Shown here piece after piece: positions 1 through 64,000 of a stretch of 64,000 nt of DNA. Within the stretch, counting starts at the first letter, position 1; every line of letters starts with the position of its first letter. Both the position numbers and the translations under genes were made by a program. This DNA is from Thermofilum sp. (GTDB taxonomy: Archaea; Thermoproteota; Thermoprotei; Thermofilales; Thermofilaceae), in assembly GCA_038741495.1 (NCBI GenBank), contig JAVYKX010000002.1, forward strand, positions 384,541 through 448,540, read 5' to 3'. A model generated the notes under the pieces. It searched no databases. It saw only the letters and a list, made by a program, of their open reading frames with translations, and had not been told where the DNA came from.

Positions 1-85
1 GGCAGAGAAATAACATTTAGGCTTAACTTGCCTTCCCGGCGAAGACAAAGCTTTTAGCAGCGGGTCGACCCTGGAAAGCGGAGGG

Positions 86-1198
86 ATGCCGAGCTGGTAC
101 GCGCTTGTTAGGCCCGACTCTCTTAGCGTGTGGGAGGACCCCGAGGTTCGGAAGCGGCTTAGCCACTACTACGCCGTCATGGTTAAGGAGAGGCCCGCGA
201 AGTACCGGGTGGTGAAGAAGGTTGAGGTGGACTTCTCCCCCGAGGAATCCACCGGGAGTTTATGGAGGCTTCACGATTCGCTGAGTAGAGAGTTCGAGGA
301 TCTCTACAGCCAGGTGGTTGCAGGCGAGGTGAATTTCGAGAGCCTAAAGCCCCCGCGCCAGAGCTTTCTCGACTTGAAAGTAGAGTTACTCAGAAGGATT
401 GTGAGCAGCTGCCACTTGTGCGAGTGGAGGTGCGGCGTGAACCGCTTGAGCGGCGCTACTGGGGCTTGCCGCCTCGATGCGCGTGTGCGTGTTGCCTCAG
501 CGTTCCTCCACATGGGTGAGGAAGCGCCGCTGGTTCCCTCGGGGACGATCTTCTTCACCGGCTGCAGCTTCAGGTGTGTGTTCTGCCAGAACTGGGATAT
601 CTCTACGAAGCCTGAGAACGGAGTCGAGGTGTCGCCCCAGGACCTGGCGGATATCGCTGTCCAGCTGTACCTTCGGGGGGCGAGGAACATAAACTACGTG
701 GGAGGGAACCCTGACCAGCAGGCTCACGTGATAGTTGAGAGCCTGCGCTACATGGACGTCAACGTGCCTCTGCTCTGGAACACGAACATGTACATGAGTA
801 CGGAACTGCTGAAAATCCTGCTGGATCTCATCGATATCTGGCTCCCAGACTTCAAGTACGGTAACGATGAGTGCGCGAAAAGGCTCTCTGGGGTGGGGAG
901 GTACTTCGAGGTTGTTTCGAGAAACCACAAGATCGCCTGCAGCAGGGGCGATATGATAATCAGGCACCTCGTTCTGCCTAACCACGTCGATTGCTGTACG
1001 AAGCCCGTTCTCGAGTGGATCGCCGAGAACTGCCCTCGAGCACTTGTCAACGTGATGGAGCAGTACAGGCCCGAGCACCTCGTCGCTAGGCACCCCCAGC
1101 GGTGGCCCGACATCGCCCGCAGGCCGAGGTGGGAGGAGCTGCAGAAAGCCTACGAGTACGCTGACCGCCTGGGTCTCGTCTGGCGCCCAGTCTCGTGA
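86..1198 (+). CDS. PflX-like radical SAM protein
   Basis: A 370-residue radical SAM enzyme of the type annotated as pyruvate formate-lyase activating enzyme-related (PflX, COG1313-like). The SAM-binding [4Fe-4S] motif CxxxCxxC is C160-C164-C167, inside FFTGC then CVFCQNWD. An upstream Cys group at C109, C112, C116 and C128, in a CGVNR/GATGAC context, is typical of this family and may bind a second cluster or metal. About 100 N-terminal residues precede the recognisable domain. The ATG follows a purine-rich ribosome site (ggaaagcggaggg), and a T-rich TATA-like stretch lies near 50-58. The stop overlaps the GTG of dph2 (GTGA), so the two are translationally coupled. The substrate is unknown; coupling to dph2 does not prove a diphthamide role. 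Confidence 0.85.
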   Translation: MPSWYALVRPDSLSVWEDPEVRKRLSHYYAVMVKERPAKYRVVKKVEVDFSPEESTGSLWRLHDSLSREFEDLYSQVVAGEVNFESLKPPRQSFLDLKVELLRRIVSSCHLCEWRCGVNRLSGATGACRLDARVRVASAFLHMGEEAPLVPSGTIFFTGCSFRCVFCQNWDISTKPENGVEVSPQDLADIAVQLYLRGARNINYVGGNPDQQAHVIVESLRYMDVNVPLLWNTNMYMSTELLKILLDLIDIWLPDFKYGNDECAKRLSGVGRYFEVVSRNHKIACSRGDMIIRHLVLPNHVDCCTKPVLEWIAENCPRALVNVMEQYRPEHLVARHPQRWPDIARRPRWEELQKAYEYADRLGLVWRPVS

Positions 1199-2217
1199 TT
1201 CCCATGCTTCGTGCTGGCAGCTTTACCGTGAACGAGGAGCTAGCAGCCAGCTGGGCTCGCGGCAAGCGGTTGAGGAAGCTTCTCGTAGAGGCTCCCGACG
1301 GTATAAAACACGTAGCGGTGGAGCTCGCTCGGCGCCTCTCGGAAGCAGGCTTCGACGTGATCGTCTCCGGGCGGCACGCGTGGGGCGGCTGCGACGTGGG
1401 CGTTAGAGAAGCTTTAAGCTTAGGAGCAGAGGGGGTGATACACCTGGGACACCACGGGCACGTGGGCCCGCGGGTCACGGAGATCCCTGTTCTCTTCCTC
1501 CCAGTCCTCAGCGAGGCAGACCCTATGCCCGCTTTTCGCAGAGCTGTGCTCGAAGCCCTCTCGAGCGGCTACCGGAGGATAGCGATCGGGGTTACCGTGC
1601 AGCATATGCACTTCCTCGGCGATCTCGAGCGGGAGGCGCGCGAGCTGGGGGCCGACCCCGTTACAGGCTCGCTGGACGGGTTTAGGGGTTTAGTAGTCGG
1701 GTGCATGTACTCTTCCCTCAGCGGTGGAGAAGCCTCGGTGGTTGTCGCTGGCGGTGTTTTCCACGGGCTGGGCGCCGCTCTGTGGACGGGAAAACCCGTC
1801 TGGGTTGCAGACCCATTCACTGGTGAGGCGAAGAGGGTGGACGTCAAGACAGCAGTGGCCAGGAGGCTGGAAGCCATCAGCAGGGCGATAGATGCGAGGA
1901 GCTTCGCAGTAGTTGTTTCGTCGAAGCCGGGCCAGATGAGGCTGCGGGTGGCTGAGCTCGTCGTTGAAGCTCTCCGGAAGCGCGGCAGAGAGGCCTGGCT
2001 AGTTTCCCTAGACGAGGTTACGAACGAGGCGCTGGTCAACCTCGGCGCCGCGGAAGCTTACGTCAACACTGCTTGCCCCCGACTGGCTGTCGATGATCCA
2101 GAGCTCTTCCCCGGGCCTGTCGTGAATCCGGGCGAGCTGAAGTACGTGCTGCTCGGGAAGCTGGACGGCTACTCCCCGCGCGACGTCTTCTTCTTTGATG
2201 CGCGCGACCTCGCGTAG
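1195..2217 (+). CDS. dph2: Diphthamide synthase subunit Dph2
   Basis: Archaeal Dph2, the radical enzyme that transfers the 3-amino-3-carboxypropyl group of SAM to the diphthamide histidine of elongation factor 2. Three conserved cysteines, one per repeat domain, are visible: C66 (WGGCDVG), C170 (VGCMYSS) and C294 (NTACPRL). In the family these bind the single [4Fe-4S] cluster. Length (340 residues) is normal for archaeal homodimeric Dph2. The GTG start overlaps the preceding stop by 4 nt. The 3' end overlaps the convergent endonuclease IV-like gene by 49 nt. Confidence 0.9.
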   Translation: MIPMLRAGSFTVNEELAASWARGKRLRKLLVEAPDGIKHVAVELARRLSEAGFDVIVSGRHAWGGCDVGVREALSLGAEGVIHLGHHGHVGPRVTEIPVLFLPVLSEADPMPAFRRAVLEALSSGYRRIAIGVTVQHMHFLGDLEREARELGADPVTGSLDGFRGLVVGCMYSSLSGGEASVVVAGGVFHGLGAALWTGKPVWVADPFTGEAKRVDVKTAVARRLEAISRAIDARSFAVVVSSKPGQMRLRVAELVVEALRKRGREAWLVSLDEVTNEALVNLGAAEAYVNTACPRLAVDDPELFPGPVVNPGELKYVLLGKLDGYSPRDVFFFDARDLA

Positions 2218-3047
2218 AGGTCTCTCAGAAGCATCGCATCGCCCTCCAGGTTCGGGCTCTCCGATATCACAACGCCTTTGATGTTGAACTCCCGGAAAGC
2301 CCTGACGAGCAGCCTGTAGTCGAGGTCAGCTTCGCTGAGGTTAAGGTGCCTCACCTCTCCCTTACCCGTGTACTCTATTCCCGAGACGTGGATGTGCATG
2401 TTCTCAAGCCCCTCTCTTCCCAGGTGTATCTCTATGAGCTCGAAAACTTCTGCGAAGTCGTTGTACCTCTGAAGCTTCCCACCCGATCTAGCATGCAGGT
2501 GCGCGAAGTCGACTACCGGCATCACCATCTCGAGCTCTTGGCTTAGCTCGAGGAGCTCCTCTAGGCTCCCGTACTGCGAAGGCTTCCCCGTGGTCTCCGG
2601 CCTTATCCAGATCTCCACCCCCTCATCTCTAAGCCTGCGAACTATCGAGGATATTCGCTCTTTCATCAGCGAGTGCACCGCGCTCGGCTCGTTTTTCCCG
2701 TAGTACCCTGCGTGGAAACAAACACTCCACGCTCCAGCTTTGAAGCCCACTCTCGCGGACTCGATAATCCGCTCAATGCTCGCCTGCACTTTGCTCTCCT
2801 CCTCGCTGTTGAGGTTTATGTAGTAGGGAGCGTGCACCGTGAGCGCGACCCCTAGCTCGCTGCTAATCTTCCTCACGTCTTCGGCGGACTCCTCGTTGAG
2901 GAAGATTTTCCTGACGAACTCTATCTCCATAGCGTCTAAGCCCAGCCTCCTCACTTCCGATAAGCCCTCGATTACTCCCCCCTTCTTCACGGTTGTCGGT
3001 ATACCTGCAGGGCCGAAGTACACGCGCTCAGGACGCCAGAGCGCCAC
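2169..3047 (-). CDS. Endonuclease IV-like TIM-barrel protein
   Basis: A 292-residue protein of the AP-endonuclease 2 / endonuclease IV (Nfo) superfamily, expected to cleave at abasic sites with a metal cluster in a TIM barrel. Motifs recognisable in order are VHAPYYINL, CFHAGYYG, the RPETTG strand (where classical Nfo has an EN.AG strand), VDFAHLHA (in place of DTCHAF) and HIHVSG. The metal-ligand pattern is therefore conserved but divergent. It starts with GTG preceded by an SD-like ggtgag about 5 nt upstream. The gene is divergent from the PhoH-KH gene and overlaps dph2 at its 3' end. A sugar isomerase of the same fold is possible but less likely. Confidence 0.75.
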   Translation of the reverse strand: MALWRPERVYFGPAGIPTTVKKGGVIEGLSEVRRLGLDAMEIEFVRKIFLNEESAEDVRKISSELGVALTVHAPYYINLNSEEESKVQASIERIIESARVGFKAGAWSVCFHAGYYGKNEPSAVHSLMKERISSIVRRLRDEGVEIWIRPETTGKPSQYGSLEELLELSQELEMVMPVVDFAHLHARSGGKLQRYNDFAEVFELIEIHLGREGLENMHIHVSGIEYTGKGEVRHLNLSEADLDYRLLVRAFREFNIKGVVISESPNLEGDAMLLRDLYARSRASKKKTSRGE

Positions 3048-3067
3048 ACCCCCTCACCGCGGTGAAT

Positions 3068-3077
3068 CCTTATATTG
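3068..3077 (+). promoter_or_regulatory. TATA box of the PhoH-KH/topoisomerase operon
   Basis: The AT stretch tccttatattgg centred near 3073 places a transcription start near 3098. That is 13 nt before the ATG at 3111 and leaves an aggtga ribosome site (3098-3103) at the very 5' end. This argues against the in-frame TTG at 3075, which lies inside the TATA box. Confidence 0.55.
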
Positions 3078-3110
3078 GTAAGCTTTGTGCAGCAGGCAGG
3101 TGAACGGCTT

Positions 3111-4262
3111 ATGGTAGAGTACAAGCCCGCTAACAAGAAGCAGGAGATGGTGGTGAACTCTTTAACAAGCCCCGACGTCGATATCGTTGGGGTTTTCGGG
3201 CCTAGCGGTACGGGAAAGACCCTCAGCGTTGTGATGGGCTCGATAAAAGCGATCAAGGAGGGGAAGTTCAAGCGGCTGGTGGTTATCCGCCCGCTAGCCA
3301 GCCAGCTCCACTCGAGGCTCTACAACTCAGCTGAGCTGGGGCAGCTCTACTTCAGCTTGGTTTCAGACTACCTTAACGACATGGCTGGGATTTTCATCGA
3401 GCGGGACGAGCTCGACGCGCTTGTGAGGGATCAGCGCATCGTGTTCATTGACCCGAGCTTCCTGGGAGGTAGGTCGTTTGACGACTCGGTAGTCTTCGTT
3501 GACGATGCCCAGTTCATCGACCCCTCCATAGTCCCGGAGGTCTTCCTGAGGGTGGGGAGGAACTCGAAGCTCGTGGTTGCCGGCGACCCTATAATCCAGG
3601 CGCTGACGACTGGTGGCAGAAACAGCGCAGCGATAATCAGGAGCATGCTCCTCGGCGAGGAGCGCTCTCTCGTGATCGACATGGGTGTAGATGACATCGT
3701 GAGGCCTGGCTCGCGTAGAGCTTTCAAGCTCGCTCTGGAGGCGAGGCTCCGAAAGCGCGAGCTCAACGAGGAGGAGAGCAAGGTGAAAGCCGCGCTGCTC
3801 TCCCATGCTCCAGACGCTGATATCGTGACAGTTGTGTGGCTGAAGGATCTGAAGGAGAAGTACGGAGCGAAGACGTCGCCCGACGCGCTAGCCATAGCTA
3901 AGGAGAACACGCTCAGCAGGCTGATCGGGAAGGGCGGCGAGAGGATTAACAAGGCTCAGGAGGAGGTAGGCCTCCACATAAGGGCTGTGGAGCTGACGGG
4001 GGATATCGGCGAGGTCATCAAGGCGATTCACCCGGTGAGCTGGATCAGGAAGCACATAGTCAAGGCGGAGCTCGTCGGCGCGGAGGTTGAAGTGCACGTG
4101 CGCAGAGACGAGTACGGTGCCTTCGTGGGTAAGGGAGGGAGCTACATACGCTTCATCGACGAGGCTATGAAGAGGATGCTCGGCCTAGGCGCTAGGGGTA
4201 GGCAGGCGGAGGAAGCTACGACGCCGGAGGATAGGAAGGGGAAGGCCAGGGCCAGAAGGTAA
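3111..4262 (+). CDS. PhoH-like ATPase with KH RNA-binding domains
   Basis: An N-terminal PhoH/P-loop ATPase domain (Walker A GPSGTGKT; Walker B VVFVDDAQF) is fused to a C-terminal region with two KH-type GxxG loops, LIGKGGERI and FVGKGGSYI. Archaeal proteins of this build are presumed RNA-processing ATPases, but their substrate is not established. The Walker B motif reads DD where most PhoH proteins have DE. I chose ATG 3111 (383 residues) because aggtga sits just upstream and the longer TTG start at 3075 would overlap the TATA box. The stop codon overlaps the topoisomerase ATG (TAATG), indicating one operon. The C-terminal tail is basic. Confidence 0.85.
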   Translation: MVEYKPANKKQEMVVNSLTSPDVDIVGVFGPSGTGKTLSVVMGSIKAIKEGKFKRLVVIRPLASQLHSRLYNSAELGQLYFSLVSDYLNDMAGIFIERDELDALVRDQRIVFIDPSFLGGRSFDDSVVFVDDAQFIDPSIVPEVFLRVGRNSKLVVAGDPIIQALTTGGRNSAAIIRSMLLGEERSLVIDMGVDDIVRPGSRRAFKLALEARLRKRELNEEESKVKAALLSHAPDADIVTVVWLKDLKEKYGAKTSPDALAIAKENTLSRLIGKGGERINKAQEEVGLHIRAVELTGDIGEVIKAIHPVSWIRKHIVKAELVGAEVEVHVRRDEYGAFVGKGGSYIRFIDEAMKRMLGLGARGRQAEEATTPEDRKGKARARR

Positions 4263-6139
4263 TGAAGTACAGCGAAGTCATCGTAGCTGAGAAGCCCACC
4301 GTGGCCCTAGCGTTCGCGAAGTACCTCTCCAAGGGTAGGTACCGGGCGTTGTCGATCTACGGCGTTAGAGCTTACGAGTTCCAGCTGAACGGGGGCCAGG
4401 CCCTCTCGATAGGTCTGAAAGGCCACATTCTGGACTACGATTTCCCCGAGAAGTACAACCGCTGGAGTAGCGTTGACCCTCGAGACCTCTTTTTCATCAA
4501 GCCCATTGTCGTCGTCCGGGAGGGCGCCGGGAAGTATGTCAAGGCTCTGAGGCGGTTAGCTTCAGAGACTCGTCGCGTGATACTCGCTCTAGACGCGGAC
4601 GTCGAGGGGGAGTGCATAGCTTTCGAAGTGATGAGGATAATGAGCAGCGTTAACCCAGACTTGGAGTTTAAGCGCGCCTGGTTCTCGGCGGTAACGCCGG
4701 AGGACATCTGGAGAGCTGTCCGGAACCTGCGGGAGCCGAACCCCCTGCTCGCTAACAAGGCTGCGGCGCGCATGATCGTTGACCTCACGATAGGTGCTGC
4801 CTTCACGCGCTTCTTGACGCTGAGCGTGCAGGATAAGCTGCCCAGAGGCCGCTTCCTGAGCTATGGGCCCTGCCAAACCCCCGTGCTCTACCTCGTCGTC
4901 AGGAGGGCTCTGGAGAGGGAGCAGTACAGGCAGAAGCTCTACTACGTTATTGTCGCCGAACTCAAAGCTGAAGGAGTCGTCTTCAAGGCATCCGCTAATG
5001 TCGGTGAGGACAAGGAGAAAGCCGCTGAGATCTTCGCGAGAATTAAAGCGAAGGAGAGAGCCCTTGTTCTCGAATCGGAGAGGAACGTGGTCGAAGTGTC
5101 TCCCCCTGTTCCCCTCAACACCGTAGAGCTCGAGAGGAGGGCAAGCCTCTACTTGAACATCCGCCCAAAAGAGGCGCTCGACCTGGCGGAAAAGCTGTAC
5201 CAGTACGGTTACATCTCCTACCCACGCACGGAGACGACGATATACCCGCCCACCCTTGACCTTAGGAAGCTAGCCGGCATGTTCACGCAGTGGGAGGACT
5301 CAGGGTGGTACGTCAGGAAGATCCTGTCCAGAGAGGTCGTGCCGACACGCGGTAGGGAGGACGATAAAGCCCACCCGCCCATACACCCTACCCGAGCTGC
5401 CGCTCGGGGAGAGCTGCTGAAGCGGTTCGGTGAGAAGGGCTGGCTGCTCTACGAGCTCGTCGCAAGGCACTTCCTCGCGACGCTCAGCGAGAAGGCTGAA
5501 ATCGAGAAGCAGAGCATCAAGGTCGGCTTGGACGGGCTGGTCCTCGCGGCGGAGGGGAGGAGGATCCTCTACCCGGGTTTCTTCTACGTGTACCCTTACG
5601 CTAAACCTCAGGAGGAGATTCTCCCGTACGTAGTCGAAGGCGAGGAGGTTGAGGTGCTTAAAGTTAAGCTGGAGGAGAGGAAGACCCAGCCGCCGCCCTA
5701 CCTGAGCGAGGCAGAGCTCCTCGCTCTGATGAAGCGCTACGGCATCGGCACCGACGCGACAATGCAGGACCACATCCACACGAACGTTTTGAGAAAGTAC
5801 ATGGTCATTAAGTCGAAGAGGTGCATCCCTACCCCTCTCGGCAGAGTGCTCGCGGTAACGCTTCACGAGACTGCTCCTCAGCTGGTCCTCCCCGAGATAA
5901 GGGGGAAGATGGAATCATCACTGATGGCTATCGCTCGAGGTGAGAAAGAGCCTGAGGACGTTGTGAAGAGTATTCTGGAGGAGTTTCTCGAGTACTACGA
6001 CCAGCTGAAGGCAAGGCAGAGTCTCTTCGCCTCCAGGCTCGCTGAAGCTCTCGCAGAAGCACTAAGCGAGGAGAGCCGAGTGCGGGCAAAAACGGCTAAA
6101 AAGCGCTCCCCAGGTTCCAAGAAGAAAACGCCAACGTAG
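4262..6139 (+). CDS. Type IA DNA topoisomerase (topo III-like)
   Basis: A 625-residue type IA topoisomerase that relaxes negative supercoils or decatenates DNA by single-strand passage. The Toprim domain shows E10 (VAEKP) and the DADVEGE motif (111-117), with V where DADREGE is usual. The catalytic tyrosine is Y320 in YISYPRTETT. GIGTDATMQDHI corresponds to the conserved GIGTxAT region. There are no C-terminal zinc fingers, as in topo III; the tail is Lys/Arg-rich. It is not reverse gyrase because no helicase domain is present. It is coupled to the upstream PhoH-KH gene by a 1-nt stop/start overlap. Dense in-frame shadow reading frames occur on the other strand. Confidence 0.9.
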   Translation: MKYSEVIVAEKPTVALAFAKYLSKGRYRALSIYGVRAYEFQLNGGQALSIGLKGHILDYDFPEKYNRWSSVDPRDLFFIKPIVVVREGAGKYVKALRRLASETRRVILALDADVEGECIAFEVMRIMSSVNPDLEFKRAWFSAVTPEDIWRAVRNLREPNPLLANKAAARMIVDLTIGAAFTRFLTLSVQDKLPRGRFLSYGPCQTPVLYLVVRRALEREQYRQKLYYVIVAELKAEGVVFKASANVGEDKEKAAEIFARIKAKERALVLESERNVVEVSPPVPLNTVELERRASLYLNIRPKEALDLAEKLYQYGYISYPRTETTIYPPTLDLRKLAGMFTQWEDSGWYVRKILSREVVPTRGREDDKAHPPIHPTRAAARGELLKRFGEKGWLLYELVARHFLATLSEKAEIEKQSIKVGLDGLVLAAEGRRILYPGFFYVYPYAKPQEEILPYVVEGEEVEVLKVKLEERKTQPPPYLSEAELLALMKRYGIGTDATMQDHIHTNVLRKYMVIKSKRCIPTPLGRVLAVTLHETAPQLVLPEIRGKMESSLMAIARGEKEPEDVVKSILEEFLEYYDQLKARQSLFASRLAEALAEALSEESRVRAKTAKKRSPGSKKKTPT

Positions 6140-6275
6140 CCGGGCTTGGGCACGCGCGTGGCTGGTTTCGCGCCGGGTCACTCCTCTTCACGGGCTTCCC
6201 GCGTGTAGAAAACGACTTTTAAACCGCTGAGGATGGGAAGCATGTTTAAAAAGCGCAGCTTAAAGGAGAAGTGGG

Positions 6276-6875
6276 ATGACTGAAGTTTCCCGCTTGCGTC
6301 TCGGCAAGTTCCTGAACTTCAAGAGGAAGTATCTCGAGAGGGTGCTGAGAGGAGAGAAAACAACAACGATTAGGAGAGGGATAGTTACCCCTTCTAAGGA
6401 TCACGTGTACCTGGCTTGCGAAGGCAAAGTTCTCGGGGAAGCCAGGATAAGTTCTCTCCGCTTTGTGAAGATAAAAGACCTCACCGACGCGGACGCTAAG
6501 CGGGATGGTTTCGAGAGTAGAGATGAGCTGCTCAAAGCCCTCAGAGAAATTTACCCGGATATTTCCCAAGAGGACTGGGTAACTGTCATCGCACTGGAGG
6601 GGGTAACCCGCTACTCGAAGCCGCTAGCTGTGGAGGATCTCCAGGGTTTACCCAGCGAGCGGCTGGCTGAGGTTTCCCGCCTAATCCTCGCCCACGGCTT
6701 AGCGACGACGCTAGAGGAGAAAAGGCTCTTCGCCCTACTCTCTCTCGGGTACAGGTTGGACGACGCAGCCAGGCAAGCGGGGATGAGCAGGTCTGAGGCC
6801 AAGAGGGTGCTGCGGAGAGCGGTGAGCGTACTCTTGAGGAGAGAGGTTCCAAGCGATGGCGGTCAAAAAGGTTGA
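6276..6875 (+). CDS. ASCH-domain protein with C-terminal HTH
   Basis: A 199-residue protein. Residues 1-110 form an ASCH domain (KFLNFKRKY, GEKTTTIRRG, with later VTVIALEGV), a fold related to PUA that binds RNA or modified nucleotides. Residues about 140-190 look like a sigma-like helix-turn-helix (LFALLSLGY then DDAARQAGMSRSEAKRVLRR). The combination suggests an RNA- or DNA-binding regulator, but no function is established. The ATG has a good ribosome site (aaaggagaag) and a TATA-like gtttaaaaagc about 30 nt upstream. Its 3' end overlaps the next gene by 20 nt in another frame. Confidence 0.7.
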   Translation: MTEVSRLRLGKFLNFKRKYLERVLRGEKTTTIRRGIVTPSKDHVYLACEGKVLGEARISSLRFVKIKDLTDADAKRDGFESRDELLKALREIYPDISQEDWVTVIALEGVTRYSKPLAVEDLQGLPSERLAEVSRLILAHGLATTLEEKRLFALLSLGYRLDDAARQAGMSRSEAKRVLRRAVSVLLRREVPSDGGQKG

Positions 6876-7470
6876 GTTCGCGTGCCAGGGCTTCTCTATC
6901 GTTGTCTTTGATGAAGGCAGCTTCTACGCGTTTTCTATCTCGCGAGAGCTCGACGAGCTGTGCTTTGTCTCCCAAGCGCTGCAGGGAGATCCTGCCTCCG
7001 CACGCGCGAGGGTGAGCAAGCAGCACTTCGAGGAGCGTTTTCGCAGTATCGAGGCTTTCGTGGACTGGCTCGCGGACAAGTGTAGCATATGGAAGCGCGC
7101 ATCATCCCTCTCCGCTGTTGAGAAGCAGCTTCGAAGCTCTGGCTGGCTCACCGCTCTCTCCGAGGAGGGGTTAGAGGCACTTAAGATAGTGGAAGGTTTC
7201 GCGGTTGAAGCGCGCGCTCGCCCCTTCTCAGCAGTGTTCTCAAAAGTGAGTGCAGTCGTGAAGGCTTACCCGGCGCGCCTAGAAGAGGCTCTCCTGCTTA
7301 AAGGCATCTTCTCCTCGGAGGGCTTCACCGTGGAGTCTCTCCTTCCGGTTGTCGTCGCCAGCCTACGGGAAAGCGTAGCGTTCAACTGCAGTATCCCCGG
7401 ATTCCTTGCAGGCCTCGAAGGGGTAGCGAGGAGGGTGAGGCAGAGGGCGAGCCTCCTCGCATCAACGTAG
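6856..7470 (+). CDS. Unknown protein coupled to ASCH gene
   Basis: A 204-residue soluble protein that I do not recognise. It has a beta-rich N-terminus (about residues 1-35), then an Ala/Leu/Glu-rich helical body with no membrane segment and no obvious catalytic motif. Cysteines at 9, 36, 75 and 175 are scattered and do not form a metal motif. Its ATG lies 20 nt inside the ASCH-HTH gene, so translation is probably coupled and the proteins may act together. A T-run (gcgttttttag, 7478-7487) follows the stop and could terminate the operon. Confidence 0.65.
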   Translation: MAVKKVEFACQGFSIVVFDEGSFYAFSISRELDELCFVSQALQGDPASARARVSKQHFEERFRSIEAFVDWLADKCSIWKRASSLSAVEKQLRSSGWLTALSEEGLEALKIVEGFAVEARARPFSAVFSKVSAVVKAYPARLEEALLLKGIFSSEGFTVESLLPVVVASLRESVAFNCSIPGFLAGLEGVARRVRQRASLLAST

Positions 7471-7477
7471 AAGGTGA

Positions 7478-7487
7478 GCGTTTTTTA
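7478..7487 (+). terminator. Poly-T transcription terminator candidate
   Basis: Six consecutive T residues follow the stop of the 6856-7470 gene by about 9 nt. Archaeal RNA polymerase terminates at such U-runs without a hairpin, and the next gene starts shortly downstream. Confidence 0.35.
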
Positions 7488-7500
7488 GCCGGGATTATTC

Positions 7501-8502
7501 TTGCGAGGTGTGGCTTCCAGGGTGGGGGCGAAGCACGTAGCTGTAGTCTGCCACAGGGACCTCGACGGCTTAGCTTCAGCGGCGATCCTGCTGTCGAGCC
7601 GGCTAGCAGAAGACCCGTCGCTGAAGTACTTCGTCCGATTCGCTCAGCCTCATGAGCTTGCCGCCGCGTTAGCTGGTTTGAGCTCGCTGCCCAGCCTAGC
7701 CGAAGTCTACATCATTGATGTAGCGGTAGCCAGCGACTCTTGGAGCGAGGTGAAGAGGCTCTTGCAGCGCCTTGTGGAGAGGGGAGTGAGGGTCCTCTGG
7801 GTAGACCACCACCCCTCGACCGCTAAGAGGGTGGGGGAGCTCGAGAATATCGGGGTAGAGTGCAGAGTTGGCGGAACTGTCTCGGCGGCAACCCTGGTGC
7901 GGGACTTTATCCCGAAGACCTCTTCTCCCGAGTTTTACGAGAAGCTAGCGGCGATCGCGGAAGCCTATGACGGCGGCTACAGGGCAGAGGGGCCGTTAGC
8001 CGAGGTCATGGAGACTCTAGCTGACGCGCTCGCGCTGGAGCCTTCTGATGAGGAGTTCCTCGCCAGCCTGCTGGCAGCCTGGGTTAAGAAGAGAGAGCTT
8101 ATTCCAGACGAGGCTGCTGAGAGAGGGGAGAAAGCTCTCGAGCTCTTCTCGGAGCTGCTGAGGAAAGCTGGAGAAAACATCGTGGTCGATACGCCGAAGC
8201 TGAGGGTTATAGACCTGCGAGAAACCCGCGTCAGGGGCTTCGCGGGCAAGCTCCTGTCGATGCAGGTCGCCGAGACGGGGAAGATCGTAGTGCTCGTCTT
8301 CCGGCTCGGAAGCCATAGCGCAGTAATCTCGGCCAGAGCTCCCCAGGATCTTCACGTGGATCTCAACGAATTGTTCAGCAGAGTAGCTGCCGAGTACGGC
8401 GGCAGCGGGGGCGGTCACGCGCGTGCAGCCTCCCTGAGAGTTCCTTTACCGTACGCTGACATCACCCTGAAAAGACTAGTCGAGGCTCTCGGCGCTAGCT
8501 GA
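7501..8502 (+). CDS. DHH-family phosphoesterase (DHH/DHHA1)
   Basis: A 333-residue RecJ-like DHH phosphoesterase. HRDLDGLASAA gives the first metal aspartates, VDHHPST is the DHH motif, and GGSGGGHARAA is the C-terminal DHHA1 glycine-rich loop. Family members hydrolyse nano-RNA, cyclic dinucleotides or single-stranded nucleic acid; specificity cannot be read here. The start is uncertain: TTG 7501 opens the longest frame, and GTG 7510 is equally plausible because neither has a clear ribosome site. Its end overlaps the convergent ACT gene by 8 nt. A paralogue lies at 15187-16134. Confidence 0.82.
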   Translation: MRGVASRVGAKHVAVVCHRDLDGLASAAILLSSRLAEDPSLKYFVRFAQPHELAAALAGLSSLPSLAEVYIIDVAVASDSWSEVKRLLQRLVERGVRVLWVDHHPSTAKRVGELENIGVECRVGGTVSAATLVRDFIPKTSSPEFYEKLAAIAEAYDGGYRAEGPLAEVMETLADALALEPSDEEFLASLLAAWVKKRELIPDEAAERGEKALELFSELLRKAGENIVVDTPKLRVIDLRETRVRGFAGKLLSMQVAETGKIVVLVFRLGSHSAVISARAPQDLHVDLNELFSRVAAEYGGSGGGHARAASLRVPLPYADITLKRLVEALGAS

Positions 8503-9010
8503 TAGTCACACGCTTGATAGCCGGGTGCTGTAGAATCTTATTCACCGCGCCCTCAGGGATATCCTGGGATACGACGACGTACAGCTTCGGCTCCTGGTAT
8601 ATGTTAGGGTCTTCAGCGACAACCTGAAGTATGTTGATCCCCTTCTCAGCCAGCGCGGAGGCAACCCACGCCAGAATCCCGGGCCTGTCCTCGTGCACCT
8701 CGATCACTAAGCAACGGTAGCCTAGAACCCTCGAGACGCTCACCAAGGATGGACCCGCAGGCCTCAGCTTCTCGAAAAACTCCTTCAGCAGGGAGTCCGA
8801 CCCAATAGCCCTCAAAGTCTCCAAGACCGTTCTCCTGTCTACTCCAGCCTCCTCTGCAATGGATTTCAGCGAGACTTTCACCTTTTCTCCAACGTAGACT
8901 TCATCTCCACGGACGCTGAAACCGTACTTCAGCAGCAAGGTTAGCACGCGGAGCCTCTTCTCCCTCCCCCCAACCGCCGCCTTCACGTGATCCCAGAAGC
9001 TGTTTTCCAC
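8495..9010 (-). CDS. HTH-ACT domain regulatory protein
   Basis: A 171-residue protein with an N-terminal helix-turn-helix-like half (LLKYGFSVRGDE, SIAEEAGVDRRTVLETLRAI) and a C-terminal ACT domain (CLVIEVHEDRPGILAWVASALAEKGINI). ACT domains bind amino acids, so it may be an amino-acid-responsive regulator. It is divergent from trpB2, which makes it a candidate regulator of that gene, though this is inference from position only. The start is GTG with aaggt just upstream. Confidence 0.72.
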   Translation of the reverse strand: MENSFWDHVKAAVGGREKRLRVLTLLLKYGFSVRGDEVYVGEKVKVSLKSIAEEAGVDRRTVLETLRAIGSDSLLKEFFEKLRPAGPSLVSVSRVLGYRCLVIEVHEDRPGILAWVASALAEKGINILQVVAEDPNIYQEPKLYVVVSQDIPEGAVNKILQHPAIKRVTIS

Positions 9011-9107
9011 ACCTTCCAGCTGCTTCTGCGGCTCATAAACAATTCTGTGCTGCTGAAGAAACAGATAAATACCATCATGCTAAAACCAGGTCTCTTGTGA
9101 TCAAAAA

Positions 9108-10487
9108 ATGACATTGAAGTACACTATTGATGAGAACGAGATGCCGAGGCAGTGGTACAACATCCTGCCCGACCTGCCCGAGAAGCTACCACCTATGCTG
9201 AACCCTGCGAGCGGCGAGCCGCTGCCGAAAGAAGCCTTGTACAGGCTGTTCCCGAAGTCGCTCGTAGAGCAGGAGTTCTCGGAGGAACGCTTCATTAGCA
9301 TCCCCCCGGAGGTGCTGGACGTCTACCTTCTCTGGAGACCTACGCCGCTCGTGAGGGCGAGGCGGCTGGAGGAGGCGCTCAGAACTCCAGCGAAGATATA
9401 CTTCAAGTTCGAGGGTGTCAGCCCGCCGGGAAGCCACAAGCCCAACACCGCTGTCGCGCAAGCCTACTTCAACGCTAGAGAAGGGGTAGAGCGCCTAACT
9501 ACCGAGACCGGGGCAGGCCAGTGGGGGAGCGCTCTCGCTTTCGCAACCAACCTCTTCGGACTTAAGTGCACAGTGTACATGGTCCGCGCCAGCTACGAGC
9601 AGAAGCCGCTGCGCCGAGTTCTGATGAACCTCTGGGGGGCTGAAGTCATCCCCTCCCCCAGCGAGCGGACCAAGGCTGGCAGGAGCGTCCTGGAGAGCGA
9701 TCCCCGGCACCCGGGCAGCTTAGGCATCGCGATTAGCGAAGCTATCGAGGATGCTCTGACGCACGAGAATACGCGGTACTCGCTGGGCAGCGTCCTGAAC
9801 CACGTGCTACTGCACCAGACGGTTATCGGGCTGGAAGCTGCGCGGCAAATGGAGATCGCGGGCGACTTCCCGGACTACGTGGTGGGCTGCGTCGGGGGCG
9901 GCAGCAACTTCGCAGGCTTAGCTTACCCGTTCTACTACCTGGTGAAGAGCGGGAAAGCGCCCAAGGAGACGCGTTTCGTAGCTGTCGAGCCAACAGCCTG
10001 CCCCTCGATGACCAAGGGTATCTACACCTACGACTTCGGGGACACCGCTAGACTGACGCCGCTCCTCAAGATGTACACTCTAGGCCACGACTACGTCCCG
10101 CCGCCGATTCACGCTGGCGGCCTCCGCTACCACGGGGCGGCACCGTCATTAAGCCTCCTCGTGAAGCACGGCGCGGTGGAGCCTGTCGCGTACAACCAGG
10201 TAGAGGTGCTTGAAGCCGCCGCGCTCTTCGCGAGAACTGAGGGCTTCGTCCCCGCGCCAGAGAGCGCGCACGCGATAAAGGCCGTTGTCGACTTAGCGGT
10301 AGAAGCCAGGAAGAGAGGGGAGGAGAGAGTAATTCTTTTCAACCTGAGCGGCCACGGCCTCCTCGACCTCCAGGCTTACCGGGAGTTCCTCGAGGGCAAG
10401 CTGCCAGCGTACGAGTACCCTAAGGAGAAGGTTGAGGAGAGCATTCTCAGGCTTCAGCAGCTCCTCGCGGGCCGAGTACCGGCTTAA
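9108..10487 (+). CDS. trpB: Tryptophan synthase beta-like protein, TrpB2
   Basis: A 459-residue PLP enzyme of the TrpB2 subgroup, about 50 residues longer than TrpB1. It would convert indole and serine to tryptophan. The PLP lysine is K111 (GSHKPNTA), the catalytic glutamate E133 lies in [10 protein letters not shown], and VGGGSNFAG binds the PLP phosphate. Stand-alone trpB2 without trpA is common in archaea, and its true role (indole salvage or phosphoserine use) is debated. gtgatc just before the ATG matches the anti-SD tail, and a TATA-like gataaatacc lies near 9064. It is divergent from an ACT regulator. Confidence 0.88.
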
Positions 10488-10518
10488 CCTTTTTCTAGCT
10501 TTCTTCCTCTTTCCCCAC

Positions 10519-11496
10519 GTGAAAGAGATCGTTGCAAGCGCTCCAGGCAAGGTTATCCTCTTCGGCGAGCACTTCGTAGTTGAAGGGCAGCCCGCGGTCG
10601 CGGCCGCGATATCCCTTAGGGCTAGAGTGAGCGCGAAGCCTCTCGAAAGCCCTGTAATCCGGGTTACCTCGAAGAACCTCGGCTTGAGCGAAGCCTTCGA
10701 GCTTGGCAAGCTGGAGCCTCGCAGCCCCCTCTACCCCGTAGCCTACGCAGCTTCCCTAGCCCTAAGAGAGGTGGAAGCCGGCGGGGGAGTTGAGCTGCTC
10801 ATAGACTCCGATATAGCTCCTGGAGCCGGCATGGGGTCCTCGGCTGCCGTCGCAGTCGCAGCGGTCGCAGCGGCATCGGCAGCATGGGGGCATGTACTCC
10901 CAAGAGAGCAGGTCTCGAAGCTTGCTTTCGAGGCCGAGAAGATCGTTCACGGTAAGCCGAGCGGGATCGATAACACTATAGCGGCTTACGGCGGCGCTAT
11001 AGCTTACAGGAAGGGGGAAGGCTTCCTAAAGCTGAAAGTGGATTTCTCGCCAGTTGCGCTTGTGCTCGCCGACACAGGGAAGCCGCGCAGGACGGGCGAG
11101 CTCGTGCAGAAGGTTCTCAACTTGAAGGCCGCTTTCCCCCAAGTTCTCGACCCCCTGTACTACGCTGCCGGAAGGCTGGTGGTCGAAGCGGCAAAGATGA
11201 TGGAGAGAGGCGACTTCGAGGCTGTCGGCACGCTGATGAACGTTAACCACGGTCTCCTGCACGCGATCGGGGTCTCCACCCTTGAGATCGAGCAGCTTGT
11301 TTACAGAGCGAGACAGGCGGGAGCCTTGGGGGCAAAGCTCACAGGCGCCGGTGGGGGAGGCTTCATCGTTGCTCTCTGCTGGAGGGAAGCTTTGCAGAGC
11401 GTGGTGCAGGCTCTGAGCGAGCTTAGTCCCCGCGTTCTCACAGTCGGAATCGACACAGAGGGCGTAAAGGTTGAGCGCATACGCGAGAAAAGTTAA
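10519..11496 (+). CDS. mvk: Mevalonate kinase
   Basis: A 325-residue GHMP kinase that phosphorylates mevalonate for isoprenoid lipid synthesis. SAPGKVILFGEHFVV is the N-terminal signature, GAGMGSSAAVAVA the ATP loop, KPSGIDNT carries the catalytic Asp, and KLTGAGGGGF is the C-terminal motif. I set the start at GTG 10519, right before KEIVASAPGK. A longer reading frame from 10432 would overlap trpB2 by more than 50 nt with unrelated sequence. TATA-like cttaaccttttt lies about 30 nt upstream, fitting a leaderless transcript. HMG-CoA reductase of the same pathway lies 13 kb away. Confidence 0.92.
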   Translation: MKEIVASAPGKVILFGEHFVVEGQPAVAAAISLRARVSAKPLESPVIRVTSKNLGLSEAFELGKLEPRSPLYPVAYAASLALREVEAGGGVELLIDSDIAPGAGMGSSAAVAVAAVAAASAAWGHVLPREQVSKLAFEAEKIVHGKPSGIDNTIAAYGGAIAYRKGEGFLKLKVDFSPVALVLADTGKPRRTGELVQKVLNLKAAFPQVLDPLYYAAGRLVVEAAKMMERGDFEAVGTLMNVNHGLLHAIGVSTLEIEQLVYRARQAGALGAKLTGAGGGGFIVALCWREALQSVVQALSELSPRVLTVGIDTEGVKVERIREKS

Positions 11497-11523
11497 TAAG
11501 TGAAGAGGCCGCCATCCCGTAGA

Positions 11524-11630
11524 GCCCCGGTAGCTCAGTCGGTAGAGCAGGAGCGCCGAGAGCGCCGCTCTGGTAACTAGCCCTGCCCGAGAGGCGGAGG
11601 TCCCGGGTTCAATCCCCGGCCGGGGCTCCA
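11524..11630 (+). tRNA. tRNA-Thr(GGT) with two introns
   Basis: The acceptor stem GCCCCGG (11524-11530) pairs perfectly with CCGGGGC (11620-11626), followed by U73 and an encoded CCA. The D arm is GCTC/GAGC and the T arm CCGGG-TTCAATC-CCCGG. The anticodon loop CTGGTAA (11570-11576) gives GGT, with stem CCGCT (11565-11569) against GGCGG (11593-11597) including one U-G pair. This leaves about 15 nt (near 11550-11564) between position 26 and the anticodon stem, and about 16 nt (near 11576-11592) after position 37/38. Removing both gives exactly 76 nt. The second intron sits at the canonical 37/38 site. Exact boundaries are uncertain by 1-2 nt. U73 and G1-C72/C2-G71 fit archaeal tRNA-Thr. Confidence 0.8.
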
Positions 11631-11899
11631 CCACCGGAAAAACTCCCCGTTCCTCAGGGCAGCCGGCTTCTCAAACTCTAACCGCTGAACCGCTCTTTCC
11701 CTCCGGCGGTGGCGGGCAGGCTTCGCTTCCCGGCGCTTCTCAGCTGAAACTAAGGTTCGTGAAGCGAGCTGCCCCACGGGTTTGCAATTTTAGAGGCGCC
11801 AGAGAGAGATATAATAGCTGAACTGGACAGGTTGCAGCGAATTACTTGCGAGTTTTTAATAAAATCGCTTAATAAAGCAACATGCTCAAGTTCTAGCGA
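11631..11899. other. Intergenic region with promoter elements
   Basis: A 269-nt stretch between the tRNA and the dehydrogenase operon. No convincing gene is present. AT-rich elements occur at about 11806-11816 (agatataatag) and 11868-11878 (cttaataaagc). The second is about 26 nt upstream of the ATG at 11900 and probably drives a leaderless operon mRNA. The first could start a longer or separate short transcript. Confidence 0.5.
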
Positions 11900-13309
11900 A
11901 TGAGGATACTCGAACACCCGATCCTGGAGTTCAAGCGTGGCACCCGTGCCGAGTTCCTCTACAATGGCAAGCCTCTTGAGGGGTTCGAGGGCGAGTCGCT
12001 AGCAGCCGCGCTGTGGGCCAGCGGCGTCAGGAGCTTTAAGGAGGAGGAGTGGGGGCCGGTCAGCCCCTTCTGCATGATCGGTCACTGCGCCAAATGCACT
12101 GTCAGGGTGGACGGGAAAAAAGTTCGCGCATGCCTCGAACCAGTGAAGCACGGTGTATCCGTTGAGAGCGTTAATGAACCCATGCCGGAGCTGGGGCCCC
12201 CGCCTGAGTCCCGGCGTGAAGCGATCGAGGTAGACCTCATGGTCGTTGGGAGCGGCCCTGCAGGGCTCTCGGCAGCGATAGCCGCAGCGGAAAGCGGGCT
12301 TGAGGTGCATGTTTTCGAGAGGCATTTCCGCCTCGGCGGACAGCTGGTAAAGCAGACCCACAAGTTCTTCGGGTCCGGAGAGCTCTTCGGCGGCCTCCGA
12401 GGCTTCCAGATCGCGGAGAAGCTTCTCGCTAGGGCTAGAGAGCTCGGCGTCAAGCTCCACGCCTCAGCCCCCGTCCTCGGGTGGTTCCGGGGCGGCATCT
12501 TCGCCGTCCGCGAGGGCGACAACCTGCTCGTAGTTAGGCCCAAGGCTGTCGTGGTCTCCACGGGAGCGGTGGAACGGCTCCTCGTCTTCCCCGGTAACCA
12601 CCTGCCCGGCGTTATGGGTGCGGGCGCGGCCCAGACGCTTATGAACGAGTACGGGGTAAAGCCGGGAGAGAGGGCGGTGGTCGTAGGAGCCGGAAACGTG
12701 GGGCTCATCGTGAGCTACCAGCTTCTGCAGGCTGGCGTAGACGTGCTAGCGATCGTCGAGGCCATGCCGGAGATCGGCGGCTGGCTCGTCCACGCGGCGA
12801 AGCTGCGGCGGCTGGGGATCCCGATCTTAACAAGGCACACGGTAGTCCAGGCGGAGGGCAGAGGCCGCGTGGAGAGAGTTGTCGCCGCCCAGGTTGACGA
12901 GCGGTGGCAGCCGATCCCAGGCACCGAGAAAGTATTCGAGGCGGACCTCCTCCTGCTCTCCGTCGGCCTCACCCCAGAGGCGAGGCTCCTCGCGGAGATG
13001 GGCGCGAAGATGGTCTGGAACCCCGAGCTGGGAGGCTACGTGCCCTTCCGGGACGAGAACATGGAGACCAGCATCCCCGGCGTCTACATCGCGGGCGATG
13101 CCGGCGGCATCGAGGAAGCAACGACAGCGATCCTGACAGGGAGGATCGCAGGCTACTCGGCCGCCCTGCGCTTGCTGGGGCCGAGGCCAGATCTACTGGA
13201 GAAGAGGGAGGAGGCAGCTAGGCTGCTGCGCGAGGTGAGGCGCACACCGTTCTCCGCGAAAGTTATCCGAGGCCTCGAGAGGGTGATAATACGTGGAGTG
13301 GAGGCGTAG
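11900..13309 (+). CDS. Dye-linked proline dehydrogenase-like alpha subunit
   Basis: A 469-residue flavoprotein with an N-terminal [2Fe-2S] segment (C58, C63, C66, C78: CMIGHCAKC then AC) fused to a pyridine-nucleotide-disulfide-type FAD domain (VVGSGPAGLSAA near 114-125). It has a second Rossmann motif VVVGAGNVGL and the C-terminal FAD contact GVYIAGDAGG. The build matches the alpha subunit of archaeal four-subunit L-proline dehydrogenase (PDH1), and equally HcnA/HcnB- or sarcosine-oxidase-type complexes. The following three genes supply the remaining subunits, with overlapping ends (17 nt with the next). The substrate is inferred, not proved; hydroxyproline or another amino acid remains possible. 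Confidence 0.8.
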   Translation: MRILEHPILEFKRGTRAEFLYNGKPLEGFEGESLAAALWASGVRSFKEEEWGPVSPFCMIGHCAKCTVRVDGKKVRACLEPVKHGVSVESVNEPMPELGPPPESRREAIEVDLMVVGSGPAGLSAAIAAAESGLEVHVFERHFRLGGQLVKQTHKFFGSGELFGGLRGFQIAEKLLARARELGVKLHASAPVLGWFRGGIFAVREGDNLLVVRPKAVVVSTGAVERLLVFPGNHLPGVMGAGAAQTLMNEYGVKPGERAVVVGAGNVGLIVSYQLLQAGVDVLAIVEAMPEIGGWLVHAAKLRRLGIPILTRHTVVQAEGRGRVERVVAAQVDERWQPIPGTEKVFEADLLLLSVGLTPEARLLAEMGAKMVWNPELGGYVPFRDENMETSIPGVYIAGDAGGIEEATTAILTGRIAGYSAALRLLGPRPDLLEKREEAARLLREVRRTPFSAKVIRGLERVIIRGVEA

Positions 13310-13769
13310 AGGCTACTTGAGCCTGGAAGAGCTCCGGTCGAGCGGCTTCCTGCCTCCAGCAGATAGAGTGCTAAGGGGCCCCGTCGCAGTCACCGAGTGC
13401 ATCGAAGAGATACCTTGCAACGTCTGCACGACTGCCTGCAACTTCGCCGCTATCACCACCGAGGGCTTGAGGGGGAAGCCGAAGGTCGACTGGGACCGGT
13501 GCACGGGCTGCGGGATGTGTGTGGGTGTGTGCCCCGGGCAGGCAATGTTCGTGGTGAGCTTAGCAGGCGGGGAGGGGCGGGTGACCCTGCCCTACGAGTT
13601 TCTCCCGAAGCTGCGCCCAGGAGCGAGGGTGAAGCTTCTGAACAGGGAGGGGGAGCGCGTGGGCGAAGGCCTCGTCGAGAGGGTGTTTGAGGTGAATAAG
13701 ACTCAAGTTGTAACCGTTAAAGTTCCGCCGGAGCTCGTGTGGGAGGTGAGAGCCGTATGGCCGGTCTGA
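13293..13769 (+). CDS. Ferredoxin-like subunit of amino-acid dehydrogenase
   Basis: A 158-residue iron-sulfur protein. Two cysteine groups are visible: CIEEIPCNVCTTAC (residues about 36-49) and CTGCGMCVGVCPG (about 69-81). Together they look like a two-cluster ferredoxin domain, followed by a beta-rich C-terminal domain of about 60 residues (LRPGARVKLLN...). It would carry electrons from the flavin subunits to an acceptor. The GTG start lies 17 nt inside the alpha-subunit gene, so the two are translationally coupled. The size (about 17 kDa) fits the small ferredoxin subunit of archaeal PDH1. Confidence 0.78.
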   Translation: MEWRRRGYLSLEELRSSGFLPPADRVLRGPVAVTECIEEIPCNVCTTACNFAAITTEGLRGKPKVDWDRCTGCGMCVGVCPGQAMFVVSLAGGEGRVTLPYEFLPKLRPGARVKLLNREGERVGEGLVERVFEVNKTQVVTVKVPPELVWEVRAVWPV

Positions 13770-14035
13770 AAGCAATGCTGTGCATGTGCGAGGGTGTAAC
13801 TCTCGAAGACGTTGACAGGGCGATCGAGGAGGGCTTCGCAGACGTCGAGTCGATAAAGAGGAGGCTCAGGATCGGCATGGGCACCTGCCAGGGCCGCTAC
13901 TGCGTTCCGATCCTCATCGCCTACCTGAGCCGTAAGCTTGGCGTGCCCCCCGAGAAGCTCGCGCCCCCGCTGGTGAGACCACCCCTCGAAATGGCTCCTG
14001 CCTACATCTTCACAGGTGGCGACCATGAGGGCTGA
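13757..14035 (+). CDS. BFD-like [2Fe-2S] subunit
   Basis: A 92-residue protein with the BFD-like (2Fe-2S) pattern CMCEGVT near the N-terminus and GTCQGRYC about 35 residues later. The fold is found in NifU/HcnA-type dehydrogenases. The ATG at 13757 is preceded by a perfect ggaggtga ribosome site inside the upstream gene, which decides against the earlier GTG 13739. It overlaps the preceding gene by 13 nt and the following gene by 11 nt. It is the smallest subunit of the inferred four-subunit complex. Confidence 0.8.
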   Translation: MAGLKAMLCMCEGVTLEDVDRAIEEGFADVESIKRRLRIGMGTCQGRYCVPILIAYLSRKLGVPPEKLAPPLVRPPLEMAPAYIFTGGDHEG

Positions 14036-15155
14036 GGTAGTGGTCGTGGGCGGCGGGATCACCGGGGTCTCAGCGGCGTACTTCCTGGCGAGGGAAGGGG
14101 CGCGGAGCATCATCGTCTACGAGAAAAACTACATCGGCTCCGGCTCGACCTTCAAGTGCGCGGGCGGTATAAGGGCGAGCTTCACGAGCCAGGAGCACAT
14201 CGTTCTGATGAAAAGGAGCATCGAGCTCTGGGGTGAGCTGGCGAGAGAGCTCGGCGTGAAGTACCTTCGCAGCGGCTACCTTTGGCTCGCGTCCAGGGAG
14301 AGGGATCTCGAGAGGTTGAAGAGCTACTCGGCGATTCACAACAGCTTCGGGGTTCCCACCAGAGTTGTGGGGCCCGATTTCCTCTCGAAGGTCGCACCCT
14401 ACGTGGACTCCTCGAGGCTCGCTGGAGCGCTCTTCGACCCGCTGGCCGGGAAAGCCTGTCCCTTCGACGCGACCCAGAAGCTGTACTCCGTTTCGAGGAG
14501 GATGGGCGTCGATTACCGCTTCGAGGAGGTGACCGGCCTACTCGCGGAGGGAGGTTCCGTGAGAGGGGTGCGCACGCGCACGGGAGACGTTCACGCGGAG
14601 CATGTGGTCGTGGCTGCGGGCGTCTGGTCCAAGCCGCTGCTCGAAAAAGCGGGTGTCGACCTCCCCCTGGCTCCGGAGCCTCACCACGCCGTCATCACGG
14701 AGGAGTTCGGTAGGCTGTTCGACCCCCTCATCATCGACGTGGAGACGGGCGCTTACGCCGTGCAGACGTTCGAGGGACATGTCCTGATGGGTGTGGAGGT
14801 CCCGGAGGAACACTTGTGGGAGCCCACACCCAGGCTCGACTTTCTCGAGAAGGTGGTCAGGGTCTGGTCTAGGTGGCTGCCCTGGCTGCCTCGCGCGAAC
14901 TTGATCAGGTACTGGGTCGGTCACTACGAGGTTACTCCAGACCACCACCCGGTGCTGGGCCCGGTAAGCGGCGTTGAAGGGCTCTACGTGGCTACAGGCT
15001 TCAGCGGGCACGGCTTTATGATGGGGCCTGTCGTCGGCGAAGAGCTTGCAAGCTGGGTTCTGAAGGGGCACTCGAGGACACGGGAGGCCCGGAACCTCAC
15101 GGTCGACAGGTTCAGGGAGGGCCGGCTCATAAAGGAGCTGGCAGTCATCGGCTAG
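14025..15155 (+). CDS. DAO-family FAD subunit (proline dehydrogenase-like beta)
   Basis: A 376-residue D-amino-acid-oxidase-family flavoprotein. VVVVGGGITGVSAAYFL is the FAD-binding dinucleotide motif, VAAGVWSKPLL the conserved middle motif, and GLYVATGFSGHGFMMGP the C-terminal substrate/FAD region. It is the likely catalytic subunit oxidising a secondary amine such as L-proline. I chose ATG 14025 because aggtgg lies 6 nt upstream; an in-frame GTG at 14016 is the alternative. The gene ends the four-gene cluster. Gene sizes (469, 158, 92, 376) match the alpha, gamma, delta and beta subunits of Thermococcales PDH1, though that assignment is by family knowledge. Confidence 0.83.
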   Translation: MRAEVVVVGGGITGVSAAYFLAREGARSIIVYEKNYIGSGSTFKCAGGIRASFTSQEHIVLMKRSIELWGELARELGVKYLRSGYLWLASRERDLERLKSYSAIHNSFGVPTRVVGPDFLSKVAPYVDSSRLAGALFDPLAGKACPFDATQKLYSVSRRMGVDYRFEEVTGLLAEGGSVRGVRTRTGDVHAEHVVVAAGVWSKPLLEKAGVDLPLAPEPHHAVITEEFGRLFDPLIIDVETGAYAVQTFEGHVLMGVEVPEEHLWEPTPRLDFLEKVVRVWSRWLPWLPRANLIRYWVGHYEVTPDHHPVLGPVSGVEGLYVATGFSGHGFMMGPVVGEELASWVLKGHSRTREARNLTVDRFREGRLIKELAVIG

Positions 15156-15186
15156 CTTTTTAACGAGACGTCAACCTAGCAGGCGG

Positions 15187-16134
15187 ATGCAGGACTCTCT
15201 AGTTAACCTGCTAATCATACTTAGAGCTAAGCTGGAGGGGCGCCGGCTAGGGCTAGCGGACGCAGGCGACCCAGACGGCGTTGTAAGCGCAGCGCTGTTC
15301 AAGAGAAAGTACCCGGATGCCGCTATCGTCCTCGCGCACCCTTCAAGCGTGCAGAAGGGGATGCTTTACCGCGCAGTGAGGTGGGACTTCGTCGCAGACC
15401 TCCCCTGCCCCGGCAGGGTTAGGGTTTACGCCGACCACCACGAGACGAATACTCCCTGCGGCGAGGTGAATTTCCACGACCCGCAAGCTCCAGCTGCCGC
15501 GCTTCTCGCGCTTCAAGCTCTCGGGTTGGAGGGCGACCCCGTAGCTAGGCGGCTAGCGGAGCTGGCGGTGGAAACCGATACCGCGAACATAGTTTCAGCG
15601 GAGGCGGAGGCTCTGGAGGCTTCAGTGAAGGGGGCGAAGCACACCGAGAAGCTGAGGCTAGTCGAGAAGCTCTCGGAGAAGGGTGTGGAGGCCTTGAAGG
15701 AGGATCCGGCGCTGAGAAGCTCGCAGCGTTTCTCCGTGAGGAAGAGGAGGACGGAGGAGTTCGCATACCGGCTTGACTCCCAGCAGGTGGTGATAGCTTT
15801 CTTCAGAAGAGACATAGGCCTCTCGTACAGGTACCTCACGATCCTCCTGGAGAGAAGGGGGGCGCGGCTCGTCGCCTTAGTAGTCCCGCGGGGGCTGTTC
15901 ACGTACCGGGTTTATCTCGGGGCTCAGCGAGGCTCGGGCTACGACGTCTCGATCCTTGCAAAGATGCTCGGCGGCGGAGGGCACTCCTATGCTGCCGGAG
16001 CCCTCGTCCACGCGCTCACACCCAAAAGAGCCTGGAGCAGGCTGCTCTCCACAGCTAAGGAGCTGTACAAGCTCGACAGCGTGAAGGCATTCGTGGTGGA
16101 AAGCGAACTGGAAGTGAGGGAAGTGGATGTCTAG
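15187..16134 (+). CDS. DHH-family phosphoesterase
   Basis: A 315-residue protein with DAGDPDGVVSAALF (first metal site), ADHHETN (DHH motif) and LGGGGHSYAAGA (DHHA1 loop), so it is a RecJ/nanoRNase-like phosphodiesterase. A bend in the first motif (DAGDPDG instead of DxDG) separates it from the paralogue at 7501-8502. ATG 15187 follows agcaggcgg, and a TATA-like ctttttaac lies about 28 nt upstream of it. It is a single gene; the downstream acetyltransferases are on the other strand. Confidence 0.8.
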   Translation: MQDSLVNLLIILRAKLEGRRLGLADAGDPDGVVSAALFKRKYPDAAIVLAHPSSVQKGMLYRAVRWDFVADLPCPGRVRVYADHHETNTPCGEVNFHDPQAPAAALLALQALGLEGDPVARRLAELAVETDTANIVSAEAEALEASVKGAKHTEKLRLVEKLSEKGVEALKEDPALRSSQRFSVRKRRTEEFAYRLDSQQVVIAFFRRDIGLSYRYLTILLERRGARLVALVVPRGLFTYRVYLGAQRGSGYDVSILAKMLGGGGHSYAAGALVHALTPKRAWSRLLSTAKELYKLDSVKAFVVESELEVREVDV

Positions 16135-16207
16135 CTCTGCTGAAGCACTACCCCTCGCAGCCGCAGCTTTCGCCGCTGGCGGAGCCGCTAAACCTCCGGT
16201 ACGCTAG

Positions 16208-16660
16208 TCAGATTTCCTTCCTCATGATTATGGCGTCTGTCCCGTCCAGGTAGAATCTCTTCCTGATGCCCACGGGGCTAAACCCCAGGCTCTTCCAGAA
16301 GCTTATACCGGCCTCGTTCGCTATGCTTACCTCCAGCACGACGCTTTTGACGCCACGCTCTCGAAGCATGCGGAAAGTTTCCTCCATGAGCGCCCTCCCC
16401 ACCCCCTTCTTCCTGAACTGAGGGTCCACCGCTATCGAGTGCACGTGCCCAACAGAATCACCTCCGCTACCCTCTACGCAAGTGACGGAGTAACCGATTA
16501 CGCTGCCGCTCAGCTCCGCCACGAGGAACAGATCGCCGCAGGAGCGGTAAAGGTAGAGAAAAGTCAGCCTATCGTAGGCGTCAACTCCGAACGACTTCTC
16601 TTCGATCTCTAAAACGCGCTTAAGGTCTTTCAGCCGGAAGCGCCTAATTGTCGGTTCCAC
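16208..16660 (-). CDS. RimI/Ard1-type N-acetyltransferase
   Basis: A 150-residue GNAT acetyltransferase. The acetyl-CoA motif is RKKGVGRALM, preceded by the VHSIAVDPQF strand, and it ends with the typical NEAGISFWKSLGF and RFYLDGTDAIIM region. This matches archaeal Ard1/RimI enzymes that acetylate protein N-termini (established for the family). It has no signal or membrane segment. It sits tandem with a second GNAT gene 36 nt upstream on the same strand. Confidence 0.82.
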   Translation of the reverse strand: MEPTIRRFRLKDLKRVLEIEEKSFGVDAYDRLTFLYLYRSCGDLFLVAELSGSVIGYSVTCVEGSGGDSVGHVHSIAVDPQFRKKGVGRALMEETFRMLRERGVKSVVLEVSIANEAGISFWKSLGFSPVGIRKRFYLDGTDAIIMRKEI

Positions 16661-16696
16661 GCTTTCTGCCCCTTCTCCTTCCGCACCGATATATCT

Positions 16697-17194
16697 TCAC
16701 CGCGCGCCGGCAGTGCCCCGGAGGCGTTTAAGCATCACTACGTCGTCTTCGTAGGCATAGAGGGGAGCCTCCAGCTTCTCGAAGACCTTGGAGCCGCGCC
16801 AGTGCAGCTCATAGCCCAAGGACCTGAAGAGAGCTAGGGATGCTTCGTTATCGCTCCTAGTGCTTGCAGCGGCATACGCGCAACCCTCTTCAGCGAAGAA
16901 CCTCTCAGCAGCTTCAAGGAGCTTCCTGCCCACCCCTCTCCCGCGGAAACCTTTCTCCACGGCGATGAAGGAGACCACCCCCACCTTACCGTACTCTTTC
17001 ACCTCCGTAGTGTAGAGTTCAGCAGCCCCGACCACCCTGCCCCCCACCTCGGCGACGAGGAGCTTCAGCACGTCGAGGAGGCGGAGGCTCCAGTACCTCC
17101 AGCTCCCCGTGAAGGACTCTGCGAAAATTCTCGCAGCATGCTGCTTATCCTCCTCTCGAGCCTCGCGGACCACTACTTCTTCCCGGCCTGTCAT
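16697..17194 (-). CDS. GNAT family N-acetyltransferase
   Basis: A 165-residue GNAT protein with the acetyl-CoA loop RGRGVGRKLLEAAE and C-terminal NEASLALFRSLGYELHWRG. The acceptor is unknown. It lies 2 nt downstream of the M28 peptidase stop and upstream of the RimI-like gene, so the three genes probably form one transcript. The N-terminal segment (VREAREEDKQHAARI) is the usual first helix of the fold. Confidence 0.78.
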   Translation of the reverse strand: MTGREEVVVREAREEDKQHAARIFAESFTGSWRYWSLRLLDVLKLLVAEVGGRVVGAAELYTTEVKEYGKVGVVSFIAVEKGFRGRGVGRKLLEAAERFFAEEGCAYAAASTRSDNEASLALFRSLGYELHWRGSKVFEKLEAPLYAYEDDVVMLKRLRGTAGAR

Positions 17195-17196
17195 GG

Positions 17197-18867
17197 CTAT
17201 CGCCTCAAGGAGGCGATAGCCTCCCTGAGCATCGCGAGGCTCTCCAGCACTGCACGCTCGAGCGCGGTATAGTACTCCCTCAAGCTGCTCTGCGAAAGTG
17301 TAGAGCGCCTCAACGGCTCTAGGGATGGAAGCGCCTGCTCGAAGCCGGGCACTCTCCGCAATCCTCTCAAAGCTGCGTCCAGCGAGCCGCCCCCTGCTAG
17401 AGCCTCCCTAAGCTTAACGAGGTCGTCAGCTACGTCGAGCTGGTAAGGGTAAACTACCTCGCTCTCTACGAGCTCTGTCTCGTAGTGGCCCCTGAAGATA
17501 GCTCTAGTTAGAGCACGCCTCAGCTCGCGCGCTTCCTCCTCGCAGCCAACCCTCAGCTTCGCCACCTCACTCGCGAGCTCGCGCGCCTCTCTGAGGAAGG
17601 ACAGCCTCTCCAGCTTCTCCAGTATACTGGACACCAGGAGGTCGTACCTCATTAAGCTCCACCTCTTCTCCGCGAGAACCTTCGCCACGTGCACCACGGC
17701 GCGGTACGCTCTCTCAACTCCCTCCCAGTTCACAGCCGCTGATGTATCTGCGTCGCTATGGTACACGCTCCACAGCTCCGGGAAGGTGTGGAAGGTCGCC
17801 GCAGGGATGCCCGCCATCGTGAAGCTAAAGCTGTCGAATAGTACGGAGTCGGGCCCCACCTCGGCGCCTGCTAGCTCCCGAAGGGCTTCAGCGAAGTCGG
17901 GCCCCGAGGCAGCAATCCTCAGTCTTGCACCTCCGAGCGTGTCTAGGTTCAGCAGAGCTCCGAACTCTCCGATGCTTCCTGCCCGCGCAAGGTGCTTTAC
18001 GAAGCTTCTTGAACCCCATATCCAGTACCAGGGGCTGTACGCTGGCGCACCTGACTCCTCAGCTCCAAAGAGCACGTAGCCCGCACCCTCGCGGAGCTCT
18101 CTAGCTAGCTCGAGCAGCATGCCGACGCCGAGAACATCGTCTGTGAAGCCTGAGAGCCACTTATCAGCGTGTGCTGAGATCACGGGTCCGGAGAGGTCCC
18201 CAGCGAAAACCACCTGGGATGTGGCAGCGTGGTCGACCTCTGCTTCAACTCTCACGGAGACTTTCTCGCCTCTCCGCGCAATCTTCGTAAGGCGTACTCC
18301 ATCCTCGAAGCTCACAGCCACTGCGGGCACTGGCGGCGGCGCGCCCGGGCCGAAACGGTAGTCAAGAGAGAAGAGAACCACCATCCTCCTCCTGCGGGAG
18401 GGGAAGCGGTCGTAGAAGATGACTGCTTCCGCACCGTGGAGCACGGCTTCGATGTACTGCCACGTAGCCTCGTCCAGCTTCCTGTACAGCTGAACTAGCG
18501 CGACTTTACCGCTGAGGTCTAAGCCCTCCCAATCCCGCGGGTGAGCAGCATCGCCCACGTGGACGAGCTCTCCCTCGATCTCCGCGGAAGGCGAGTAGGG
18601 CATCGCAACCGCGCTAAACCTGTGAGACTTCACGCTCACTTCGGTGTACTTCTCCCTCCAAGACATGCACTCGAAGCTGTACCTGCTCACGTCGAGCCCT
18701 AACCCTTCCAGCTCAGCAGCTGCGTGATCGATGATCTGGCGTTCTTCCGGAGAGCCGGCTACAGCGTCGCTCGGCGGGAAGAGCCTGCCCTTGGCTTCGA
18801 GCCTCTCTCTCAGCACGCGGTTTAAAAAACGCCTAGGTGATAAGCCTGCCGTGGAAGAGCAGCGCAA
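17197..18867 (-). CDS. M28-family zinc aminopeptidase with PA domain
   Basis: Up to 556 residues. An inserted PA-like domain (about 90-220, LVHVGDAAHPRDW, KVALVQLYR) precedes an M28 peptidase core whose metal ligands are visible in order: H in ISAHADKW, D in GFTDDVLGVG, EE in GAEESGAP, D in LNLDTLGG and H in VYHSDADT. The C-terminal 170 residues are helical. It has no signal peptide, so it is probably cytosolic. The start is uncertain: TTG 18867 overlaps the divergent small gene, while GTG 18816 (539 residues) starts just before the conserved region. Two acetyltransferase genes follow directly. Confidence 0.85.
   Translation of the reverse strand: MRCSSTAGLSPRRFLNRVLRERLEAKGRLFPPSDAVAGSPEERQIIDHAAAELEGLGLDVSRYSFECMSWREKYTEVSVKSHRFSAVAMPYSPSAEIEGELVHVGDAAHPRDWEGLDLSGKVALVQLYRKLDEATWQYIEAVLHGAEAVIFYDRFPSRRRRMVVLFSLDYRFGPGAPPPVPAVAVSFEDGVRLTKIARRGEKVSVRVEAEVDHAATSQVVFAGDLSGPVISAHADKWLSGFTDDVLGVGMLLELARELREGAGYVLFGAEESGAPAYSPWYWIWGSRSFVKHLARAGSIGEFGALLNLDTLGGARLRIAASGPDFAEALRELAGAEVGPDSVLFDSFSFTMAGIPAATFHTFPELWSVYHSDADTSAAVNWEGVERAYRAVVHVAKVLAEKRWSLMRYDLLVSSILEKLERLSFLREARELASEVAKLRVGCEEEARELRRALTRAIFRGHYETELVESEVVYPYQLDVADDLVKLREALAGGGSLDAALRGLRRVPGFEQALPSLEPLRRSTLSQSSLREYYTALERAVLESLAMLREAIASLRR
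18820..18831 (+). promoter_or_regulatory. TATA box of small coiled-coil gene
   Basis: cggtttaaaaaacgcc around 18820-18831 lies about 26 nt upstream of the GTG at 18851. This suits a leaderless transcript in the forward direction. The divergent peptidase gene reads through this element if it starts at TTG 18867, but not if it starts at GTG 18816. Confidence 0.4.
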
Positions 18868-19033
18868 AAAGCTTTCGAGAGCGCTGGACCTGATCGACGA
18901 GGCGATCGACCTTCTCCGTGACGCGGCGAGAGCGGACAGAGCGCTGGCGGAGCTGCTCGAGGATGTGCTCTACAGCCTGGAGGAAGCGGGAGAGGCCCTC
19001 AGCAGCATTCTTGAAGGGAAGAGCACCCGGTAG
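18851..19033 (+). CDS. Small helical coiled-coil protein
   Basis: About 60 residues from GTG 18851, all predicted helical and rich in Leu, Ala, Glu and Arg (EEQRKKLSRALDLIDEAIDLL, a heptad-like spacing of hydrophobics). I do not recognise it. An aggtgat ribosome site lies 9 nt upstream and a TATA-like element about 26 nt upstream. A longer frame reaching 18731 reads antisense through the peptidase N-terminus and is not preferred. A T-rich run after the stop (gtagtgtttttcttt) could be its terminator. The gene stands alone and divergent from the M28 peptidase. Confidence 0.5.
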   Translation: MEEQRKKLSRALDLIDEAIDLLRDAARADRALAELLEDVLYSLEEAGEALSSILEGKSTR

Positions 19034-19158
19034 CTTCTGTAGTGTTTTTCTTTCTCGTTCCTGCCGATCGAGCCGGGAGCCAGCTTTCTATCCCATCGTA
19101 GCGGTGGAAAACGACGCATTACATTTATTTCTCGTGGGGCAGGGGGTTGCAGCGGTAA

Positions 19159-21816
19159 ATGAAGGGGTCGATTACTTACGCGGTCAGGGAGTACTCAAAG
19201 GAGGAGGTTCTTAGAGTTCTGAACCCGCTCGTAGCGGAGTGGTTTTCGAGGAAGTTCGATGATTTAACGCCGCCTCAGCGCTTGGCGCTGATACCGATTC
19301 ACGAAGGGAAGAACGTGCTGGTTTCTAGTCCCACGGGTACGGGTAAGACGCTCACAGCTTTCCTCATAGCTTTAAGCGAGCTATTTGACATGGCGCAGCG
19401 AGGGGAGCTGGAGGATAAGGTCTACGTTCTCTACGTCTCTCCGCTAAGAGCGCTCAACAACGATATTTTCAGGAACTTGGAGGAGCCCCTCCGCGAGATC
19501 TACGAGCTCGCTAAGGAGAGGGGTGTCAGCCTTCCGCAGATAAGGCACGTCGTGAGAACCGGCGACACCACTTCCAGCCAGAGGCAGAGCATGCTGAGGA
19601 GACCCCCTCACATCCTCATAACAACGCCCGAGACGCTCGCGATAGTGCTCGTGGCCCCGAAGTTTCGGGAGAAGCTTAGGAGCGTGAAGTGGGTAATTGT
19701 AGACGAGATACACAGCCTCGCTGAGAACAAGCGCGGCGCTCACCTGACGCTATCGCTCGAGAGGCTGCGCGAGCTTACCGGCAGAGACTTCATCAGAATC
19801 GGGCTTTCCGCCACCATCAACCCCTTAGAGGAGGTCGCCCTCTTCCTGGTCGGCTACGACGACGAGGGCAACCCGCGGCCCTGCGTCATCGTCGACGCGA
19901 GGTACGCTAAGAGGAAGAGCATCAGGGTGGTTTCGCCGGTTAGGGACCTTGTCCACACGCCTGCTCAGCAGGTAACGCAGGCGATGTACGAGACGCTCTA
20001 CGAGGTTGTGAAGAGCAGTAAAACCACCCTCGTGTTCACGAACACGCGGAGCGGGACCGAGAAAGTCGTCTTCCACTTGAAGATGCTGGCTAGGAAGCGG
20101 AAAGACTTCAGCGAGGACTCTATCGCTGCGCACCACAGCTCGCTGTCTAGAGGCGTGAGGCTAGATGTGGAGGAGAAGCTCAAGCGCGGCGAGCTGAAAG
20201 CGATCGTGAGCAGCACCAGCCTGGAGCTAGGCATCGATATAGGCCACATCGACGTTGTCGCTCAAGTCGGCTCCCCTAAGAGCGTGACTAGGTGCCTCCA
20301 GAGGATTGGGAGGAGCGGGCACAAGCTTCACGAGACCAGCCGGGGAGTGATGGTGTGTGTTGACCGCGACGATCTCGTGGAGGTTGCCGTGATGGTGAGA
20401 GAGGCCTACAGGCACCACCTCGACAAGGTGCACATCCCTAAGAACGCGCTCGACGTTCTCGCTCAGCACGTTGCCGGTATGGCTATCGAGAGAAAGTGGA
20501 GTGTCGATGAGGCTTACAGGGTCGTGAAGAGGAGCTACTGCTACCACGAGCTACCTAGAGAGGATTTCCTTAACGTGCTGAAGTACCTGAGCGGGGGCTA
20601 CGGCGAGCTGGAGAGCTACAGGGTCTACGGCAAGATATGGTACGATGAAGTGGAGGGGGTTTTCGGGAGGCGCGGCAAGTATGCTAGGGTCATCTATACC
20701 CTGAACGTGGGCACGATACCCGACGAGGTGAGCGTTAAGGTTCTCACGCTCGACAGGAAGTACGTCGGCAACATCGAGGAGGAGTTCCTCGAGAGGCTGA
20801 CCCCAGGCGACCGCTTCGTTCTCGGAGGGAAAGTCTACGAGTTCGTGAGAAGCGACGGCATGGTCGCGTACGTGAAGCCGGCCTTCGAGCAGAAGCCGAC
20901 AATTCCGGCCTGGTTCAGCGAGATGCTTCCGCTCAGCTACGACCTAGCGCTGAAGATCGGCGAGTTCAGGAGGAGGATGTTCGAGTGGCTAACCGGCGGG
21001 AAGAGCGAGGAGGAGGTGAAGCGCTACCTGAAGAAGGAGTGCCGCGTCGACGATAACTCGGCTGAAGCGATAGTCGGCTACTTCAAGGAGATGATACTCT
21101 TCCTCCGCTCGCTCGGGGTCAGCGAGTTCCCCAGCGATAGAGTCATCCTCGTTGAGCGCTACGTAGACGAACAGGGGAGGACGCACCACGTTTTCCACGC
21201 GCTCTACGGGAGGAGGACGAACGACGCACTGGCGCACGCCCTCGCTTACCTGGCGACTCAGGCTTCAGGTGTGAACGTCGGCTTAGCTGTGCACGATAAC
21301 GGCTTCGCGCTAGTCTACCCGAGAGGCGTGGAGCCGCGAGTTTCCCTATCCGATGTGAAACCCGAGAAGCTGGAGGAACTTTTGAAGAGGGCTATAGGGA
21401 ACACCGAGCTGATGAAGAGGCGCTTCAGGCACGTGGCTGCGAGGGGCTTGATGATCCTCCGCAACTACAAGGGCCACGAGATCAGCGTGGAGAGGCAGCA
21501 GGCGAATGCTGCCACTCTACTGAAGGCTGTGAGGAAGTGGGAGGATTTCCCGATGCTGAAGGAGACGTACAGAGAGATCCTGGAGGACTACATGGACATC
21601 GCGCACGCGAGAGAGGTTCTCGAGAAGATCGAGAAGGGGGAGGTGAGGCTAGTGGAGCTGCCCCGCTTGGATACCCCCAGCCCCTTCGCCTACAACATTG
21701 TCCTGGAGGGCCTGAGCGATATCGTGCTAATGGAGGATAAGCGCGCGATGATCGCCCGATTCCACGAGCAGTTAATGAGAAAGATATCGACGCTTTCAAT
21801 AGCGAAGAGATCCTGA
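19159..21816 (+). CDS. lhr: Large Lhr-like ATP-dependent helicase
   Basis: An 885-residue superfamily 2 helicase of the archaeal Lhr (aLhr/Hel112) group. The Q-region is DDLTPPQRLALIPIHEGKN. Walker A is SPTGTGKTLTAF, the DExH box VDEIHSLAENKRG, motif III LSATI, motif V STSLELGIDIG and motif VI QRIGRSGHK, followed by a winged-helix and long Lhr-specific C-terminal domain. It acts in DNA repair or RNA metabolism (family knowledge). ATG 19159 follows a TATA-like acatttatttc by about 30 nt, so the mRNA leader is very short. Confidence 0.92.
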   Translation: MKGSITYAVREYSKEEVLRVLNPLVAEWFSRKFDDLTPPQRLALIPIHEGKNVLVSSPTGTGKTLTAFLIALSELFDMAQRGELEDKVYVLYVSPLRALNNDIFRNLEEPLREIYELAKERGVSLPQIRHVVRTGDTTSSQRQSMLRRPPHILITTPETLAIVLVAPKFREKLRSVKWVIVDEIHSLAENKRGAHLTLSLERLRELTGRDFIRIGLSATINPLEEVALFLVGYDDEGNPRPCVIVDARYAKRKSIRVVSPVRDLVHTPAQQVTQAMYETLYEVVKSSKTTLVFTNTRSGTEKVVFHLKMLARKRKDFSEDSIAAHHSSLSRGVRLDVEEKLKRGELKAIVSSTSLELGIDIGHIDVVAQVGSPKSVTRCLQRIGRSGHKLHETSRGVMVCVDRDDLVEVAVMVREAYRHHLDKVHIPKNALDVLAQHVAGMAIERKWSVDEAYRVVKRSYCYHELPREDFLNVLKYLSGGYGELESYRVYGKIWYDEVEGVFGRRGKYARVIYTLNVGTIPDEVSVKVLTLDRKYVGNIEEEFLERLTPGDRFVLGGKVYEFVRSDGMVAYVKPAFEQKPTIPAWFSEMLPLSYDLALKIGEFRRRMFEWLTGGKSEEEVKRYLKKECRVDDNSAEAIVGYFKEMILFLRSLGVSEFPSDRVILVERYVDEQGRTHHVFHALYGRRTNDALAHALAYLATQASGVNVGLAVHDNGFALVYPRGVEPRVSLSDVKPEKLEELLKRAIGNTELMKRRFRHVAARGLMILRNYKGHEISVERQQANAATLLKAVRKWEDFPMLKETYREILEDYMDIAHAREVLEKIEKGEVRLVELPRLDTPSPFAYNIVLEGLSDIVLMEDKRAMIARFHEQLMRKISTLSIAKRS

Positions 21817-21833
21817 ACCGCGGAAGTTCGTGC

Positions 21834-22373
21834 TCAGGCTTTCTGGAGGAGTATCCCCCTCTTCTCTATCTCCTTGTAGACCAACCAGGTCGAGCCGGCG
21901 CTCACCGCTACGTGGATAATGTTGAAGATGGCTGTAAGAATGAACAGTGCTTCCACGCTCCCGGCGAGCTTGAGAGCGTAGCCGAGGAAGTTTGGGAACA
22001 GTACGTAGAAGTAGATGTAGTTCATCAAGCTCATGAACAGCGACCGCGAGGCTGCGGCTAAGGCGAGTCTCGCCAAGAAGCCGCCCCTAACGGGGATTGC
22101 GAGACCTACAAGCATTGATAGAACCGCTAGGAGCTTCATAGACGCGTCGATAGGCTGAGAGCCTCTTATTAGGAGACCGAGGAAGTGAAGTAGCTCTGCC
22201 GCGACCGCGTACTTGAAGCCGCAGAGGAACAGTGTGAGCGTGACTGGTAGCTCTGCGAAATCCAGCTTCAGGTAGGGTAGGGGCAGGTACGGTAGCTGGA
22301 GACGTAGGATCGAGAAAGCAATGGCTAGAGCTCCGAACACTGCTGTCAGGACTAGATTTCTCGTCCTCCTCAT
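21834..22373 (-). CDS. ECF transporter S component, RibU-like
   Basis: A 179-residue hydrophobic protein with about five to six membrane segments. The block LKLDFAELPVTLTLFLCGFKYAVAAELLHFLGLLIRG resembles the L1 loop and helices of riboflavin S components (LKFDFSDxP... in RibU). It would bind a vitamin and work with the shared ECF energising module, which is not in this window. No conserved riboswitch is visible in its short leader. It has a strong ribosome site (ggagggagg) before ATG 22373. It lies 56 nt downstream of the CPBP protease gene on the same strand. Confidence 0.7.
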   Translation of the reverse strand: MRRTRNLVLTAVFGALAIAFSILRLQLPYLPLPYLKLDFAELPVTLTLFLCGFKYAVAAELLHFLGLLIRGSQPIDASMKLLAVLSMLVGLAIPVRGGFLARLALAAASRSLFMSLMNYIYFYVLFPNFLGYALKLAGSVEALFILTAIFNIIHVAVSAGSTWLVYKEIEKRGILLQKA

Positions 22374-22429
22374 CGGTGCAGCCTCCCTCCAACCTGAAAT
22401 TTAAACAATTCCTCAACAAAATTATCTTG

Positions 22430-23047
22430 TTATACATTACACCGTCTTGCAGTATGGAAGTATAGTGTTACAAAAAGCAGATTTAGCATATCCGCCGCGA
22501 GGAGCACAGCTACCACTCTCAGCTCCAGCGGCAAGCCGTATGTTACCGCGGCAACGTTGTAGGCCGCGTGCGCTGCCGCGGAAAGGCGCCAGCTTCTACG
22601 GTCAGCTATAACTCCGAAGGTCAGGCCCAGCGCGAAGTAGTGCGGCCAGAGGAGAGCTGTGAGAACGAGGCTCACGGGGTCCGAGAGCGACAGGTGCGTG
22701 AGCGCGAATACAAAAGCCTGAATCGCCAGCCCCGCTTTCTCGAGCAGAAACCCGCGAAAGAACATCTCCTCAACTATGCCCGAGACTGCGGCGAAGACCA
22801 GCGATACTGCTGACGGGTTGTAGCTGAAAGCGAAGCCCGCGGCCGGCAAGTGCCCGGCTAGAACCAAGAGAGGTACTACTACGGCGTCTCTCCTCCTGGT
22901 TCTCCTGTCGCGGACCCCTCCTGTCTTCAGTAGAGGGGCTGCGTACAAGAGTAGGAGAATGTACGCTAGAGTTGGTGACAGTGTGCTCGCGGCAGCTGTG
23001 TAAGCGAGGCAGACAAGAGGCCACGCGTCCTCGAGCGTAACGCGCAC
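22430..23047 (-). CDS. CPBP-family intramembrane protease
   Basis: A 205-residue membrane protein of the CPBP (CAAX-protease/bacteriocin-processing) family. The motif 1 glutamates are SGIVEEMFFRG, motif 2 is FALTHLSL and motif 3 AAHAAYNVAA. It would cleave within the membrane; the substrate is unknown. I set the start at GTG 23047 because a TATA box at about 23068-23078 lies about 25 nt upstream. The longer frame (to 23089) runs through the TATA box. The same TATA box appears to serve the divergent gene at 23101. Confidence 0.75.
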   Translation of the reverse strand: MRVTLEDAWPLVCLAYTAAASTLSPTLAYILLLLYAAPLLKTGGVRDRRTRRRDAVVVPLLVLAGHLPAAGFAFSYNPSAVSLVFAAVSGIVEEMFFRGFLLEKAGLAIQAFVFALTHLSLSDPVSLVLTALLWPHYFALGLTFGVIADRRSWRLSAAAHAAYNVAAVTYGLPLELRVVAVLLAADMLNLLFVTLYFHTARRCNV

Positions 23048-23065
23048 GCACGTGAATGTAGAGCG

Positions 23066-23080
23066 CGAAATATATAGTAG
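23066..23080. promoter_or_regulatory. Shared bidirectional TATA box
   Basis: The near-palindromic gaaatatatagta (centre about 23073) lies 26 nt from GTG 23047 on the minus strand and 28 nt from GTG 23101 on the plus strand. Each distance is right for a leaderless archaeal transcript, so one symmetric box may fire in both directions. Confidence 0.55.
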
Positions 23081-23100
23081 CGCCCGCACTTCTCTTCCTC

Positions 23101-23484
23101 GTGAGCGACCTTATCCGGAGCCTGAAGCAGTCCCATGACTCTAAGTCTCTTGCTATGCTCGATATTCTACGCGCTCTCGTTGCTTTCGGCGGCTCTCTCT
23201 GGGGTAGCGAAATACCTGATACGGTGAGCCAGCTTCACGTGGAGGGTTTAAGTTATGAGCTGAGCAAGAAGCTCATCGAGTCTGCGTTAAAGGAGCTTGC
23301 GAGCGCCGGCGTGGTTTCCGTAGAGAAGGCGAAGAGAGCCACGGAGAAAGGCGCGGAGGACGATGTGCTTGTGAGGCTGAGGGACGACAGAGTCAGGGTC
23401 GAGTTGAGCGGCGACCCGGTTTTAGCCAAGTACTTTGCTTACCTCTCAAAAATCACTTCATCGAATTACAGCGCTTCGGAGTGA
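23101..23484 (+). CDS. Small wHTH-like protein
   Basis: A 127-residue protein that I cannot assign to a named family. Residues 15-65 look like a winged helix (SLAMLDILRALVAFGG, LSYELSKKLIESALKELASAGVVSVEKA) followed by a short beta part (DVLVRLRDDRVRVEL). It is probably a DNA-binding regulator. GTG 23101 is leaderless after the bidirectional TATA box, which it shares with the CPBP protease operon, so it may regulate that operon. No membrane segment or metal motif is visible. Confidence 0.6.
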   Translation: MSDLIRSLKQSHDSKSLAMLDILRALVAFGGSLWGSEIPDTVSQLHVEGLSYELSKKLIESALKELASAGVVSVEKAKRATEKGAEDDVLVRLRDDRVRVELSGDPVLAKYFAYLSKITSSNYSASE

Positions 23485-23550
23485 ATAGCTAGAAAATCGC
23501 TCTTTGACTGTTTCCTTGAGACCGGAGACTCCGGGAGCTTTGGTCTCGCT

Positions 23551-24846
23551 CTACCCCTTTCTGTCCGCTTCCCCTTCTCTCGAGAGCTTCTCGATGAGTT
23601 CCTGGGCGTAAGCGAAGTTGATTTTACCTTCGCGAACCATTATCTCGGCTACCTTGTCGATGAGGTCGCCTTTCGCCCCCGCCTGGATAGCAATGTTCCT
23701 AGCGTGAAGCTTCATGTGCCCTCTCTGTATCCCCTCGGTGGCCAGCGCTCTAAGAGCAGCGAAGTTCTGCGCGAGCCCTACAGCGCCCATAACCTCCGCC
23801 AGCTCGGTCGCGCTCTTCACGCCGAGAATCTTCAGCGCAACCCTAGCCACCGGGTGAACTTTTGTAGCACCGCCGATCGTGCCGACCGCTAAGGGCATCT
23901 CGAGCGAGCCGACCAGGTTGCCCTCCGGGTCCTTCTCCCACACGCTCAGCGGCTTGTACCTTCCATCTCTCGCAGCGTACGCGTGGGCACCTGCTTCTAT
24001 CGCCCTGTGGTCCTGGGCTGTTGCAAGCGCGACGGCGATAACTCCGTTCATGATTCCCTTGTTGTGGGTTGCCGCACGGTAGGGATCTGCAGCGGCGAAA
24101 GCCCAGGCGTCGACGATCGCGTCCACGACCTCCTCGCCGCCTATATCCTCCTTGTAGACTTTCACCCAGGATCTCACCAGCCTCTTGTCGGCTAGGTTCG
24201 AGATTATCCTGAGGAGAACCCTACCCCCCGTTATCCTCTCGATTAATGGAGCTACCCTCTCTGCCATCGTGTTCACAGCGTTAGCGCCCATCGCGTCCCT
24301 CACGTCGACGATAAGGTGTACGACGAGCATAGGGCCTCTCGGCCCATCGACCACCCGCGCCTCGAGGTCTCTCGCCCCGCCCCCCACCTTCACCAGCATG
24401 GCGTCTACCTCGTTGGCAGCTTGGAGGATCTCCTCCTTGTGGTCGAGGACGAGCATGCGCTTGTACCAGGGGTCTTTCAGGCCTAGAACTTGGATCTGGC
24501 CGATCATGAGGGGACCGGTGGTTTTAGACTTGATTCCCCCGTCTCTCCTCATCACCCTGGCAGCGTTGCTCGCAGCTGCCACTACGCTGGCCTCCTCGAT
24601 AACCATCGGGACCAGGTAGTCTTTCCCGTTGATCAGGAAGTTCGTAGCCACGGCGAAGGGGTAGCTCATCGCGCCGATCACGTTCTCAATCATCCTGTCG
24701 GCGATTTCAGGGTCAAGGTTGCCGAAGTTTCTCAGGAGCTTCACTTCCTCCTCGGAGAGGCCGGCGAACTCGGCGACGATCCTCAACCGCTCATCGATGG
24801 GCTTCTTGTAGAACTCCGGTATGCGCGAAGTCTTCTCCCCGCTCAT
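23551..24846 (-). CDS. hmgA: HMG-CoA reductase, class II type
   Basis: A 431-residue reductase making mevalonate from HMG-CoA for archaeal lipids. Signatures: ENVIGAMSYPFAVATNF with the catalytic Glu, DYLVPMVIEEASV, DAMGANAVNT, HNKGIMNG with the catalytic Lys, GTIGGATKVHP and a late His (RGHMKLHARN). These match class II enzymes, whereas many archaea carry class I. I chose ATG 24846, since the frame upstream to 24885 passes through the TATA box aaatatttaag and 24846 is 26-28 nt from it. Confidence 0.93.
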   Translation of the reverse strand: MSGEKTSRIPEFYKKPIDERLRIVAEFAGLSEEEVKLLRNFGNLDPEIADRMIENVIGAMSYPFAVATNFLINGKDYLVPMVIEEASVVAAASNAARVMRRDGGIKSKTTGPLMIGQIQVLGLKDPWYKRMLVLDHKEEILQAANEVDAMLVKVGGGARDLEARVVDGPRGPMLVVHLIVDVRDAMGANAVNTMAERVAPLIERITGGRVLLRIISNLADKRLVRSWVKVYKEDIGGEEVVDAIVDAWAFAAADPYRAATHNKGIMNGVIAVALATAQDHRAIEAGAHAYAARDGRYKPLSVWEKDPEGNLVGSLEMPLAVGTIGGATKVHPVARVALKILGVKSATELAEVMGAVGLAQNFAALRALATEGIQRGHMKLHARNIAIQAGAKGDLIDKVAEIMVREGKINFAYAQELIEKLSREGEADRKG

Positions 24847-24866
24847 CGAGCTTCTCGGGTGCCGGG

Positions 24867-24882
24867 CCCTTAAATATTTAGG
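24867..24882. promoter_or_regulatory. Symmetric TATA box, HMGR/phosphoesterase
   Basis: cttaaatatttagg (centre about 24874) lies about 27 nt from ATG 24846 of HMG-CoA reductase on the minus strand. It also lies upstream of the divergent metallophosphoesterase gene. Its symmetry allows use in both directions. Confidence 0.5.
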
Positions 24883-24937
24883 CATATGAAAGTTGATCTG
24901 TGCAGAAGTTCGGATAACCTGTGCGAGTGGTTTGGAA

Positions 24938-25705
24938 ATGCAGGTGCCGAGGCTCAGGATAGGTGAGGGGGTGGAGATCGTCGGTCTAGGCCTCTACGTC
25001 GAGAGCCTTGACGCGCTGCTAGCGGCGGATCTGCACTTGGGCTACGAAGAGGCTCTAGCTGCCCAAGGTGTTTTCCTGCCTCCGGCGCAGTACTCGGAGA
25101 TAAGGGAGCTGTTGACGTCGATGGTGAAGGAGAGCGGGGCCCGCAGGTTGATCCTGCTGGGTGATGTAAAGCACGAGTTCGGCGACGTCACCAGGATGGA
25201 GTGGAGGGAAACGTTATCGCTTCTCGAGCTCCTCCAGCGAGACTTCGGCCTCAGGGTTGAGGTTGTCCGCGGGAACCACGACAACTACCTAGCCGGCGTT
25301 CTGAAGCGCTTGGGCGTGCCTCTTCACGACCCGTATCTGCTCGAGGATGGCTGGCTGCTCATGCACGGGCACTTACCGCCGCCGATGGAGTTCTACTCCG
25401 ATAAGGTAGAGCGCTTGGCCATGGGGCACGAGCACCCAGCCATCCTGCTTAGAGACGAGCTCGGCGCTAAGCTGAAGCTGAAGGCTTTCCTCTCCGGCGA
25501 GCACTCGGGGAAAGCAGTCTACGTCCTCCCGGCGCTCAGCCCCCTTATGCCCGGCACCGAGGTGAATGTGGATAGGCCTCTGCTCTCGCCGCTACTGAAG
25601 GACGCGGAAATCGACGCTTTCCGCGTGTACGCAGTCGACGTCGAGGCTGGAATCTTCGACTTCGGGGAGCTGCGCAGCGTTAAGCTCGCGCTCGCCTACC
25701 CCTAG
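24938..25705 (+). CDS. Calcineurin-type metallophosphoesterase
   Basis: A 255-residue phosphoesterase resembling archaeal COG1407 proteins. Metal-site motifs appear in order: LAADLHLGYE, LLGDVKHEFG, VRGNHDNYL, LMHGHLPP and MGHEHPAI. The substrate is not known; some bacterial relatives are associated with DNA ligases. The start is ATG 24938; a TTG at 24893 would add 15 residues of non-family sequence and lies close to the TATA box. Its 3' end overlaps the convergent YhbY gene by 26 nt. Confidence 0.82.
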   Translation: MQVPRLRIGEGVEIVGLGLYVESLDALLAADLHLGYEEALAAQGVFLPPAQYSEIRELLTSMVKESGARRLILLGDVKHEFGDVTRMEWRETLSLLELLQRDFGLRVEVVRGNHDNYLAGVLKRLGVPLHDPYLLEDGWLLMHGHLPPPMEFYSDKVERLAMGHEHPAILLRDELGAKLKLKAFLSGEHSGKAVYVLPALSPLMPGTEVNVDRPLLSPLLKDAEIDAFRVYAVDVEAGIFDFGELRSVKLALAYP

Positions 25706-25949
25706 GCTTTCTCAGTGCGATGACAAAGCCTCGAATACCCACAACCTCCGCGCCCAGCTTCTCTGACAGGAGCTTCGCTACCTCTTCCCGCGTGAGGTCC
25801 GCGCTCTCCCGGTAGCTTCTCAGCAGCTTGACTTTCACTACACCGCGAGCGCGAAGCACGTTATCCAGCTCGCTGAGGAGCGAGTCCGTTATTCCTTTTT
25901 TACCGATGTTCACTGTAACTACGCTCTCGTCCTGGAAGATTTTGCTCAT
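25680..25949 (-). CDS. YhbY-type CRS1-YhbY RNA-binding protein
   Basis: An 89-residue CRM-domain (CRS1-YhbY) protein. VTVNIGKKGITDSLLSELDNVL followed by VVKVKLLRS and EVVGIRGFVIALRK is the classic core. The C-terminus is basic (KPRGRRARA). Bacterial YhbY associates with pre-50S ribosomes; the archaeal role is presumed similar. ATG 25949 is about 25 nt from the AT-rich ggataaaaatc, fitting a leaderless mRNA. It overlaps the phosphoesterase 3' end. Confidence 0.8.
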   Translation of the reverse strand: MSKIFQDESVVTVNIGKKGITDSLLSELDNVLRARGVVKVKLLRSYRESADLTREEVAKLLSEKLGAEVVGIRGFVIALRKPRGRRARA

Positions 25950-26013
25950 ACCGTGAGCTCTTCAGAAGCGGATAAAAATCTTCAATTTATCCCTGTTTTT
26001 CCCGGTGCTGAGC

Positions 26014-26235
26014 GTGAATAGCGGAGGAAGAATCAGAGTAGTGGTCGACATCTTCGGCAGGGAGGTGAGAGAGCTAAGCTTAGCCGAGGGCGCGACTGTG
26101 GTAGACTTGCTGAACCTTATCGGCTTTAAGGCGAGCGAGGTCGTCGTCGCTGTGGATGGCGAAGTCGTAGCTGAGGACGAACCCTTGAGGGACGGATCCC
26201 GGGTCAAGCTCCACTCTGTAGTGTCGGGAGGCTGA
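26014..26235 (+). CDS. Ubiquitin-like sulfur carrier (SAMP/TtuB-like)
   Basis: A 73-residue beta-grasp protein of the MoaD/ThiS/SAMP type ending in Gly-Gly (VVSGG), the activated tail that carries sulfur or is conjugated. Core pieces are GRIRVVVDIFG, VVDLLNLIGFKASEVVVAVDG and DGSRVKLHSVV. Its stop is 1 nt before the TtuA GTG, so it is likely the sulfur donor of that enzyme. I set the start at GTG 26014, since the box caatttatcc is about 27 nt upstream; GTG 26005 is an alternative. An E1-like activating enzyme is not in the window. Confidence 0.75.
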   Translation: MNSGGRIRVVVDIFGREVRELSLAEGATVVDLLNLIGFKASEVVVAVDGEVVAEDEPLRDGSRVKLHSVVSGG

Positions 26236-26236
26236 G

Positions 26237-27196
26237 GTGGTCTACGCGGCTAAGTGTTTTATCTGCGGCGAGCGTGCTGCTGCACGCGTATCTTACTTGA
26301 GCGAGTTTCTCTGCTCTAAGCACTTCGTAGAGTACTTCGAGAGGAGAGTCCGCGCTGCCATAGAATGGTTCCGGATGGTTGAGCCGGGCGATAGGGTCGC
26401 GGTCGCGGTAAGCGGGGGGAAAGACAGCCTAACTACTCTCTACCTTTTGTCGAAGTACTCCGGAGAGCTGGGCTACGAGGTTTTCGGGATCGCTGTCGAC
26501 GAGGGCATCGCCGGCTACCGGGAGTTCAAGCTCGAAGCGCTGAGAAGCTTCACAAGCGAGCTTGGGGTCGACCTCCATGTCGTCTCCTTTAAAGAGCTTT
26601 TCGGGCTGACGCTAGACGATGCTTTCAAAGCTCTAGCGGAGCGGGGCCTGGAGATAAAGCCGTGCGCGGTCTGCGGCGTGTTCCGGAGGTACGCGCTGAA
26701 TAAAGCTGCTAGAGAGCTGGGTGCAACGAAGCTAGCTACGGGGCACAACCTCGACGACGAGATCCAGGTCTTCGTGATGAACCTCCTCAAGGCGCATGTC
26801 GACGGTGTAGTCAGGGAGGGCGTAGTCTCGGAGCCCGGCGAAGAAGCTCTAGTCCCGAGGATAAAGCCGCTTTACTTCGTACCGGAGAAGGAAGTGCTCG
26901 TGTACACTCTGCTAAAGGGGATCTACACACCGTTCGTGGAGTGCCCTTACATCGTCCACGCGCTCCGCCACCCCGTGCGGCGCTGGCTCAACGCTGTTGA
27001 CAGCGAGGATCCGGGCGTGAAGTACAGGGTGCTGGCGATGAAAGAGGTTTTCAGGAACGTTCTACAGCCCCCCTCTAAAACGCTGGGGCGCTGCGAGCTG
27101 TGCGGAGAGCCAACCTCTCACCGCGTATGCCGAGCCTGCGAGCTAAAAACCTATATACTTGGCAGTCATAACAGTTTAAAGAAGCCCGCTGTTTGA
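26237..27196 (+). CDS. TtuA/Ncs6-family tRNA thiolase
   Basis: A 319-residue tRNA 2-thiolation enzyme. It has an N-terminal zinc finger (CFICGERA...SKH), the PP-loop AVSGGKDSLTTLYLL, CAVCGVFRRYALN with catalytic/Fe-S cysteines, TGHNLDDEIQVFVMN, a third family Cys in VECPYI and a C-terminal zinc finger (CELCGEPTSHRVCRAC). TtuA makes 2-thiouridine or s2T at tRNA position 54 in thermophiles; Ncs6 acts at position 34. Sequence alone does not decide, but the adjacent ubiquitin-like gene favours TtuA. The last codons overlap TATA-like sequences (27151-27158 and about 27173-27181) that may start the RNA described next. Confidence 0.82.
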   Translation: MVYAAKCFICGERAAARVSYLSEFLCSKHFVEYFERRVRAAIEWFRMVEPGDRVAVAVSGGKDSLTTLYLLSKYSGELGYEVFGIAVDEGIAGYREFKLEALRSFTSELGVDLHVVSFKELFGLTLDDAFKALAERGLEIKPCAVCGVFRRYALNKAARELGATKLATGHNLDDEIQVFVMNLLKAHVDGVVREGVVSEPGEEALVPRIKPLYFVPEKEVLVYTLLKGIYTPFVECPYIVHALRHPVRRWLNAVDSEDPGVKYRVLAMKEVFRNVLQPPSKTLGRCELCGEPTSHRVCRACELKTYILGSHNSLKKPAV

Positions 27197-27198
27197 AA

Positions 27199-27267
27199 GG
27201 GGGCCGTCCTCGCGGGTTGCGGTCTCGCCCCCTCTACCCCGGGTGAGGTTGCCCGCTGACGGCCCCC
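27199..27267 (+). ncRNA. Candidate highly structured small RNA
   Basis: A perfect 10-bp closing stem, GGGGGCCGTC (27199-27208) with GACGGCCCCC (27258-27267), encloses a second stem GCGGG/CCCGC (27212-27216/27252-27256). A hairpin CTCGCCC/GGGTGAG (27224-27230/27241-27247) has a 10-nt loop. It lies between the stop of TtuA and the convergent ITPase, with TATA-like agtttaaag about 22-26 nt upstream of its first G. No T-loop, box C/D or RNase P signature is present, so it is not a recognised tRNA or guide RNA. It could also be a processing or termination structure of the TtuA mRNA. Confidence 0.45.
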
Positions 27268-27335
27268 ACGCGCGGGTAAATTCGGCCCTATTTATCCTCC
27301 TCGCGAGCTTGGCGATAACATTTCCATTTGAAACC

Positions 27336-27899
27336 TCACTTTTCCGAATATCTTTCAGTGAGCCATGCGGATAGCTTTCTCGCTGCTGCGCCGCGGTGTG
27401 AGTACAGGTTTTTCTCCTCAAGAGTCATTTCAGCGAAGGTTTTCGCTTGCCCCTCAGGCTGAAAGATCGGGTCGAAGCCGAAGCCTCCAGTACCTCTCTC
27501 CTCATGGGTGATAGTGCCTCTTGCCTCCCCGGTGAACACGAGTATCTCGCCGCCGGGTAGGCGCAGAGCGATGGCTGATTTGAAGGTTGCAGCCCTGTTC
27601 TCAACCCCCCGCATCAACTTCAGGAGCCCTCTGCATCCTATGGTTTCGTACACGTAGTGGCTGAAGGGCCCCGGGAAGCCTTTCAAAGCCTCTACGAAGA
27701 GGCCCGCATCCTCGACGACTGCTGGTGCATCAAGGGGAGGGAGGTGCTCTGCAGCTACGCGCGCGATTTCTTCGAGGCTCTTCGACTGGACTTCCAGCTT
27801 CTTCAAGCTGAGCTGAACCGCCTCTATCTTGCTCCGCGCTAGTACCTCAGCCATTTCTAAGAATTTCCCCCTGTTTCCAGTGACTATGTATACACGCAT
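27336..27899 (-). CDS. rdgB: XTP/dITP pyrophosphatase (RdgB/Ham1)
   Basis: A 187-residue house-cleaning nucleotide pyrophosphatase that removes deaminated purine nucleotides. Signatures: TGNRGKFLEM at the N-terminus, VVEDAGLFVEALKGFPGPFS, GTGGFGFDPIFQPEG and SHRGAAARKLSAW. Length and motif order are standard. ATG 27899 lies only 53 nt from the divergent gene at 27952, so the two promoters share the spacer. Confidence 0.92.
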   Translation of the reverse strand: MRVYIVTGNRGKFLEMAEVLARSKIEAVQLSLKKLEVQSKSLEEIARVAAEHLPPLDAPAVVEDAGLFVEALKGFPGPFSHYVYETIGCRGLLKLMRGVENRAATFKSAIALRLPGGEILVFTGEARGTITHEERGTGGFGFDPIFQPEGQAKTFAEMTLEEKNLYSHRGAAARKLSAWLTERYSEK

Positions 27900-27951
27900 A
27901 CCCGCTATACGCGCAGCGCAGTTTATTTATCAGTCACACGGTATTTCTACT

Positions 27952-28392
27952 GTGCTATACTGGCGTTTACCGCCAAGGATAAAGGTCCTTGAGGCGCTCG
28001 GCTGCATAGCAGACGGCAGGGTGCAGTTCGTCAGTGACAGGGAGGCGCGCGTGACAGGGTCTGACGGCACGAGGACGTACCGCGTTGTCTGGGATGGGGG
28101 TCTCGGTATAACGTCCAACGACAACGGCTCGATGTACAAGGGTTACCTAGGATACCCATCGATAGCTTTCCTCATGCTTAAGGGTATTCTGCCCTATGAC
28201 GAAAAGCTGGCGGAGGCGCTGAAGGGTATTCCTTGGAGGGATCTGAACGAGAAGTTCAGGAGCTACTCCGCTACCGAGAACTACGTGAGAGAGCTGCTCG
28301 CGGAGAAGGGGATCAGCTGGGCGTATACCGAGGCGTTCGTGGAGAGAGTTCTCGCGGAGATTAAGCGTTTAAAGCCTTATAAGATCATGTAA
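27952..28392 (+). CDS. Unknown conserved-looking soluble protein
   Basis: A 146-residue protein of unknown function. It starts at GTG 27952, about 26 nt after the TATA-like tttatttat (about 27920-27928), so it is probably leaderless. A longer frame to 27829 overlaps the ITPase and is rejected. A beta-rich first half (IKVLEALGCIADGRVQF, TYRVVWDGG) precedes a helical second half (NYVRELLAEKGISWAYTEAFVERVLAEIKRL). It lacks membrane and metal motifs. A T-run (ctatttttttaag) follows the stop and may act as terminator or as the TATA box of potA. Confidence 0.6.
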   Translation: MLYWRLPPRIKVLEALGCIADGRVQFVSDREARVTGSDGTRTYRVVWDGGLGITSNDNGSMYKGYLGYPSIAFLMLKGILPYDEKLAEALKGIPWRDLNEKFRSYSATENYVRELLAEKGISWAYTEAFVERVLAEIKRLKPYKIM

Positions 28393-28440
28393 TCCATCGC
28401 TATTTTTTTAAGAGAGGCGGTACCTCCGCGCAGCGGAGAA

Positions 28441-29550
28441 ATGGCGAGAGGAGTTGAGGTAAAAGTCGAGAATGTCTGGAAGACCTACAGGGATAGGGGT
28501 GCGACTCAGGCCTTACGCGGCGTAACGCTCGAGGTGAGGAGGGGGGAGCTCTTCAGCATCCTGGGTCCCAGTGGCTGCGGGAAGACAACTCTCCTACGGA
28601 TCCTGGCGGGGCTTATCGAGCCCGACGAGGGGAGAGTCTACTTCGATAAGCGCGACGTGACGCACACGCCTCCTTACGAGAGGCCTATCGGCATGGTCTT
28701 TCAGGATTTAGCCCTCTTTCCCCACCTAACAGTTTACAGGAACGTTTCCTTCAGCCTCGAGATTGCCGGCTGGCCCGAAGATAGGATTGAGCGCCGCGTC
28801 CGCGAAGTGCTGGAGCTGGTTCGACTACCTTTCGACCAGTTTGCCAACAGGAGGATTAGCCAGCTGAGCGGTGGGCAGCAGCAGAGGGTGGCTATTGCCA
28901 GGGCTTTGGCGCGGGAGCCGAGGCTCCTCCTCCTCGACGAACCGTTCAGCCACCTGGACTACAAGGTTAGAGTTGAGCTGATAACTGAGCTGAAGCGCCT
29001 GCAGAGGGAGACAGGGGTCACGACGATCTATGTCACTCACGACCAGAATGAGGCGATGATGCTTTCGGACAGGCTCGCGGTCATGAAGGACGGGGTTGTT
29101 CAGCAGGTCGGCTCACCGCTGGAAGTTTACCGCCGCCCAGCCAATGCTTTCGTCGCTTCATTTCTCGGTGAGGCTAACATCCTGCGCACCAGGGCTGTAG
29201 CTGGCCTCATCAAGCTGGGGGGCGCGAACTTCCACCTCGGAAAGCTCTCCCCCGAGCTCGACAACTATACAGGTGAGGTCATGCTGCTCCTCCGCCCCGA
29301 GAGCTTGAACCTGGAGCCGCTACGGAGTGAGGCAGCGCTCACCTTCACCGCCCGCCTCCTAGATAAAATCTTCCTCGGGCCGCTCACGAGGCTTATTCTC
29401 GACGGTCACGGCGACTTCGAGCTTCAAGCTCTAGTACCGACGCGGGAGGCTCTCCCCCTGGAGCCCGGCTCCACGGTTAGCGTGTACGTGGACCCTGAGG
29501 AGGTACGGGTGTACTTGGTTGACGGCGAGGAGGCAGCCTCCGCGCGTTAG
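28441..29550 (+). CDS. potA: ABC transporter ATPase, PotA-like
   Basis: A 369-residue ABC ATPase energising a polyamine-type importer. Walker A is GPSGCGKTT, the Q-loop VFQDLALFPHL, the signature LSGGQQQR, Walker B LLLLDEPFSHLD and the switch His VTHDQNEAMM. The C-terminal 130 residues form the TOBE regulatory domain, as in PotA/MalK. The ATG is preceded by a purine-rich agcggagaa. The next gene overlaps its 3' end by 32 nt. With potB, potC and the convergent potD it forms one importer. Thiamine or iron specificity is the main alternative. Confidence 0.85.
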   Translation: MARGVEVKVENVWKTYRDRGATQALRGVTLEVRRGELFSILGPSGCGKTTLLRILAGLIEPDEGRVYFDKRDVTHTPPYERPIGMVFQDLALFPHLTVYRNVSFSLEIAGWPEDRIERRVREVLELVRLPFDQFANRRISQLSGGQQQRVAIARALAREPRLLLLDEPFSHLDYKVRVELITELKRLQRETGVTTIYVTHDQNEAMMLSDRLAVMKDGVVQQVGSPLEVYRRPANAFVASFLGEANILRTRAVAGLIKLGGANFHLGKLSPELDNYTGEVMLLLRPESLNLEPLRSEAALTFTARLLDKIFLGPLTRLILDGHGDFELQALVPTREALPLEPGSTVSVYVDPEEVRVYLVDGEEAASAR

Positions 29551-30304
29551 CGCCCTGGCAGCTATAGCGGTAATCCCGCTCGCGTACGTGCTGGCGACGT
29601 TCTACCTACCTCTCCTAATCCTCTTTGCTGAAAGCGTGAGGTGGGAGGGGCTTGGCACGTACTCAGGGGTTTTCCTGAACCCCGACTACCTTTCGGTGAT
29701 CGGGTACTCGCTCACGCTAGCCGTGCTAACAACTAGCCTCACTTTCTTAATTGCGCTGCCGGCTGCTTACCACCTGGCGTTCAACGTGGATGATGAGGCC
29801 GTGAAGAGTCGTCTGCTCGTCCTCTTCACCGTGCCCATGCTGGTGAACTTCCTCTTAAGGACTTACGCGCTAATGAACATCCTCTCGTTTTTCGGGCTCA
29901 CGGGGACGTATGCGGGAATGGTCATCGGCATGGTATACGAGTTTTTGCCGTACATGCTTCTACCCCTTTACTCGACCTTCGAGAGGATAGAGCGAAGGTA
30001 CCTGGAAGCCGCGCAGACGTTGGGGGCAAGGCCGGCGCAAACTTTCCTTAGAGTTACATTGCCGCTCGCTATCCCGGGTGTAGCCTCGGGTGTAGCGCTA
30101 GTCTTCCTCATGTCTTTCACCGAGTTTATCGTGCCTGCCATGCTGGGAGGCGTCTACGGGTACACGGTGGGCTACTTGATCTGGGACTTGTTCTTGAAGT
30201 TCCGGAACTGGCCTGCGGGTTCCGCGCTCGCTTTCGTAGTGACTCTAGCTTCTCTGCTAATCGTTTACGCTTACGCACGATGGGGGCTCGGGTATGAGGC
30301 TTAA
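29519..30304 (+). CDS. potB: ABC permease, PotB-like
   Basis: A 261-residue membrane permease with about six segments. The EAA loop is AAQTLGARPAQTFLRVTLPLAIPG, where the ATPase docks. It starts at TTG 29519 inside potA, with gaggaggt about 18 nt upstream; no other start preserves the first membrane helix (IAVIPLAYVLATFYLPLLILF). It overlaps potC by 11 nt. Together with potC it forms the heterodimeric channel. Confidence 0.85.
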   Translation: MTARRQPPRVSALAAIAVIPLAYVLATFYLPLLILFAESVRWEGLGTYSGVFLNPDYLSVIGYSLTLAVLTTSLTFLIALPAAYHLAFNVDDEAVKSRLLVLFTVPMLVNFLLRTYALMNILSFFGLTGTYAGMVIGMVYEFLPYMLLPLYSTFERIERRYLEAAQTLGARPAQTFLRVTLPLAIPGVASGVALVFLMSFTEFIVPAMLGGVYGYTVGYLIWDLFLKFRNWPAGSALAFVVTLASLLIVYAYARWGLGYEA

Positions 30305-31064
30305 AACGATCCTCTCAGGCTACACGATCCTACTCCTCTTCCTGCTGTACATCCCGCTCGCGTACGTGGTTGTCCAGTCGTTCAACTCCTCAAGGTACCC
30401 TGGCACCTGGGAGGGCTTCACGCTCAGCTGGTACGCTAAGCTGCTCTCAGACGCAGAGGTCGCTCGCGCGGCACTCAACGGGTTCGCGGTGGCTCTAAGC
30501 TCTGCTGTAATCTCGACAGTGCTGGGTGGTGTCGCGGCCTACCACTTCTCAAAGAAGAGCTCACACAGCTTTCTAGACAGCTTCTTCTACGTGCCGATAG
30601 TGCTTCCCGAGATTGTCGAGTCTGTATCCCTGCTCATGCTCTACTACTATGTCGGGGCTGAGCTTGGCTTCTGGACTGTGCTCGTTGGACACACAGCTTA
30701 CAACATTGCTTACGCGTACGTGGCCCTGAAGCCCCAGTTCGCGATAACCTCGAGAAATATCGAGGCCGCGGCCCTCACTCTCGGCGCAAAACCATTCGAC
30801 GTCTTCATCCGGATCTACTTCCCTCTAGCTATGCCCGGAGTCGTGAGCTCCCTCCTAATCACCTTCGTCATGTCGTTCGACGATTTCGTGAAAACAGCTT
30901 TCACGACGGGCCCCGGCTTCAAGACACTGCCGCTGGTAATCTGGTCGAGAGCAGCTAGAGGGAGGGCTACCCAAGACCTGAACGCGCTGGCTACAATACT
31001 AATCGTGGTTTCGCTGGTAGCGAGCTACGTATACACGAGGCAGGTTTTTGCGAGAAGAGAGTGA
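30294..31064 (+). CDS. potC: ABC permease, PotC-like
   Basis: A 256-residue permease partner of PotB, with six predicted membrane segments. The EAA-loop motif is AALTLGAKPFDVFIRIYFPLAMPG. ATG 30294 overlaps the potB end. The first helix ILLLFLLYIPLAYVVVQSFNSSRYP, with its SFN/PG pattern, is typical of PotC proteins. The gene ends 11 nt from the convergent solute-binding protein gene. Confidence 0.87.
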   Translation: MRLKTILSGYTILLLFLLYIPLAYVVVQSFNSSRYPGTWEGFTLSWYAKLLSDAEVARAALNGFAVALSSAVISTVLGGVAAYHFSKKSSHSFLDSFFYVPIVLPEIVESVSLLMLYYYVGAELGFWTVLVGHTAYNIAYAYVALKPQFAITSRNIEAAALTLGAKPFDVFIRIYFPLAMPGVVSSLLITFVMSFDDFVKTAFTTGPGFKTLPLVIWSRAARGRATQDLNALATILIVVSLVASYVYTRQVFARRE

Positions 31065-31074
31065 ACCGTTTCCG

Positions 31075-32151
31075 CTAAATCCTTCTCACAGCAGTGCTTA
31101 TCCTCTCTACGGTTCTGATGGCTTCCTCTGTCAGAGGAGAGGTGTGAACCAGCTTCACCCCGCTGGGCGGGTAAACTGCCGGGTTCTCCAGTATGCTTTC
31201 CTCTACTAAGCCCTCGATAACTTCTCTCCTCAACGGGCTGGGGTAGTAGGTGTAGCTCGTGTTTTTCGCGGCGATTTCTGGATCAAGGACGAAGTTTATC
31301 CACGCGTGCGCAAGCTCCACCTCTCTAGCTCCTCTAGGAATTGTCATGAAGTCTATCCAGATGAAAGCCCCCTCCTTCGGCAGGACGTAGCCTACGCTCG
31401 GCTCCTCAAGCTGAGCCTGCACCACGTCGCCGCTCCAAGCATGTGCGGCGTGAAGAGTCCCCCGCGCTAAGCCCGGGATGTACAGATTCGCCCCGTAGTA
31501 TCCGGCGAGGTATGGCTTCTGCTCCCTCAGCAGCTCGATCACTCTCTGCACGCTCTCCTCGCTCCAGTCGTCGAGCGGGATTCCCAAGTAGAGCTTTGCA
31601 GCATTCACAACCTCGAGAAACTCCTCCAGCATGGATACCTTCCCGGAGTGCTTAGGGAGGAAAACCCTCGTGTCGAAGAGCTGCTCGTAACCCTCCACCT
31701 CTCCCTCTGCCACGTGCTTGCCGTTGTAGCCGATTCCCGTGGTTCCCCAGCCGTAGGGCACCGAGTACCTTAAACCTGGGTCGAATCTGTTCTCGACGAG
31801 CACGCTATCAACGTACTTGAGGTTGGGGATCAGCGAGTGGTCGATCGGGCGGATGAGCCCTCTCGCCGCTGCCTGCGCGACGTACTGGTCAGTGAGCACG
31901 ATGATATCGTAGCCTCCGCCCCCCAGCTGGAGCTTCGCGAAAGCTTCTTCCGCCGCCTCGTACTCGTCGTAAACCACTCTCACGTCGAACCTGGACTCAA
32001 ACTCCTTGATTACCTCCGGGTTGATGTACGCGCTGTAGTTGTATATTCTCAGCTCTCTCTTCCTCGGTGCGAGGTACTGGTAGAGGCCGAAGGCACCCAG
32101 TGCGGCAGCTGCTGCTAAACCAGCGATAAACTGCCTTCTTGTAATTTTCAC
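31075..32151 (-). CDS. potD: Polyamine-type solute-binding protein, Tat signal
   Basis: A 358-residue PotD/PotF-like substrate-binding protein. The N-terminus TRRQFIAGLAAAAALGAFG is a twin-arginine signal with a hydrophobic core, so it is exported folded and anchored at the outer face of the membrane. The mature part begins ELRIYNYSAYINPEVIKEFE, the standard PotD opening, and continues with YDIIVLTDQYVAQAA. It is convergent with potABC and separated by 11 nt, an unusual arrangement, since potD normally follows in the same operon. Ligand is inferred to be a polyamine from family membership. Confidence 0.83.
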   Translation of the reverse strand: MKITRRQFIAGLAAAAALGAFGLYQYLAPRKRELRIYNYSAYINPEVIKEFESRFDVRVVYDEYEAAEEAFAKLQLGGGGYDIIVLTDQYVAQAAARGLIRPIDHSLIPNLKYVDSVLVENRFDPGLRYSVPYGWGTTGIGYNGKHVAEGEVEGYEQLFDTRVFLPKHSGKVSMLEEFLEVVNAAKLYLGIPLDDWSEESVQRVIELLREQKPYLAGYYGANLYIPGLARGTLHAAHAWSGDVVQAQLEEPSVGYVLPKEGAFIWIDFMTIPRGAREVELAHAWINFVLDPEIAAKNTSYTYYPSPLRREVIEGLVEESILENPAVYPPSGVKLVHTSPLTEEAIRTVERISTAVRRI

Positions 32152-32228
32152 GAGCTCGCGAAGTTATCTAGGGTTAAAAACTTCACGCGCCTAGAAAAGG
32201 TTAAACGTCCGCTCGCAACCACTCGGGC

Positions 32229-32768
32229 GTGCCGCTGTTTTACAAGGGAGAACTGGTAGAGCTGCTGGTCGCCGTTACCGCGGTGTTCGCGGTGTTCGCG
32301 GGAAGCTTCGCGTGGTCTTTAACTCCCGTGAGCGCAGCGAAGCTTTTCCTACTGGCATTCGTCATATATGCCCCTCACGAGCTGGCTCACAAATTCGTAG
32401 CGGAGTACTATGGCTTCCCGGCCAGGTTTCAGATCAGCCCGACGCTTCTAGCACTCACGCTGATCAGCGCCATCCCTTACATGCCTCTCAAGTTCATCGT
32501 CCCAGGGGCCGTGCGGGTCTACGTTCACTCAGGGTACAGCAGGAGTATCGACGGAAAAATTTCAGCTGCGGGGCCGCTCGTCAGCGTAGCTCTAGGCTTC
32601 GTAGCTCTCCTCTCAGGGTTGAAGTGGCTGGCAATGTTCAGCGGGTGGATCTCGCTGTTCAACCTCCTCCCCCTGGGCCCCCTAGACGGGAGAAAAGTTC
32701 TCTCCTGGAGCCCCCCGTTCTGGGCTCTCCTGATGGGGGCCAGCCTCTTCCTACTCCTCCTCTCCTGA
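32229..32768 (+). CDS. M50-type membrane metalloprotease homologue
   Basis: A 179-residue membrane protein with about five helices. HELAH at residues 50-54 and a later LGPLDGRK (about 148-155) provide the zinc ligands of site-2-type (M50) proteases. It is a short form without PDZ domain, resembling the minimal S2P-like archaeal proteins. Its substrate is unknown. The start is GTG 32229; potD lies divergently upstream with AT-rich stretches in between. Confidence 0.75.
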   Translation: MPLFYKGELVELLVAVTAVFAVFAGSFAWSLTPVSAAKLFLLAFVIYAPHELAHKFVAEYYGFPARFQISPTLLALTLISAIPYMPLKFIVPGAVRVYVHSGYSRSIDGKISAAGPLVSVALGFVALLSGLKWLAMFSGWISLFNLLPLGPLDGRKVLSWSPPFWALLMGASLFLLLLS

Positions 32769-32802
32769 AAAGCCTTTTATTTCGACTAGGGCTGCTGGGG
32801 TT

Positions 32803-33681
32803 ATGACCACAGAGAAGGAGAGAGCCTTAAAGCTGGAGATGCTGCGTAAGATGCGGGAGCAGGAGGAGCTCGCCAGGCGGAGGCTGAGCAGCGTTAAGCA
32901 TAAGGTGGCTATTCTAAGCGGTAAAGGAGGAGTTGGCAAAAGCTTTGTCACAGCAAACCTCGCTGTAGCGCTAGCCGTTAAAGGGCGGTCAGTGGGCGTT
33001 CTGGATGCCGATATACATGGCCCCAGCATACCGAAGATACTAGGGCTTCACGGACAGGCGATGTACGCAGGTCCTGCAGGGCTTTTCCCTCTTGAGGGGC
33101 CGGCCGGCGTCCGCGTGGTTTCAGCAGACCTCATGCTCCCCGACGATGACTCGGCGCTCATCTGGAGAGGGCCGATAAAGACCTCTTTCCTCAGAGAGCT
33201 TCTCTCGATGGTTGCGTGGGGGGAGCTGGACTATCTTCTCGTCGACCTACCCCCCGGGACCGGAGACGAGCCGCTTACAGTGGCGCAGCTGATCAAGGAG
33301 CTGAACGGTGCGCTGGTCGTGACAACTCCGAGCGAGCTGACCCAGCTCGTGGTCAGGAAGGCGATCACTTTCTGCAAGCAGCTGAAGATCCCTCTTCTCG
33401 GGCTCGTGGTGAACATGAGCTACTTTACCTGCCCCGTGTGCGGTACTAGGCACCGACTATTCGGAAACACTAGCTCTCAGGACATAGAAAAGCAGCTAGG
33501 AGTGAGGGTCCTCGCCGAGATACCTGTCGACCCTCGCGTAGCAGAGAGCGCGGACTCAGGAGTGCCGGTGGTCCTCGCCTACCAGGAGTCAGAAGCTGCG
33601 AAGAGTTTCCTGAAGCTAGCAGAGGAAGTTGAAGGTATTCTCAACTCGCAGAGCGCTCGAGAACCTCGAGAAGGTTCCTGA
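32803..33681 (+). CDS. Mrp/NBP35-family Fe-S carrier ATPase
   Basis: A 292-residue P-loop ATPase that carries [4Fe-4S] clusters to apo-proteins. The deviant Walker A is SGKGGVGKSFVTANLA; other motifs are DADIHGPSIPKILG, LLVDLPPGTGDEPL and the C-terminal CPVCGTRHRLFG cysteine pair that holds the bridging cluster. A 30-residue charged helix precedes the domain. The 3' end overlaps the convergent ACT gene by 41 nt. An M50 protease gene lies 34 nt upstream on the same strand. Confidence 0.9.
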   Translation: MTTEKERALKLEMLRKMREQEELARRRLSSVKHKVAILSGKGGVGKSFVTANLAVALAVKGRSVGVLDADIHGPSIPKILGLHGQAMYAGPAGLFPLEGPAGVRVVSADLMLPDDDSALIWRGPIKTSFLRELLSMVAWGELDYLLVDLPPGTGDEPLTVAQLIKELNGALVVTTPSELTQLVVRKAITFCKQLKIPLLGLVVNMSYFTCPVCGTRHRLFGNTSSQDIEKQLGVRVLAEIPVDPRVAESADSGVPVVLAYQESEAAKSFLKLAEEVEGILNSQSAREPREGS

Positions 33682-34318
33682 TGACCTCGACGGCACGCCC
33701 TACATCGCTTCTGCTAACCACGAAGATCACATCCCGGTAGCTCGACAACACTTCTGTCAGGTTGATCCCCCTACTTGACAGCGACATCGCGAGGTGCGAG
33801 ACGACGCCCGGAGTCACAAGTATGTCTGGAGGCCCTGTGAGGATGATCGCTGCTTGCTCTCGCAGGTATTGGAGCACGTTTCTCGAGCTGACTCTGGAAA
33901 GCAGTTCGCTAGCGACACTTTCCTCCGCGACAACCGTGAATGCTGAAAAACCTTGAATGAACTGAACGAACTTAGCTTTCTCTACTTGGCTGAGACCTTC
34001 CAGTAGTTTATCCCCTTCATGCATGGCCACCGAGAGAACCGATAAACCCTCAACCACCCGGAGCTCGCTGCCTCTAAGAGCACGCGATAGTCTCTCCGGC
34101 GGGGGATACTCTTCGAGCAGGCTTTTCACAGCCCTCAGGACAGCTATCTTGACGGATCCTTCGCCCAGCTTTCTCCCGGAGAGTCTCTCCATATCTTCTT
34201 TTAGAAGCCTCGCGAGCGATGAATAGTTTACAATGTTAAGCTTCATAGCCTCTATAATGTAAGGCATTGAAAGGATGAGCCTTTGAGCGATTTTTACTAA
34301 ACTGGGCTTTCTTCTCAT
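33641..34318 (-). CDS. HTH-like/ACT-domain regulator candidate
   Basis: A 225-residue protein. Residues 10-70 look like a winged helix (LILSMPYIIEAMKLNIVNYSSLARLLKEDM, GSVKIAVLRAV). The C-terminal 120 residues look like two ACT units (VEGLSVLSVAMHEG, then LREQAAIILTGPPDILVTPGVVSHLAMSLSSRGINLTEV). ACT domains sense amino acids. It is divergent from a polar amino-acid ABC transporter across a 130-nt AT-rich region with an inverted repeat, so a role controlling that transporter is likely but inferred. Confidence 0.65.
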   Translation of the reverse strand: MRRKPSLVKIAQRLILSMPYIIEAMKLNIVNYSSLARLLKEDMERLSGRKLGEGSVKIAVLRAVKSLLEEYPPPERLSRALRGSELRVVEGLSVLSVAMHEGDKLLEGLSQVEKAKFVQFIQGFSAFTVVAEESVASELLSRVSSRNVLQYLREQAAIILTGPPDILVTPGVVSHLAMSLSSRGINLTEVLSSYRDVIFVVSRSDVGRAVEVIRNLLEVLERSAS

Positions 34319-34382
34319 GCTCGCTGCTCACAGAGCCCGTGAATATAATCTTTTTCTTGAGAAAGGAACTTATATTAAGCAT

Positions 34383-34398
34383 TTTAACTCTGGTTAAA
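34383..34398. promoter_or_regulatory. Inverted repeat, candidate operator
   Basis: A perfect 6-bp inverted repeat TTTAAC-tctg-GTTAAA sits about 22 nt upstream of the TATA box of the amino-acid transporter and between it and the divergent ACT regulator. Position and symmetry suit a dimeric regulator site. Confidence 0.4.
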
Positions 34399-34417
34399 GA
34401 ATCGTTAATAAATGAAA

Positions 34418-34430
34418 AGATATATAAAGC
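34418..34430 (+). promoter_or_regulatory. TATA box of amino-acid ABC operon
   Basis: gaaaagatatataaagc gives a purine-rich BRE followed by TATATAAA centred near 34424. The expected transcription start is about 34449. Confidence 0.6.
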
Positions 34431-34460
34431 TAGCTGAGCGAGGCTCTTTTGACAGCAACT

Positions 34461-35312
34461 ATGCAAAACACCAGAGCATTTCTCCCAGCGGGAGGGAAGC
34501 TCTTTCTCGCAGGATTGCTCGTCGGCCTTCTCCTTGGAGCGCTGCTAGGGTATTCGCTACTATCGCTAACAGGAGGATATGTGGCTACACCAGCTCAGAG
34601 CTATGTTGAGAAGATAAAGAGCAGGGGGAAGCTGATCCTAGGCACGTCTGCTGACTGGCCGCCTTTCGAGTACGTTGATGCGAAGGGGCAGTACGCGGGG
34701 ATAGATATCGAGATAGCGAAGAGAATCGCAGCCGAGCTCGGAGTGCAGCTGGAAGTGAAGGATATGAAGTTCGCCGCCCTCATAGAGGCGCTGAAGAAGG
34801 GCGACATAGATATCATCCTCGCCGACATGACTCCAACAGCTGAGAGGGAGAAGGAAGTCGACTTTTCTCTACCTTACTACTACAGCAAGGGGTACGCTGT
34901 CGTAACTCTGAAGACGTCTGCAATCTCCAGCGGCGCAGACCTGCTGGGGAAGAGAATAGGTGTGCAGCTCGGGACGATACAGGAGGATTGGGCGAAAGAG
35001 AACCTTGAAGGAAAAGCTACGGTAATATCCTACAACAGGGTCTACCCAGAGATGGTGATGGTTCTGAAGAGGGGGGACATCGACGCCATCATAATCGGCG
35101 ACACTATCGCGAGCGCGCTTGTTACGAAGGACCCCGACCTCAAGATCGCGACCTACGTCGGGCAACCTACGATCGGTGCCGCTGTGGCAGTGCCTCAGGG
35201 CGCAGAGGATTTGAAGTATGTGGTGAACCGGGTTATTGAAAGGCTTATCGAGACGGGGGAGATCAGCGCTATCTTCCAGCAGGAGACGCTGAAGTGGCTT
35301 GGCGAACAATAA
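34461..35312 (+). CDS. Polar amino-acid solute-binding protein
   Basis: A 283-residue family 3 (SBP_bac_3) substrate-binding protein. An uncleaved-looking N-terminal membrane helix (KLFLAGLLVGLLLGALLGY) anchors it outside. Binding motifs are LGTSADWPPFEYVDAKG, GIDIEIAKRIAAELG, ILADMTPTAEREKEVDFS and GVQLGTIQEDWAKE. It would deliver polar amino acids to the adjacent permease. ATG 34461 is 37 nt from the TATA centre; TTG 34449 in frame is the alternative. Divergent from an ACT regulator. Confidence 0.87.
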   Translation: MQNTRAFLPAGGKLFLAGLLVGLLLGALLGYSLLSLTGGYVATPAQSYVEKIKSRGKLILGTSADWPPFEYVDAKGQYAGIDIEIAKRIAAELGVQLEVKDMKFAALIEALKKGDIDIILADMTPTAEREKEVDFSLPYYYSKGYAVVTLKTSAISSGADLLGKRIGVQLGTIQEDWAKENLEGKATVISYNRVYPEMVMVLKRGDIDAIIIGDTIASALVTKDPDLKIATYVGQPTIGAAVAVPQGAEDLKYVVNRVIERLIETGEISAIFQQETLKWLGEQ

Positions 35313-35358
35313 GCATATCTCTTCAAAAGAATATTTTTCTCTTCTGAGGTGGAACTTC

Positions 35359-36009
35359 GTGATAGATTTCCTGACGAGCTACGCGGGCTATATCGCGGAG
35401 GGTATCGCAGTAACGCTTCAGATAACTTTGATGTCCTACACGCTGGGCTTCGCGCTTGGAGCTCTCCTCCTTGCGGGAGGTCTTTCCCCGCTGAGCCTGT
35501 TGACTCGAATGTACATAGAGCCCGTTAGAGGCACCCCTCTACTCGTCCAGATCTTCATCATCTACTTCGGGCTGCCGGCAATAGGCATCAAACTCGATGC
35601 TTTCACTTCAGCGGTGCTGGCGCTAGGCCTGAACAGCGCGGCTTACCAGGCGGAGATCTTGCGCTCCGCCGTGAAGGCGATCCCGGAGAGCCAGATTCAC
35701 GCTGCCGAGGTTCTCGGCTTCTCGGGGGCCCAGACCTACAGGTACGTTATCCTGCCCCTAGCTCTCAGATCCTCCATCCCCGCGCTTGTCAACGAGTTCG
35801 TCACAGTGCTCAAGGAGAGCTCTCTGGCGAGCGTGATCGGCATCGTCGAGCTCACCCGCCGGGGAGAGTACGTGGCGGCTTACACGTACAGGGCTTTCGA
35901 GGCATATCTGATCGTCGCGCTGATCTACTTCATCGCGTGCTACACTTTCTCCCAGTTTTCGAGGCTACTTGAGAGAAAGCTGAGAATACCGGGGTACACG
36001 GGTGCGTAG
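35359..36009 (+). CDS. Polar amino-acid ABC permease
   Basis: A 216-residue HisM/GlnP-like permease with about five membrane segments. The EAA loop is AAEVLGFSGAQTYRYVILPLALRSSIPAL. Conserved YIEPVRGTPLLVQIFIIYFG is typical of this family. I chose GTG 35359 with gaggtgg about 6 nt upstream. A TTG at 35299 inside the binding-protein gene would add 20 hydrophilic residues and overlap by 14 nt. It overlaps neither the following ATPase ATG (1-nt gap). Confidence 0.85.
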   Translation: MIDFLTSYAGYIAEGIAVTLQITLMSYTLGFALGALLLAGGLSPLSLLTRMYIEPVRGTPLLVQIFIIYFGLPAIGIKLDAFTSAVLALGLNSAAYQAEILRSAVKAIPESQIHAAEVLGFSGAQTYRYVILPLALRSSIPALVNEFVTVLKESSLASVIGIVELTRRGEYVAAYTYRAFEAYLIVALIYFIACYTFSQFSRLLERKLRIPGYTGA

Positions 36010-36010
36010 C

Positions 36011-36751
36011 ATGAGCGAGAAGGTGCTCGTCCTCGATAAGGTAGTAGCGGGCTACGACGGCAAGCCGGTAGTTAAGGGCGTATCGCTCGAGGTCAGCAGG
36101 GGAGAGAAAGTAGTGATCATGGGCCCCAGCGGCAGTGGGAAGAGCACGCTCCTGAAAGTGGCCGTGCTGCTTGTGAGGCCTTTCTCGGGTAGGGTCTTCC
36201 TCGACGGGGATGAGCTTACGTCTAGGCACGCGAACCTGCGGAGAGCGCGCGCAAAGACAGGGTTCGTCTTCCAGAGCTACAACCTATTCCCCCACATGAA
36301 GGTGATAGACAACATCGCTCTGCCCTTAAGAATCGTGAAAGGCTTCTCTAACGAGGAGGCCAGGCAGAGGGCGCTGGCAGTGCTTAGGGAGCTAGGCCTC
36401 TCGGGCTTCGAGGACAAGTACCCCCTGCAGCTCAGCGGTGGACAGCAGCAACGGGTAGCTATCGCCAGGGCACTGGCCATGGACCCCGTTATAATGTTCC
36501 TTGATGAGCCCACCTCCGCCTTAGACCCCGAGCTGAAGGCAGAGGTTCTCGAAACTCTGCGTGAGGTCGCCCACCGGGGCATTGCGATGGTGACGGTGAC
36601 GCACGAGCTCGACTTCGCGAAAGATATCGCCGACCGGGTGGTGATCATGGAGGACGGCGTCATAGTCGAGGAGGGTGACAGGAGCGTTCTCACAAGCCCG
36701 AAGACGGAGCGCGCGAGAAGTTTCCTAAGGTTGATCGAGAAAGAGGTTTAG
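36011..36751 (+). CDS. Polar amino-acid ABC ATPase (GlnQ-like)
   Basis: A 246-residue ABC ATPase. Walker A is GPSGSGKSTLL, the Q-loop FVFQSYNLFPHM, the signature LSGGQQQR, Walker B VIMFLDEPTSALD, and VTVTHELDFAKDIADR holds the switch His. Its length and lack of a TOBE domain fit GlnQ/HisP. ATG 36011 is 1 nt after the permease stop; GTG 36002 would overlap. It closes the three-gene importer. Confidence 0.92.
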   Translation: MSEKVLVLDKVVAGYDGKPVVKGVSLEVSRGEKVVIMGPSGSGKSTLLKVAVLLVRPFSGRVFLDGDELTSRHANLRRARAKTGFVFQSYNLFPHMKVIDNIALPLRIVKGFSNEEARQRALAVLRELGLSGFEDKYPLQLSGGQQQRVAIARALAMDPVIMFLDEPTSALDPELKAEVLETLREVAHRGIAMVTVTHELDFAKDIADRVVIMEDGVIVEEGDRSVLTSPKTERARSFLRLIEKEV

Positions 36752-36777
36752 CCAGCCCGCTACCCCCTCGGTCGTTC

Positions 36778-37614
36778 CTAGAGGCAGCACGCGAGCACCC
36801 GTCTGAGGAGCTTGAGCAGCTCGTAGCTGCTTCTTACACCGATTTTCGTAAGGAAGGAGGAGTAGTAGCTCCACGCGTGCTCGGCGAGGAGGTCCAGCTT
36901 CCTCCTCGCAGCGCGCCTGAGCCACCCCTCGCAACTATAGTTGCGGAAAGCTTCGAGGACTGCCTTAAGGGCGGTTGCTATTTCCACGCCGGCTACCGCT
37001 GCAACCGACGCAGACGCTAAGAGCAGAGGGCCTGGCCCGTGCACCGCGTAGGAGCGGCAGAATCTCAAAACTGCGGAGCAGTTACTTGGGTCGAGCGGTT
37101 CGAGCCCGAGGAGCTCTGCTTCCGCGCGGAGAGCCTCAGCCTCGAGAGGGTCTCGGAGAAAAGCTTCAGCGCACTTGTCCAGAGGAAGCCATACTGCGTC
37201 GAGAGGCATTAGTAGAGCGTAGTAAACTGGCACCATCGAATCCCAGATAACAGTGATCTCGGATAGAGGGGTGCAGAAGCCGAGGCTGAAGGGGACTGCA
37301 ACCACGGGAACGCTGGGGTTTAAGTATTCGAAGAGCGACTCGCGCAGTGAGAGGCGCTTGTGTTTCGTCACCGCGAGTGCTCTCGCCGCAGATGCTGCAG
37401 CCCAGCCCCCGAAAGCTACTATGCTTTTGAAGCCTCCTGAATCCAGGAGCGCTTTCACCTCCTCTAGCTCCAGAATGTCGGGAGCCCTGACCTGGAAGTG
37501 CGGCTGGATGCCTATCTCGGCTAGCTCTCGCGCTGCGAGCTCGTCTGAGAGGATTGCCGCGCGCTCTGGAAGCTTCCTCGGTATGAGATCGAGCCTCGTG
37601 AAAACGATTCTCAT
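36778..37614 (-). CDS. Degenerate Fe-ADH/DHQS-superfamily protein
   Basis: A 278-residue protein that I read as a diverged iron-alcohol-dehydrogenase-fold protein. [18 protein letters not shown] aligns with the NAD-binding GGGSxxDxAKAxA element. [24 protein letters not shown] aligns with the PTTAGTGSEVT strand, and the helical C-domain follows. The metal-binding Asp and His residues expected near residues 180-260 are not apparent: [14 protein letters not shown] stands where GxDAxxHAxEA is usual. It may be catalytically altered. It is leaderless: ATG 37614 is 26 nt from the symmetric TATA box at about 37640, shared with cysS. Confidence 0.5.
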
Positions 37615-37633
37615 GCGAGTTTCCGCGAGATAG

Positions 37634-37647
37634 GGATATATATTGTC
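37634..37647. promoter_or_regulatory. Symmetric TATA box, cysS and Fe-ADH-like gene
   Basis: agggatatatattg centred about 37640 lies 26 nt from ATG 37614 on the minus strand. It lies about 26 nt before a start near 37666 on the plus strand, upstream of the cysS ribosome site. Confidence 0.5.
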
Positions 37648-37682
37648 CTCCGCAAGTGGGATGCCTGCTGGTGGTCCCTATT

Positions 37683-39101
37683 GTGCAGCGAGTATTCAAC
37701 ACGCTGACGCGAAGCCTTGAGCTTTTTGAGCCTGTTACTCCAGGCAGAGTGAGTATTTACGTCTGCGGGCCAACGGTCTACGACTACACGCACCTTGGCC
37801 ACGCTCGAACCTACGTTGCTTTCGACGTCATTAAGCGTTACTTTAGGCTTCGAGGCTTCGACGTCATGCACGTGCAGAACATCACGGACATCGATGACAA
37901 GATCATTAACCGCGCTAGGCAGGAGGGTCGTGACTGGAGGGAGATCGTGGACGTCTTCACTAGAGACTACTGGACGATGCTGAGCCAGCTCCGCATAAGC
38001 GTCGACGCGCACCCCCGGGTAACTGACCACGTTCAGGAGATCATACGGTTCATAGAGGAGCTGATCGAGAAGGGTTACGCCTACGTGGCTCCAAGCGGGA
38101 GCGTGTACTTCGACGTTGACACGTACGATGACTATGGTAGGCTGAGCGGCAGGCTGGACAAGCAGCTGTGGAGCCAGGAGGAGTTCGCCGCGGAGAAGAA
38201 ACACCCTTACGATTTCGCCCTATGGAAAGCGAGGAAGCCCGGTGAGCCGTACTGGGATTCTCCCTGGGGTCCCGGGAGGCCGGGCTGGCACATTGAGTGC
38301 AGCGTAATGTCCTCCAGGTACTTTGGCCGGCAGTTCGACATACACGGGGGAGGCTCCGACCTCATATTCCCCCACCATGAGAACGAGAGGGCGCAGAGCG
38401 AGGCTCTTTTCGGGACCAGGCCGTGGGTAAAGTACTGGCTGCACACGGGTATGCTTCAGATACGTGGAGAGAAGATGAGCAAGAGCCTCGGCAACATCAT
38501 CCCTATGCACGAGATTCTAGGAAAGTACGACCCACTGGTGTTGAGGCTCTGGCTGGCTACGGCCCACTACAGGACTCCACTGAACTACACCGAGGAAGCT
38601 TTAGAGCAGGCGGCTCAGAACCTCTCAAGGCTGAGAACTTCAGTGTCCATTCTTAAGCAGATTCTCAAGGAGGTTGAGCCCAAGGGGCGGGCTGACGAGT
38701 GGGAGCTCGAGGTGCTTAGGGAGCTTAGCGCCATAAGGTCCCGGTTCCATGAAAGCATGGAGGACGATTTCAACGCGAGCGCGGCCTTTGCGGAGGTCAT
38801 GGCGCTTTCGAGGGTGATCTTCGCTAGGATAGCTGAGAAACCATCGTACACGCTCGCGGTTAGAGCTTACAGCATGCTCCGGGAGTTCAACGCCGTTTTA
38901 GGCGTTCTCGACGAGGAGTTCGCCGAGGCTCCGAGGGAGCTCGTAGAGGACCGGCTCCTCGACTTGCTCGTCGAGGTAAGGAGTGTGCTCAGACGCGAGA
39001 AGCGCTACGAGCTCTCAGACTACATTCGGGAGAGGCTTCTAGAGCTGGGTATCCAGCTGATGGATGAGAAAGATAAGACACGATGGGTTAGAATGCGCTA
39101 A
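37683..39101 (+). CDS. cysS: Cysteinyl-tRNA synthetase
   Basis: A 472-residue class I aminoacyl-tRNA synthetase. Features: [22 protein letters not shown] (HIGH-type HLGH, zinc Cys), [35 protein letters not shown] with zinc/cysteine contacts, and the KMSKSLGN signature near residue 260. I chose GTG 37683 ([16 protein letters not shown]), which matches the usual N-terminus (xxxYNTLTRxxE); ggtggt lies 9 nt upstream. The frame from 37656 would add 9 residues. Its 3' end overlaps the convergent ROK gene by 4 nt. Confidence 0.94.
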
Positions 39102-40057
39102 CGTAGGGGGATTTTCTTCTCGAGGCCAAGCCCGAGAGCCAGAGCACCGAGTATTCCCACGTTCCCCCCGAGCCTCGTCAGCACGATCTCGGGAACAGAG
39201 TTCACGGCGTACTTTTCAACCCTTCTCCTCAACCCCTCCAGAAGGATATCCTGATTGTTGAGCGCTACGGAGCCCCCCACAACTATCAGCTCGGGGTCGT
39301 ACACGTCCACGATGTTCGCAAAGCCGTAGGCGTTGAACCGGTTGACCCAGGTGATCACCTCGCGGGCGAGGGGGTCTCCTCTTCTGAAAGCTTCGAAAAC
39401 ATCCTTAGCGGACAAGCCGGAGTCAAGGACCAGCGATGTTTCTTCCCGAAGGTCCGGCCTGAGCTCTGCGAGGTACCTGGTTAGGTTGGGAATGCCGCGC
39501 CCCGAGGAGTAAGCCTCCCAATGACCTCTCCTGCCGCAGCCGCACTCGAGGCGCTCCTCAGCATCCACGACCGTGTGTCCCACCTCGTGGGCGTTACCCT
39601 CCTTCCCTAAGAGAAGCTCGCCATCCACGTAGACTCCGCCGCCGATCCCAGTGCTGATAGTCACGTAAACGAAGTTGCCGACGTCCCGCCCCCCACCCCA
39701 CCACTTCTCCCCGACAGCTGCAGTCACAGCGTCGTTGGCAAACGCCACGGGCCTGCCGAGCAGCTCCCGCAAGGGTCTCACAACCTCGATTCTGCGGAAG
39801 GGCATGTTGGGTGCTCCCACGACTTCCCCTCTCCTGATATCGAGAGGGCCCGGAGACCCGACACCGACTCCTGCTGCCTCCACACGGTGCTTCCGCTCAA
39901 GCTCTCTTGCGATGCTCGCTATCCTAGCTATGTACTCCTCCGGATCCCTGGTTTCCCACGTGGCGAAGACAACAACCTCGAGAAGCTCGCCGTCATCGCT
40001 GCCGAGAGCCACTCTGGTGTTCGTCGCCCCGATATCTACTGCAATGGCGTATCTCAC
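39098..40057 (-). CDS. ROK-family sugar kinase
   Basis: A 319-residue ROK kinase, probably a glucokinase or broad hexokinase as in crenarchaea. Phosphate loops are [13 protein letters not shown] and [13 protein letters not shown], and the catalytic Asp is in [12 protein letters not shown]. The zinc region EVGHTV...[16 protein letters not shown] has His in place of the third Cys of the usual CxCGxxGCxE, so metal coordination may differ. ATG 40057. Confidence 0.85.
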
Positions 40058-40170
40058 GAGCTCTCGACCATTGATGGTGTTCGTTTCGCTTTAACTTGAT
40101 TTCGCCTCGCTAGCTCAGGTCTTATTCTTCACGCCCGAAACGCATTAAAGATCCTTCGCGAGAGGTTGTA

Positions 40171-40225
40171 CGGAATGATGAGGGATAAAAGCTCAGAGGC
40201 GTGAAGAGAGCCACCGGGCTGACGT
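40171..40225 (+). ncRNA. C/D-box sRNA candidate
   Basis: Box C ATGATGA (40175-40181), then a 12-nt guide, D' CAGA (40194-40197), a 3-nt spacer, C' GTGAAGA (40201-40207), an 11-nt guide and box D CTGA (40219-40222). A short terminal stem ACG/CGT flanks boxes C and D. The element spacing is right for archaeal sRNAs directing 2'-O-methylation. D' and C' deviate from consensus. It occupies the intergenic gap just downstream of the convergent 40226 gene. The target is not determined. Confidence 0.55.
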
Positions 40226-40567
40226 TTACTCCTTGGCTAGCAGGCGGCTGAGGAGAACTACTACATCTACGTTTTCCGGGCTGATGACGCCCTCCGCGAC
40301 GACGTGCCTGCCTTCAGTGCGGACCACGATGAGCGACCCGCTATTCTCCTTCTGGAGGAGCACCCACTCCTCGCCTGCATCAAGGAAGCTGGAGACGGAT
40401 ACTGCCACGCTCTGCATCGCTCTGCCATCACTCTCGGTGGGATGGGCGAAGACGATGTCCCACTGCTCGCTGAAAACCGCCACTCTCTCTACTCCAAGGC
40501 TAGCCAACGCTTTCACCAGGCTCTGCCTGTCCAAATCTTCTATTTCCACGTAGGGTTTGCTCGCCAC
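40226..40567 (-). CDS. Small roadblock-like hypothetical protein
   Basis: A 113-residue soluble protein that I do not firmly recognise. An alternating beta-alpha pattern (RVAVFSEQWDIVFAHP, SVAVSVSSFLDA, WVLLQKENSGSLIVVRTEG, VDVVVLLSRLLAKE) resembles a roadblock/LC7 or longin-like fold. Such proteins often regulate small GTPases, but no GTPase is adjacent. The start is GTG 40567 with ggtaggga upstream, and a TATA-like actatattgt lies further upstream near 40618. It is divergent from the Glu/Trp microprotein gene. Confidence 0.5.
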   Translation of the reverse strand: MASKPYVEIEDLDRQSLVKALASLGVERVAVFSEQWDIVFAHPTESDGRAMQSVAVSVSSFLDAGEEWVLLQKENSGSLIVVRTEGRHVVAEGVISPENVDVVVLLSRLLAKE

Positions 40568-40660
40568 ACGCGCTCCCTACCGCTTCCCGTACTTCTTAGA
40601 GCTTGGGCGCTACAATATAGTGTTTTCGCGATGCCTCCTGCTTTTTCTTCAAGAATAATG

Positions 40661-40671
40661 GTTTTATAACC
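40661..40671 (+). promoter_or_regulatory. TATA box of Glu/Trp microprotein
   Basis: gttttataacc with TTTATAA centred near 40666 gives an expected start near 40692, about 7 nt before the ATG at 40699. Confidence 0.55.
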
Positions 40672-40698
40672 CCATGCGAGGCAAGGTCTTGACCCAAC

Positions 40699-40863
40699 AT
40701 GAAACTAAGAGCCCTACTTAGAGACGAAGAAGAGGAGTGGGAGGAAGAGGAGGAAGAGTGGGAAGAGGAGGAAGAAGAAGAGGAGTGGGGCGAATTCGGA
40801 GAAGAGGAGTGGGAAGAAGAAGAAGAGGAAGAGTGGGAGGAAGAAGAGGAGGAAGAGTTCTAA
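40699..40863 (+). CDS. Glu/Trp-rich acidic microprotein
   Basis: A 54-residue protein. The start MKLRALLRD is followed by blocks of 4-8 glutamates separated by single tryptophans at W14, W21, W30, W38 and W46 (spacing 7, 9, 8, 8), ending in EF. Thirty-six of 54 residues are Glu and only three basic residues occur, all near the N-terminus. GAA and GAG are used about equally, so the tract is not a pure DNA repeat. I do not know any family. It has a TATA box about 33 nt upstream, a near-leaderless ATG and a palindromic hairpin plus T-run after the stop, all of which support expression. Possible roles are DNA mimic, chaperone or ion-binding peptide (speculation). Confidence 0.7.
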   Translation: MKLRALLRDEEEEWEEEEEEWEEEEEEEEWGEFGEEEWEEEEEEEWEEEEEEEF

Positions 40864-41414
40864 AGCCGAGCTCGGCTTTTTCCGCGATTCGCTTTCCTCC
40901 TCTGCTTGGTCTTTCTCTTTGCGTGAAAGAATGCGACGAGAGCCAGCACTACCGCTGCTAATGCCGCTACAGCCAGGTGAGTAAGTTGCAGCCCGGAGCT
41001 CTCCTCAGCCTGTGCGTAGTAAACCGCTACATGTAGAAGTACTGGGTCGTGGTTGTCCGCAAAGGCCGTGATTATGAGCGTAGCGTTACCTTGACCGCAG
41101 CTTCTCAAGAAGACTAGTTGCCTAAGGCTGCTCCTAGCTGGGAGGTCTCCCAGCCTGATACTCATGTTTCTCCGCCAAGCTAGCCCGTCTATCGAGACTT
41201 CCAAACAGCCCGCGGCAGCGAGCTGGAGAAAAGTGTTCAAGGCGGCTCCGCTGCCTCCGTTGGAGATGGTGATCGTTAGCGCTACTACATCGCCTACACG
41301 CGCCTTCACTTCGCTCGGGTGGGAGGTGAGGAGTACCGCTGGAAAATCTTCCTGAGCCAGCGCGGGCAGCGCGACCAGTAGAAGAAGAACCGCTATGGTT
41401 TCTCGAGAGCGCAT
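40860..41414 (-). CDS. Secreted CARDB-like membrane-anchored protein
   Basis: A 184-residue protein with an N-terminal signal peptide (MRSRETIAVLLLLVALPALAQ). An extracellular Ig-like domain resembling CARDB follows (VKARVGDVVALTITISNGGSGAALNTFLQL, CLEVSIDGLAWRRNMSIRLGDLP, with two Cys). It then has a C-terminal membrane helix (LTHLAVAALAAVVLALVAFFHA) and a very basic cytoplasmic tail (KRKTKQRRKANRGKSRARL). I chose ATG 41414, since the longer frame reads through the upstream gene. It overlaps that gene by 22 nt. The stop overlaps that of the convergent microprotein. Confidence 0.65.
   Translation of the reverse strand: MRSRETIAVLLLLVALPALAQEDFPAVLLTSHPSEVKARVGDVVALTITISNGGSGAALNTFLQLAAAGCLEVSIDGLAWRRNMSIRLGDLPARSSLRQLVFLRSCGQGNATLIITAFADNHDPVLLHVAVYYAQAEESSGLQLTHLAVAALAAVVLALVAFFHAKRKTKQRRKANRGKSRARL
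40862..40881 (+). terminator. Palindromic hairpin terminator
   Basis: AAAGCCGA-GC-TCGGCTTT is a perfect palindrome followed by further T residues (about 40874-40881). It begins at the stop of the Glu/Trp gene. For the converging gene it lies in the last codons, so it may end transcription of the microprotein mRNA. Confidence 0.5.
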
Positions 41415-41866
41415 GTCAGGATCAATTTCTCTCCTCCCCATAAACTTTGCATCAAGCTGGAGGGAGTGCACACCTCGCCCCTGCAGATTCTGAGCTCCCA
41501 ATTCCCTCCTACGCCGAAAGCCGGCACGGAGACAACTCTAATTGTGCTTCCGTTACCCTCCACCTCCAGGGCTGTGCAGCTAGATAAGGGGAGGAGCGCA
41601 GGAGAACCCGCATAAGTGTAAACTCTCCCACAGCTGAGGGTCATGTTCTCGCATGCGAGGAGAACGTCAGTGCTAACTAAGACGCTGCTGCCCGTAAGGG
41701 CTTTCTCTACGTTGTTGACGTCCGTTTTCACAGCAGCTAGCTTTTCCTTCACCTCGAGAAGCTCCACCTGAATTTTCACAAGCTCTAAGTAGACAGCGAG
41801 CAGAGTGATTGCCAGGATAAGAGATATGGAGATCGCCGCAACAAGTAAGATTTTTTCCCAATGCAT
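41393..41866 (-). CDS. Membrane-anchored exported protein of unknown function
   Basis: A 157-residue type II-like membrane protein. A helix near the start (ILLVAAISISLILAITLLAVYL) is followed by a short coiled coil (ELVKIQVELLEVKEKLAAVKTDVNNVEKAL) and an extracellular domain with five cysteines (CENMTLSC, CTALEV, CRGEVC, C). I set the start at ATG 41866; the frame to 41920 crosses the TATA box (aaaaaattaattttt), which lies about 27 nt from 41866. It is co-transcribed with the next gene (22-nt overlap), so the two may form a surface complex. Confidence 0.6.
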   Translation of the reverse strand: MHWEKILLVAAISISLILAITLLAVYLELVKIQVELLEVKEKLAAVKTDVNNVEKALTGSSVLVSTDVLLACENMTLSCGRVYTYAGSPALLPLSSCTALEVEGNGSTIRVVSVPAFGVGGNWELRICRGEVCTPSSLMQSLWGGEKLILTCALEKP

Positions 41867-42016
41867 CCGCCAGCTTCCCCCAAATCTCCTAAAAATTAAT
41901 TTTTTCCAAGAGTCCCTCACTGACGCGTTGGCCGCCTGCTCCCTAGGCTCTAGCCCCTTAGGCTCTCCCGCTCAGCTACCGCTGGCTTTAAAGGCAGCTC
42001 GCTCGATAGGGCACGT

Positions 42017-42778
42017 ATGAGCGCAATCGCTCTTCAGTACCTGATAGGTATCGTGTTGATGGTGATGTTTGCGTTCATCAGCGCGATGTTTCCCGAGCAG
42101 ACAGGCCTCTTCTTCATTCTCTACTTCGCGGTGTTCATGGGGATTCTCTTCCTGGTGACTGGCCGGCAGGCTAGAGGGATTCTGAGAGATATCGACTACG
42201 TTAGCAAGGGTGCTCTCGTGTACGAGGCTCCTCGCGATGAGGTTCTCAAACTTCGCGAGCGCGATTTCCAGTACACGCGGCCAGAGCTCTCCGCCCAGAT
42301 GAAGTACGCTATGCTTCCTTTCCTTTCCATAGTTCTCTTCCTGGTGGTCTACTCGGTTCCCCAGACTCGCGAACTGTTCATGGGTATCGGCTCTTCGCTA
42401 ACTCGCGACGAGCGGCTCGCCAGCTTCTTCTCTTTCCTTGCGCTATACGGCTTCTTCTACGCAGCTTCTACTCTCATAGGCTTGTACGCGCGGCGAGCCC
42501 AAGCGCGGGTTGGGACACTCTCCATAGCCACAACTTACAAGATCACTTCCGCGGGGCTGATAGTGGACGAAAGGCTTCCCGTGAAGTTCCCGATAGAGGG
42601 GCGCGTTGTCGTGAACACTAGGCGCAAGTTCGTGGAGATAGAGATGGAGCAGAGCGTGATGGGGTCAAAGGTGAAGCAGAGGCTGCGTCTGTACCACCCC
42701 GAGCCCTCGAAGCTGGCTGCGCTCCTGAAGACTCGCGGAGGAACAGCAGAGGGGACAGCAGGCACCGCCTCCCCCTAA
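42017..42778 (+). CDS. Archaeal membrane protein, DUF2208-like
   Basis: A 253-residue membrane protein with four predicted helices: two at the N-terminus (LIGIVLMVMFAFISAMF, FILYFAVFMGILFLV) and two in the middle (MLPFLSIVLFLVVYSV, FFSFLALYGFFYAASTLIGLY). A cytoplasmic beta-rich C-terminal domain follows (TYKITSAGLIVDERLPVKF, RKFVEIEMEQS). It reminds me of the crenarchaeal DUF2208 group but I cannot verify it. An upstream GC-rich region precedes the ATG; a Gly/Thr-rich tail ends the protein. Confidence 0.6.
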   Translation: MSAIALQYLIGIVLMVMFAFISAMFPEQTGLFFILYFAVFMGILFLVTGRQARGILRDIDYVSKGALVYEAPRDEVLKLRERDFQYTRPELSAQMKYAMLPFLSIVLFLVVYSVPQTRELFMGIGSSLTRDERLASFFSFLALYGFFYAASTLIGLYARRAQARVGTLSIATTYKITSAGLIVDERLPVKFPIEGRVVVNTRRKFVEIEMEQSVMGSKVKQRLRLYHPEPSKLAALLKTRGGTAEGTAGTASP

Positions 42779-42843
42779 CTTCTTCTGCCTGCTTGACCCA
42801 GGCGCGGAAAACTTAAAAGAACCCTCTTACTTCTTAGCCTCCG

Positions 42844-42937
42844 GCGGCCGTAGTCTAGTCTGGTAGGATGGCGGCCTGCCACGCCGCAGAGCCTTCAGGC
42901 GCGGAGATCCCGGGTTCAAATCCCGGCGGCCGCACCA
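42844..42937 (+). tRNA. tRNA-Gly(GCC) with intron at 45/46
   Basis: Acceptor GCGGCCG (42844-42850) pairs with CGGCCGC (42927-42933), followed by A73 and an encoded CCA. The anticodon arm is GCGGC-CTGCCAC-GCCGC with anticodon GCC; the T arm is CCGGG-TTCAAAT-CCCGG. A 17-nt insertion (42890-42906) follows AG at 44-45. It forms an ideal bulge-helix-bulge: CCGC/GCGG is the 4-bp helix and both 3-nt bulges are AGA, cut as AG|A, with a GCC/GGC hairpin in the intron. Removing it gives 77 nt. This non-canonical 45/46 site is known in Thermoproteales. Confidence 0.9.
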
Positions 42938-42996
42938 ACTTCTCCCCCGCAGCCCCTATGGGAAGGTTTTTAGCTTTCCCTTGTCTGCTGAGAGGT

Positions 42997-44223
42997 GTGG
43001 AGCGGGAGAAGGGGGAGAGGTTCATCTACGCGACTTTCGACGAGGTCAAGCAGGGGCTGACAACGGACATTTACTTTGTCAGAACCAGGAAGATTCTCGA
43101 GAAGTACGGCCTCCTCGATGCCGTGGTGCACGCTGAAGTGACGGTTAGCGGTCTCCCGGAAGGCTACTCCTGGGCTATCTTCGCAGGGCTTCGCGAGGTT
43201 TTGAAGCTGCTCAGGGGCCGCAGGGTCACCGTTTACTCCATCGAGGAAGGTGAGTACTTTAGGAAGACGGACTACCGCGGGTACAAGGTTCCTGTGATGT
43301 CTATCGAGGGACCCTACGGAGAGTTCCTTGAGCTCGAAACCCCTGTTCTGGGCTTTCTCGCCTCTGCCTCCGGGATATCTACGAAGGCTGCGAGGGTGAA
43401 GAAAGCGGCTGGCGAGAAGCTGGTTTTATCGTTCGGTGCTAGGCGCCAGCACCCCGCCCTCTCAACGTTCGTCGAGTACTACGCTTACATCGGAGGCGCC
43501 GACGGTGTCTCAGCGGTTTCGGGCGCCCAGGCTCTCGGTATAAGACCTACAGGAACTATGCCGCATAGCCTCATGATACTTTTCAGGGCTTTCTACGGGG
43601 ATCACACACTTGCGTGGAAAGCATTCGACGAGGTCGTCGAGCCCGACGTGCCGCGGGTAGTGCTGGCCGACACCTTCTACGACGAGGTAGAGGAGGCGCA
43701 GCTGGCTGTAAAGGCTTTGGGCGAGCGCCTCTGGGCTGTGAGGCTGGATACACCCGGAAGTAGGAGGGGCAGCATGGAGGATATCATCAGGGAGGTGAAG
43801 TGGAAGCTGAAGGTTATGGGCCGCGAGGACGTGAAAGTTGTTGTCTCGGGCGGCGTCGACGAGTACAAGATACCTTCTCTAGCTTCTGCAGGCGCAGACG
43901 CGTTCGGTGTGGGAGCGGCTATAGCAGCTGCCCCTCCCATCGATTTCGCAATGGATATCGTCGCGGTTATGAGAAACGGTGAGTGGGTGCCGGTGGCCAA
44001 GAGGGGTAAACTTTCCGGGAGGAAAGCGCTCTACCGGTGCAGCTCCTGCGGTGTGGATGCAGTAGCGCTCCTTGATGAAGAGCCTTCCTGTCCCCGCTGC
44101 GGGGGCCCCATGAGCAGGCTGACTAGGGTCGTCATGAAGGACGGGGAAGTGGTGGAGGAGCCGCCGGAGCCCCAGAAGGTTAGGGAGAAAGTCCTCCGGA
44201 ATCTCAGGATGCTTGAACTTTAG
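42997..44223 (+). CDS. pncB: Nicotinate phosphoribosyltransferase (archaeal type)
   Basis: A 408-residue NAPRTase making nicotinate mononucleotide in NAD salvage. The body matches Thermoplasma-type enzymes: ETPVLGFLASASGISTKAARVKKAAG, FGARRQHPALS, GTMPHSLMI, RLDTPGSRRG and VSGGVDEYKI. A C-terminal zinc ribbon (CSSCGV...CPRCGG) follows. I set the start at GTG 42997, after TATA-like ttttta about 27 nt upstream; the frame reaching back to 42868 runs through tRNA-Gly. It is preceded directly by the tRNA. Confidence 0.88.
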   Translation: MEREKGERFIYATFDEVKQGLTTDIYFVRTRKILEKYGLLDAVVHAEVTVSGLPEGYSWAIFAGLREVLKLLRGRRVTVYSIEEGEYFRKTDYRGYKVPVMSIEGPYGEFLELETPVLGFLASASGISTKAARVKKAAGEKLVLSFGARRQHPALSTFVEYYAYIGGADGVSAVSGAQALGIRPTGTMPHSLMILFRAFYGDHTLAWKAFDEVVEPDVPRVVLADTFYDEVEEAQLAVKALGERLWAVRLDTPGSRRGSMEDIIREVKWKLKVMGREDVKVVVSGGVDEYKIPSLASAGADAFGVGAAIAAAPPIDFAMDIVAVMRNGEWVPVAKRGKLSGRKALYRCSSCGVDAVALLDEEPSCPRCGGPMSRLTRVVMKDGEVVEEPPEPQKVREKVLRNLRMLEL

Positions 44224-44289
44224 AAGTTGTTACGGGCTACCGGCAAAAATAGAATTTAATAACCCCTTTACATAGTTCGAGGGGGACTG

Positions 44290-45969
44290 ATGGAAGCTCT
44301 TCACGTGCTTATTGCGGGTCCCGCCGGCGCCGGTGTTTTCGCAACCAGCAACATGCTTGGAAAAACCCTCCTGAGGCACGGCTACGAGGTTTTCATTACT
44401 AACGAGTACCCCTCGCTCATCAGGGGGGGACAGCAGTGGGCGCTAGTGGTAGCCTCTGCGGAGAGCCCTGTCTACTCCCACAGGAGAAGAGTCGACTTGC
44501 TGCTGGCCCTCGACAAGCAGGCGCTGGGATCGAATCTATCCAAGCTCGGGAGTGAGGGTTTAGCGGTATGCGACACCGCCGATAAGGGGGTTGAGGACCC
44601 CAGGGTCGTACCCCTGCCTTTCCGCGAGGCCGTGAAGGAGCTCGGAGCTCCCACTGTCAGCATCAACACTGTAGGCGTCGGCGCGATCGTCGGGGCGCTT
44701 GGGGGTGATGTAGAGCTGCTGAAGTCCGCTGTGGCGAGCCAGTTCCGCTCGAGAGAGGTTGCGGAAGTTAACGTGAAGCTGGCGGAAAAGGGCTACTCAA
44801 TGGGCGTCGAGCTTAGGCGCAGAGTGCGATTTCAGCTTAAACGGCTCAGCTCCTCGAGGCGCCTGCTCATAGATGGGAACTCCGCGTTAGCTCTGGGGCT
44901 CCTGGCGGGAGGCATGACGGCTTTCTTCTCGTACCCCATGACCCCGGCCTCGCCGATCCTGCACTTCCTCGCTGAGATACAGAGGGAGTACGGCATCGTC
45001 GTCTTCCAGCCGGAGAGCGAGCTCGCGGCCATCAACATGGCGATAGGAGCTGCCTACGCCGGCGCTAGAGCGGCTGTTGCTACCAGCGGCGGAGGCTTCT
45101 CCTTGATGGTTGAGGCGCTCGGGCAAGCAGCCATGACAGAGACCCCAGTGGTTATCGTTAATGTGCAGAGGCCTGGACCGAGCACTGGAATGCCGACACA
45201 CACTGCTCAGAGCGACTTGAGGTTCGTGCTCCACGCTTCTCAAGGTGAGTTTCCCAGAGTTGTGCTGGCCCCCTCGAACCCCCTCGAGGCCTATGAGCTG
45301 GGCTGCGAAGCGATGAACATTGCCTGGAAGTACCAGGTGCCGGTGATCGTTCTCTCCGATAAGTTTCTCGCCGAGAGCTTCTGGACGATCCCAGACCTGC
45401 CTAGGCTCGAGCCAGAGGAAGGCAGGGTGCTTCGAGGAGAGGTTCAGGGCGATTACGCCAGGTATCGCTTAACCGGGGACGGAGTTTCTCCGATGGCGGT
45501 TCCCGGCACCAGGGGGGCGCTTGTCTACGCGAACACCAGCGAGCACGACGAGTACGGTTTCGGAACCATTGACCCTGCCGTTGTCAGGGCAATGCAGGAG
45601 AAGAGGTTCCTCAAGCTCCGCTCGCTTAGAGCGGAGGCTGAGAGGAAAGGTGTTAAGGTTTACGGCGAGGGGCAGGTCGTGCTGGCGACGTGGGGATCTA
45701 CGACCATGGTTGCCCGCGAAGCTCTTCGCGAGCTTGAGGGAGTTAAGCTCGTTCAACTCGTGTGGCTAGAGCCTTTCCCCGCTGAAAGCTTCGCGCAGGA
45801 GGTATCCGGGCGTAAGCTCCTCGTGGTCGAGAACAACATGAGGGGGCAGCTCGTCTCGCTTATTAGGGAGCATGTCCTTCGGCAGCCGGAAGGCTTCCTC
45901 GGCAGGTACGATGGGAGGCCGCTGGATCCGGAGGAGGTAGTGGAGTTTGTAAAAATGCACATGAGGTGA
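44290..45969 (+). CDS. 2-oxoacid:ferredoxin oxidoreductase gamma-alpha subunit
   Basis: A 559-residue fusion. An N-terminal gamma domain (VLIAGPAGAGVFATSNMLGKTLL, the CoA-transfer-type glycine loop) is joined to the alpha domain with FSYPMTPASPILHFL (a YPITPSS-type motif) and PESELAAINMAIGAAYAGARAAVATSGGG. It decarboxylates pyruvate, 2-oxoglutarate or related acids with CoA and ferredoxin. The fused gamma-alpha layout is the crenarchaeal type. A strong ribosome site (gaggggg) precedes ATG 44290. The beta gene starts 4 nt after its stop. Confidence 0.9.
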   Translation: MEALHVLIAGPAGAGVFATSNMLGKTLLRHGYEVFITNEYPSLIRGGQQWALVVASAESPVYSHRRRVDLLLALDKQALGSNLSKLGSEGLAVCDTADKGVEDPRVVPLPFREAVKELGAPTVSINTVGVGAIVGALGGDVELLKSAVASQFRSREVAEVNVKLAEKGYSMGVELRRRVRFQLKRLSSSRRLLIDGNSALALGLLAGGMTAFFSYPMTPASPILHFLAEIQREYGIVVFQPESELAAINMAIGAAYAGARAAVATSGGGFSLMVEALGQAAMTETPVVIVNVQRPGPSTGMPTHTAQSDLRFVLHASQGEFPRVVLAPSNPLEAYELGCEAMNIAWKYQVPVIVLSDKFLAESFWTIPDLPRLEPEEGRVLRGEVQGDYARYRLTGDGVSPMAVPGTRGALVYANTSEHDEYGFGTIDPAVVRAMQEKRFLKLRSLRAEAERKGVKVYGEGQVVLATWGSTTMVAREALRELEGVKLVQLVWLEPFPAESFAQEVSGRKLLVVENNMRGQLVSLIREHVLRQPEGFLGRYDGRPLDPEEVVEFVKMHMR

Positions 45970-45973
45970 TCTC

Positions 45974-46816
45974 ATGGACGAGAGGGTCTACGACACGAAG
46001 AAGCGCCCTGTGTGGTGCCCAGGCTGCGGGAACTTCGCGGTACTCACTGCACTCAGGAGGGCTCTCGCCGAGTTGGACCTTAAGCCGGAGGAGGTGGTTA
46101 TCGTCACCGGTATCGGCTGCCACGGGAGGATGAGCGACTACGTTAGGGCGAACGCGTTCCACACTATCCACGGCAGGACTCTCCCGCTAGCTACCGGCAT
46201 CAAGCTGGCTAACCCTAACCTGACGGTCATTGCTCACGCCGGTGACGGAGATGCCTACGCGATAGGGCTAGGGCACCTACCCCACGCTGCACGCAGGAAC
46301 ATTGACATCACGCTTATCGTTCACGACAACATGATTTTCGGGCTGACAACGGGCCAGGTGACGCCGACAACCCCCCAGGGCGTGAAGACGAAGTCGACAC
46401 CTTTCGGCAACCCCGAGAGGCCCCTCAACCCTCTTCTCCTAGCTCTCGCGAGCGGTGCGACATTCGTGGCTCGAGGCTTCAGCGGCGAAGCGGATCATCT
46501 GAAGGAGCTGATAAAGCAGGGGATCTTGCACCGCGGCTTCGCTTTCATCGAAGTTCTCCAGCCTTGCGTAACGTTCTTCAATACTTACCAGCTCTTCCGG
46601 GAGAAAGTATACAAAATCGATGGGTCTCACGATCCAACAGATTTCGAAGCAGCACTCAGGCTCGCGCAGCAAGAGGACAGATTGCCCATAGGCGTCTTCT
46701 ATAGGGTGGAGAGGCCCACGCTCGAGGACTACTTCGCCTACGCGATGAGCCCGCCGCCAGCGCTCAGGAAGCCGCAGGCTCCAGATCTATCAAAGACTAT
46801 TGAAAGGTTCCGCTGA
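45974..46816 (+). CDS. 2-oxoacid:ferredoxin oxidoreductase beta subunit
   Basis: A 280-residue thiamine-diphosphate subunit. CPGCGNFAVLTAL carries cluster cysteines, and AHAGDGDAYAIGLGHLPHAARRN with DNMIFGLTTGQVTPT is the ThDP-Mg site. A further cluster Cys is in QPCVTF. It forms the catalytic heterodimer with the upstream subunit. There is no separate ferredoxin-like delta gene here, as expected for the two-subunit crenarchaeal enzymes. Confidence 0.92.
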   Translation: MDERVYDTKKRPVWCPGCGNFAVLTALRRALAELDLKPEEVVIVTGIGCHGRMSDYVRANAFHTIHGRTLPLATGIKLANPNLTVIAHAGDGDAYAIGLGHLPHAARRNIDITLIVHDNMIFGLTTGQVTPTTPQGVKTKSTPFGNPERPLNPLLLALASGATFVARGFSGEADHLKELIKQGILHRGFAFIEVLQPCVTFFNTYQLFREKVYKIDGSHDPTDFEAALRLAQQEDRLPIGVFYRVERPTLEDYFAYAMSPPPALRKPQAPDLSKTIERFR

Positions 46817-46939
46817 ACAGCTTCCGAGAAGATTCCCCTGGCTTTTTTATGAAGCCCGCTGGCGGCCAGCGCGCCTGCTCAAGCTCTCATGCGTGCTCTT
46901 CTCAGCGCGCTTGCGGGAGCGGTACTGCGCTGGGAGGCC

Positions 46940-47641
46940 CTACTGCGAGGGTGCTGGCGGTTCGAGAAGTGGGATTATCTTATCGGCGATGTACTCTTCA
47001 AGCTCCTTCTCGGTGAGCATCGAGAAGGTAACCACGTAGCCAGCGCTTCCAACACCGAACACTCCGACGTCGTCCTCGTAAACCACGTACACCTCTCGGC
47101 TCTCAGCAAACCTTTTCCTCAGCTCCTGCAGCTGCAGATCCACCCCGTAGAGCACCGCTGTCTTCAACCCTTCTCCGTAGCTCTTCAGGACAACCTGCCT
47201 CACCTTCACCCCCTCTCTGGAGCAGAGCCTGCGTAGCTTCTCTGGGGGGATGTACATCGCCTGCAGGCGTCCCCCTTCTCCGAAGAGCGCGTGTGAAAGC
47301 GAGTCAGCTACTCTAAGCGCTCTCCTCCTCTTCGCGAATACTAACGCGTAGCAAGCCCCTCTCACCCACGCCAGGCGGAAACTGTTCCGGACCCGCACAG
47401 GTATTCTGGCCGACACCGTATCGACCTCGATGCTTACCGGCAAAACTTCCTCGAAAACTCCGGAAACACCTTCAGGCGTTTCAACGACATCTCGTATAGC
47501 TACGCCGAGCTCAACTCTCATGTCGAGAAACTCCAGGTCGCCGAGAGACACGCGGTAACTACGCAGTCTCCTGGCGCTCTCGCCGGGGCTCACCTCCTCC
47601 GCTACCTCAAAGACCGTGCACGCCACCGCCACCGGCGTCAC
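46940..47641 (-). CDS. Unknown protein downstream of nucS
   Basis: A 233-residue soluble protein that I do not recognise. The first half is beta-rich (YRVSLGDLEFLDMRVELGVAIRDVV, VLPVSIEVDTVSARIPVRVRNSF) and the second half alternates (VKVRQVVLKSYGEG, REVYVVYEDDVGVFGVGSAGYVVTFSMLT). No membrane segment or catalytic motif is obvious. Its start lies 35 nt inside nucS in another frame, so translation is coupled and it may serve the same repair process. The next 120 nt (46817-46939) hold nothing clear. Confidence 0.6.
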   Translation of the reverse strand: MTPVAVACTVFEVAEEVSPGESARRLRSYRVSLGDLEFLDMRVELGVAIRDVVETPEGVSGVFEEVLPVSIEVDTVSARIPVRVRNSFRLAWVRGACYALVFAKRRRALRVADSLSHALFGEGGRLQAMYIPPEKLRRLCSREGVKVRQVVLKSYGEGLKTAVLYGVDLQLQELRKRFAESREVYVVYEDDVGVFGVGSAGYVVTFSMLTEKELEEYIADKIIPLLEPPAPSQ

Positions 47642-48410
47642 CCCCGTAACCCTCCTCGACCAGGAATCTGGTGAGCCCCTCCCTCACCTTCACCAACCGC
47701 CTGAGGTTTAAGCGGCGGTACTCGAGCCCCTCTCTAGCAAGGACGGTTAAAGCTTTCCTAGATATCGACGGTGCTGCCAGGATCCCCCTCACTCTCGGGC
47801 CCACCGCCCCCCTCATGTGCTCAACGTACCGCTTTAGCTGGTACACTGCCTCCACATCGGCTTTATCCCGCTTTACTTCCACGACCACGAAATTACCTTG
47901 CTCGTCCACCATTAAGAGATCCGCGAACCCAGCCCCGCTCAGCTTTGCTTCAACCTCCACGGGCTTCAGCTTCTCCCCGAGAAGGAGCTCAGCAGCCTCC
48001 GCAATAGCGTCGCGTATCTCGCGCTCAGAGCCGCCGACCTCGAACTCCGCGTTATCTACAACTTCCGCGGTGATGAGGTGGAGCACGCGTGTCACTCTGA
48101 TCACCAGCTTCTCGGATGGTTTAGCTCTTGCCGAAACGATCACGAGCGAACCCTCTTCGCGCTTCACGCTTACGAGTGAACCCTCCGGCTGGTAGTTCAC
48201 GGGGAGAGAGCCGTAGGGGCGGTGGACGAGAGTACACCCGTCCGGCTTTACTATGATGAGCCTTTCCCCCTCTCCAAGCCTGGAGACCGTTCTTCCCTCG
48301 TAGCTAACAGTGCACGATGCGAGCATGACGATCAGCTTTCTCTGAGTTACCGCCTCGGCGATTCGCTCTGCAGCTTCACTTATCCGCAGGTAACTCCACC
48401 TTCTTCTCAC
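47607..48410 (-). CDS. nucS: NucS/EndoMS mismatch endonuclease
   Basis: A 267-residue NucS. In archaea this enzyme cuts mismatches or branched DNA with PCNA. The N-terminal DNA-binding beta domain begins LIVMLASCTVSYEGRTVSRLGEGERLIIVKPDG. The C-terminal RecB-like nuclease has GFADLLMVDEQGNFVVVEVKRDKA (the E-x-K motif) and QLKRYVEHM. The C-terminal tail VEEGYGGDAGGGG lacks a clear PCNA box. It is followed by a coupled gene of unknown function. Confidence 0.9.
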   Translation of the reverse strand: MRRRWSYLRISEAAERIAEAVTQRKLIVMLASCTVSYEGRTVSRLGEGERLIIVKPDGCTLVHRPYGSLPVNYQPEGSLVSVKREEGSLVIVSARAKPSEKLVIRVTRVLHLITAEVVDNAEFEVGGSEREIRDAIAEAAELLLGEKLKPVEVEAKLSGAGFADLLMVDEQGNFVVVEVKRDKADVEAVYQLKRYVEHMRGAVGPRVRGILAAPSISRKALTVLAREGLEYRRLNLRRLVKVREGLTRFLVEEGYGGDAGGGGVHGL

Positions 48411-48480
48411 CTAACGGCTCCGCGTTAAAGTTATCGTGCAGAACCCCGGCTTCCTCTTAAATGCCGCTATCAGCCGCGGC

Positions 48481-49539
48481 TTAGTACCTCAGGATCGTGT
48501 AGCCGTGATCATCCATAGTGAAGTCCACTATCTTCTCGAAAATCTTCTCGTCTCGCTCCTTCTCGAGTTTCCGCCACTCTTCAACCATTTTCAAGTTCTT
48601 CTCCCAAGCTTCCTCGTCGCGGACGAGAAGGACAACTCGGCTTTTCTCGTCTGTGAGCTTGACCGAGTAGCCGGTGTGCTCTGCGATCTTTGCGGCGAAG
48701 CTCTCGAGCTCTCTCATCTCCGGCATAGCCGTTATGGGCAGTCTCTTCTGGCTCTCGCCAACCCAGGTGTACCCTTTCAGCTCTACGAACATCGGAGAAG
48801 CTTTTGAGATCAGCTTAGCGTAGCCCTCCGGCTCAACCATGTTCAGTCCTCGAACGAGCGTAAGCCTCACGACAGTCCTACTCTCGCCGAATTTGCCCAG
48901 GAGTTCTAGGCTCTCGTTAACCATCTCCCACGCTCTCGGTATACGTGGGTCAGCTGCCGCCTCGAAGACCTCCCTGTTAGGGCCGTAAACGCTTAGGTAG
49001 AGGTTGGTCGGCTGAGCATCCTTGCGCATCAGCTCTCTGAGCCTGACCGGGATCGAGCCGTTAGTCACCAGGAACACCGTGAGCCCCCTGCTCTTCGCCT
49101 CCTTCACGAGCTCAGCAAGCTTCGGGTATAGGAGAGGTTCACCGTCTAGGCTTATCGTCAAGTGGCGGGGGAACATGGCCTCGAGGAACCTCTCAGAGGA
49201 TACTGCCGGGTTACCCTTGAAGCCTATCAGCAGGAGTCTCTGCGCGACTATGGACTTGTCGAGAATTTCGGCGGGGCTATCCCATCTCCAGCCAGGAGGG
49301 ATCTTGAACCTACCGGGCAGGTGCATTCTCCAGCAGAACTTGCAGGCGAAGTCGCAGAAGTTGAGAACCGGTGTCATCTGGATGCACCTATGGCTTTTGA
49401 TCCCGTACCAGCTCTTGTAGCAGAGCTTACCTCCCTTGATAGCTGAGCGTGCCCAGCGGCAGATAGCAACCGCGCTATGGCTACCGACCAGCCTGTAGCC
49501 TGCTCTCAGGTAGCGCTCAGCGCTTAAAGTGCTCTCCAC
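48481..49539 (-). CDS. taw1: tRNA 4-demethylwyosine synthase Taw1
   Basis: A 352-residue radical SAM enzyme that builds the tricyclic base imG-14 of tRNA-Phe from 1-methylguanosine and pyruvate. CYKSWYGIKSHRCIQMTPVLNFCDFACKFCWR contains the extra cluster cysteines and the CxxxCxxC SAM site. HLTISLDGEPLLYPKL and FLVTNGSIPVRL are the family strands, and VELKGYTWVGES is characteristic. GTG start at 49539. Confidence 0.93.
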   Translation of the reverse strand: MESTLSAERYLRAGYRLVGSHSAVAICRWARSAIKGGKLCYKSWYGIKSHRCIQMTPVLNFCDFACKFCWRMHLPGRFKIPPGWRWDSPAEILDKSIVAQRLLLIGFKGNPAVSSERFLEAMFPRHLTISLDGEPLLYPKLAELVKEAKSRGLTVFLVTNGSIPVRLRELMRKDAQPTNLYLSVYGPNREVFEAAADPRIPRAWEMVNESLELLGKFGESRTVVRLTLVRGLNMVEPEGYAKLISKASPMFVELKGYTWVGESQKRLPITAMPEMRELESFAAKIAEHTGYSVKLTDEKSRVVLLVRDEEAWEKNLKMVEEWRKLEKERDEKIFEKIVDFTMDDHGYTILRY

Positions 49540-49609
49540 AGGCGCCCCTCTTTCCCCACTAGCTGCGGGGTTAAATTCTTCTGCTCGCCCCGCGAACAGC
49601 AGAGCCTAC

Positions 49610-49626
49610 AGAAATCTATATAAACT
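49610..49626 (+). promoter_or_regulatory. TATA box of MFS-DUF47 gene
   Basis: tctatataaactc centred about 49619 predicts a start near 49645, close to the ribosome site aaaggtg before TTG 49656. Confidence 0.5.
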
Positions 49627-49655
49627 CTTTTAAATCAATATGTGAAAGGTGCATC

Positions 49656-51476
49656 TTGAGGGAAAGTACCATCGCGCTTCTCGTATTGGCTACGGAGGTC
49701 TTCATAGGCAGCGCTACCGGCATCCAGAGGACCATCCTAAGCATAGAGGTTAGCAGAACCCTAGGCGTCACTCTCTCGCTCACGCCAATAGTCACCTTCG
49801 GCATCTTCAAAGCGCTCGCAGACTACTTCGCCGCCCTCCTGGCTCAGAGCAGGGGCAGGAGCCGCGTCCTCCGGCTAGGTGCTCTGCTTTACGCGATCGG
49901 CGCTCTCTCAGTACTGCTCCTGCCGCAGCCATTCAACTTCTTCCTGGGGAACGTGCTGATCGGCGCAGGAGAGGGCTTCGTCTTCGCAGCTTCAGCGATG
50001 ATTCTGCGTAGCCTCTTGGGCTTGGAGAAGTCCGCCCTTTCTTTCAGCTATATCGAGAGCGCGTGCTACCTGGGATACGCTCTGGGAGCCTACGCGGGCG
50101 GCGCTGCCCTAGTGCTCGGCGGCTCTGCAGCTCCGCTGCTCCTAATAGCTGTGTTTTCTATCTCGGCGCTCGTAGTCTCGCTGAGGGTGAGGGAGGTCAA
50201 GAAGGCAGAGCAGTTTTCAGGCGAAGAGTCCTGGGGGAGTGGCGAGAAGTTCAGCTTAAAGCTAATTTACCGGAACCCCAGCACCCTCTCCGCCCTCCTG
50301 GCTGCCCACGTAGCGAAGACTGCTGACAGCATTGTCTGGGGTGTTCTCCCGCTATTCGTCGTGGCGAGGGGATGGGGGTCCTACTACGCGGGCTACGCGC
50401 AGGCGCTTATCCTCGTAATGTGGTCGCTAATGATGCCCTTCTGGTCTTACTACTCTGATAGAGTGGGAAGGAAGCTTATCTCCACAGCAGGTCTCCTGTT
50501 CACGGCGGGCCTGCTTCTCCTTCTCCCCAGCTCTGGCAGCCCAGCAGAAACGCTACTCGTGGCAATGCTGATAGGCATTGGCTACGCGATGTACTACCCC
50601 ATCCTGCCGACCCCGGTCGCCGACCTCACGCCTCCCGGTGCGAGAGACGTCGCGATAGGCTTGTATAGGGCGGTGAGAGACTCCGGGTACTTTACCGGGG
50701 CTCTACTAGGGAGCATGCTCCTCTCCGCCCCAGGAGACCACATAAGGGAGACTTTTATGAACACGGGAGTTCTACTAGCGCTCTCGGCAACTACCTTCTC
50801 GGTGATCTTCCGCGAAACAAGACCAACGTGGCCTTTCCTCGACCTGGTGATAGAGCATGTGAAGATAATTCGCGACGTGCTGCGCCTCCATATCGAGACG
50901 ATTAGGTGTTTCTTCGAGGGCAGGCAGAGCGAGATGGAGGAGAACGTGAAGAGGATAAAAACCCTCGAGAGGAGGGCGGATACGCTTAAGCGAGAGATCG
51001 TGTGGAGGATATGGTCAAGTTTGCTCCCCTCATCGGGGAGGGCGGAGTTCGAGAAGCTTGTGGGGGAGATAGACAAGGTCGCGGGAGCTGTGCTCGAGAG
51101 CAGTGAGAGGCTGCTCTGGGCGAAAAGGGGGCCCGAGCTCACCCGCGCTTACGAGCTGCTGGTCGGGATGCTGCTCGAGACGGAGCGCCTCGCCGACCGA
51201 CTAGTAGAGAACTTGAAGCTGCTGAGCCTTTCCCCCCTCTACGCTGTGAGGGCAGCTGTCGAGATAGATGCTGGTGAGCGTAGAGTGGACGAGCTCCGCA
51301 CAGAGCTCATCCACGAGCTCCGCAGGCTAGTCAACGAGGGGAAGATCGACACCTTGACTTTCCTAAGCCTTGTAGAGGTTGCGAACCTGATCGAGCTGGC
51401 CTCGGACGACTTCCAGGACGCTGCCGACCTGATCAGGGTAATCGCCTACAGGCATGCCGCCACTCCTCTTCGCTAG
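49656..51476 (+). CDS. MFS transporter fused to DUF47/PhoU-like domain
   Basis: A 606-residue fusion. Residues about 5-390 form a major facilitator domain with about 12 helices (GRSRVLRLGALLYAIG between helices 2 and 3, SYYSDRVGRKLISTAGLL). Residues about 395-606 are helical and charged (EENVKRIKTLERRADTLKREIVWRIW, EIDKVAGAVLESSERLLWA, EVANLIELASDDFQDAADLIRVI) and match the DUF47/PhoU-like family, usually a separate partner of PiT phosphate permeases. The fusion suggests a regulated, possibly phosphate-related, transporter. TTG 49656 has aaaggtg upstream. Confidence 0.75.
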   Translation: MRESTIALLVLATEVFIGSATGIQRTILSIEVSRTLGVTLSLTPIVTFGIFKALADYFAALLAQSRGRSRVLRLGALLYAIGALSVLLLPQPFNFFLGNVLIGAGEGFVFAASAMILRSLLGLEKSALSFSYIESACYLGYALGAYAGGAALVLGGSAAPLLLIAVFSISALVVSLRVREVKKAEQFSGEESWGSGEKFSLKLIYRNPSTLSALLAAHVAKTADSIVWGVLPLFVVARGWGSYYAGYAQALILVMWSLMMPFWSYYSDRVGRKLISTAGLLFTAGLLLLLPSSGSPAETLLVAMLIGIGYAMYYPILPTPVADLTPPGARDVAIGLYRAVRDSGYFTGALLGSMLLSAPGDHIRETFMNTGVLLALSATTFSVIFRETRPTWPFLDLVIEHVKIIRDVLRLHIETIRCFFEGRQSEMEENVKRIKTLERRADTLKREIVWRIWSSLLPSSGRAEFEKLVGEIDKVAGAVLESSERLLWAKRGPELTRAYELLVGMLLETERLADRLVENLKLLSLSPLYAVRAAVEIDAGERRVDELRTELIHELRRLVNEGKIDTLTFLSLVEVANLIELASDDFQDAADLIRVIAYRHAATPLR

Positions 51477-51529
51477 CCTCTATATGCCGCATGTTTTCTG
51501 CAATTAAGGTGAGTCAATAAGGCATCTCC

Positions 51530-52363
51530 TTATCGTCCCTCCTGAGCGGAGGAAGCAGGGCGCGACACCCTCTTGCTCCCCTGCTCTAATGTTCTCACCC
51601 ACACTTCCGCGACACCGTTCAGGATCTGCGCGGCGGTGCTAGCTGCTCTCTCGAGCTTGTGGATTGGAGTGGCCGGGAGAGACCTGTACTCCGCGGGAAC
51701 ATCAGGGTACGGTATGAACTGCTGCACTACGTAGACTAGCCTCTCGGCTTTAAGCCCCATCTGGGCGATCTCTGTGGCGATTATCTGCACGTCCTCCTCG
51801 TCGAGGAGGCTGGGAACTACCGTAGTTCTAAGCTCCAGGAAGGGGACTCTCCCGGATAGCGAGAGCAGTCCTTCCTCGACCATCTCCACCACTTTTTCCC
51901 CGTTTTTAGCGCTCACACCTGCCGCAGCAGCGTACTTGAGGGGGTTTTCGAGAGGCGCTTTCACGTCGACTGCTACATGATCCACGCTCACTTCGCTTAG
52001 GATATGCTTGAGCGCCTGAGGCAGCATAGCGTTCGTGTCGAAGCTCAGCTTCAAGCCTGTAGTTTCGCGTACTAGCTTCAAGAGGCGTGCTAGTGGCCTG
52101 TACTGGAGGGTTGGTTCACCTCCAGTAACGTGGAAGTAGTCGACTACTGCAGCGGTCTCCCGCACGGCTGCAGCTATCTCCTCGACGGAGACGAGCCTCC
52201 TATCCTTACCTTTCGCGAGCTTAAAGTTAGCGCACCAAGGGCAGCTCAAGTTGCAGAACGCCGTCCACAAAGTGAAGCTGACGTTCTCAAGCACATCAAC
52301 CAGGCTAACTTCCTTCCACCCACCGATCCATAGAAGGTGCTCCGCCGGAGCTCTACCTGACAC
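51530..52363 (-). CDS. Radical SAM activase-like protein
   Basis: A 277-residue radical SAM protein of the anaerobic ribonucleotide reductase/glycyl-radical activase-like group. FTLWTAFCNLSCPWCAN gives the CxxxCxxC cluster, and VDYFHVTGGEPTLQYRPLARLL the SAM-binding GGEP. DVKAPLENP and LELRTTVVPSLL continue the barrel. No reductase is nearby, so its target is unknown. It lies 19 nt downstream of asnS on the same strand. Confidence 0.82.
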   Translation of the reverse strand: MSGRAPAEHLLWIGGWKEVSLVDVLENVSFTLWTAFCNLSCPWCANFKLAKGKDRRLVSVEEIAAAVRETAAVVDYFHVTGGEPTLQYRPLARLLKLVRETTGLKLSFDTNAMLPQALKHILSEVSVDHVAVDVKAPLENPLKYAAAAGVSAKNGEKVVEMVEEGLLSLSGRVPFLELRTTVVPSLLDEEDVQIIATEIAQMGLKAERLVYVVQQFIPYPDVPAEYRSLPATPIHKLERAASTAAQILNGVAEVWVRTLEQGSKRVSRPASSAQEGR

Positions 52364-52382
52364 AGACCCTCCACCTCACAAC

Positions 52383-53675
52383 CTAGGGATAAGTTCTCGA
52401 AACGGTTCTCGGGAACGGGAGAGCGTCCACTATGTGATCCAGCCCAGCAATCCACATCACAAGCCTATCCATCCCCAGCCCGAAGCCCGCGTGGGGAACC
52501 GTCCCGTAGCGTCTGAGGTCGATGTACCACTGGTAGTCCGCCGGGTTCAACCCAAAGCGCTTAATCTTCTCCACGAGCTCGCGCGGGTCGTAGATCCTCT
52601 CCCCGCCGCCTATAATCTCGCCGAAGCCTTCCGGGGCGAGGAGGTCGGCCGAAAGAGTAACCTCAGGTCTCGATGGATCGTTCCTGTGGTAGAACGCTTT
52701 TACCTGCTCCGGGAACCCGTAGAGGAAGAAGGGCTTATCGAAGAACTCCGTAAGTACCCTCTCCTCATCTGCGCCGAGGTCATCACCCCACTTGATCGCG
52801 AGACCCCTGGACTGCAACAGCTCTACCGCCTTATCGTAGCTAATTCTCGGGAACGGTGGGCAGACGTTCTTCAGCGGTTCGAGGTCTCTTCCAAGGAGCT
52901 CGAGCTCATCCTTGTTCTGCTCGAGAACCCTCTCGACAATATGCGTGACGAGCTCCTCCTCCACTTTCAGGATCTCCTCCAGCCCCACCCACGCGACCTC
53001 CGCCTCTGCGTGCCAGAACTCGGTTAAGTGTCTGCGTGTCCGGGATTTCTCAGCCCTGAACGATGGTGCTACAGTGTAAACTTTCTCAAGGCTGTAGATC
53101 AGCGCCTCTAAGTAGAACTGGGAGGACTGCGTCAGATAGACGGTGCTACCGTCAACGTACTTCACCGGGAATAGCGTAGCGCCCCCCTCCACGGCGGCGG
53201 AGATGAACATGGGGGCCTGTACCTCGTAGTACCCGTTGCTCCTGAAGTACTCGTGCAGCGCAGCGAAAACGGTGTGGCGCACTTTCAAAACCGCGGTAAG
53301 CTTCCTGCTCCTGATAGCCAGGTGGCGCACTTCGAGGAGGAACTCTCTGGAAGCGTCCTTCCTTATCGGGAAGTTGTCTGCGAGACCCACGATTGCAAGC
53401 TCTTCCCCTCTGAGCTCCTTCCCCCCGGGAGCCCTTGGGTCGTTTCTCACTACACCGCTTACGATAACTGAAGATTCTACAGTGACTTTGCTGGCGTGCT
53501 CGAAACCCGGTGTTCCAGGCTCGAAGACGCACTGCAGGATCCCCGTAGGATCCCGGACTACGACGAAAGCTTTACCGCCGAGATCCCGCCTCCTGTAAAC
53601 CCAGCCTCGTGTCCTCGCCCGCGCCCCCTCGGGCAGCTTCAGTACGTCGCTGATGTAGAGGAAACTCTCCGGCAT
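52383..53675 (-). CDS. asnS: Asparaginyl-tRNA synthetase
   Basis: A 430-residue class IIb synthetase. An N-terminal OB fold (RTRGWVYRRRDLGGKAFVVVRD) precedes the class II core. Motif 2 is FRAEKSRTRRHLTEFWHAEAEVAW and motif 3 GFGLGMDRLVMWI. The motif 2 sequence favours AsnRS over AspRS. I chose ATG 53675 (aaggtg upstream) over a TTG at 53741 that overlaps the helicase stop. Genes run helicase, asnS, radical SAM on this strand. Confidence 0.9.
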   Translation of the reverse strand: MPESFLYISDVLKLPEGARARTRGWVYRRRDLGGKAFVVVRDPTGILQCVFEPGTPGFEHASKVTVESSVIVSGVVRNDPRAPGGKELRGEELAIVGLADNFPIRKDASREFLLEVRHLAIRSRKLTAVLKVRHTVFAALHEYFRSNGYYEVQAPMFISAAVEGGATLFPVKYVDGSTVYLTQSSQFYLEALIYSLEKVYTVAPSFRAEKSRTRRHLTEFWHAEAEVAWVGLEEILKVEEELVTHIVERVLEQNKDELELLGRDLEPLKNVCPPFPRISYDKAVELLQSRGLAIKWGDDLGADEERVLTEFFDKPFFLYGFPEQVKAFYHRNDPSRPEVTLSADLLAPEGFGEIIGGGERIYDPRELVEKIKRFGLNPADYQWYIDLRRYGTVPHAGFGLGMDRLVMWIAGLDHIVDALPFPRTVSRTYP

Positions 53676-53733
53676 CGCTTCCCACACCTTCTCCGCGCAC
53701 TCTATCAAGTGTTTTTCGCCGTGATGGCTGATG

Positions 53734-55968
53734 TTAAACAAGAGGCCTTCCAGACCTCTCCAGGCGCACCGGCGCCAGCTTGAGGCTTATCGTCTCCGCT
53801 AAGACCTCGGAAGCCTTCCTCCTCGAGAGCACCTTGTTGTTGTTGCCGCAGTAGGGGGAGAAGATGCAGCGGGGGCACCCGTCCTCGCAGCTGCACTTAG
53901 ACGTTATGTCGTAGGCGCGCTTCAGCGCCTCCTCAAGCTCCTGGAAGAGCTTAGCGCTGACGCCGGAACCTCCCGGGAAAGCGTCGTAAACGAAGATGTG
54001 CCCTGTCGGGAAGCTTATGCCCCCCAGGTCTGTGGGTCCCGCGCCTACGACCATCTGGGCTGCGTAGATCAGCGCGTGCTCGACTGCGTGGAAAGCTTCC
54101 GCGTTCTGCATATCCGTCCATTCCGCTTTCGGCGGGAACTCGAGTAGAATCCCCTTCGTCCTGAACGAGTAGCTCAGCTCGCTCTCAAGGAGCCTCTGGG
54201 AGATCACCTGCCCCTCCGGGAAGGTTTTCGTGACGTAACCATACACCACCTCCTGCACCGATAGGCTAAGGTAGCTGACCGGGATGCCGAAAGCTCTGCG
54301 GGACGCGAGGATTTCCTCCTCCGCCGGCACGGTGTAGTGTAGCGGCGAAGTGGAGATCGGAGGCACTTTCGCCGGGAGGAGCTTGACCACCGCACGCTTA
54401 CCCTCGAGGCGCAGGGACATGTAGGCCCTCCCCCCGTGGAGGTAGATGGCTCCGGGGAAAAGCTCCTTGAGTGCTTGAGGAAGCTCGCGGTGGCCGATCA
54501 CGCGCCCCGTATCGGTGACTATCACCACTTGCTCCCCCACCCCCCGGATGTTGTCCCTCTCGCGCAGAAACGCAAGCCCCTTCCTCGTAGGTCTGAGGTA
54601 GCCTCCCTGCGCCAGCTTCAGGAGCCCAGCTCCGAGCAGGCTCTCCACCACCGTTCTCTCGAACTCTGTCAGCTCGGAAACTCTGAGAACGCTCTCAGTG
54701 CTCATCGAGAGCAGGTGAACCTTAGCCACCTCTTCGTTGCACGGCTCGACGAACACGGGGTCTGGCCTCTGACCGTAGTACTCTTCGGGGTGCCTCCCGT
54801 AGTAGCTGCTGATGGGGTCGTTGCCCAGAACGAGAAGCACGTATCCTGCGCGGCCCCGCCGCCCCACCCTGCCGGCTCTCTGAACGTACTTAGAGAAGGT
54901 CGGGGGGATGCCGTACATCACTACGGCGTCCAGCTCCCCCACATCAATGCCCAGCTCCAGTGTTGGCGTCGCTACCACAGCGTCGAGCTCCCCCCTCTTA
55001 AGCTTCGCCTCGATCTTCCTCCGCTCCTCAGGCAGCAGCCCGGCGCGGTGCACAGCGGCGCGGATGCCCTCCCTTTCGGCCAGGATGGCCAGGCTCTCGG
55101 CCAACCTGTGGCTGTCGACGAAGACCAGAGTCCGGAGGCCCTTCGCGGAAAGGAGCTTCATTAAGTGGATGACTTCAGCCCGCCTGGCCCTCGTCTTAGG
55201 CTCCAGCATCACGTGGTATACAGGCGCCTTGCGGACAGGCTCAGCGTTCACGACGAAGGCGTCGCTGCCGAGAATTTTCTCCGCGAACTCTTCGGGGTTG
55301 CCGATGGTCGCCGAGGCTGCTACCAGCTGCGGTTCTGCTCCGATAGCTCTTCTCAGGCGCTTCAGCACGTAGTGGACGTGCGAGCCGAAGACACCGCTGT
55401 ACACGTGCGCGTCGTCGAGAACTACGTGGGAAACGCCTCTCACCAGGTCCCTGAAGCGCGGGGACTGCCTGAGGGAGAGGTGGAGCATGTCAGGGTTCGT
55501 GACCAGCAGCCTAGGGGGGTACTGGAACAGCATCTCCCGCTCCTTCTCCGGCGTGTCACCGTCGTAGGTGGCTACACGGAGCCCGAAAACACCGCTCGTG
55601 TAGGCGTTGATCCTCTCCAGCTGGTCGCGCGCGAGCGCCTTGGTCGGGTAGATCACGACCGAAATTGAAGGGTCTCCGAGGAGCATCTCATCGAGAATAG
55701 GCACGAGGAAAGCTTCCGTCTTTCCCGCGCCCGTGCTCGCCAGTATCAGGACGTTCTTCCCCTCCCTGATGGCCTCTATAGCTTCCGCTTGGAAAGCGTA
55801 GAAGCGGTGAATTCCCCTCTCCTTCAGCGTCCTAACCAGAACCTCCGACCTTACAACCTCCTCGACCGGGGGGCCCAGGCGGGGCTCCAGTACCTCCTCT
55901 ACCTTAGTGTAAACCACGCTGTGGCCCCCGTCGCGGAGCAGCTCCTCCAGCACTTCGGCCACAATCAC
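53734..55968 (-). CDS. MrfA/Hrq1-like helicase with DUF1998
   Basis: A 744-residue SF2 helicase. Walker A is LASTGAGKTEAF, motif II VVLDDAHVYSG (DDAH rather than DExH), motif III AASATIGNP, motif V ATPTLELGIDVGELD and motif VI QRAGRVGRRG. A C-terminal DUF1998 zinc/Fe-S cluster follows (CSCEDGCPRCIFSPYCGNNN). Relatives MrfA/Hrq1 act in DNA crosslink or mitomycin damage repair. It starts with GTG or ATG near 55968, divergent from a metallo-beta-lactamase-fold gene. Confidence 0.88.
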   Translation of the reverse strand: MIVAEVLEELLRDGGHSVVYTKVEEVLEPRLGPPVEEVVRSEVLVRTLKERGIHRFYAFQAEAIEAIREGKNVLILASTGAGKTEAFLVPILDEMLLGDPSISVVIYPTKALARDQLERINAYTSGVFGLRVATYDGDTPEKEREMLFQYPPRLLVTNPDMLHLSLRQSPRFRDLVRGVSHVVLDDAHVYSGVFGSHVHYVLKRLRRAIGAEPQLVAASATIGNPEEFAEKILGSDAFVVNAEPVRKAPVYHVMLEPKTRARRAEVIHLMKLLSAKGLRTLVFVDSHRLAESLAILAEREGIRAAVHRAGLLPEERRKIEAKLKRGELDAVVATPTLELGIDVGELDAVVMYGIPPTFSKYVQRAGRVGRRGRAGYVLLVLGNDPISSYYGRHPEEYYGQRPDPVFVEPCNEEVAKVHLLSMSTESVLRVSELTEFERTVVESLLGAGLLKLAQGGYLRPTRKGLAFLRERDNIRGVGEQVVIVTDTGRVIGHRELPQALKELFPGAIYLHGGRAYMSLRLEGKRAVVKLLPAKVPPISTSPLHYTVPAEEEILASRRAFGIPVSYLSLSVQEVVYGYVTKTFPEGQVISQRLLESELSYSFRTKGILLEFPPKAEWTDMQNAEAFHAVEHALIYAAQMVVGAGPTDLGGISFPTGHIFVYDAFPGGSGVSAKLFQELEEALKRAYDITSKCSCEDGCPRCIFSPYCGNNNKVLSRRKASEVLAETISLKLAPVRLERSGRPLV

Positions 55969-56001
55969 GTTTAACTGCCGCGAGCCGATAAATGCTGCGA
56001 A

Positions 56002-56694
56002 ATGATCAGTAGGCTAACGCTCAAAGTGCTCGTCGACGACATGCCCTCCATCGAAGGGGTAGCTACAGCCCACGGGCTCTCCGTCCTCCTAACCCTCCGC
56101 TACGGCACCACTTCCAGGAGGATCCTGTTCGACGGAGGGCCTAGCGGCAGCATCCTCTCGTGGAACTCGAGATTCATGGGTGAGGAGGTCAGACCCGACA
56201 TAACCGTCGGGAGCCTCATGCACTGGCACCACCTCGGAGCTTTGAAGCAGCTAGGCTTGCTCGAGGGGGCGCTTCTCCCGCCGCCCCCTCTATCCTACGG
56301 GGTTGGAGGTTTCGAGATGAGGGAGCTCCCCGGTCTCCCCGGGGTCTCAATCGTGCTCTCTAAGACTCCTTGGCCGGAGCAGGCTCTGCTGCTGGAGACC
56401 CCGTCGGGAAGGATCCTGCTCGTAGGGTGCAGCGTGCATGGGCTACGTGAAACTTTCGGCGTTTTCCTCGATCGCCTGAAGGGCTTGCGCGGCATAGTGG
56501 GTGGTCTCAACGTGACGGTTAGAGACTCATTGAACCTAGCTTTCCTCAAGTCCCTGGCCAGGAGGGGGATGGAGCTCATCCTGCCCCTCCACTCAACCGC
56601 CTGGGATGCGCGGCGCTTGATTATGGAAAAGTATAACAGGTTCCCTGTGGAGTTCGAGGTACCCGGAGTGGGGAGCCAAGTTGAGCTTGAATGA
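56002..56694 (+). CDS. Degenerate metallo-beta-lactamase-fold protein
   Basis: A 230-residue protein resembling the COG1237 group (dihydropterin-ribofuranosyl-aminobenzene-phosphate synthase-like). The first motif reads LMHWHHLGALKQLG where HxHxDHxGG is usual, so the Asp is lost. The second is LLVGCSVHGLRE (for TGCAHxG), and the last LPLHSTAWDAR (for xHCTG). Metal binding may be lost or altered. The TTG/ATG region of the next gene overlaps its end by 14 nt. It is divergent from the MrfA-like helicase. Confidence 0.7.
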   Translation: MISRLTLKVLVDDMPSIEGVATAHGLSVLLTLRYGTTSRRILFDGGPSGSILSWNSRFMGEEVRPDITVGSLMHWHHLGALKQLGLLEGALLPPPPLSYGVGGFEMRELPGLPGVSIVLSKTPWPEQALLLETPSGRILLVGCSVHGLRETFGVFLDRLKGLRGIVGGLNVTVRDSLNLAFLKSLARRGMELILPLHSTAWDARRLIMEKYNRFPVEFEVPGVGSQVELE

Positions 56695-57799
56695 CTTGCT
56701 GTGGCTGGGGATAGGCCTCGCGGCGGTGTACGGGGTAAGCTACGCCCTGTCGAGAAGCAAGATGATCTCTGAGAGGCTGGGCCTTCGCCTAGAGGGGCCT
56801 ATCATAGTCTTGCGGGGCTCGTCCTTCACTTCGCACATAGAGAAGCTGGGCAGGGGTCGCGCTCGCGTTTTCCGACTCTTCGGGGATCTAAGCATCGCGG
56901 GAGGCGTGCTGGCCGGGGCTCTCGGTTTCGCTTTCCTCCACATCAACTTAATTCAGCTTCTGCAAAAATCCCCTTCCGCTAGCCCGGTAATACCGTTGGT
57001 CCCGGGCTGGACCATCGGCCTCGACGCTTTGCCTTTCTTCGCGTTCGCGGTGCTGGCGGCGCTTTTCCCCCACGAGCTCATGCACGCGCTGGTTGCTGCT
57101 GCAGAAGGCATTCCAGTGAAGTCCGCGGGAGCCTTTCTAGCTGTGCTGTTCCCGGGAGGCTTCGCAGAGCTCGACGAGAACGAGCTCGCTAAGAGGTCTC
57201 CCCGCTCTCAAGCTAGGGTGTACGCAGCTGGGAGCTTTGCTAACCTACTCGTCTTCCTACTCGTTATCGCGCTAGCGCAGCTGCTGGTCCAGCCTCTCGG
57301 CGTCAAGGTTGTAGGCACGATGGCGGGCTACCCGGCCAGCGGGCTGCTGCAGGCTGAGGACGTGATTGTAGCCGTGGACGGCAGGCAGGTTAGAACAATG
57401 GAGGACTTCTCCTCCATCCTCTCTTCCTACAGGCCTGGGGACTCCGTTCGCTTAACCGTCGTGAGAAGGGGTACTGCGCTTAACGTGAGCATCGTCCTCT
57501 CAGCCAGGCCGGGCGAGCCGGGCAAGCCCATGCTGGGCGTTTACGTTCAGCAGGCTCTCAGCAGCGAGCAGCTCTACAGCTTGCTGTGGTGGACTGCCGT
57601 GGTCAGCGGCAGCGTAGCTCTCTTAAACATGCTTCCTCTATACCCGCTCGACGGGGGTAGGCTTCTCGCCCTGGCGATTAGCTCTCTCGGTTCTCAGGGG
57701 AAGAGAGCTCGTGCAGCGACAACCGTTATAAGCACGTACGCCGCGCTCCTGCTACTGCTAAACGTCGTACTGTCGGTCGCGCCAAGCACGGGGCCCTAG
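56681..57799 (+). CDS. Site-2 protease with PDZ domain
   Basis: A 372-residue M50 intramembrane metalloprotease. HELMH (residues 131-135) is the zinc site and LYPLDGGRLL (about 326-335) gives the third ligand. Between them lies a PDZ domain (about 205-285, VKVVGTMAGYPASGLLQAEDVIVAVDGRQV). About six membrane helices are predicted. It would cleave membrane-bound factors after a first cut. It starts at TTG 56681 within the upstream MBL-fold gene, suggesting coupling; the MBL protein could be a partner. Confidence 0.85.
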   Translation: MSLNDLLWLGIGLAAVYGVSYALSRSKMISERLGLRLEGPIIVLRGSSFTSHIEKLGRGRARVFRLFGDLSIAGGVLAGALGFAFLHINLIQLLQKSPSASPVIPLVPGWTIGLDALPFFAFAVLAALFPHELMHALVAAAEGIPVKSAGAFLAVLFPGGFAELDENELAKRSPRSQARVYAAGSFANLLVFLLVIALAQLLVQPLGVKVVGTMAGYPASGLLQAEDVIVAVDGRQVRTMEDFSSILSSYRPGDSVRLTVVRRGTALNVSIVLSARPGEPGKPMLGVYVQQALSSEQLYSLLWWTAVVSGSVALLNMLPLYPLDGGRLLALAISSLGSQGKRARAATTVISTYAALLLLLNVVLSVAPSTGP

Positions 57800-57802
57800 A
57801 CG

Positions 57803-58246
57803 GTGGGAGCTGTGAGGAGGTGGAAAATCTTCCTGTCTCTGCTGTCTCCCACGCTGATCAGTGCTTTCTTCGTTTTTCTGCCTATAGAGGACGTTGTCAG
57901 CGCGTATCCGGTGCCCAGATCTTTCACCTGGTACATCCCCTGGCGCGGCGCTCTGGTGGCTCTCGCGCTGTGGCTGGCTACAGGCTTCCTCTACAGCGAT
58001 AAGCGCTACTACTTGAAGCTAGCTTTCCTAGGCTCTGCCATAAGCTTCATCGCTTACCACTACATGGTGCTTTTCTTCGTCAGCGGGGTAACTCGCGTGA
58101 CGCTGCTACCTCTCTTCTACCTGGTAGGGGACCCTAGCCCCCTCTTCCTCGACCTAGGCCAGGTGGTCGCGCTGGCAACGGCAGCGGCTTTCCGCCGTGA
58201 GCTCTCGAGGCTTCTCAGCGGAGGAACCTCTCCTCGTACTGCTTAA
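57803..58246 (+). CDS. Small polytopic membrane protein
   Basis: A 147-residue membrane protein with about four helices (IFLSLLSPTLISAFFVFLP, ALVALALWLATGFLY, LAFLGSAISFIAYHYMVLFFV, LDLGQVVALATAAAF). I do not recognise it. It starts 3 nt after the site-2 protease stop and may be an accessory or substrate. Its 3' end overlaps the TIP49 gene by 32 nt. Confidence 0.6.
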   Translation: MGAVRRWKIFLSLLSPTLISAFFVFLPIEDVVSAYPVPRSFTWYIPWRGALVALALWLATGFLYSDKRYYLKLAFLGSAISFIAYHYMVLFFVSGVTRVTLLPLFYLVGDPSPLFLDLGQVVALATAAAFRRELSRLLSGGTSPRTA

Positions 58247-59540
58247 GGTACTCTGCCGACTCCTTTGTGCTTATGAAGAGCCTAGCGACTTGCTCGACAT
58301 CTTCTCTCTCCACCCTACTCCTCCCCCTTCTCTCCGCCACTATCTTCGCAGGGTAGAGTAGCTGCACAGCGTACCTGAGGCTTCTCTCAACTCCCAGTCT
58401 GACGAGGGATTCGAGAGCGTCGGGGCTCAGGTCGACCCCCTCCTCGTGGCTTCTGATCTTTATGATCTCCCTGATCTCGTCGGCCGTGTACTCGCTGGTC
58501 TTGATTATCAGGAGCCTGTCCAAGAGGTCTAAGGGCATCCCGTGGGGCGACTCCACGTCTGTGCCCCTGATCTTCGTCAACCCCCGGTTGGTCGCGAGGA
58601 TGATTATCGGGCTGAGCTCGCTCTCCATAGCTCTTGAGAGGAAGCTGAAGGCTTCGATGTCGAGCATGTGCGCGTCATCGATGAAGAGCACGCCGGGCAG
58701 GAGCTCTGCCCTACCCGACTCTACCCACTCTTTAACCGTCCTATCCACCTGAGCCCTTACGTCCGGCGGTATCTCCCTCTGCGCAGACCCGCCGAAGAGT
58801 ATGGAGAGCAAGCTCTCCCGCCTGCTCTGCATCTCATCGAGGTCGTGGAGCGTGAGAGTGTACACAAACTCCTTCTCCTTGTAAATGGGCCCGCTCGGCA
58901 CGTCCACCAGCTCTTTAGGCGAGATATCGTAGTCGCCGGCGTAACCCTTAGCCCTCCCAACCCTGGTCACGCGCCCTGTTTCCTCGTCGATCCAGATGAC
59001 GTCACCCTCAGTGATGCCCCGCTGCAGCATCTGGTAGATGATGTTCGCGTCAACCCTGAGCGTGCGCGTTTCCTTATCTGTTTTGAGTGTGATCACGCCA
59101 CCAGTCGGCACCTCCGCGTAGGGGTTGAGCGGGTGTTTCCCGTAGCGAACCTCCATCTTCTCGACAACGCCCTCGTAGATCCACCTCCTCTCCCTTATCC
59201 TGACGCCAATAGCCTTCCTCATAGCCTGCATGAGAACCTCTGTCTTCTTCAACTCCGCAGAGTAGATCTCGCTCCCGCTCAGCGCCATGAAGGGTGTCTC
59301 GGGTCCGAGCTCTCTCGCTATTGCTACGGCAAGAGCGGTTTTTCCAGTCCCCGGCGGGCCAACGAGCAGTACAGCTCTCCCAGCCATCCTCCCAGACTTT
59401 ATCAGCTGGACGATGACCCAGGCGGCGCGCCGCGCCTCCACCTGCCCCACGAGCCCCTCCGCCACCGGAAGCGGCTCACCGTCCCTGACTCCCAACCCCC
59501 TGATGTGGCTGTGTGTGCCGACGCGACCCCTCTCGGCCAC
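58215..59540 (-). CDS. TIP49/RuvB-like AAA+ ATPase
   Basis: A 441-residue archaeal homologue of RuvBL1/2 (TIP49). HSHIRGLGV and GLVGQVEARRAAWVIVQLI form the N-terminus. Walker A is LLVGPPGTGKTALA, an OB-fold insertion follows (VYEGVV, TLRVDANIIYQM), Walker B is LPGVLFIDDAHMLDIEAFSFL and sensor 1 LATNRG. RuvBL proteins read FIDEVHMLDIE, so the catalytic Glu is Asp here. Roles in chromatin or snoRNP assembly are known in eukaryotes; the archaeal role is unknown. ATG 59540. Confidence 0.92.
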   Translation of the reverse strand: MAERGRVGTHSHIRGLGVRDGEPLPVAEGLVGQVEARRAAWVIVQLIKSGRMAGRAVLLVGPPGTGKTALAVAIARELGPETPFMALSGSEIYSAELKKTEVLMQAMRKAIGVRIRERRWIYEGVVEKMEVRYGKHPLNPYAEVPTGGVITLKTDKETRTLRVDANIIYQMLQRGITEGDVIWIDEETGRVTRVGRAKGYAGDYDISPKELVDVPSGPIYKEKEFVYTLTLHDLDEMQSRRESLLSILFGGSAQREIPPDVRAQVDRTVKEWVESGRAELLPGVLFIDDAHMLDIEAFSFLSRAMESELSPIIILATNRGLTKIRGTDVESPHGMPLDLLDRLLIIKTSEYTADEIREIIKIRSHEEGVDLSPDALESLVRLGVERSLRYAVQLLYPAKIVAERRGRSRVEREDVEQVARLFISTKESAEYLKQYEERFLR

Positions 59541-59591
59541 CGTCTCACCAGAGAATCCACAGTAAAGGTGTGGAAGTTTTAACGCTTTCTC

Positions 59592-59984
59592 TCAGGTCGG
59601 GGTCCAGTCGCTCTCATCATCAGCCGTCACGACCAGGTCTTCGCTGAAGAGCCCGTTCACGCGCTTGAAAACCCACCTACCTCTACTGGAGAACCAAACA
59701 GCTACCACCGCCTCCCGCTTCTCGTACCTCTTAAACGCGTCGAGGAAAGCGAACAGCCGGGATACCTGATCCCGCTTGATCTTCACCTTATCCTCCTGCG
59801 TGCTCTTCACCTCGAAGGCAGCAATCCGCCCCTCGAGGTTGTTTACGAGAAAAACATCTGGGAAGCTTCTCGAGCCGCTGACAGGAACTCTGAAGACGTG
59901 GTTGGCTTTGTTTTCTGAAAGCAGCTTGACCAGCCTGCGCTCCACGTTGAAAGCCCTAGCCCTTCTTCGCACGACTTCTGACAT
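59592..59984 (-). CDS. hjc: Holliday junction resolvase Hjc
   Basis: A 130-residue archaeal Holliday junction resolvase. The PD-(D/E)xK catalytic elements are Glu in FNVERRLVKLL, SRSFPDVFLVNN (Asp), AAFEVKSTQ (E-x-K) and nearby VKIKRDQVSRL. It resolves four-way DNA junctions and works with the repair helicases in this region. I chose ATG 59984 over a 4-residue longer GTG form at 59996. The C-terminal tail (DDESDWTPT) is acidic. Confidence 0.88.
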   Translation of the reverse strand: MSEVVRRRARAFNVERRLVKLLSENKANHVFRVPVSGSRSFPDVFLVNNLEGRIAAFEVKSTQEDKVKIKRDQVSRLFAFLDAFKRYEKREAVVAVWFSSRGRWVFKRVNGLFSEDLVVTADDESDWTPT

Positions 59985-59996
59985 TCGCGGATACAC

Positions 59997-60435
59997 CGTG
60001 GAGAGCCCTTGAAAAGCTCACCGCAGCCCCCGTTCCGCCGGCCTTGAACAGGTATTTCGAGCGTGAGGCAAAAGAGAATGCTTTAATCCCTCTTCGGCGG
60101 GAAAGTTGCAGATGATGAGAGTCATGCCATCGCGACCGGTGAGCTAGACTCCTGGGGTAGCTGAGCTCCGTACCGAAGTTTTCCCACTTCTAGGGTGGTT
60201 TTCGGAGGAGATTCGCGAGCTCTGAGAGCGCTTGACAGAAGCTGGGGATCAGAGGGATGTTCATCCCGCTTGCTCGACTACTACTCCTCCCTTCCTCACG
60301 AAGATTAGGCGCATCTTCCTGCGCTCTACCTTTCGCGTCTGTCGCGAAGCTGTTCTCGAAGGGGCTGCGTGCCGGAGGTAATCTGCGTCGAAAACCGTTT
60401 AACAGTCGAGTACCACGCTGTAACCGGGAACTCCG
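59997..60435. other. Intergenic region without clear gene
   Basis: A 439-nt region with no supported protein. A box C-like ATGATGA at 60112-60118 and a CTGA at 60161-60164 lie 42 nt apart, which could be a C/D sRNA, but D' and C' are poor and the flanking stem does not pair. A frame of 60 residues at 60257-60439 lacks coding character. I found no RNase P or SRP RNA signature. Confidence 0.4.
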
Positions 60436-61308
60436 TTGAGCAGCCGGAGAGTCACTGTTGAAGTTGCCGTTCTAAGCTCAGTGACAGTTTTCGCGGTCCT
60501 AGCTCTTTCCGCGCTCTTCGGCTACTTAGCTGCCGAGGCTGGTTTAGCTGAGCTGGGGCCGCTCTTCGCGGAAGGCGACACCCCTACGGGAGCGGTGGTT
60601 AACAGCTTAGCGTTTCTCGCGCTCGTGCTGGCCGGAACGGCTATCCTCCTCACGCTGGCTCGGAGAAGGAAGCTGAACTTACTCCACTTCTTGCTCGCCG
60701 CTTCGCTCATGCTCTCATCCTGGTTGATACTCGAAATCTACCTAGGGCTCTTCCTGGGCGGCTACCCCTGGGCGTCAGGGCTCATCGACGCAGCTTCCCT
60801 ACTCATCTCAGGGCTCTTGGCGATCCTCGTCCTCAAACCGTTCAGCAATCTTCTCCTAAATCTCCTCCTGATCCTCTACGGCACGATGGCAGGCGCTCTC
60901 TTCGCCACTCTTCTCACACCGATGAGCACGATAGCTGTAGCTTCGACACTCGCAGCTTACGACCTGTACTCAGTGACTCGGGGACCGCTCAGGAAGTTCC
61001 TCGAGACCGTGACTGCCGAAACGGAGGAGAGGGAGATTAGGGGAAGCCCGCTGCGCGGCGCGGTCCTGCACTTAGGTCAGCTGAGCCTCGGGATGGGTGA
61101 TGTTCTAGTGTACTCTATGCTTTCAACGGTATTCTTCCTCACCCCCTCCCCCTCCTCAGCCAGGTGGGCTCTAGCCTCCGCCGCGCTCATTGCGGGCTTC
61201 CTGGCTACACTCCAGATGCTTAACCGTAGAAGGTTTATGCCGGCCTTACCGCTGCCAGTGTTTTTCTCGCTGACTGCCTACGCGCTATGCCGATTCTTAG
61301 GGATCTAG
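60436..61308 (+). CDS. Presenilin-like intramembrane aspartyl protease
   Basis: A 290-residue membrane protein with about nine helices. The two catalytic aspartates are D176 in AAYDLYSV and D222 in LGMGDVLVYS (the GxGD motif). A C-terminal PALP sequence (269-272) matches the conserved PAL of presenilin/signal-peptide peptidases. It belongs to the archaeal presenilin homologues (A22/PSH). Between the aspartates is a charged loop (VTAETEEREIRGSPLRG). It starts at TTG 60436; other starts are possible. A likely role is cleavage of membrane remnants; the substrate is unknown. Confidence 0.85.
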   Translation: MSSRRVTVEVAVLSSVTVFAVLALSALFGYLAAEAGLAELGPLFAEGDTPTGAVVNSLAFLALVLAGTAILLTLARRRKLNLLHFLLAASLMLSSWLILEIYLGLFLGGYPWASGLIDAASLLISGLLAILVLKPFSNLLLNLLLILYGTMAGALFATLLTPMSTIAVASTLAAYDLYSVTRGPLRKFLETVTAETEEREIRGSPLRGAVLHLGQLSLGMGDVLVYSMLSTVFFLTPSPSSARWALASAALIAGFLATLQMLNRRRFMPALPLPVFFSLTAYALCRFLGI

Positions 61309-61410
61309 AAAAGCGCGAGCAAGGCTACCGGAGAAAAAGGGGGTTCAGCCCGCCCAATCGTTTATCATCTGAAGCTCATTCACCAACGCGCTCTTCATCC
61401 CCCTGGTGTA

Positions 61411-61653
61411 TTACCGGCTGGAAGCTATTAACGTTGATGTCCTGGTGACTCCGCCCAGCTTTCTTATCGCAGTAACTATCCTGTCGAGTAGCTCGAGGGT
61501 CGGGAGACTAAGCTTCGCTATAACGTCGTACTCACCGTAAATCACGTAGGCTTCCTCCACGAACTCTAACCCTCTAACCGCGCTCAGAACCTCGTCCTCT
61601 TTGCCAACTTGCGTGTTGATGAGAATAAACACTCTGATAGGTTCACTGCTCAT
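61411..61653 (-). CDS. Stand-alone Lrp/AsnC effector domain
   Basis: An 80-residue protein consisting only of the RAM/AsnC-type ligand-binding domain (VFILINTQVGKEDEVLSAVRGL, VEEAYVIYGEYDVIAKLSL). No HTH is present. Such single-domain proteins may bind amino acids and form heteromers with full-length Lrp proteins. ATG 61653 with an AT-rich element upstream; a ferritin-like gene follows in the same orientation further upstream. Confidence 0.8.
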   Translation of the reverse strand: MSSEPIRVFILINTQVGKEDEVLSAVRGLEFVEEAYVIYGEYDVIAKLSLPTLELLDRIVTAIRKLGGVTRTSTLIASSR

Positions 61654-61780
61654 AGTCTAGCAGAAATTAGTTACAGCGCCGGTCAAAAATAAACCTTTTT
61701 CTCAAAGCCGAGTGAAGCAAACCCTGCTTCTGGGTGGATCTCCTCCAACGGATTGCGCGGTGCTGCCCACAAAAGGTTTC

Positions 61781-62278
61781 CTAAGCTTCCTCGCCAGCTG
61801 CTCTCAGCTCCCCGATAACACGCCTTATTATCTCGTAGTGCTTTCTCTCCTCTTCAGCAATTGTCGAGAGAAGAGTTTTTTCCAGGTGTGTAAGATGCAC
61901 GCTTAACGCGGCAGCTGCGACCTGCGTGTATACCTCCTCTCCAGCGAACCTCTCGAGGTCGTTAAGCTCCTCTAGCAGATCCGCAGCCTGTTCGTCGCTA
62001 GGCACCCAACCCCCGTCGAGCTTGGCGGCAAGCTCTCTCAGCTTATTCATCATCGAGGCACCGGCCGTGCCGAGCTCGGAGGTACATTGCACGTTGCTCG
62101 GCCTGCCGAACAGGCTTTCGAGGAGCTGGGCGTGATTCCTGCTTTCTCGAGCAACGAAGATGAGTGCGGCTGCCGCGTTCTTCCTTTTGAGAACACTCGC
62201 TAACCTATCATAGAACTCCGCCACGGCCTCCTCGAGGAAAATCATGCACTGTAACGCAGCGATCACTCTATTCTCCAT
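61781..62278 (-). CDS. Ferritin-like/rubrerythrin-type protein
   Basis: A 165-residue four-helix protein with diiron-type ligands: EEAVAEFYDRL (helix 1), ESRNHAQLLE (E..H, helix 2), ERFAGEEVYTQ (helix 3) and IAEEERKHYEII (E..H, helix 4). It is a ferritin-like domain without a rubredoxin tail. It probably reduces peroxide or stores iron. Two late cysteines are absent. ATG 62278 was chosen over GTG 62284. TATA-like gattaaagcg lies upstream. Confidence 0.75.
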   Translation of the reverse strand: MENRVIAALQCMIFLEEAVAEFYDRLASVLKRKNAAAALIFVARESRNHAQLLESLFGRPSNVQCTSELGTAGASMMNKLRELAAKLDGGWVPSDEQAADLLEELNDLERFAGEEVYTQVAAAALSVHLTHLEKTLLSTIAEEERKHYEIIRRVIGELRAAGEEA

Positions 62279-62410
62279 AATCACTCTACCCCTTACATTA
62301 CGCTTTAATCTTTATCACCTTTTGGCTCTAGCCGTTAGTCCCCTCTCCGCTTTCCAAGGGTTCGGAAAGGTCCCGGCCACTACTGCGAGACCTCAGCTAG
62401 CCTTGCGAGC

Positions 62411-62884
62411 CTAGAGCTGCAGAGCTGCTAGCTCCGTGAAGACCAGAGCTGCTAGAACCGAGCCGTAGTGCCCTTCTGGAACTTCAAGCTCGTCGACCAG
62501 GTAGCGCGGAGCCTCGAGCAGCACGCTCTCGCTCTCGACGATCTCTCTCCACATTTTCTCGAGTTCTCGCAGGGTATCAGCCGCCGAGCTACTGTTGTGG
62601 TGCTCGAGAACATACCCGTGTGGAACTCCCCGAGCCCACGAGATGCCGGCGCTGATTTTCGCCGGACCCTTCACGCGCGTCTCGCTGAGCACTACGAAAG
62701 CTATGGAGCCCGGCGGGAGCTCGCGGTAGCTCTCTTCCGAGGCATCCGAGGGCAGTATCGACGATACGGGAACTAGATTGAGGTGGTGGATTCCGGCATC
62801 TCTGAGAGCATTGTTGAAGGCAACGAGGGGTGATGTTCTGCTCAACCCCTTTCCCTTAACTACGAAGTACTTACGTGGAAGCAT
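62411..62884 (-). CDS. pdaD: Pyruvoyl-dependent arginine decarboxylase
   Basis: A 157-residue PvlArgDC that makes agmatine from arginine, the first step of polyamine synthesis. FNNALRDAGIHHLNLVPVSSILPSD carries the self-cleavage Ser-Ser (S41-S42), giving a pyruvoyl group on the beta chain. The region HGYVLEHHNSSSAADTLRELEKM and VPEGHYGSVLAALVF completes the fold. Length matches the euryarchaeal enzyme. The methyltransferase gene ends 1 nt downstream of its ATG. Confidence 0.9.
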   Translation of the reverse strand: MLPRKYFVVKGKGLSRTSPLVAFNNALRDAGIHHLNLVPVSSILPSDASEESYRELPPGSIAFVVLSETRVKGPAKISAGISWARGVPHGYVLEHHNSSSAADTLRELEKMWREIVESESVLLEAPRYLVDELEVPEGHYGSVLAALVFTELAALQL

Positions 62885-62885
62885 T

Positions 62886-63515
62886 TCACGCTGAAGGTTT
62901 CAGAGTGCAGCGGAGTATATATAGCCGCTCGAACAGGCCGAGGGGCTTTTCACCAGCGATATCGACCTCGTACCCGAGAGACGTCGCGTGCTCGAAGAAG
63001 CCCTGCAGGTCCGAGAGGGAGGAGAGGATGAGGACGAGCGACCCGCCCCTCCTGAGCTTGAGGCTTGCCTGCTCAGCAAGGCTTGCCGCGAACTCTATTC
63101 CCCTCTCTCCGCCGCACCAGAGCGGCTCTCCGCAGTAGTCGCACGGGAGGTACGGCGGGTTGCTGATAACACTGTCAAGTGACCTGTCCCTGATCGGGAG
63201 AAGCCTGTCGGCGACTATAACGTCTGCGAGGGCCCTCCCCGCGAGGAGCTGCTTAGCGGTGCTCGCTGCCTCGCAGCTCAAGTCGATCGCCAGACTGTAC
63301 TCGCACCTGCTTGAGAGGCTGAGCGTCGTTAGGCCGCTCCCACACCCTACATCCGCTGCGACGCGAGCTGAAGGCATGCGCTCAACGTAGCTCATAAGGA
63401 AGAAGGTGTCCTCAGCAGGCCTGTATACCCCCTCGCTCCTCAGCTCGGTGCAGCTGAGGAGGTCTAGAGGCCGAGGAGGCGGCGGACCTCTGGCGCCATC
63501 CTGTCGGGAGTCCAT
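62886..63515 (-). CDS. HemK/PrmC-type methyltransferase
   Basis: A 209-residue SAM methyltransferase. ADVGCGSGLTTLSL is the SAM motif I and SVISNPPYLPCDYC the NPPY catalytic motif. It is close to archaeal Mtq2-type enzymes that methylate a glutamine of release factor aRF1, often with Trm112. Its N-terminus overlaps the 3' end of the MIP18 gene by 52 nt; ATG 63515 is the only good start. Confidence 0.83.
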   Translation of the reverse strand: MDSRQDGARGPPPPRPLDLLSCTELRSEGVYRPAEDTFFLMSYVERMPSARVAADVGCGSGLTTLSLSSRCEYSLAIDLSCEAASTAKQLLAGRALADVIVADRLLPIRDRSLDSVISNPPYLPCDYCGEPLWCGGERGIEFAASLAEQASLKLRRGGSLVLILSSLSDLQGFFEHATSLGYEVDIAGEKPLGLFERLYILRCTLKPSA

Positions 63516-63769
63516 GGCGGGTCGAGCACCAGTTCTACCTCTACTTCTTCGACGCCTGGAACTCTCTCCTTAATTACCTCTTCAACCATGTCTATGAGGT
63601 AGCTTGCAAGCGGGCAGCCTATAGCGGTGAGCGTCATTCTGACCTTCACTTTGCTGCCGTTAACCTCCACTCCGTATACGAGTCCCAGGTCAACTACGTT
63701 GAACGGCAGCTCCGGGTCGTAGACTTCTCTAAGAGCGTTTATCACTTCTTCTTCGCGCACCCCCGCCAT
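63464..63769 (-). CDS. MIP18-family Fe-S assembly protein
   Basis: A 101-residue MIP18/DUF59 (SufT/PaaD-like) protein. EVINALREVYDPELPFNVVDLGLVYGVEV and RMTLTAIGCPLASYLIDMVEEVI include the conserved Cys of the hyper-reactive site. It acts in late Fe-S cluster insertion (family knowledge) and pairs with the Mrp/NBP35 ATPase at 32803-33681. ATG 63769. Confidence 0.9.
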   Translation of the reverse strand: MAGVREEEVINALREVYDPELPFNVVDLGLVYGVEVNGSKVKVRMTLTAIGCPLASYLIDMVEEVIKERVPGVEEVEVELVLDPPWTPDRMAPEVRRLLGL

Positions 63770-63783
63770 TTCTTATTCCTATG

Positions 63784-64000
63784 TCATAGGCTACCTGAGC
63801 TTTTATCTCTTTCTTCGCTCTCTCGCTCCTCCTCGCCTGCGCCCCCGAGAAAGCTGTCGAGAGCACCGGTGAAGTCCGTGTCGAGAATCTCCAGGATCCT
63901 GCTAACCTTCTTAGGTCCAAGTCCGGCTTTCCGTAGCTCAGCTGGGGTGGCTTGGAAGAACTTTCTCGGTGTTCTAAAGAACGTTAGTATCTGTCTCGCG
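63784..64000 (-). CDS. XPF/ERCC4-type nuclease, C-terminal part
   Basis: A partial gene whose 5' end lies beyond the window. The last 71 residues are a helix-hairpin-helix (FFRTPRKFFQATPAELRKAGLGPKKVSRILEIL) as in crenarchaeal XPF endonucleases, then an acidic tail. ALDSFLGG after it resembles a PCNA-interacting box without its Gln. The nuclease domain is not seen here. It lies 14 nt upstream of the MIP18 gene on the same strand. Confidence 0.65.
   Translation of the reverse strand, partial: ARQILTFFRTPRKFFQATPAELRKAGLGPKKVSRILEILDTDFTGALDSFLGGAGEEERESEERDKSSGSL

Follow-up and report, generated by a model that had tools for sequence, protein, structure and literature searches.

DSS1/Sem1 (Rpn15) is a small, acidic, disordered protein with conserved Trp/Phe anchors that serves several complexes. 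The tail of the ribosomal P-stalk is acidic, ends in hydrophobic residues and binds translation factors, and DEF/Y-type motifs of histone chaperones place aromatic anchors within an acidic run. The NTA motif of eIF3j/HCR1 is one portion of a protein that is far larger and has other parts. The N-terminal half of eIF3j/HCR1 is indispensable; a Trp of its acidic domain docks in a hydrophobic pocket, and the factor co-operates with eIF1A (PMC2824034). HCR1 is found in complexes that contain ABCE1/RLI1, and additional RLI1 suppresses the effect of losing HCR1 (PMC3836723); a further paper cites HCR1 as a helper of ABCE1 in recycling (PMC7196836). The archaeal initiation factors described are aIF1, aIF1A, aIF2 and aIF5B, with eIF3 not listed (PMC7531240). 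Ribosomes also pause on acidic leaders such as E. coli MgtL; pausing at acidic residues is relieved by EttA, an ABC-F protein (PMC11282234).

Here we describe an archaeal microprotein rich in Glu and Trp (the E/W microprotein), encoded in a 64-kb stretch of Thermofilum DNA (the window). In our reading, which we hold to be evenly balanced between right and wrong, it is the Thermofilaceae member of a phylum-wide family and a trans-acting acidic-aromatic cofactor of ribosome recycling/re-initiation. Compared by description, DSS1/Sem1 differs in its mixed Asp/Glu composition, its C-terminal helix, its place in the eukaryotic proteasome, BRCA2 and TREX-2 complexes and its lack of Glu-run/Trp repeats. 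The P-stalk tail, unlike the E/W microprotein, belongs to a structured ribosomal protein and has an Ala/Leu/Phe-rich tip without Trp repeats; DEF/Y-type motifs act on H2A-H2B, whereas no chromatin link was seen here. The eIF3j/HCR1 NTA motif, like the E/W microprotein, is an acidic segment anchored by Trp, a resemblance for which homology is not claimed. eIF3j/HCR1 is a partner of ABCE1/RLI1 and eIF1A (PMC2824034, PMC3836723, PMC7196836), whereas the E/W microprotein is connected with ABCE1 through gene linkage only. Full-length eIF3j/HCR1 has domains beyond its acidic N-terminus, whereas E/W members span 17–64 aa with no Pfam/NCBIfam match; moreover, the Trp of eIF3j/HCR1 finds its pocket in eIF3b, and the archaeal initiation factors listed in PMC7531240 do not include eIF3.

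The window gene and its surroundings

The window microprotein (Table 1) contains 36 Glu among its 54 residues (67%), with Trp at positions 14, 21, 30, 38 and 46 and Phe at the C-terminus; on recount, the length, coordinates, Glu content and Trp positions given by a first-pass annotation of this DNA were all exact. No other ORF of the 64-kb window reaches 26 acidic residues in 40; at the window Glu frequency of 8.0%, 36 Glu in 45 would arise by chance at ~1e-31 per site. The Trp residues had been called heptad-like, a description contradicted by their distances of 7, 9, 8 and 8 here and by the distances between hydrophobic residues across the family (mostly 1 to 9, 5 being most frequent, in 97 sequences); because spacing varies in this way, a heptad or coiled coil was rejected. 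AlphaFold2 returned a single long helix (pLDDT 89), a result commonly obtained for polyglutamate and not counted as evidence.

Table 1. Features of the microprotein locus (window coordinates)
Feature	Position	Strand	Basis or remark
E/W microprotein gene, 54 aa, MKLRALLRDEEEEWEEEEEEWEEEEEEEEWGEFGEEEWEEEEEEEWEEEEEEEF, stop TAA	40699..40863	+	ORF translation; relatives in genus and phylum
TATA box TTTATAA, 36 nt upstream of ATG	40663..40669	+	read directly; similar distance in 13/14 Thermofilaceae
AAAGCCGAGCTCGGCTTTTTCC, short palindrome then T-run, probable transcription end	40862..40886	+	not conserved as hairpin
Divergent neighbour, 113 aa, Roadblock/LC7-like fold	40226..40567	-	linked gene in the window's family only
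Convergent neighbour, predicted secreted/membrane protein; stop codon overlaps microprotein stop	40860..41441	-	

Of 14 Thermofilaceae promoters examined, 13 have an AT-rich 8-mer containing TA that begins 35–44 nt ahead of the ATG, whatever the flanking genes, and in most of these 13 genomes it is the only such element in the 70 nt upstream; the 14th region is too AT-rich for judging. This placement supports an own, nearly leaderless promoter for the window gene, in keeping with the TATA box and short leader annotated at first pass. A sigma-70 promoter scan is irrelevant to archaea. The palindromic terminator proposed at the same time stands in part: the T-run is present in the window and follows the stop in several relatives, whereas the palindrome AAAGCCGAGCTCGGCTTT folds no better than its shuffles (z = -0.68) and is absent in all six relatives with downstream sequence compared.

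Downstream of the E/W gene lie two convergent genes, and the next plus-strand gene starts at 42017. The two (40860-41441 and 41393-41920, both on the minus strand) form a predicted secreted/membrane pair without confident Pfam match. The genus conserves this pair; in G003, a genome that looks like Thermofilum pendens, the E/W gene has moved and has a similar gene (L117 5631-6290) nearby. The adjoining convergent gene is not thought to be part of the microprotein's system.

For the 113-aa divergent neighbour, the AlphaFold2 model (pLDDT 79.5) has its best PDB matches among Ragulator, MglB and Asgard Roadblock structures (probability 1.00) and shows the predicted alpha-beta-beta-alpha-beta-beta-beta-alpha fold of Roadblock/LC7; a search against Pfam gave no Robl_LC7 match. 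In the searched class, this family (the window copy, L010-L016 and L023) occupies three genera of the window's family, and a further match in another family of the order (G017) is weak (E = 0.006) and carries internal stop codons. The microprotein gene adjoins the 113-aa gene in all firm cases but one, with arrangements that differ among genera. Inspection of the flanks of 113-aa homologues reached two genomes of a second genus (L015, L016), in which the acidic ORF adjoins the 113-aa gene and the remaining neighbourhood differs, and an AT-rich member of a third genus (L023), in which the acidic ORF is co-directional with the 113-aa gene, not divergent, and the same E/W-type pattern is encoded by GAT and GAA codons.

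A protein-coding family across the phylum

Ordinary protein and profile searches recovered few same-genus relatives, with conserved gene order; none of three different protein/alignment searches reached more than five genomes, and the window's own copy was missed by two. Profile and BLAST-style searches miss the gene because of its composition, and such misses reflect low complexity and are not to be read as absence. Since the failures resembled a low-complexity problem, we used a DNA pattern, GANGANGANGANTKSGANGANGAN, encoding [D/E]4-[W/F/L/C]-[D/E]3, with the reversed pattern as control. Four same-genus relatives were found by profile search or pattern, in addition to G003. The pattern matched 21 of the 27 genomes of the window's order (reversed control, 0), nearly every match being a short E/W protein, and all 15 Thermofilaceae-like genomes with an E/W locus by this pattern encode such a protein. 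Phylum-wide, it matched 232 of 397 sampled genomes, the reversed control matching 17 (18 matches). Among 63 genomes of many families read individually, there is essentially one microprotein locus per genome; the exceptions are two genomes with the pattern in unrelated proteins, one with it in a long ORF and one locus lying on two contig ends. The window genome has a single pattern cluster. Identical or near-identical sequences in named records suggest that family f15 belongs to Bathyarchaeia and that f31 corresponds to Sulfolobaceae, f28 to Pyrodictiaceae, f16 to Desulfurococcaceae and f9 to Thermoproteaceae.

The lack of an orthologue with the Trp spacing in close relatives had been named in advance as evidence against the gene; relatives were found in the genus and throughout the phylum. 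No match above cut-off was obtained for the E/W microprotein in Pfam, NCBIfam or PDB, HMM searches being weak for low-complexity queries, and a search of open-licence papers returned nothing on this protein, so that the family is apparently unnamed. The TATA-like element, the relatives and the lack of Pfam, NCBIfam and PDB matches together support the earlier view of a real, independently transcribed gene without a named family.

The 97 unique sequences from 36 families are 17–64 aa long (median 31; start codons were assigned by a rule, so lengths may err by a few residues), with an acidic core of median 79% whose non-acidic residues are mostly W, then F, and which contains hardly any Lys or Arg. 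Runs of E are split by single or paired W/F, and the C-terminal residue is W in 62, F in 17 and Y in 2. The conserved trait is thus an acidic chain interrupted repeatedly by one or two aromatics and closed by a terminal aromatic, not a heptad. The window microprotein shares the acidic core with W/F, the C-terminal aromatic and the single locus. The case for orthology is built on conserved form, on a single copy per genome and on continuity inside the order; alignment scores play no part in it, and some lineages may have converged on this form.

Codon-level variation separates a conserved protein from a conserved stretch of DNA. In a Bathyarchaeia-type group of 18 sequences, mean diversity at codon positions 1, 2 and 3, computed only from codons outside the search motif, is 0.022, 0.022 and 0.290. 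The third position is therefore about thirteen times more variable than the first and second, and it is the protein, not the DNA, that is conserved: the gene is conserved and selected as a protein. In the window ORF, 18 GAA and 18 GAG codons follow one another at random (20 runs against 19.0 expected); the selection on the protein that had been argued from this mixed usage is supported by the third-position diversity. In two close relatives of the window species, the ORF differs by one synonymous and one non-synonymous change. The near-polypurine tract, with a loose 24-bp tandem period (71% matches), might suggest that the ORF is no gene but an artefact of a GA-rich microsatellite or a triplex-forming DNA element. 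We give this reading practically no credence: start and promoter are conserved along with the protein positions, and the AT-rich relative keeps the same pattern in other codons. The triplex element offered as an option at first pass is thus refuted by codon-level conservation.

Linkage to ABCE1 and other translation genes

For 20 of the 36 families, ABCE1/Rli1, the ribosome-recycling ATPase, is encoded on the strand of the microprotein gene and starts no more than 1.5 kb after it (binomial P ~2e-57 at family level, families treated as independent). Counted by genome, it is downstream on the same strand in 52 of 110 and anywhere in the examined flank in 60 of 110. The E/W ORF lies 42–58 bp upstream of ABCE1 in Sulfolobales, and in f16 ABCE1 is within 2.7 kb in 9/9 genomes, mostly divergent from the microprotein gene. 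A second, independent C-terminal pattern, EWEEEEW-stop, scanned across 84,980 bacterial and archaeal species, gave 106 stretches; among the 80 listed, all are archaeal and 66 are followed on their own strand by ABCE1, in most cases no more than 0.6 kb away. A reverse search took ABCE1 as its starting point in 29 genomes, of which 28 lack a strict pattern match, and found E/W variants directly upstream in f21, f30, f47 and f60 and no upstream E/W ORF in f17 and f52, large families that look like ammonia oxidisers. Because these two have ABCE1 without an upstream E/W ORF, the microprotein is not universally required.

Adjacency to ABCE1 is common in the family, not defining, and the window gene does not have it: the gene is at C2:425239 and ABCE1 of the same genome at C1:209018, beside THUMP-like and TFS-like genes. 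The E/W gene is away from ABCE1 in all 15 Thermofilaceae genomes, and ABCE1 is absent from the examined flank in the window's family and about 15 others, so that for these families the link is drawn through orthology.

The short acidic ORF upstream of ABCE1 invites comparison with MgtL-type leaders and EttA-sensitive N-termini, which are likewise short, acidic and, as in many genomes here, upstream of the regulated gene. Poly-acidic translation in cis would pause or destabilise ribosomes and thereby set ABCE1 expression, as in MgtL-mgtA and EttA. The direct upstream position in 20 of 36 families fits such a leader, as do ORFs of down to about 20 aa and the precedent that N-terminal acidic residues, MgtL included, pause ribosomes that an ABC-family protein rescues (PMC11282234). 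It is the main rival, yet we consider it improbable. The window gene has no co-directional follower, most f16 copies are divergent from ABCE1, and in 15 of 15 Thermofilaceae the gene stands away from ABCE1 under its own promoter with the protein kept; in contrast to MgtL-type leaders, neither the window gene nor the genes of several entire families precede the putative target. Pausing, moreover, needs neither Trp spacing nor a C-terminal aromatic, and the Trp/Phe pattern and aromatic C-terminus are conserved.

Families lacking an adjacent ABCE1 in several cases retain THUMP-like and Sua5-like neighbours (assigned by reading sequences), and other recurring neighbours are Roadblock-like, AbrB/PhoU-like, Spt4-like and TFS-like zinc ribbon genes. 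The recurrence of Spt4-like, TFS-like and AbrB-like genes makes a transcription-side role, together with RNA polymerase factors, possible. A TFS-like zinc ribbon lies between microprotein and ABCE1 in f2, f3, f5 and f60, the three genes standing in a row in f2, f3 and f5 of the window's order; Spt4, assigned by reading its sequence, is divergent from the microprotein in two f24 genomes; AbrB/PhoU-like and HTH genes flank it in g4, g5 and g7, and an AbrB/PhoU-like gene in f38. Such neighbours are limited to a few families each, whereas only ABCE1 is widespread, and we rate a transcription factor no higher than a cis-acting leader. The small TFS/RpoM-like zinc ribbon between microprotein and ABCE1 was seen at L029, L030, L031, L027, L272 and L275 (1-183), and it stays near ABCE1 in the window genome; its score is below the TFS equivalog cut-off, and it may therefore be a family of its own.

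In the host-associated nanoarchaeon Nanobsidianus stetteri (L192 4630-5135), an E/W ORF, MDWEDLKRKVEELKMMAPKESEDWDEEWEEDWDEGEEDWEEDWEEEEW, lies directly before aIF1A and after NMD3, in a gene run (operon) shared with MCM-like, aIF2beta and NMD3 genes; it may be the nanoarchaeon's own gene or one acquired from its host.

The composition, with acidic and aromatic residues as the conserved features, and the predominance of translation genes among the neighbours also suit a general polyanionic chaperone that shields basic RNA-binding or ribosomal proteins, much as acidic-aromatic segments shield histones, and that is not specific to ABCE1. We hold this unlikely, if slightly less so than a cis-acting leader: the recurrent link is to ABCE1 and not to ribosomal protein operons. 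A DNA mimic or antagonist of chromatin proteins shares with the microprotein its negative charge only; no chromatin gene was seen adjoining, the neighbour signal is translational, and we regard such a role as very improbable. The earlier suggestions of a DNA mimic, histone/Alba antagonist or metal buffer found no evidence, the gene context pointing to ABCE1 and translation.

A possible cofactor of ribosome recycling

We propose a cofactor of ABCE1 and the 30S subunit because the strongest neighbour is the ribosome-splitting ATPase and the others are mostly translation genes. The product must act in trans, since the gene is kept when moved, inverted or far from ABCE1; in the window lineage, the protein has been retained while its gene has left the ABCE1 neighbourhood. 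A basic, rRNA-facing surface, whether on ABCE1, on the 30S subunit or on an initiation factor such as aIF1A, may grip the polyglutamate chain, and hydrophobic pockets would receive both the periodic Trp/Phe side chains and the aromatic residue at the C-terminus. Such docking would tune how ABCE1 binds to, or is released from, the 30S post-splitting complex, in the manner proposed for the acidic Trp motif of eIF3j/HCR1 in eukaryotes. The partnership with ABCE1 is one that we infer from gene linkage.

More tentatively, and with somewhat less than even confidence, the family may represent an unrecognised translation factor of 17–64 residues, made almost only of Glu and Trp and distributed over most of the phylum's lineages. 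On the 30S subunit it would be a partner of ABCE1 and fill, in archaea, the role that the acidic Trp-bearing part of eIF3j has in eukaryotes. If so, it would be among the smallest conserved translation factors, with a composition unlike any other, and eIF3j and other acidic-aromatic helpers of ABCE1 may follow a functional model that predates eIF3. A single-locus protein tied to ABCE1 would also give an archaeal handle on the coupling of recycling to re-initiation. Profile and BLAST-style searches have overlooked the family, and the DNA pattern reveals its presence in most of the phylum.

Further acidic Trp-rich ORFs

Two Thermococcus-labelled MAGs (L210 43-195 and L217 2450-2656, both on the minus strand) contain a similar ORF that starts with MQPPKKKKVEEIEEEEFFE, ends in EEEEW and is not near ABCE1; on these two ORFs, the family may extend outside the phylum. 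On the small contig C1 of G003 (L043 805-2084), possibly a plasmid, two adjacent larger proteins carry acidic Trp-rich tails, EEDWEEEEEDWEGFCEE and EPIDWDEEDWEDEEY. On an archaeal contig (L187, around 5843), an ORF whose N-terminus resembles a CPEC zinc ribbon finishes with the EEEEW-stop tail and is possibly a fusion.
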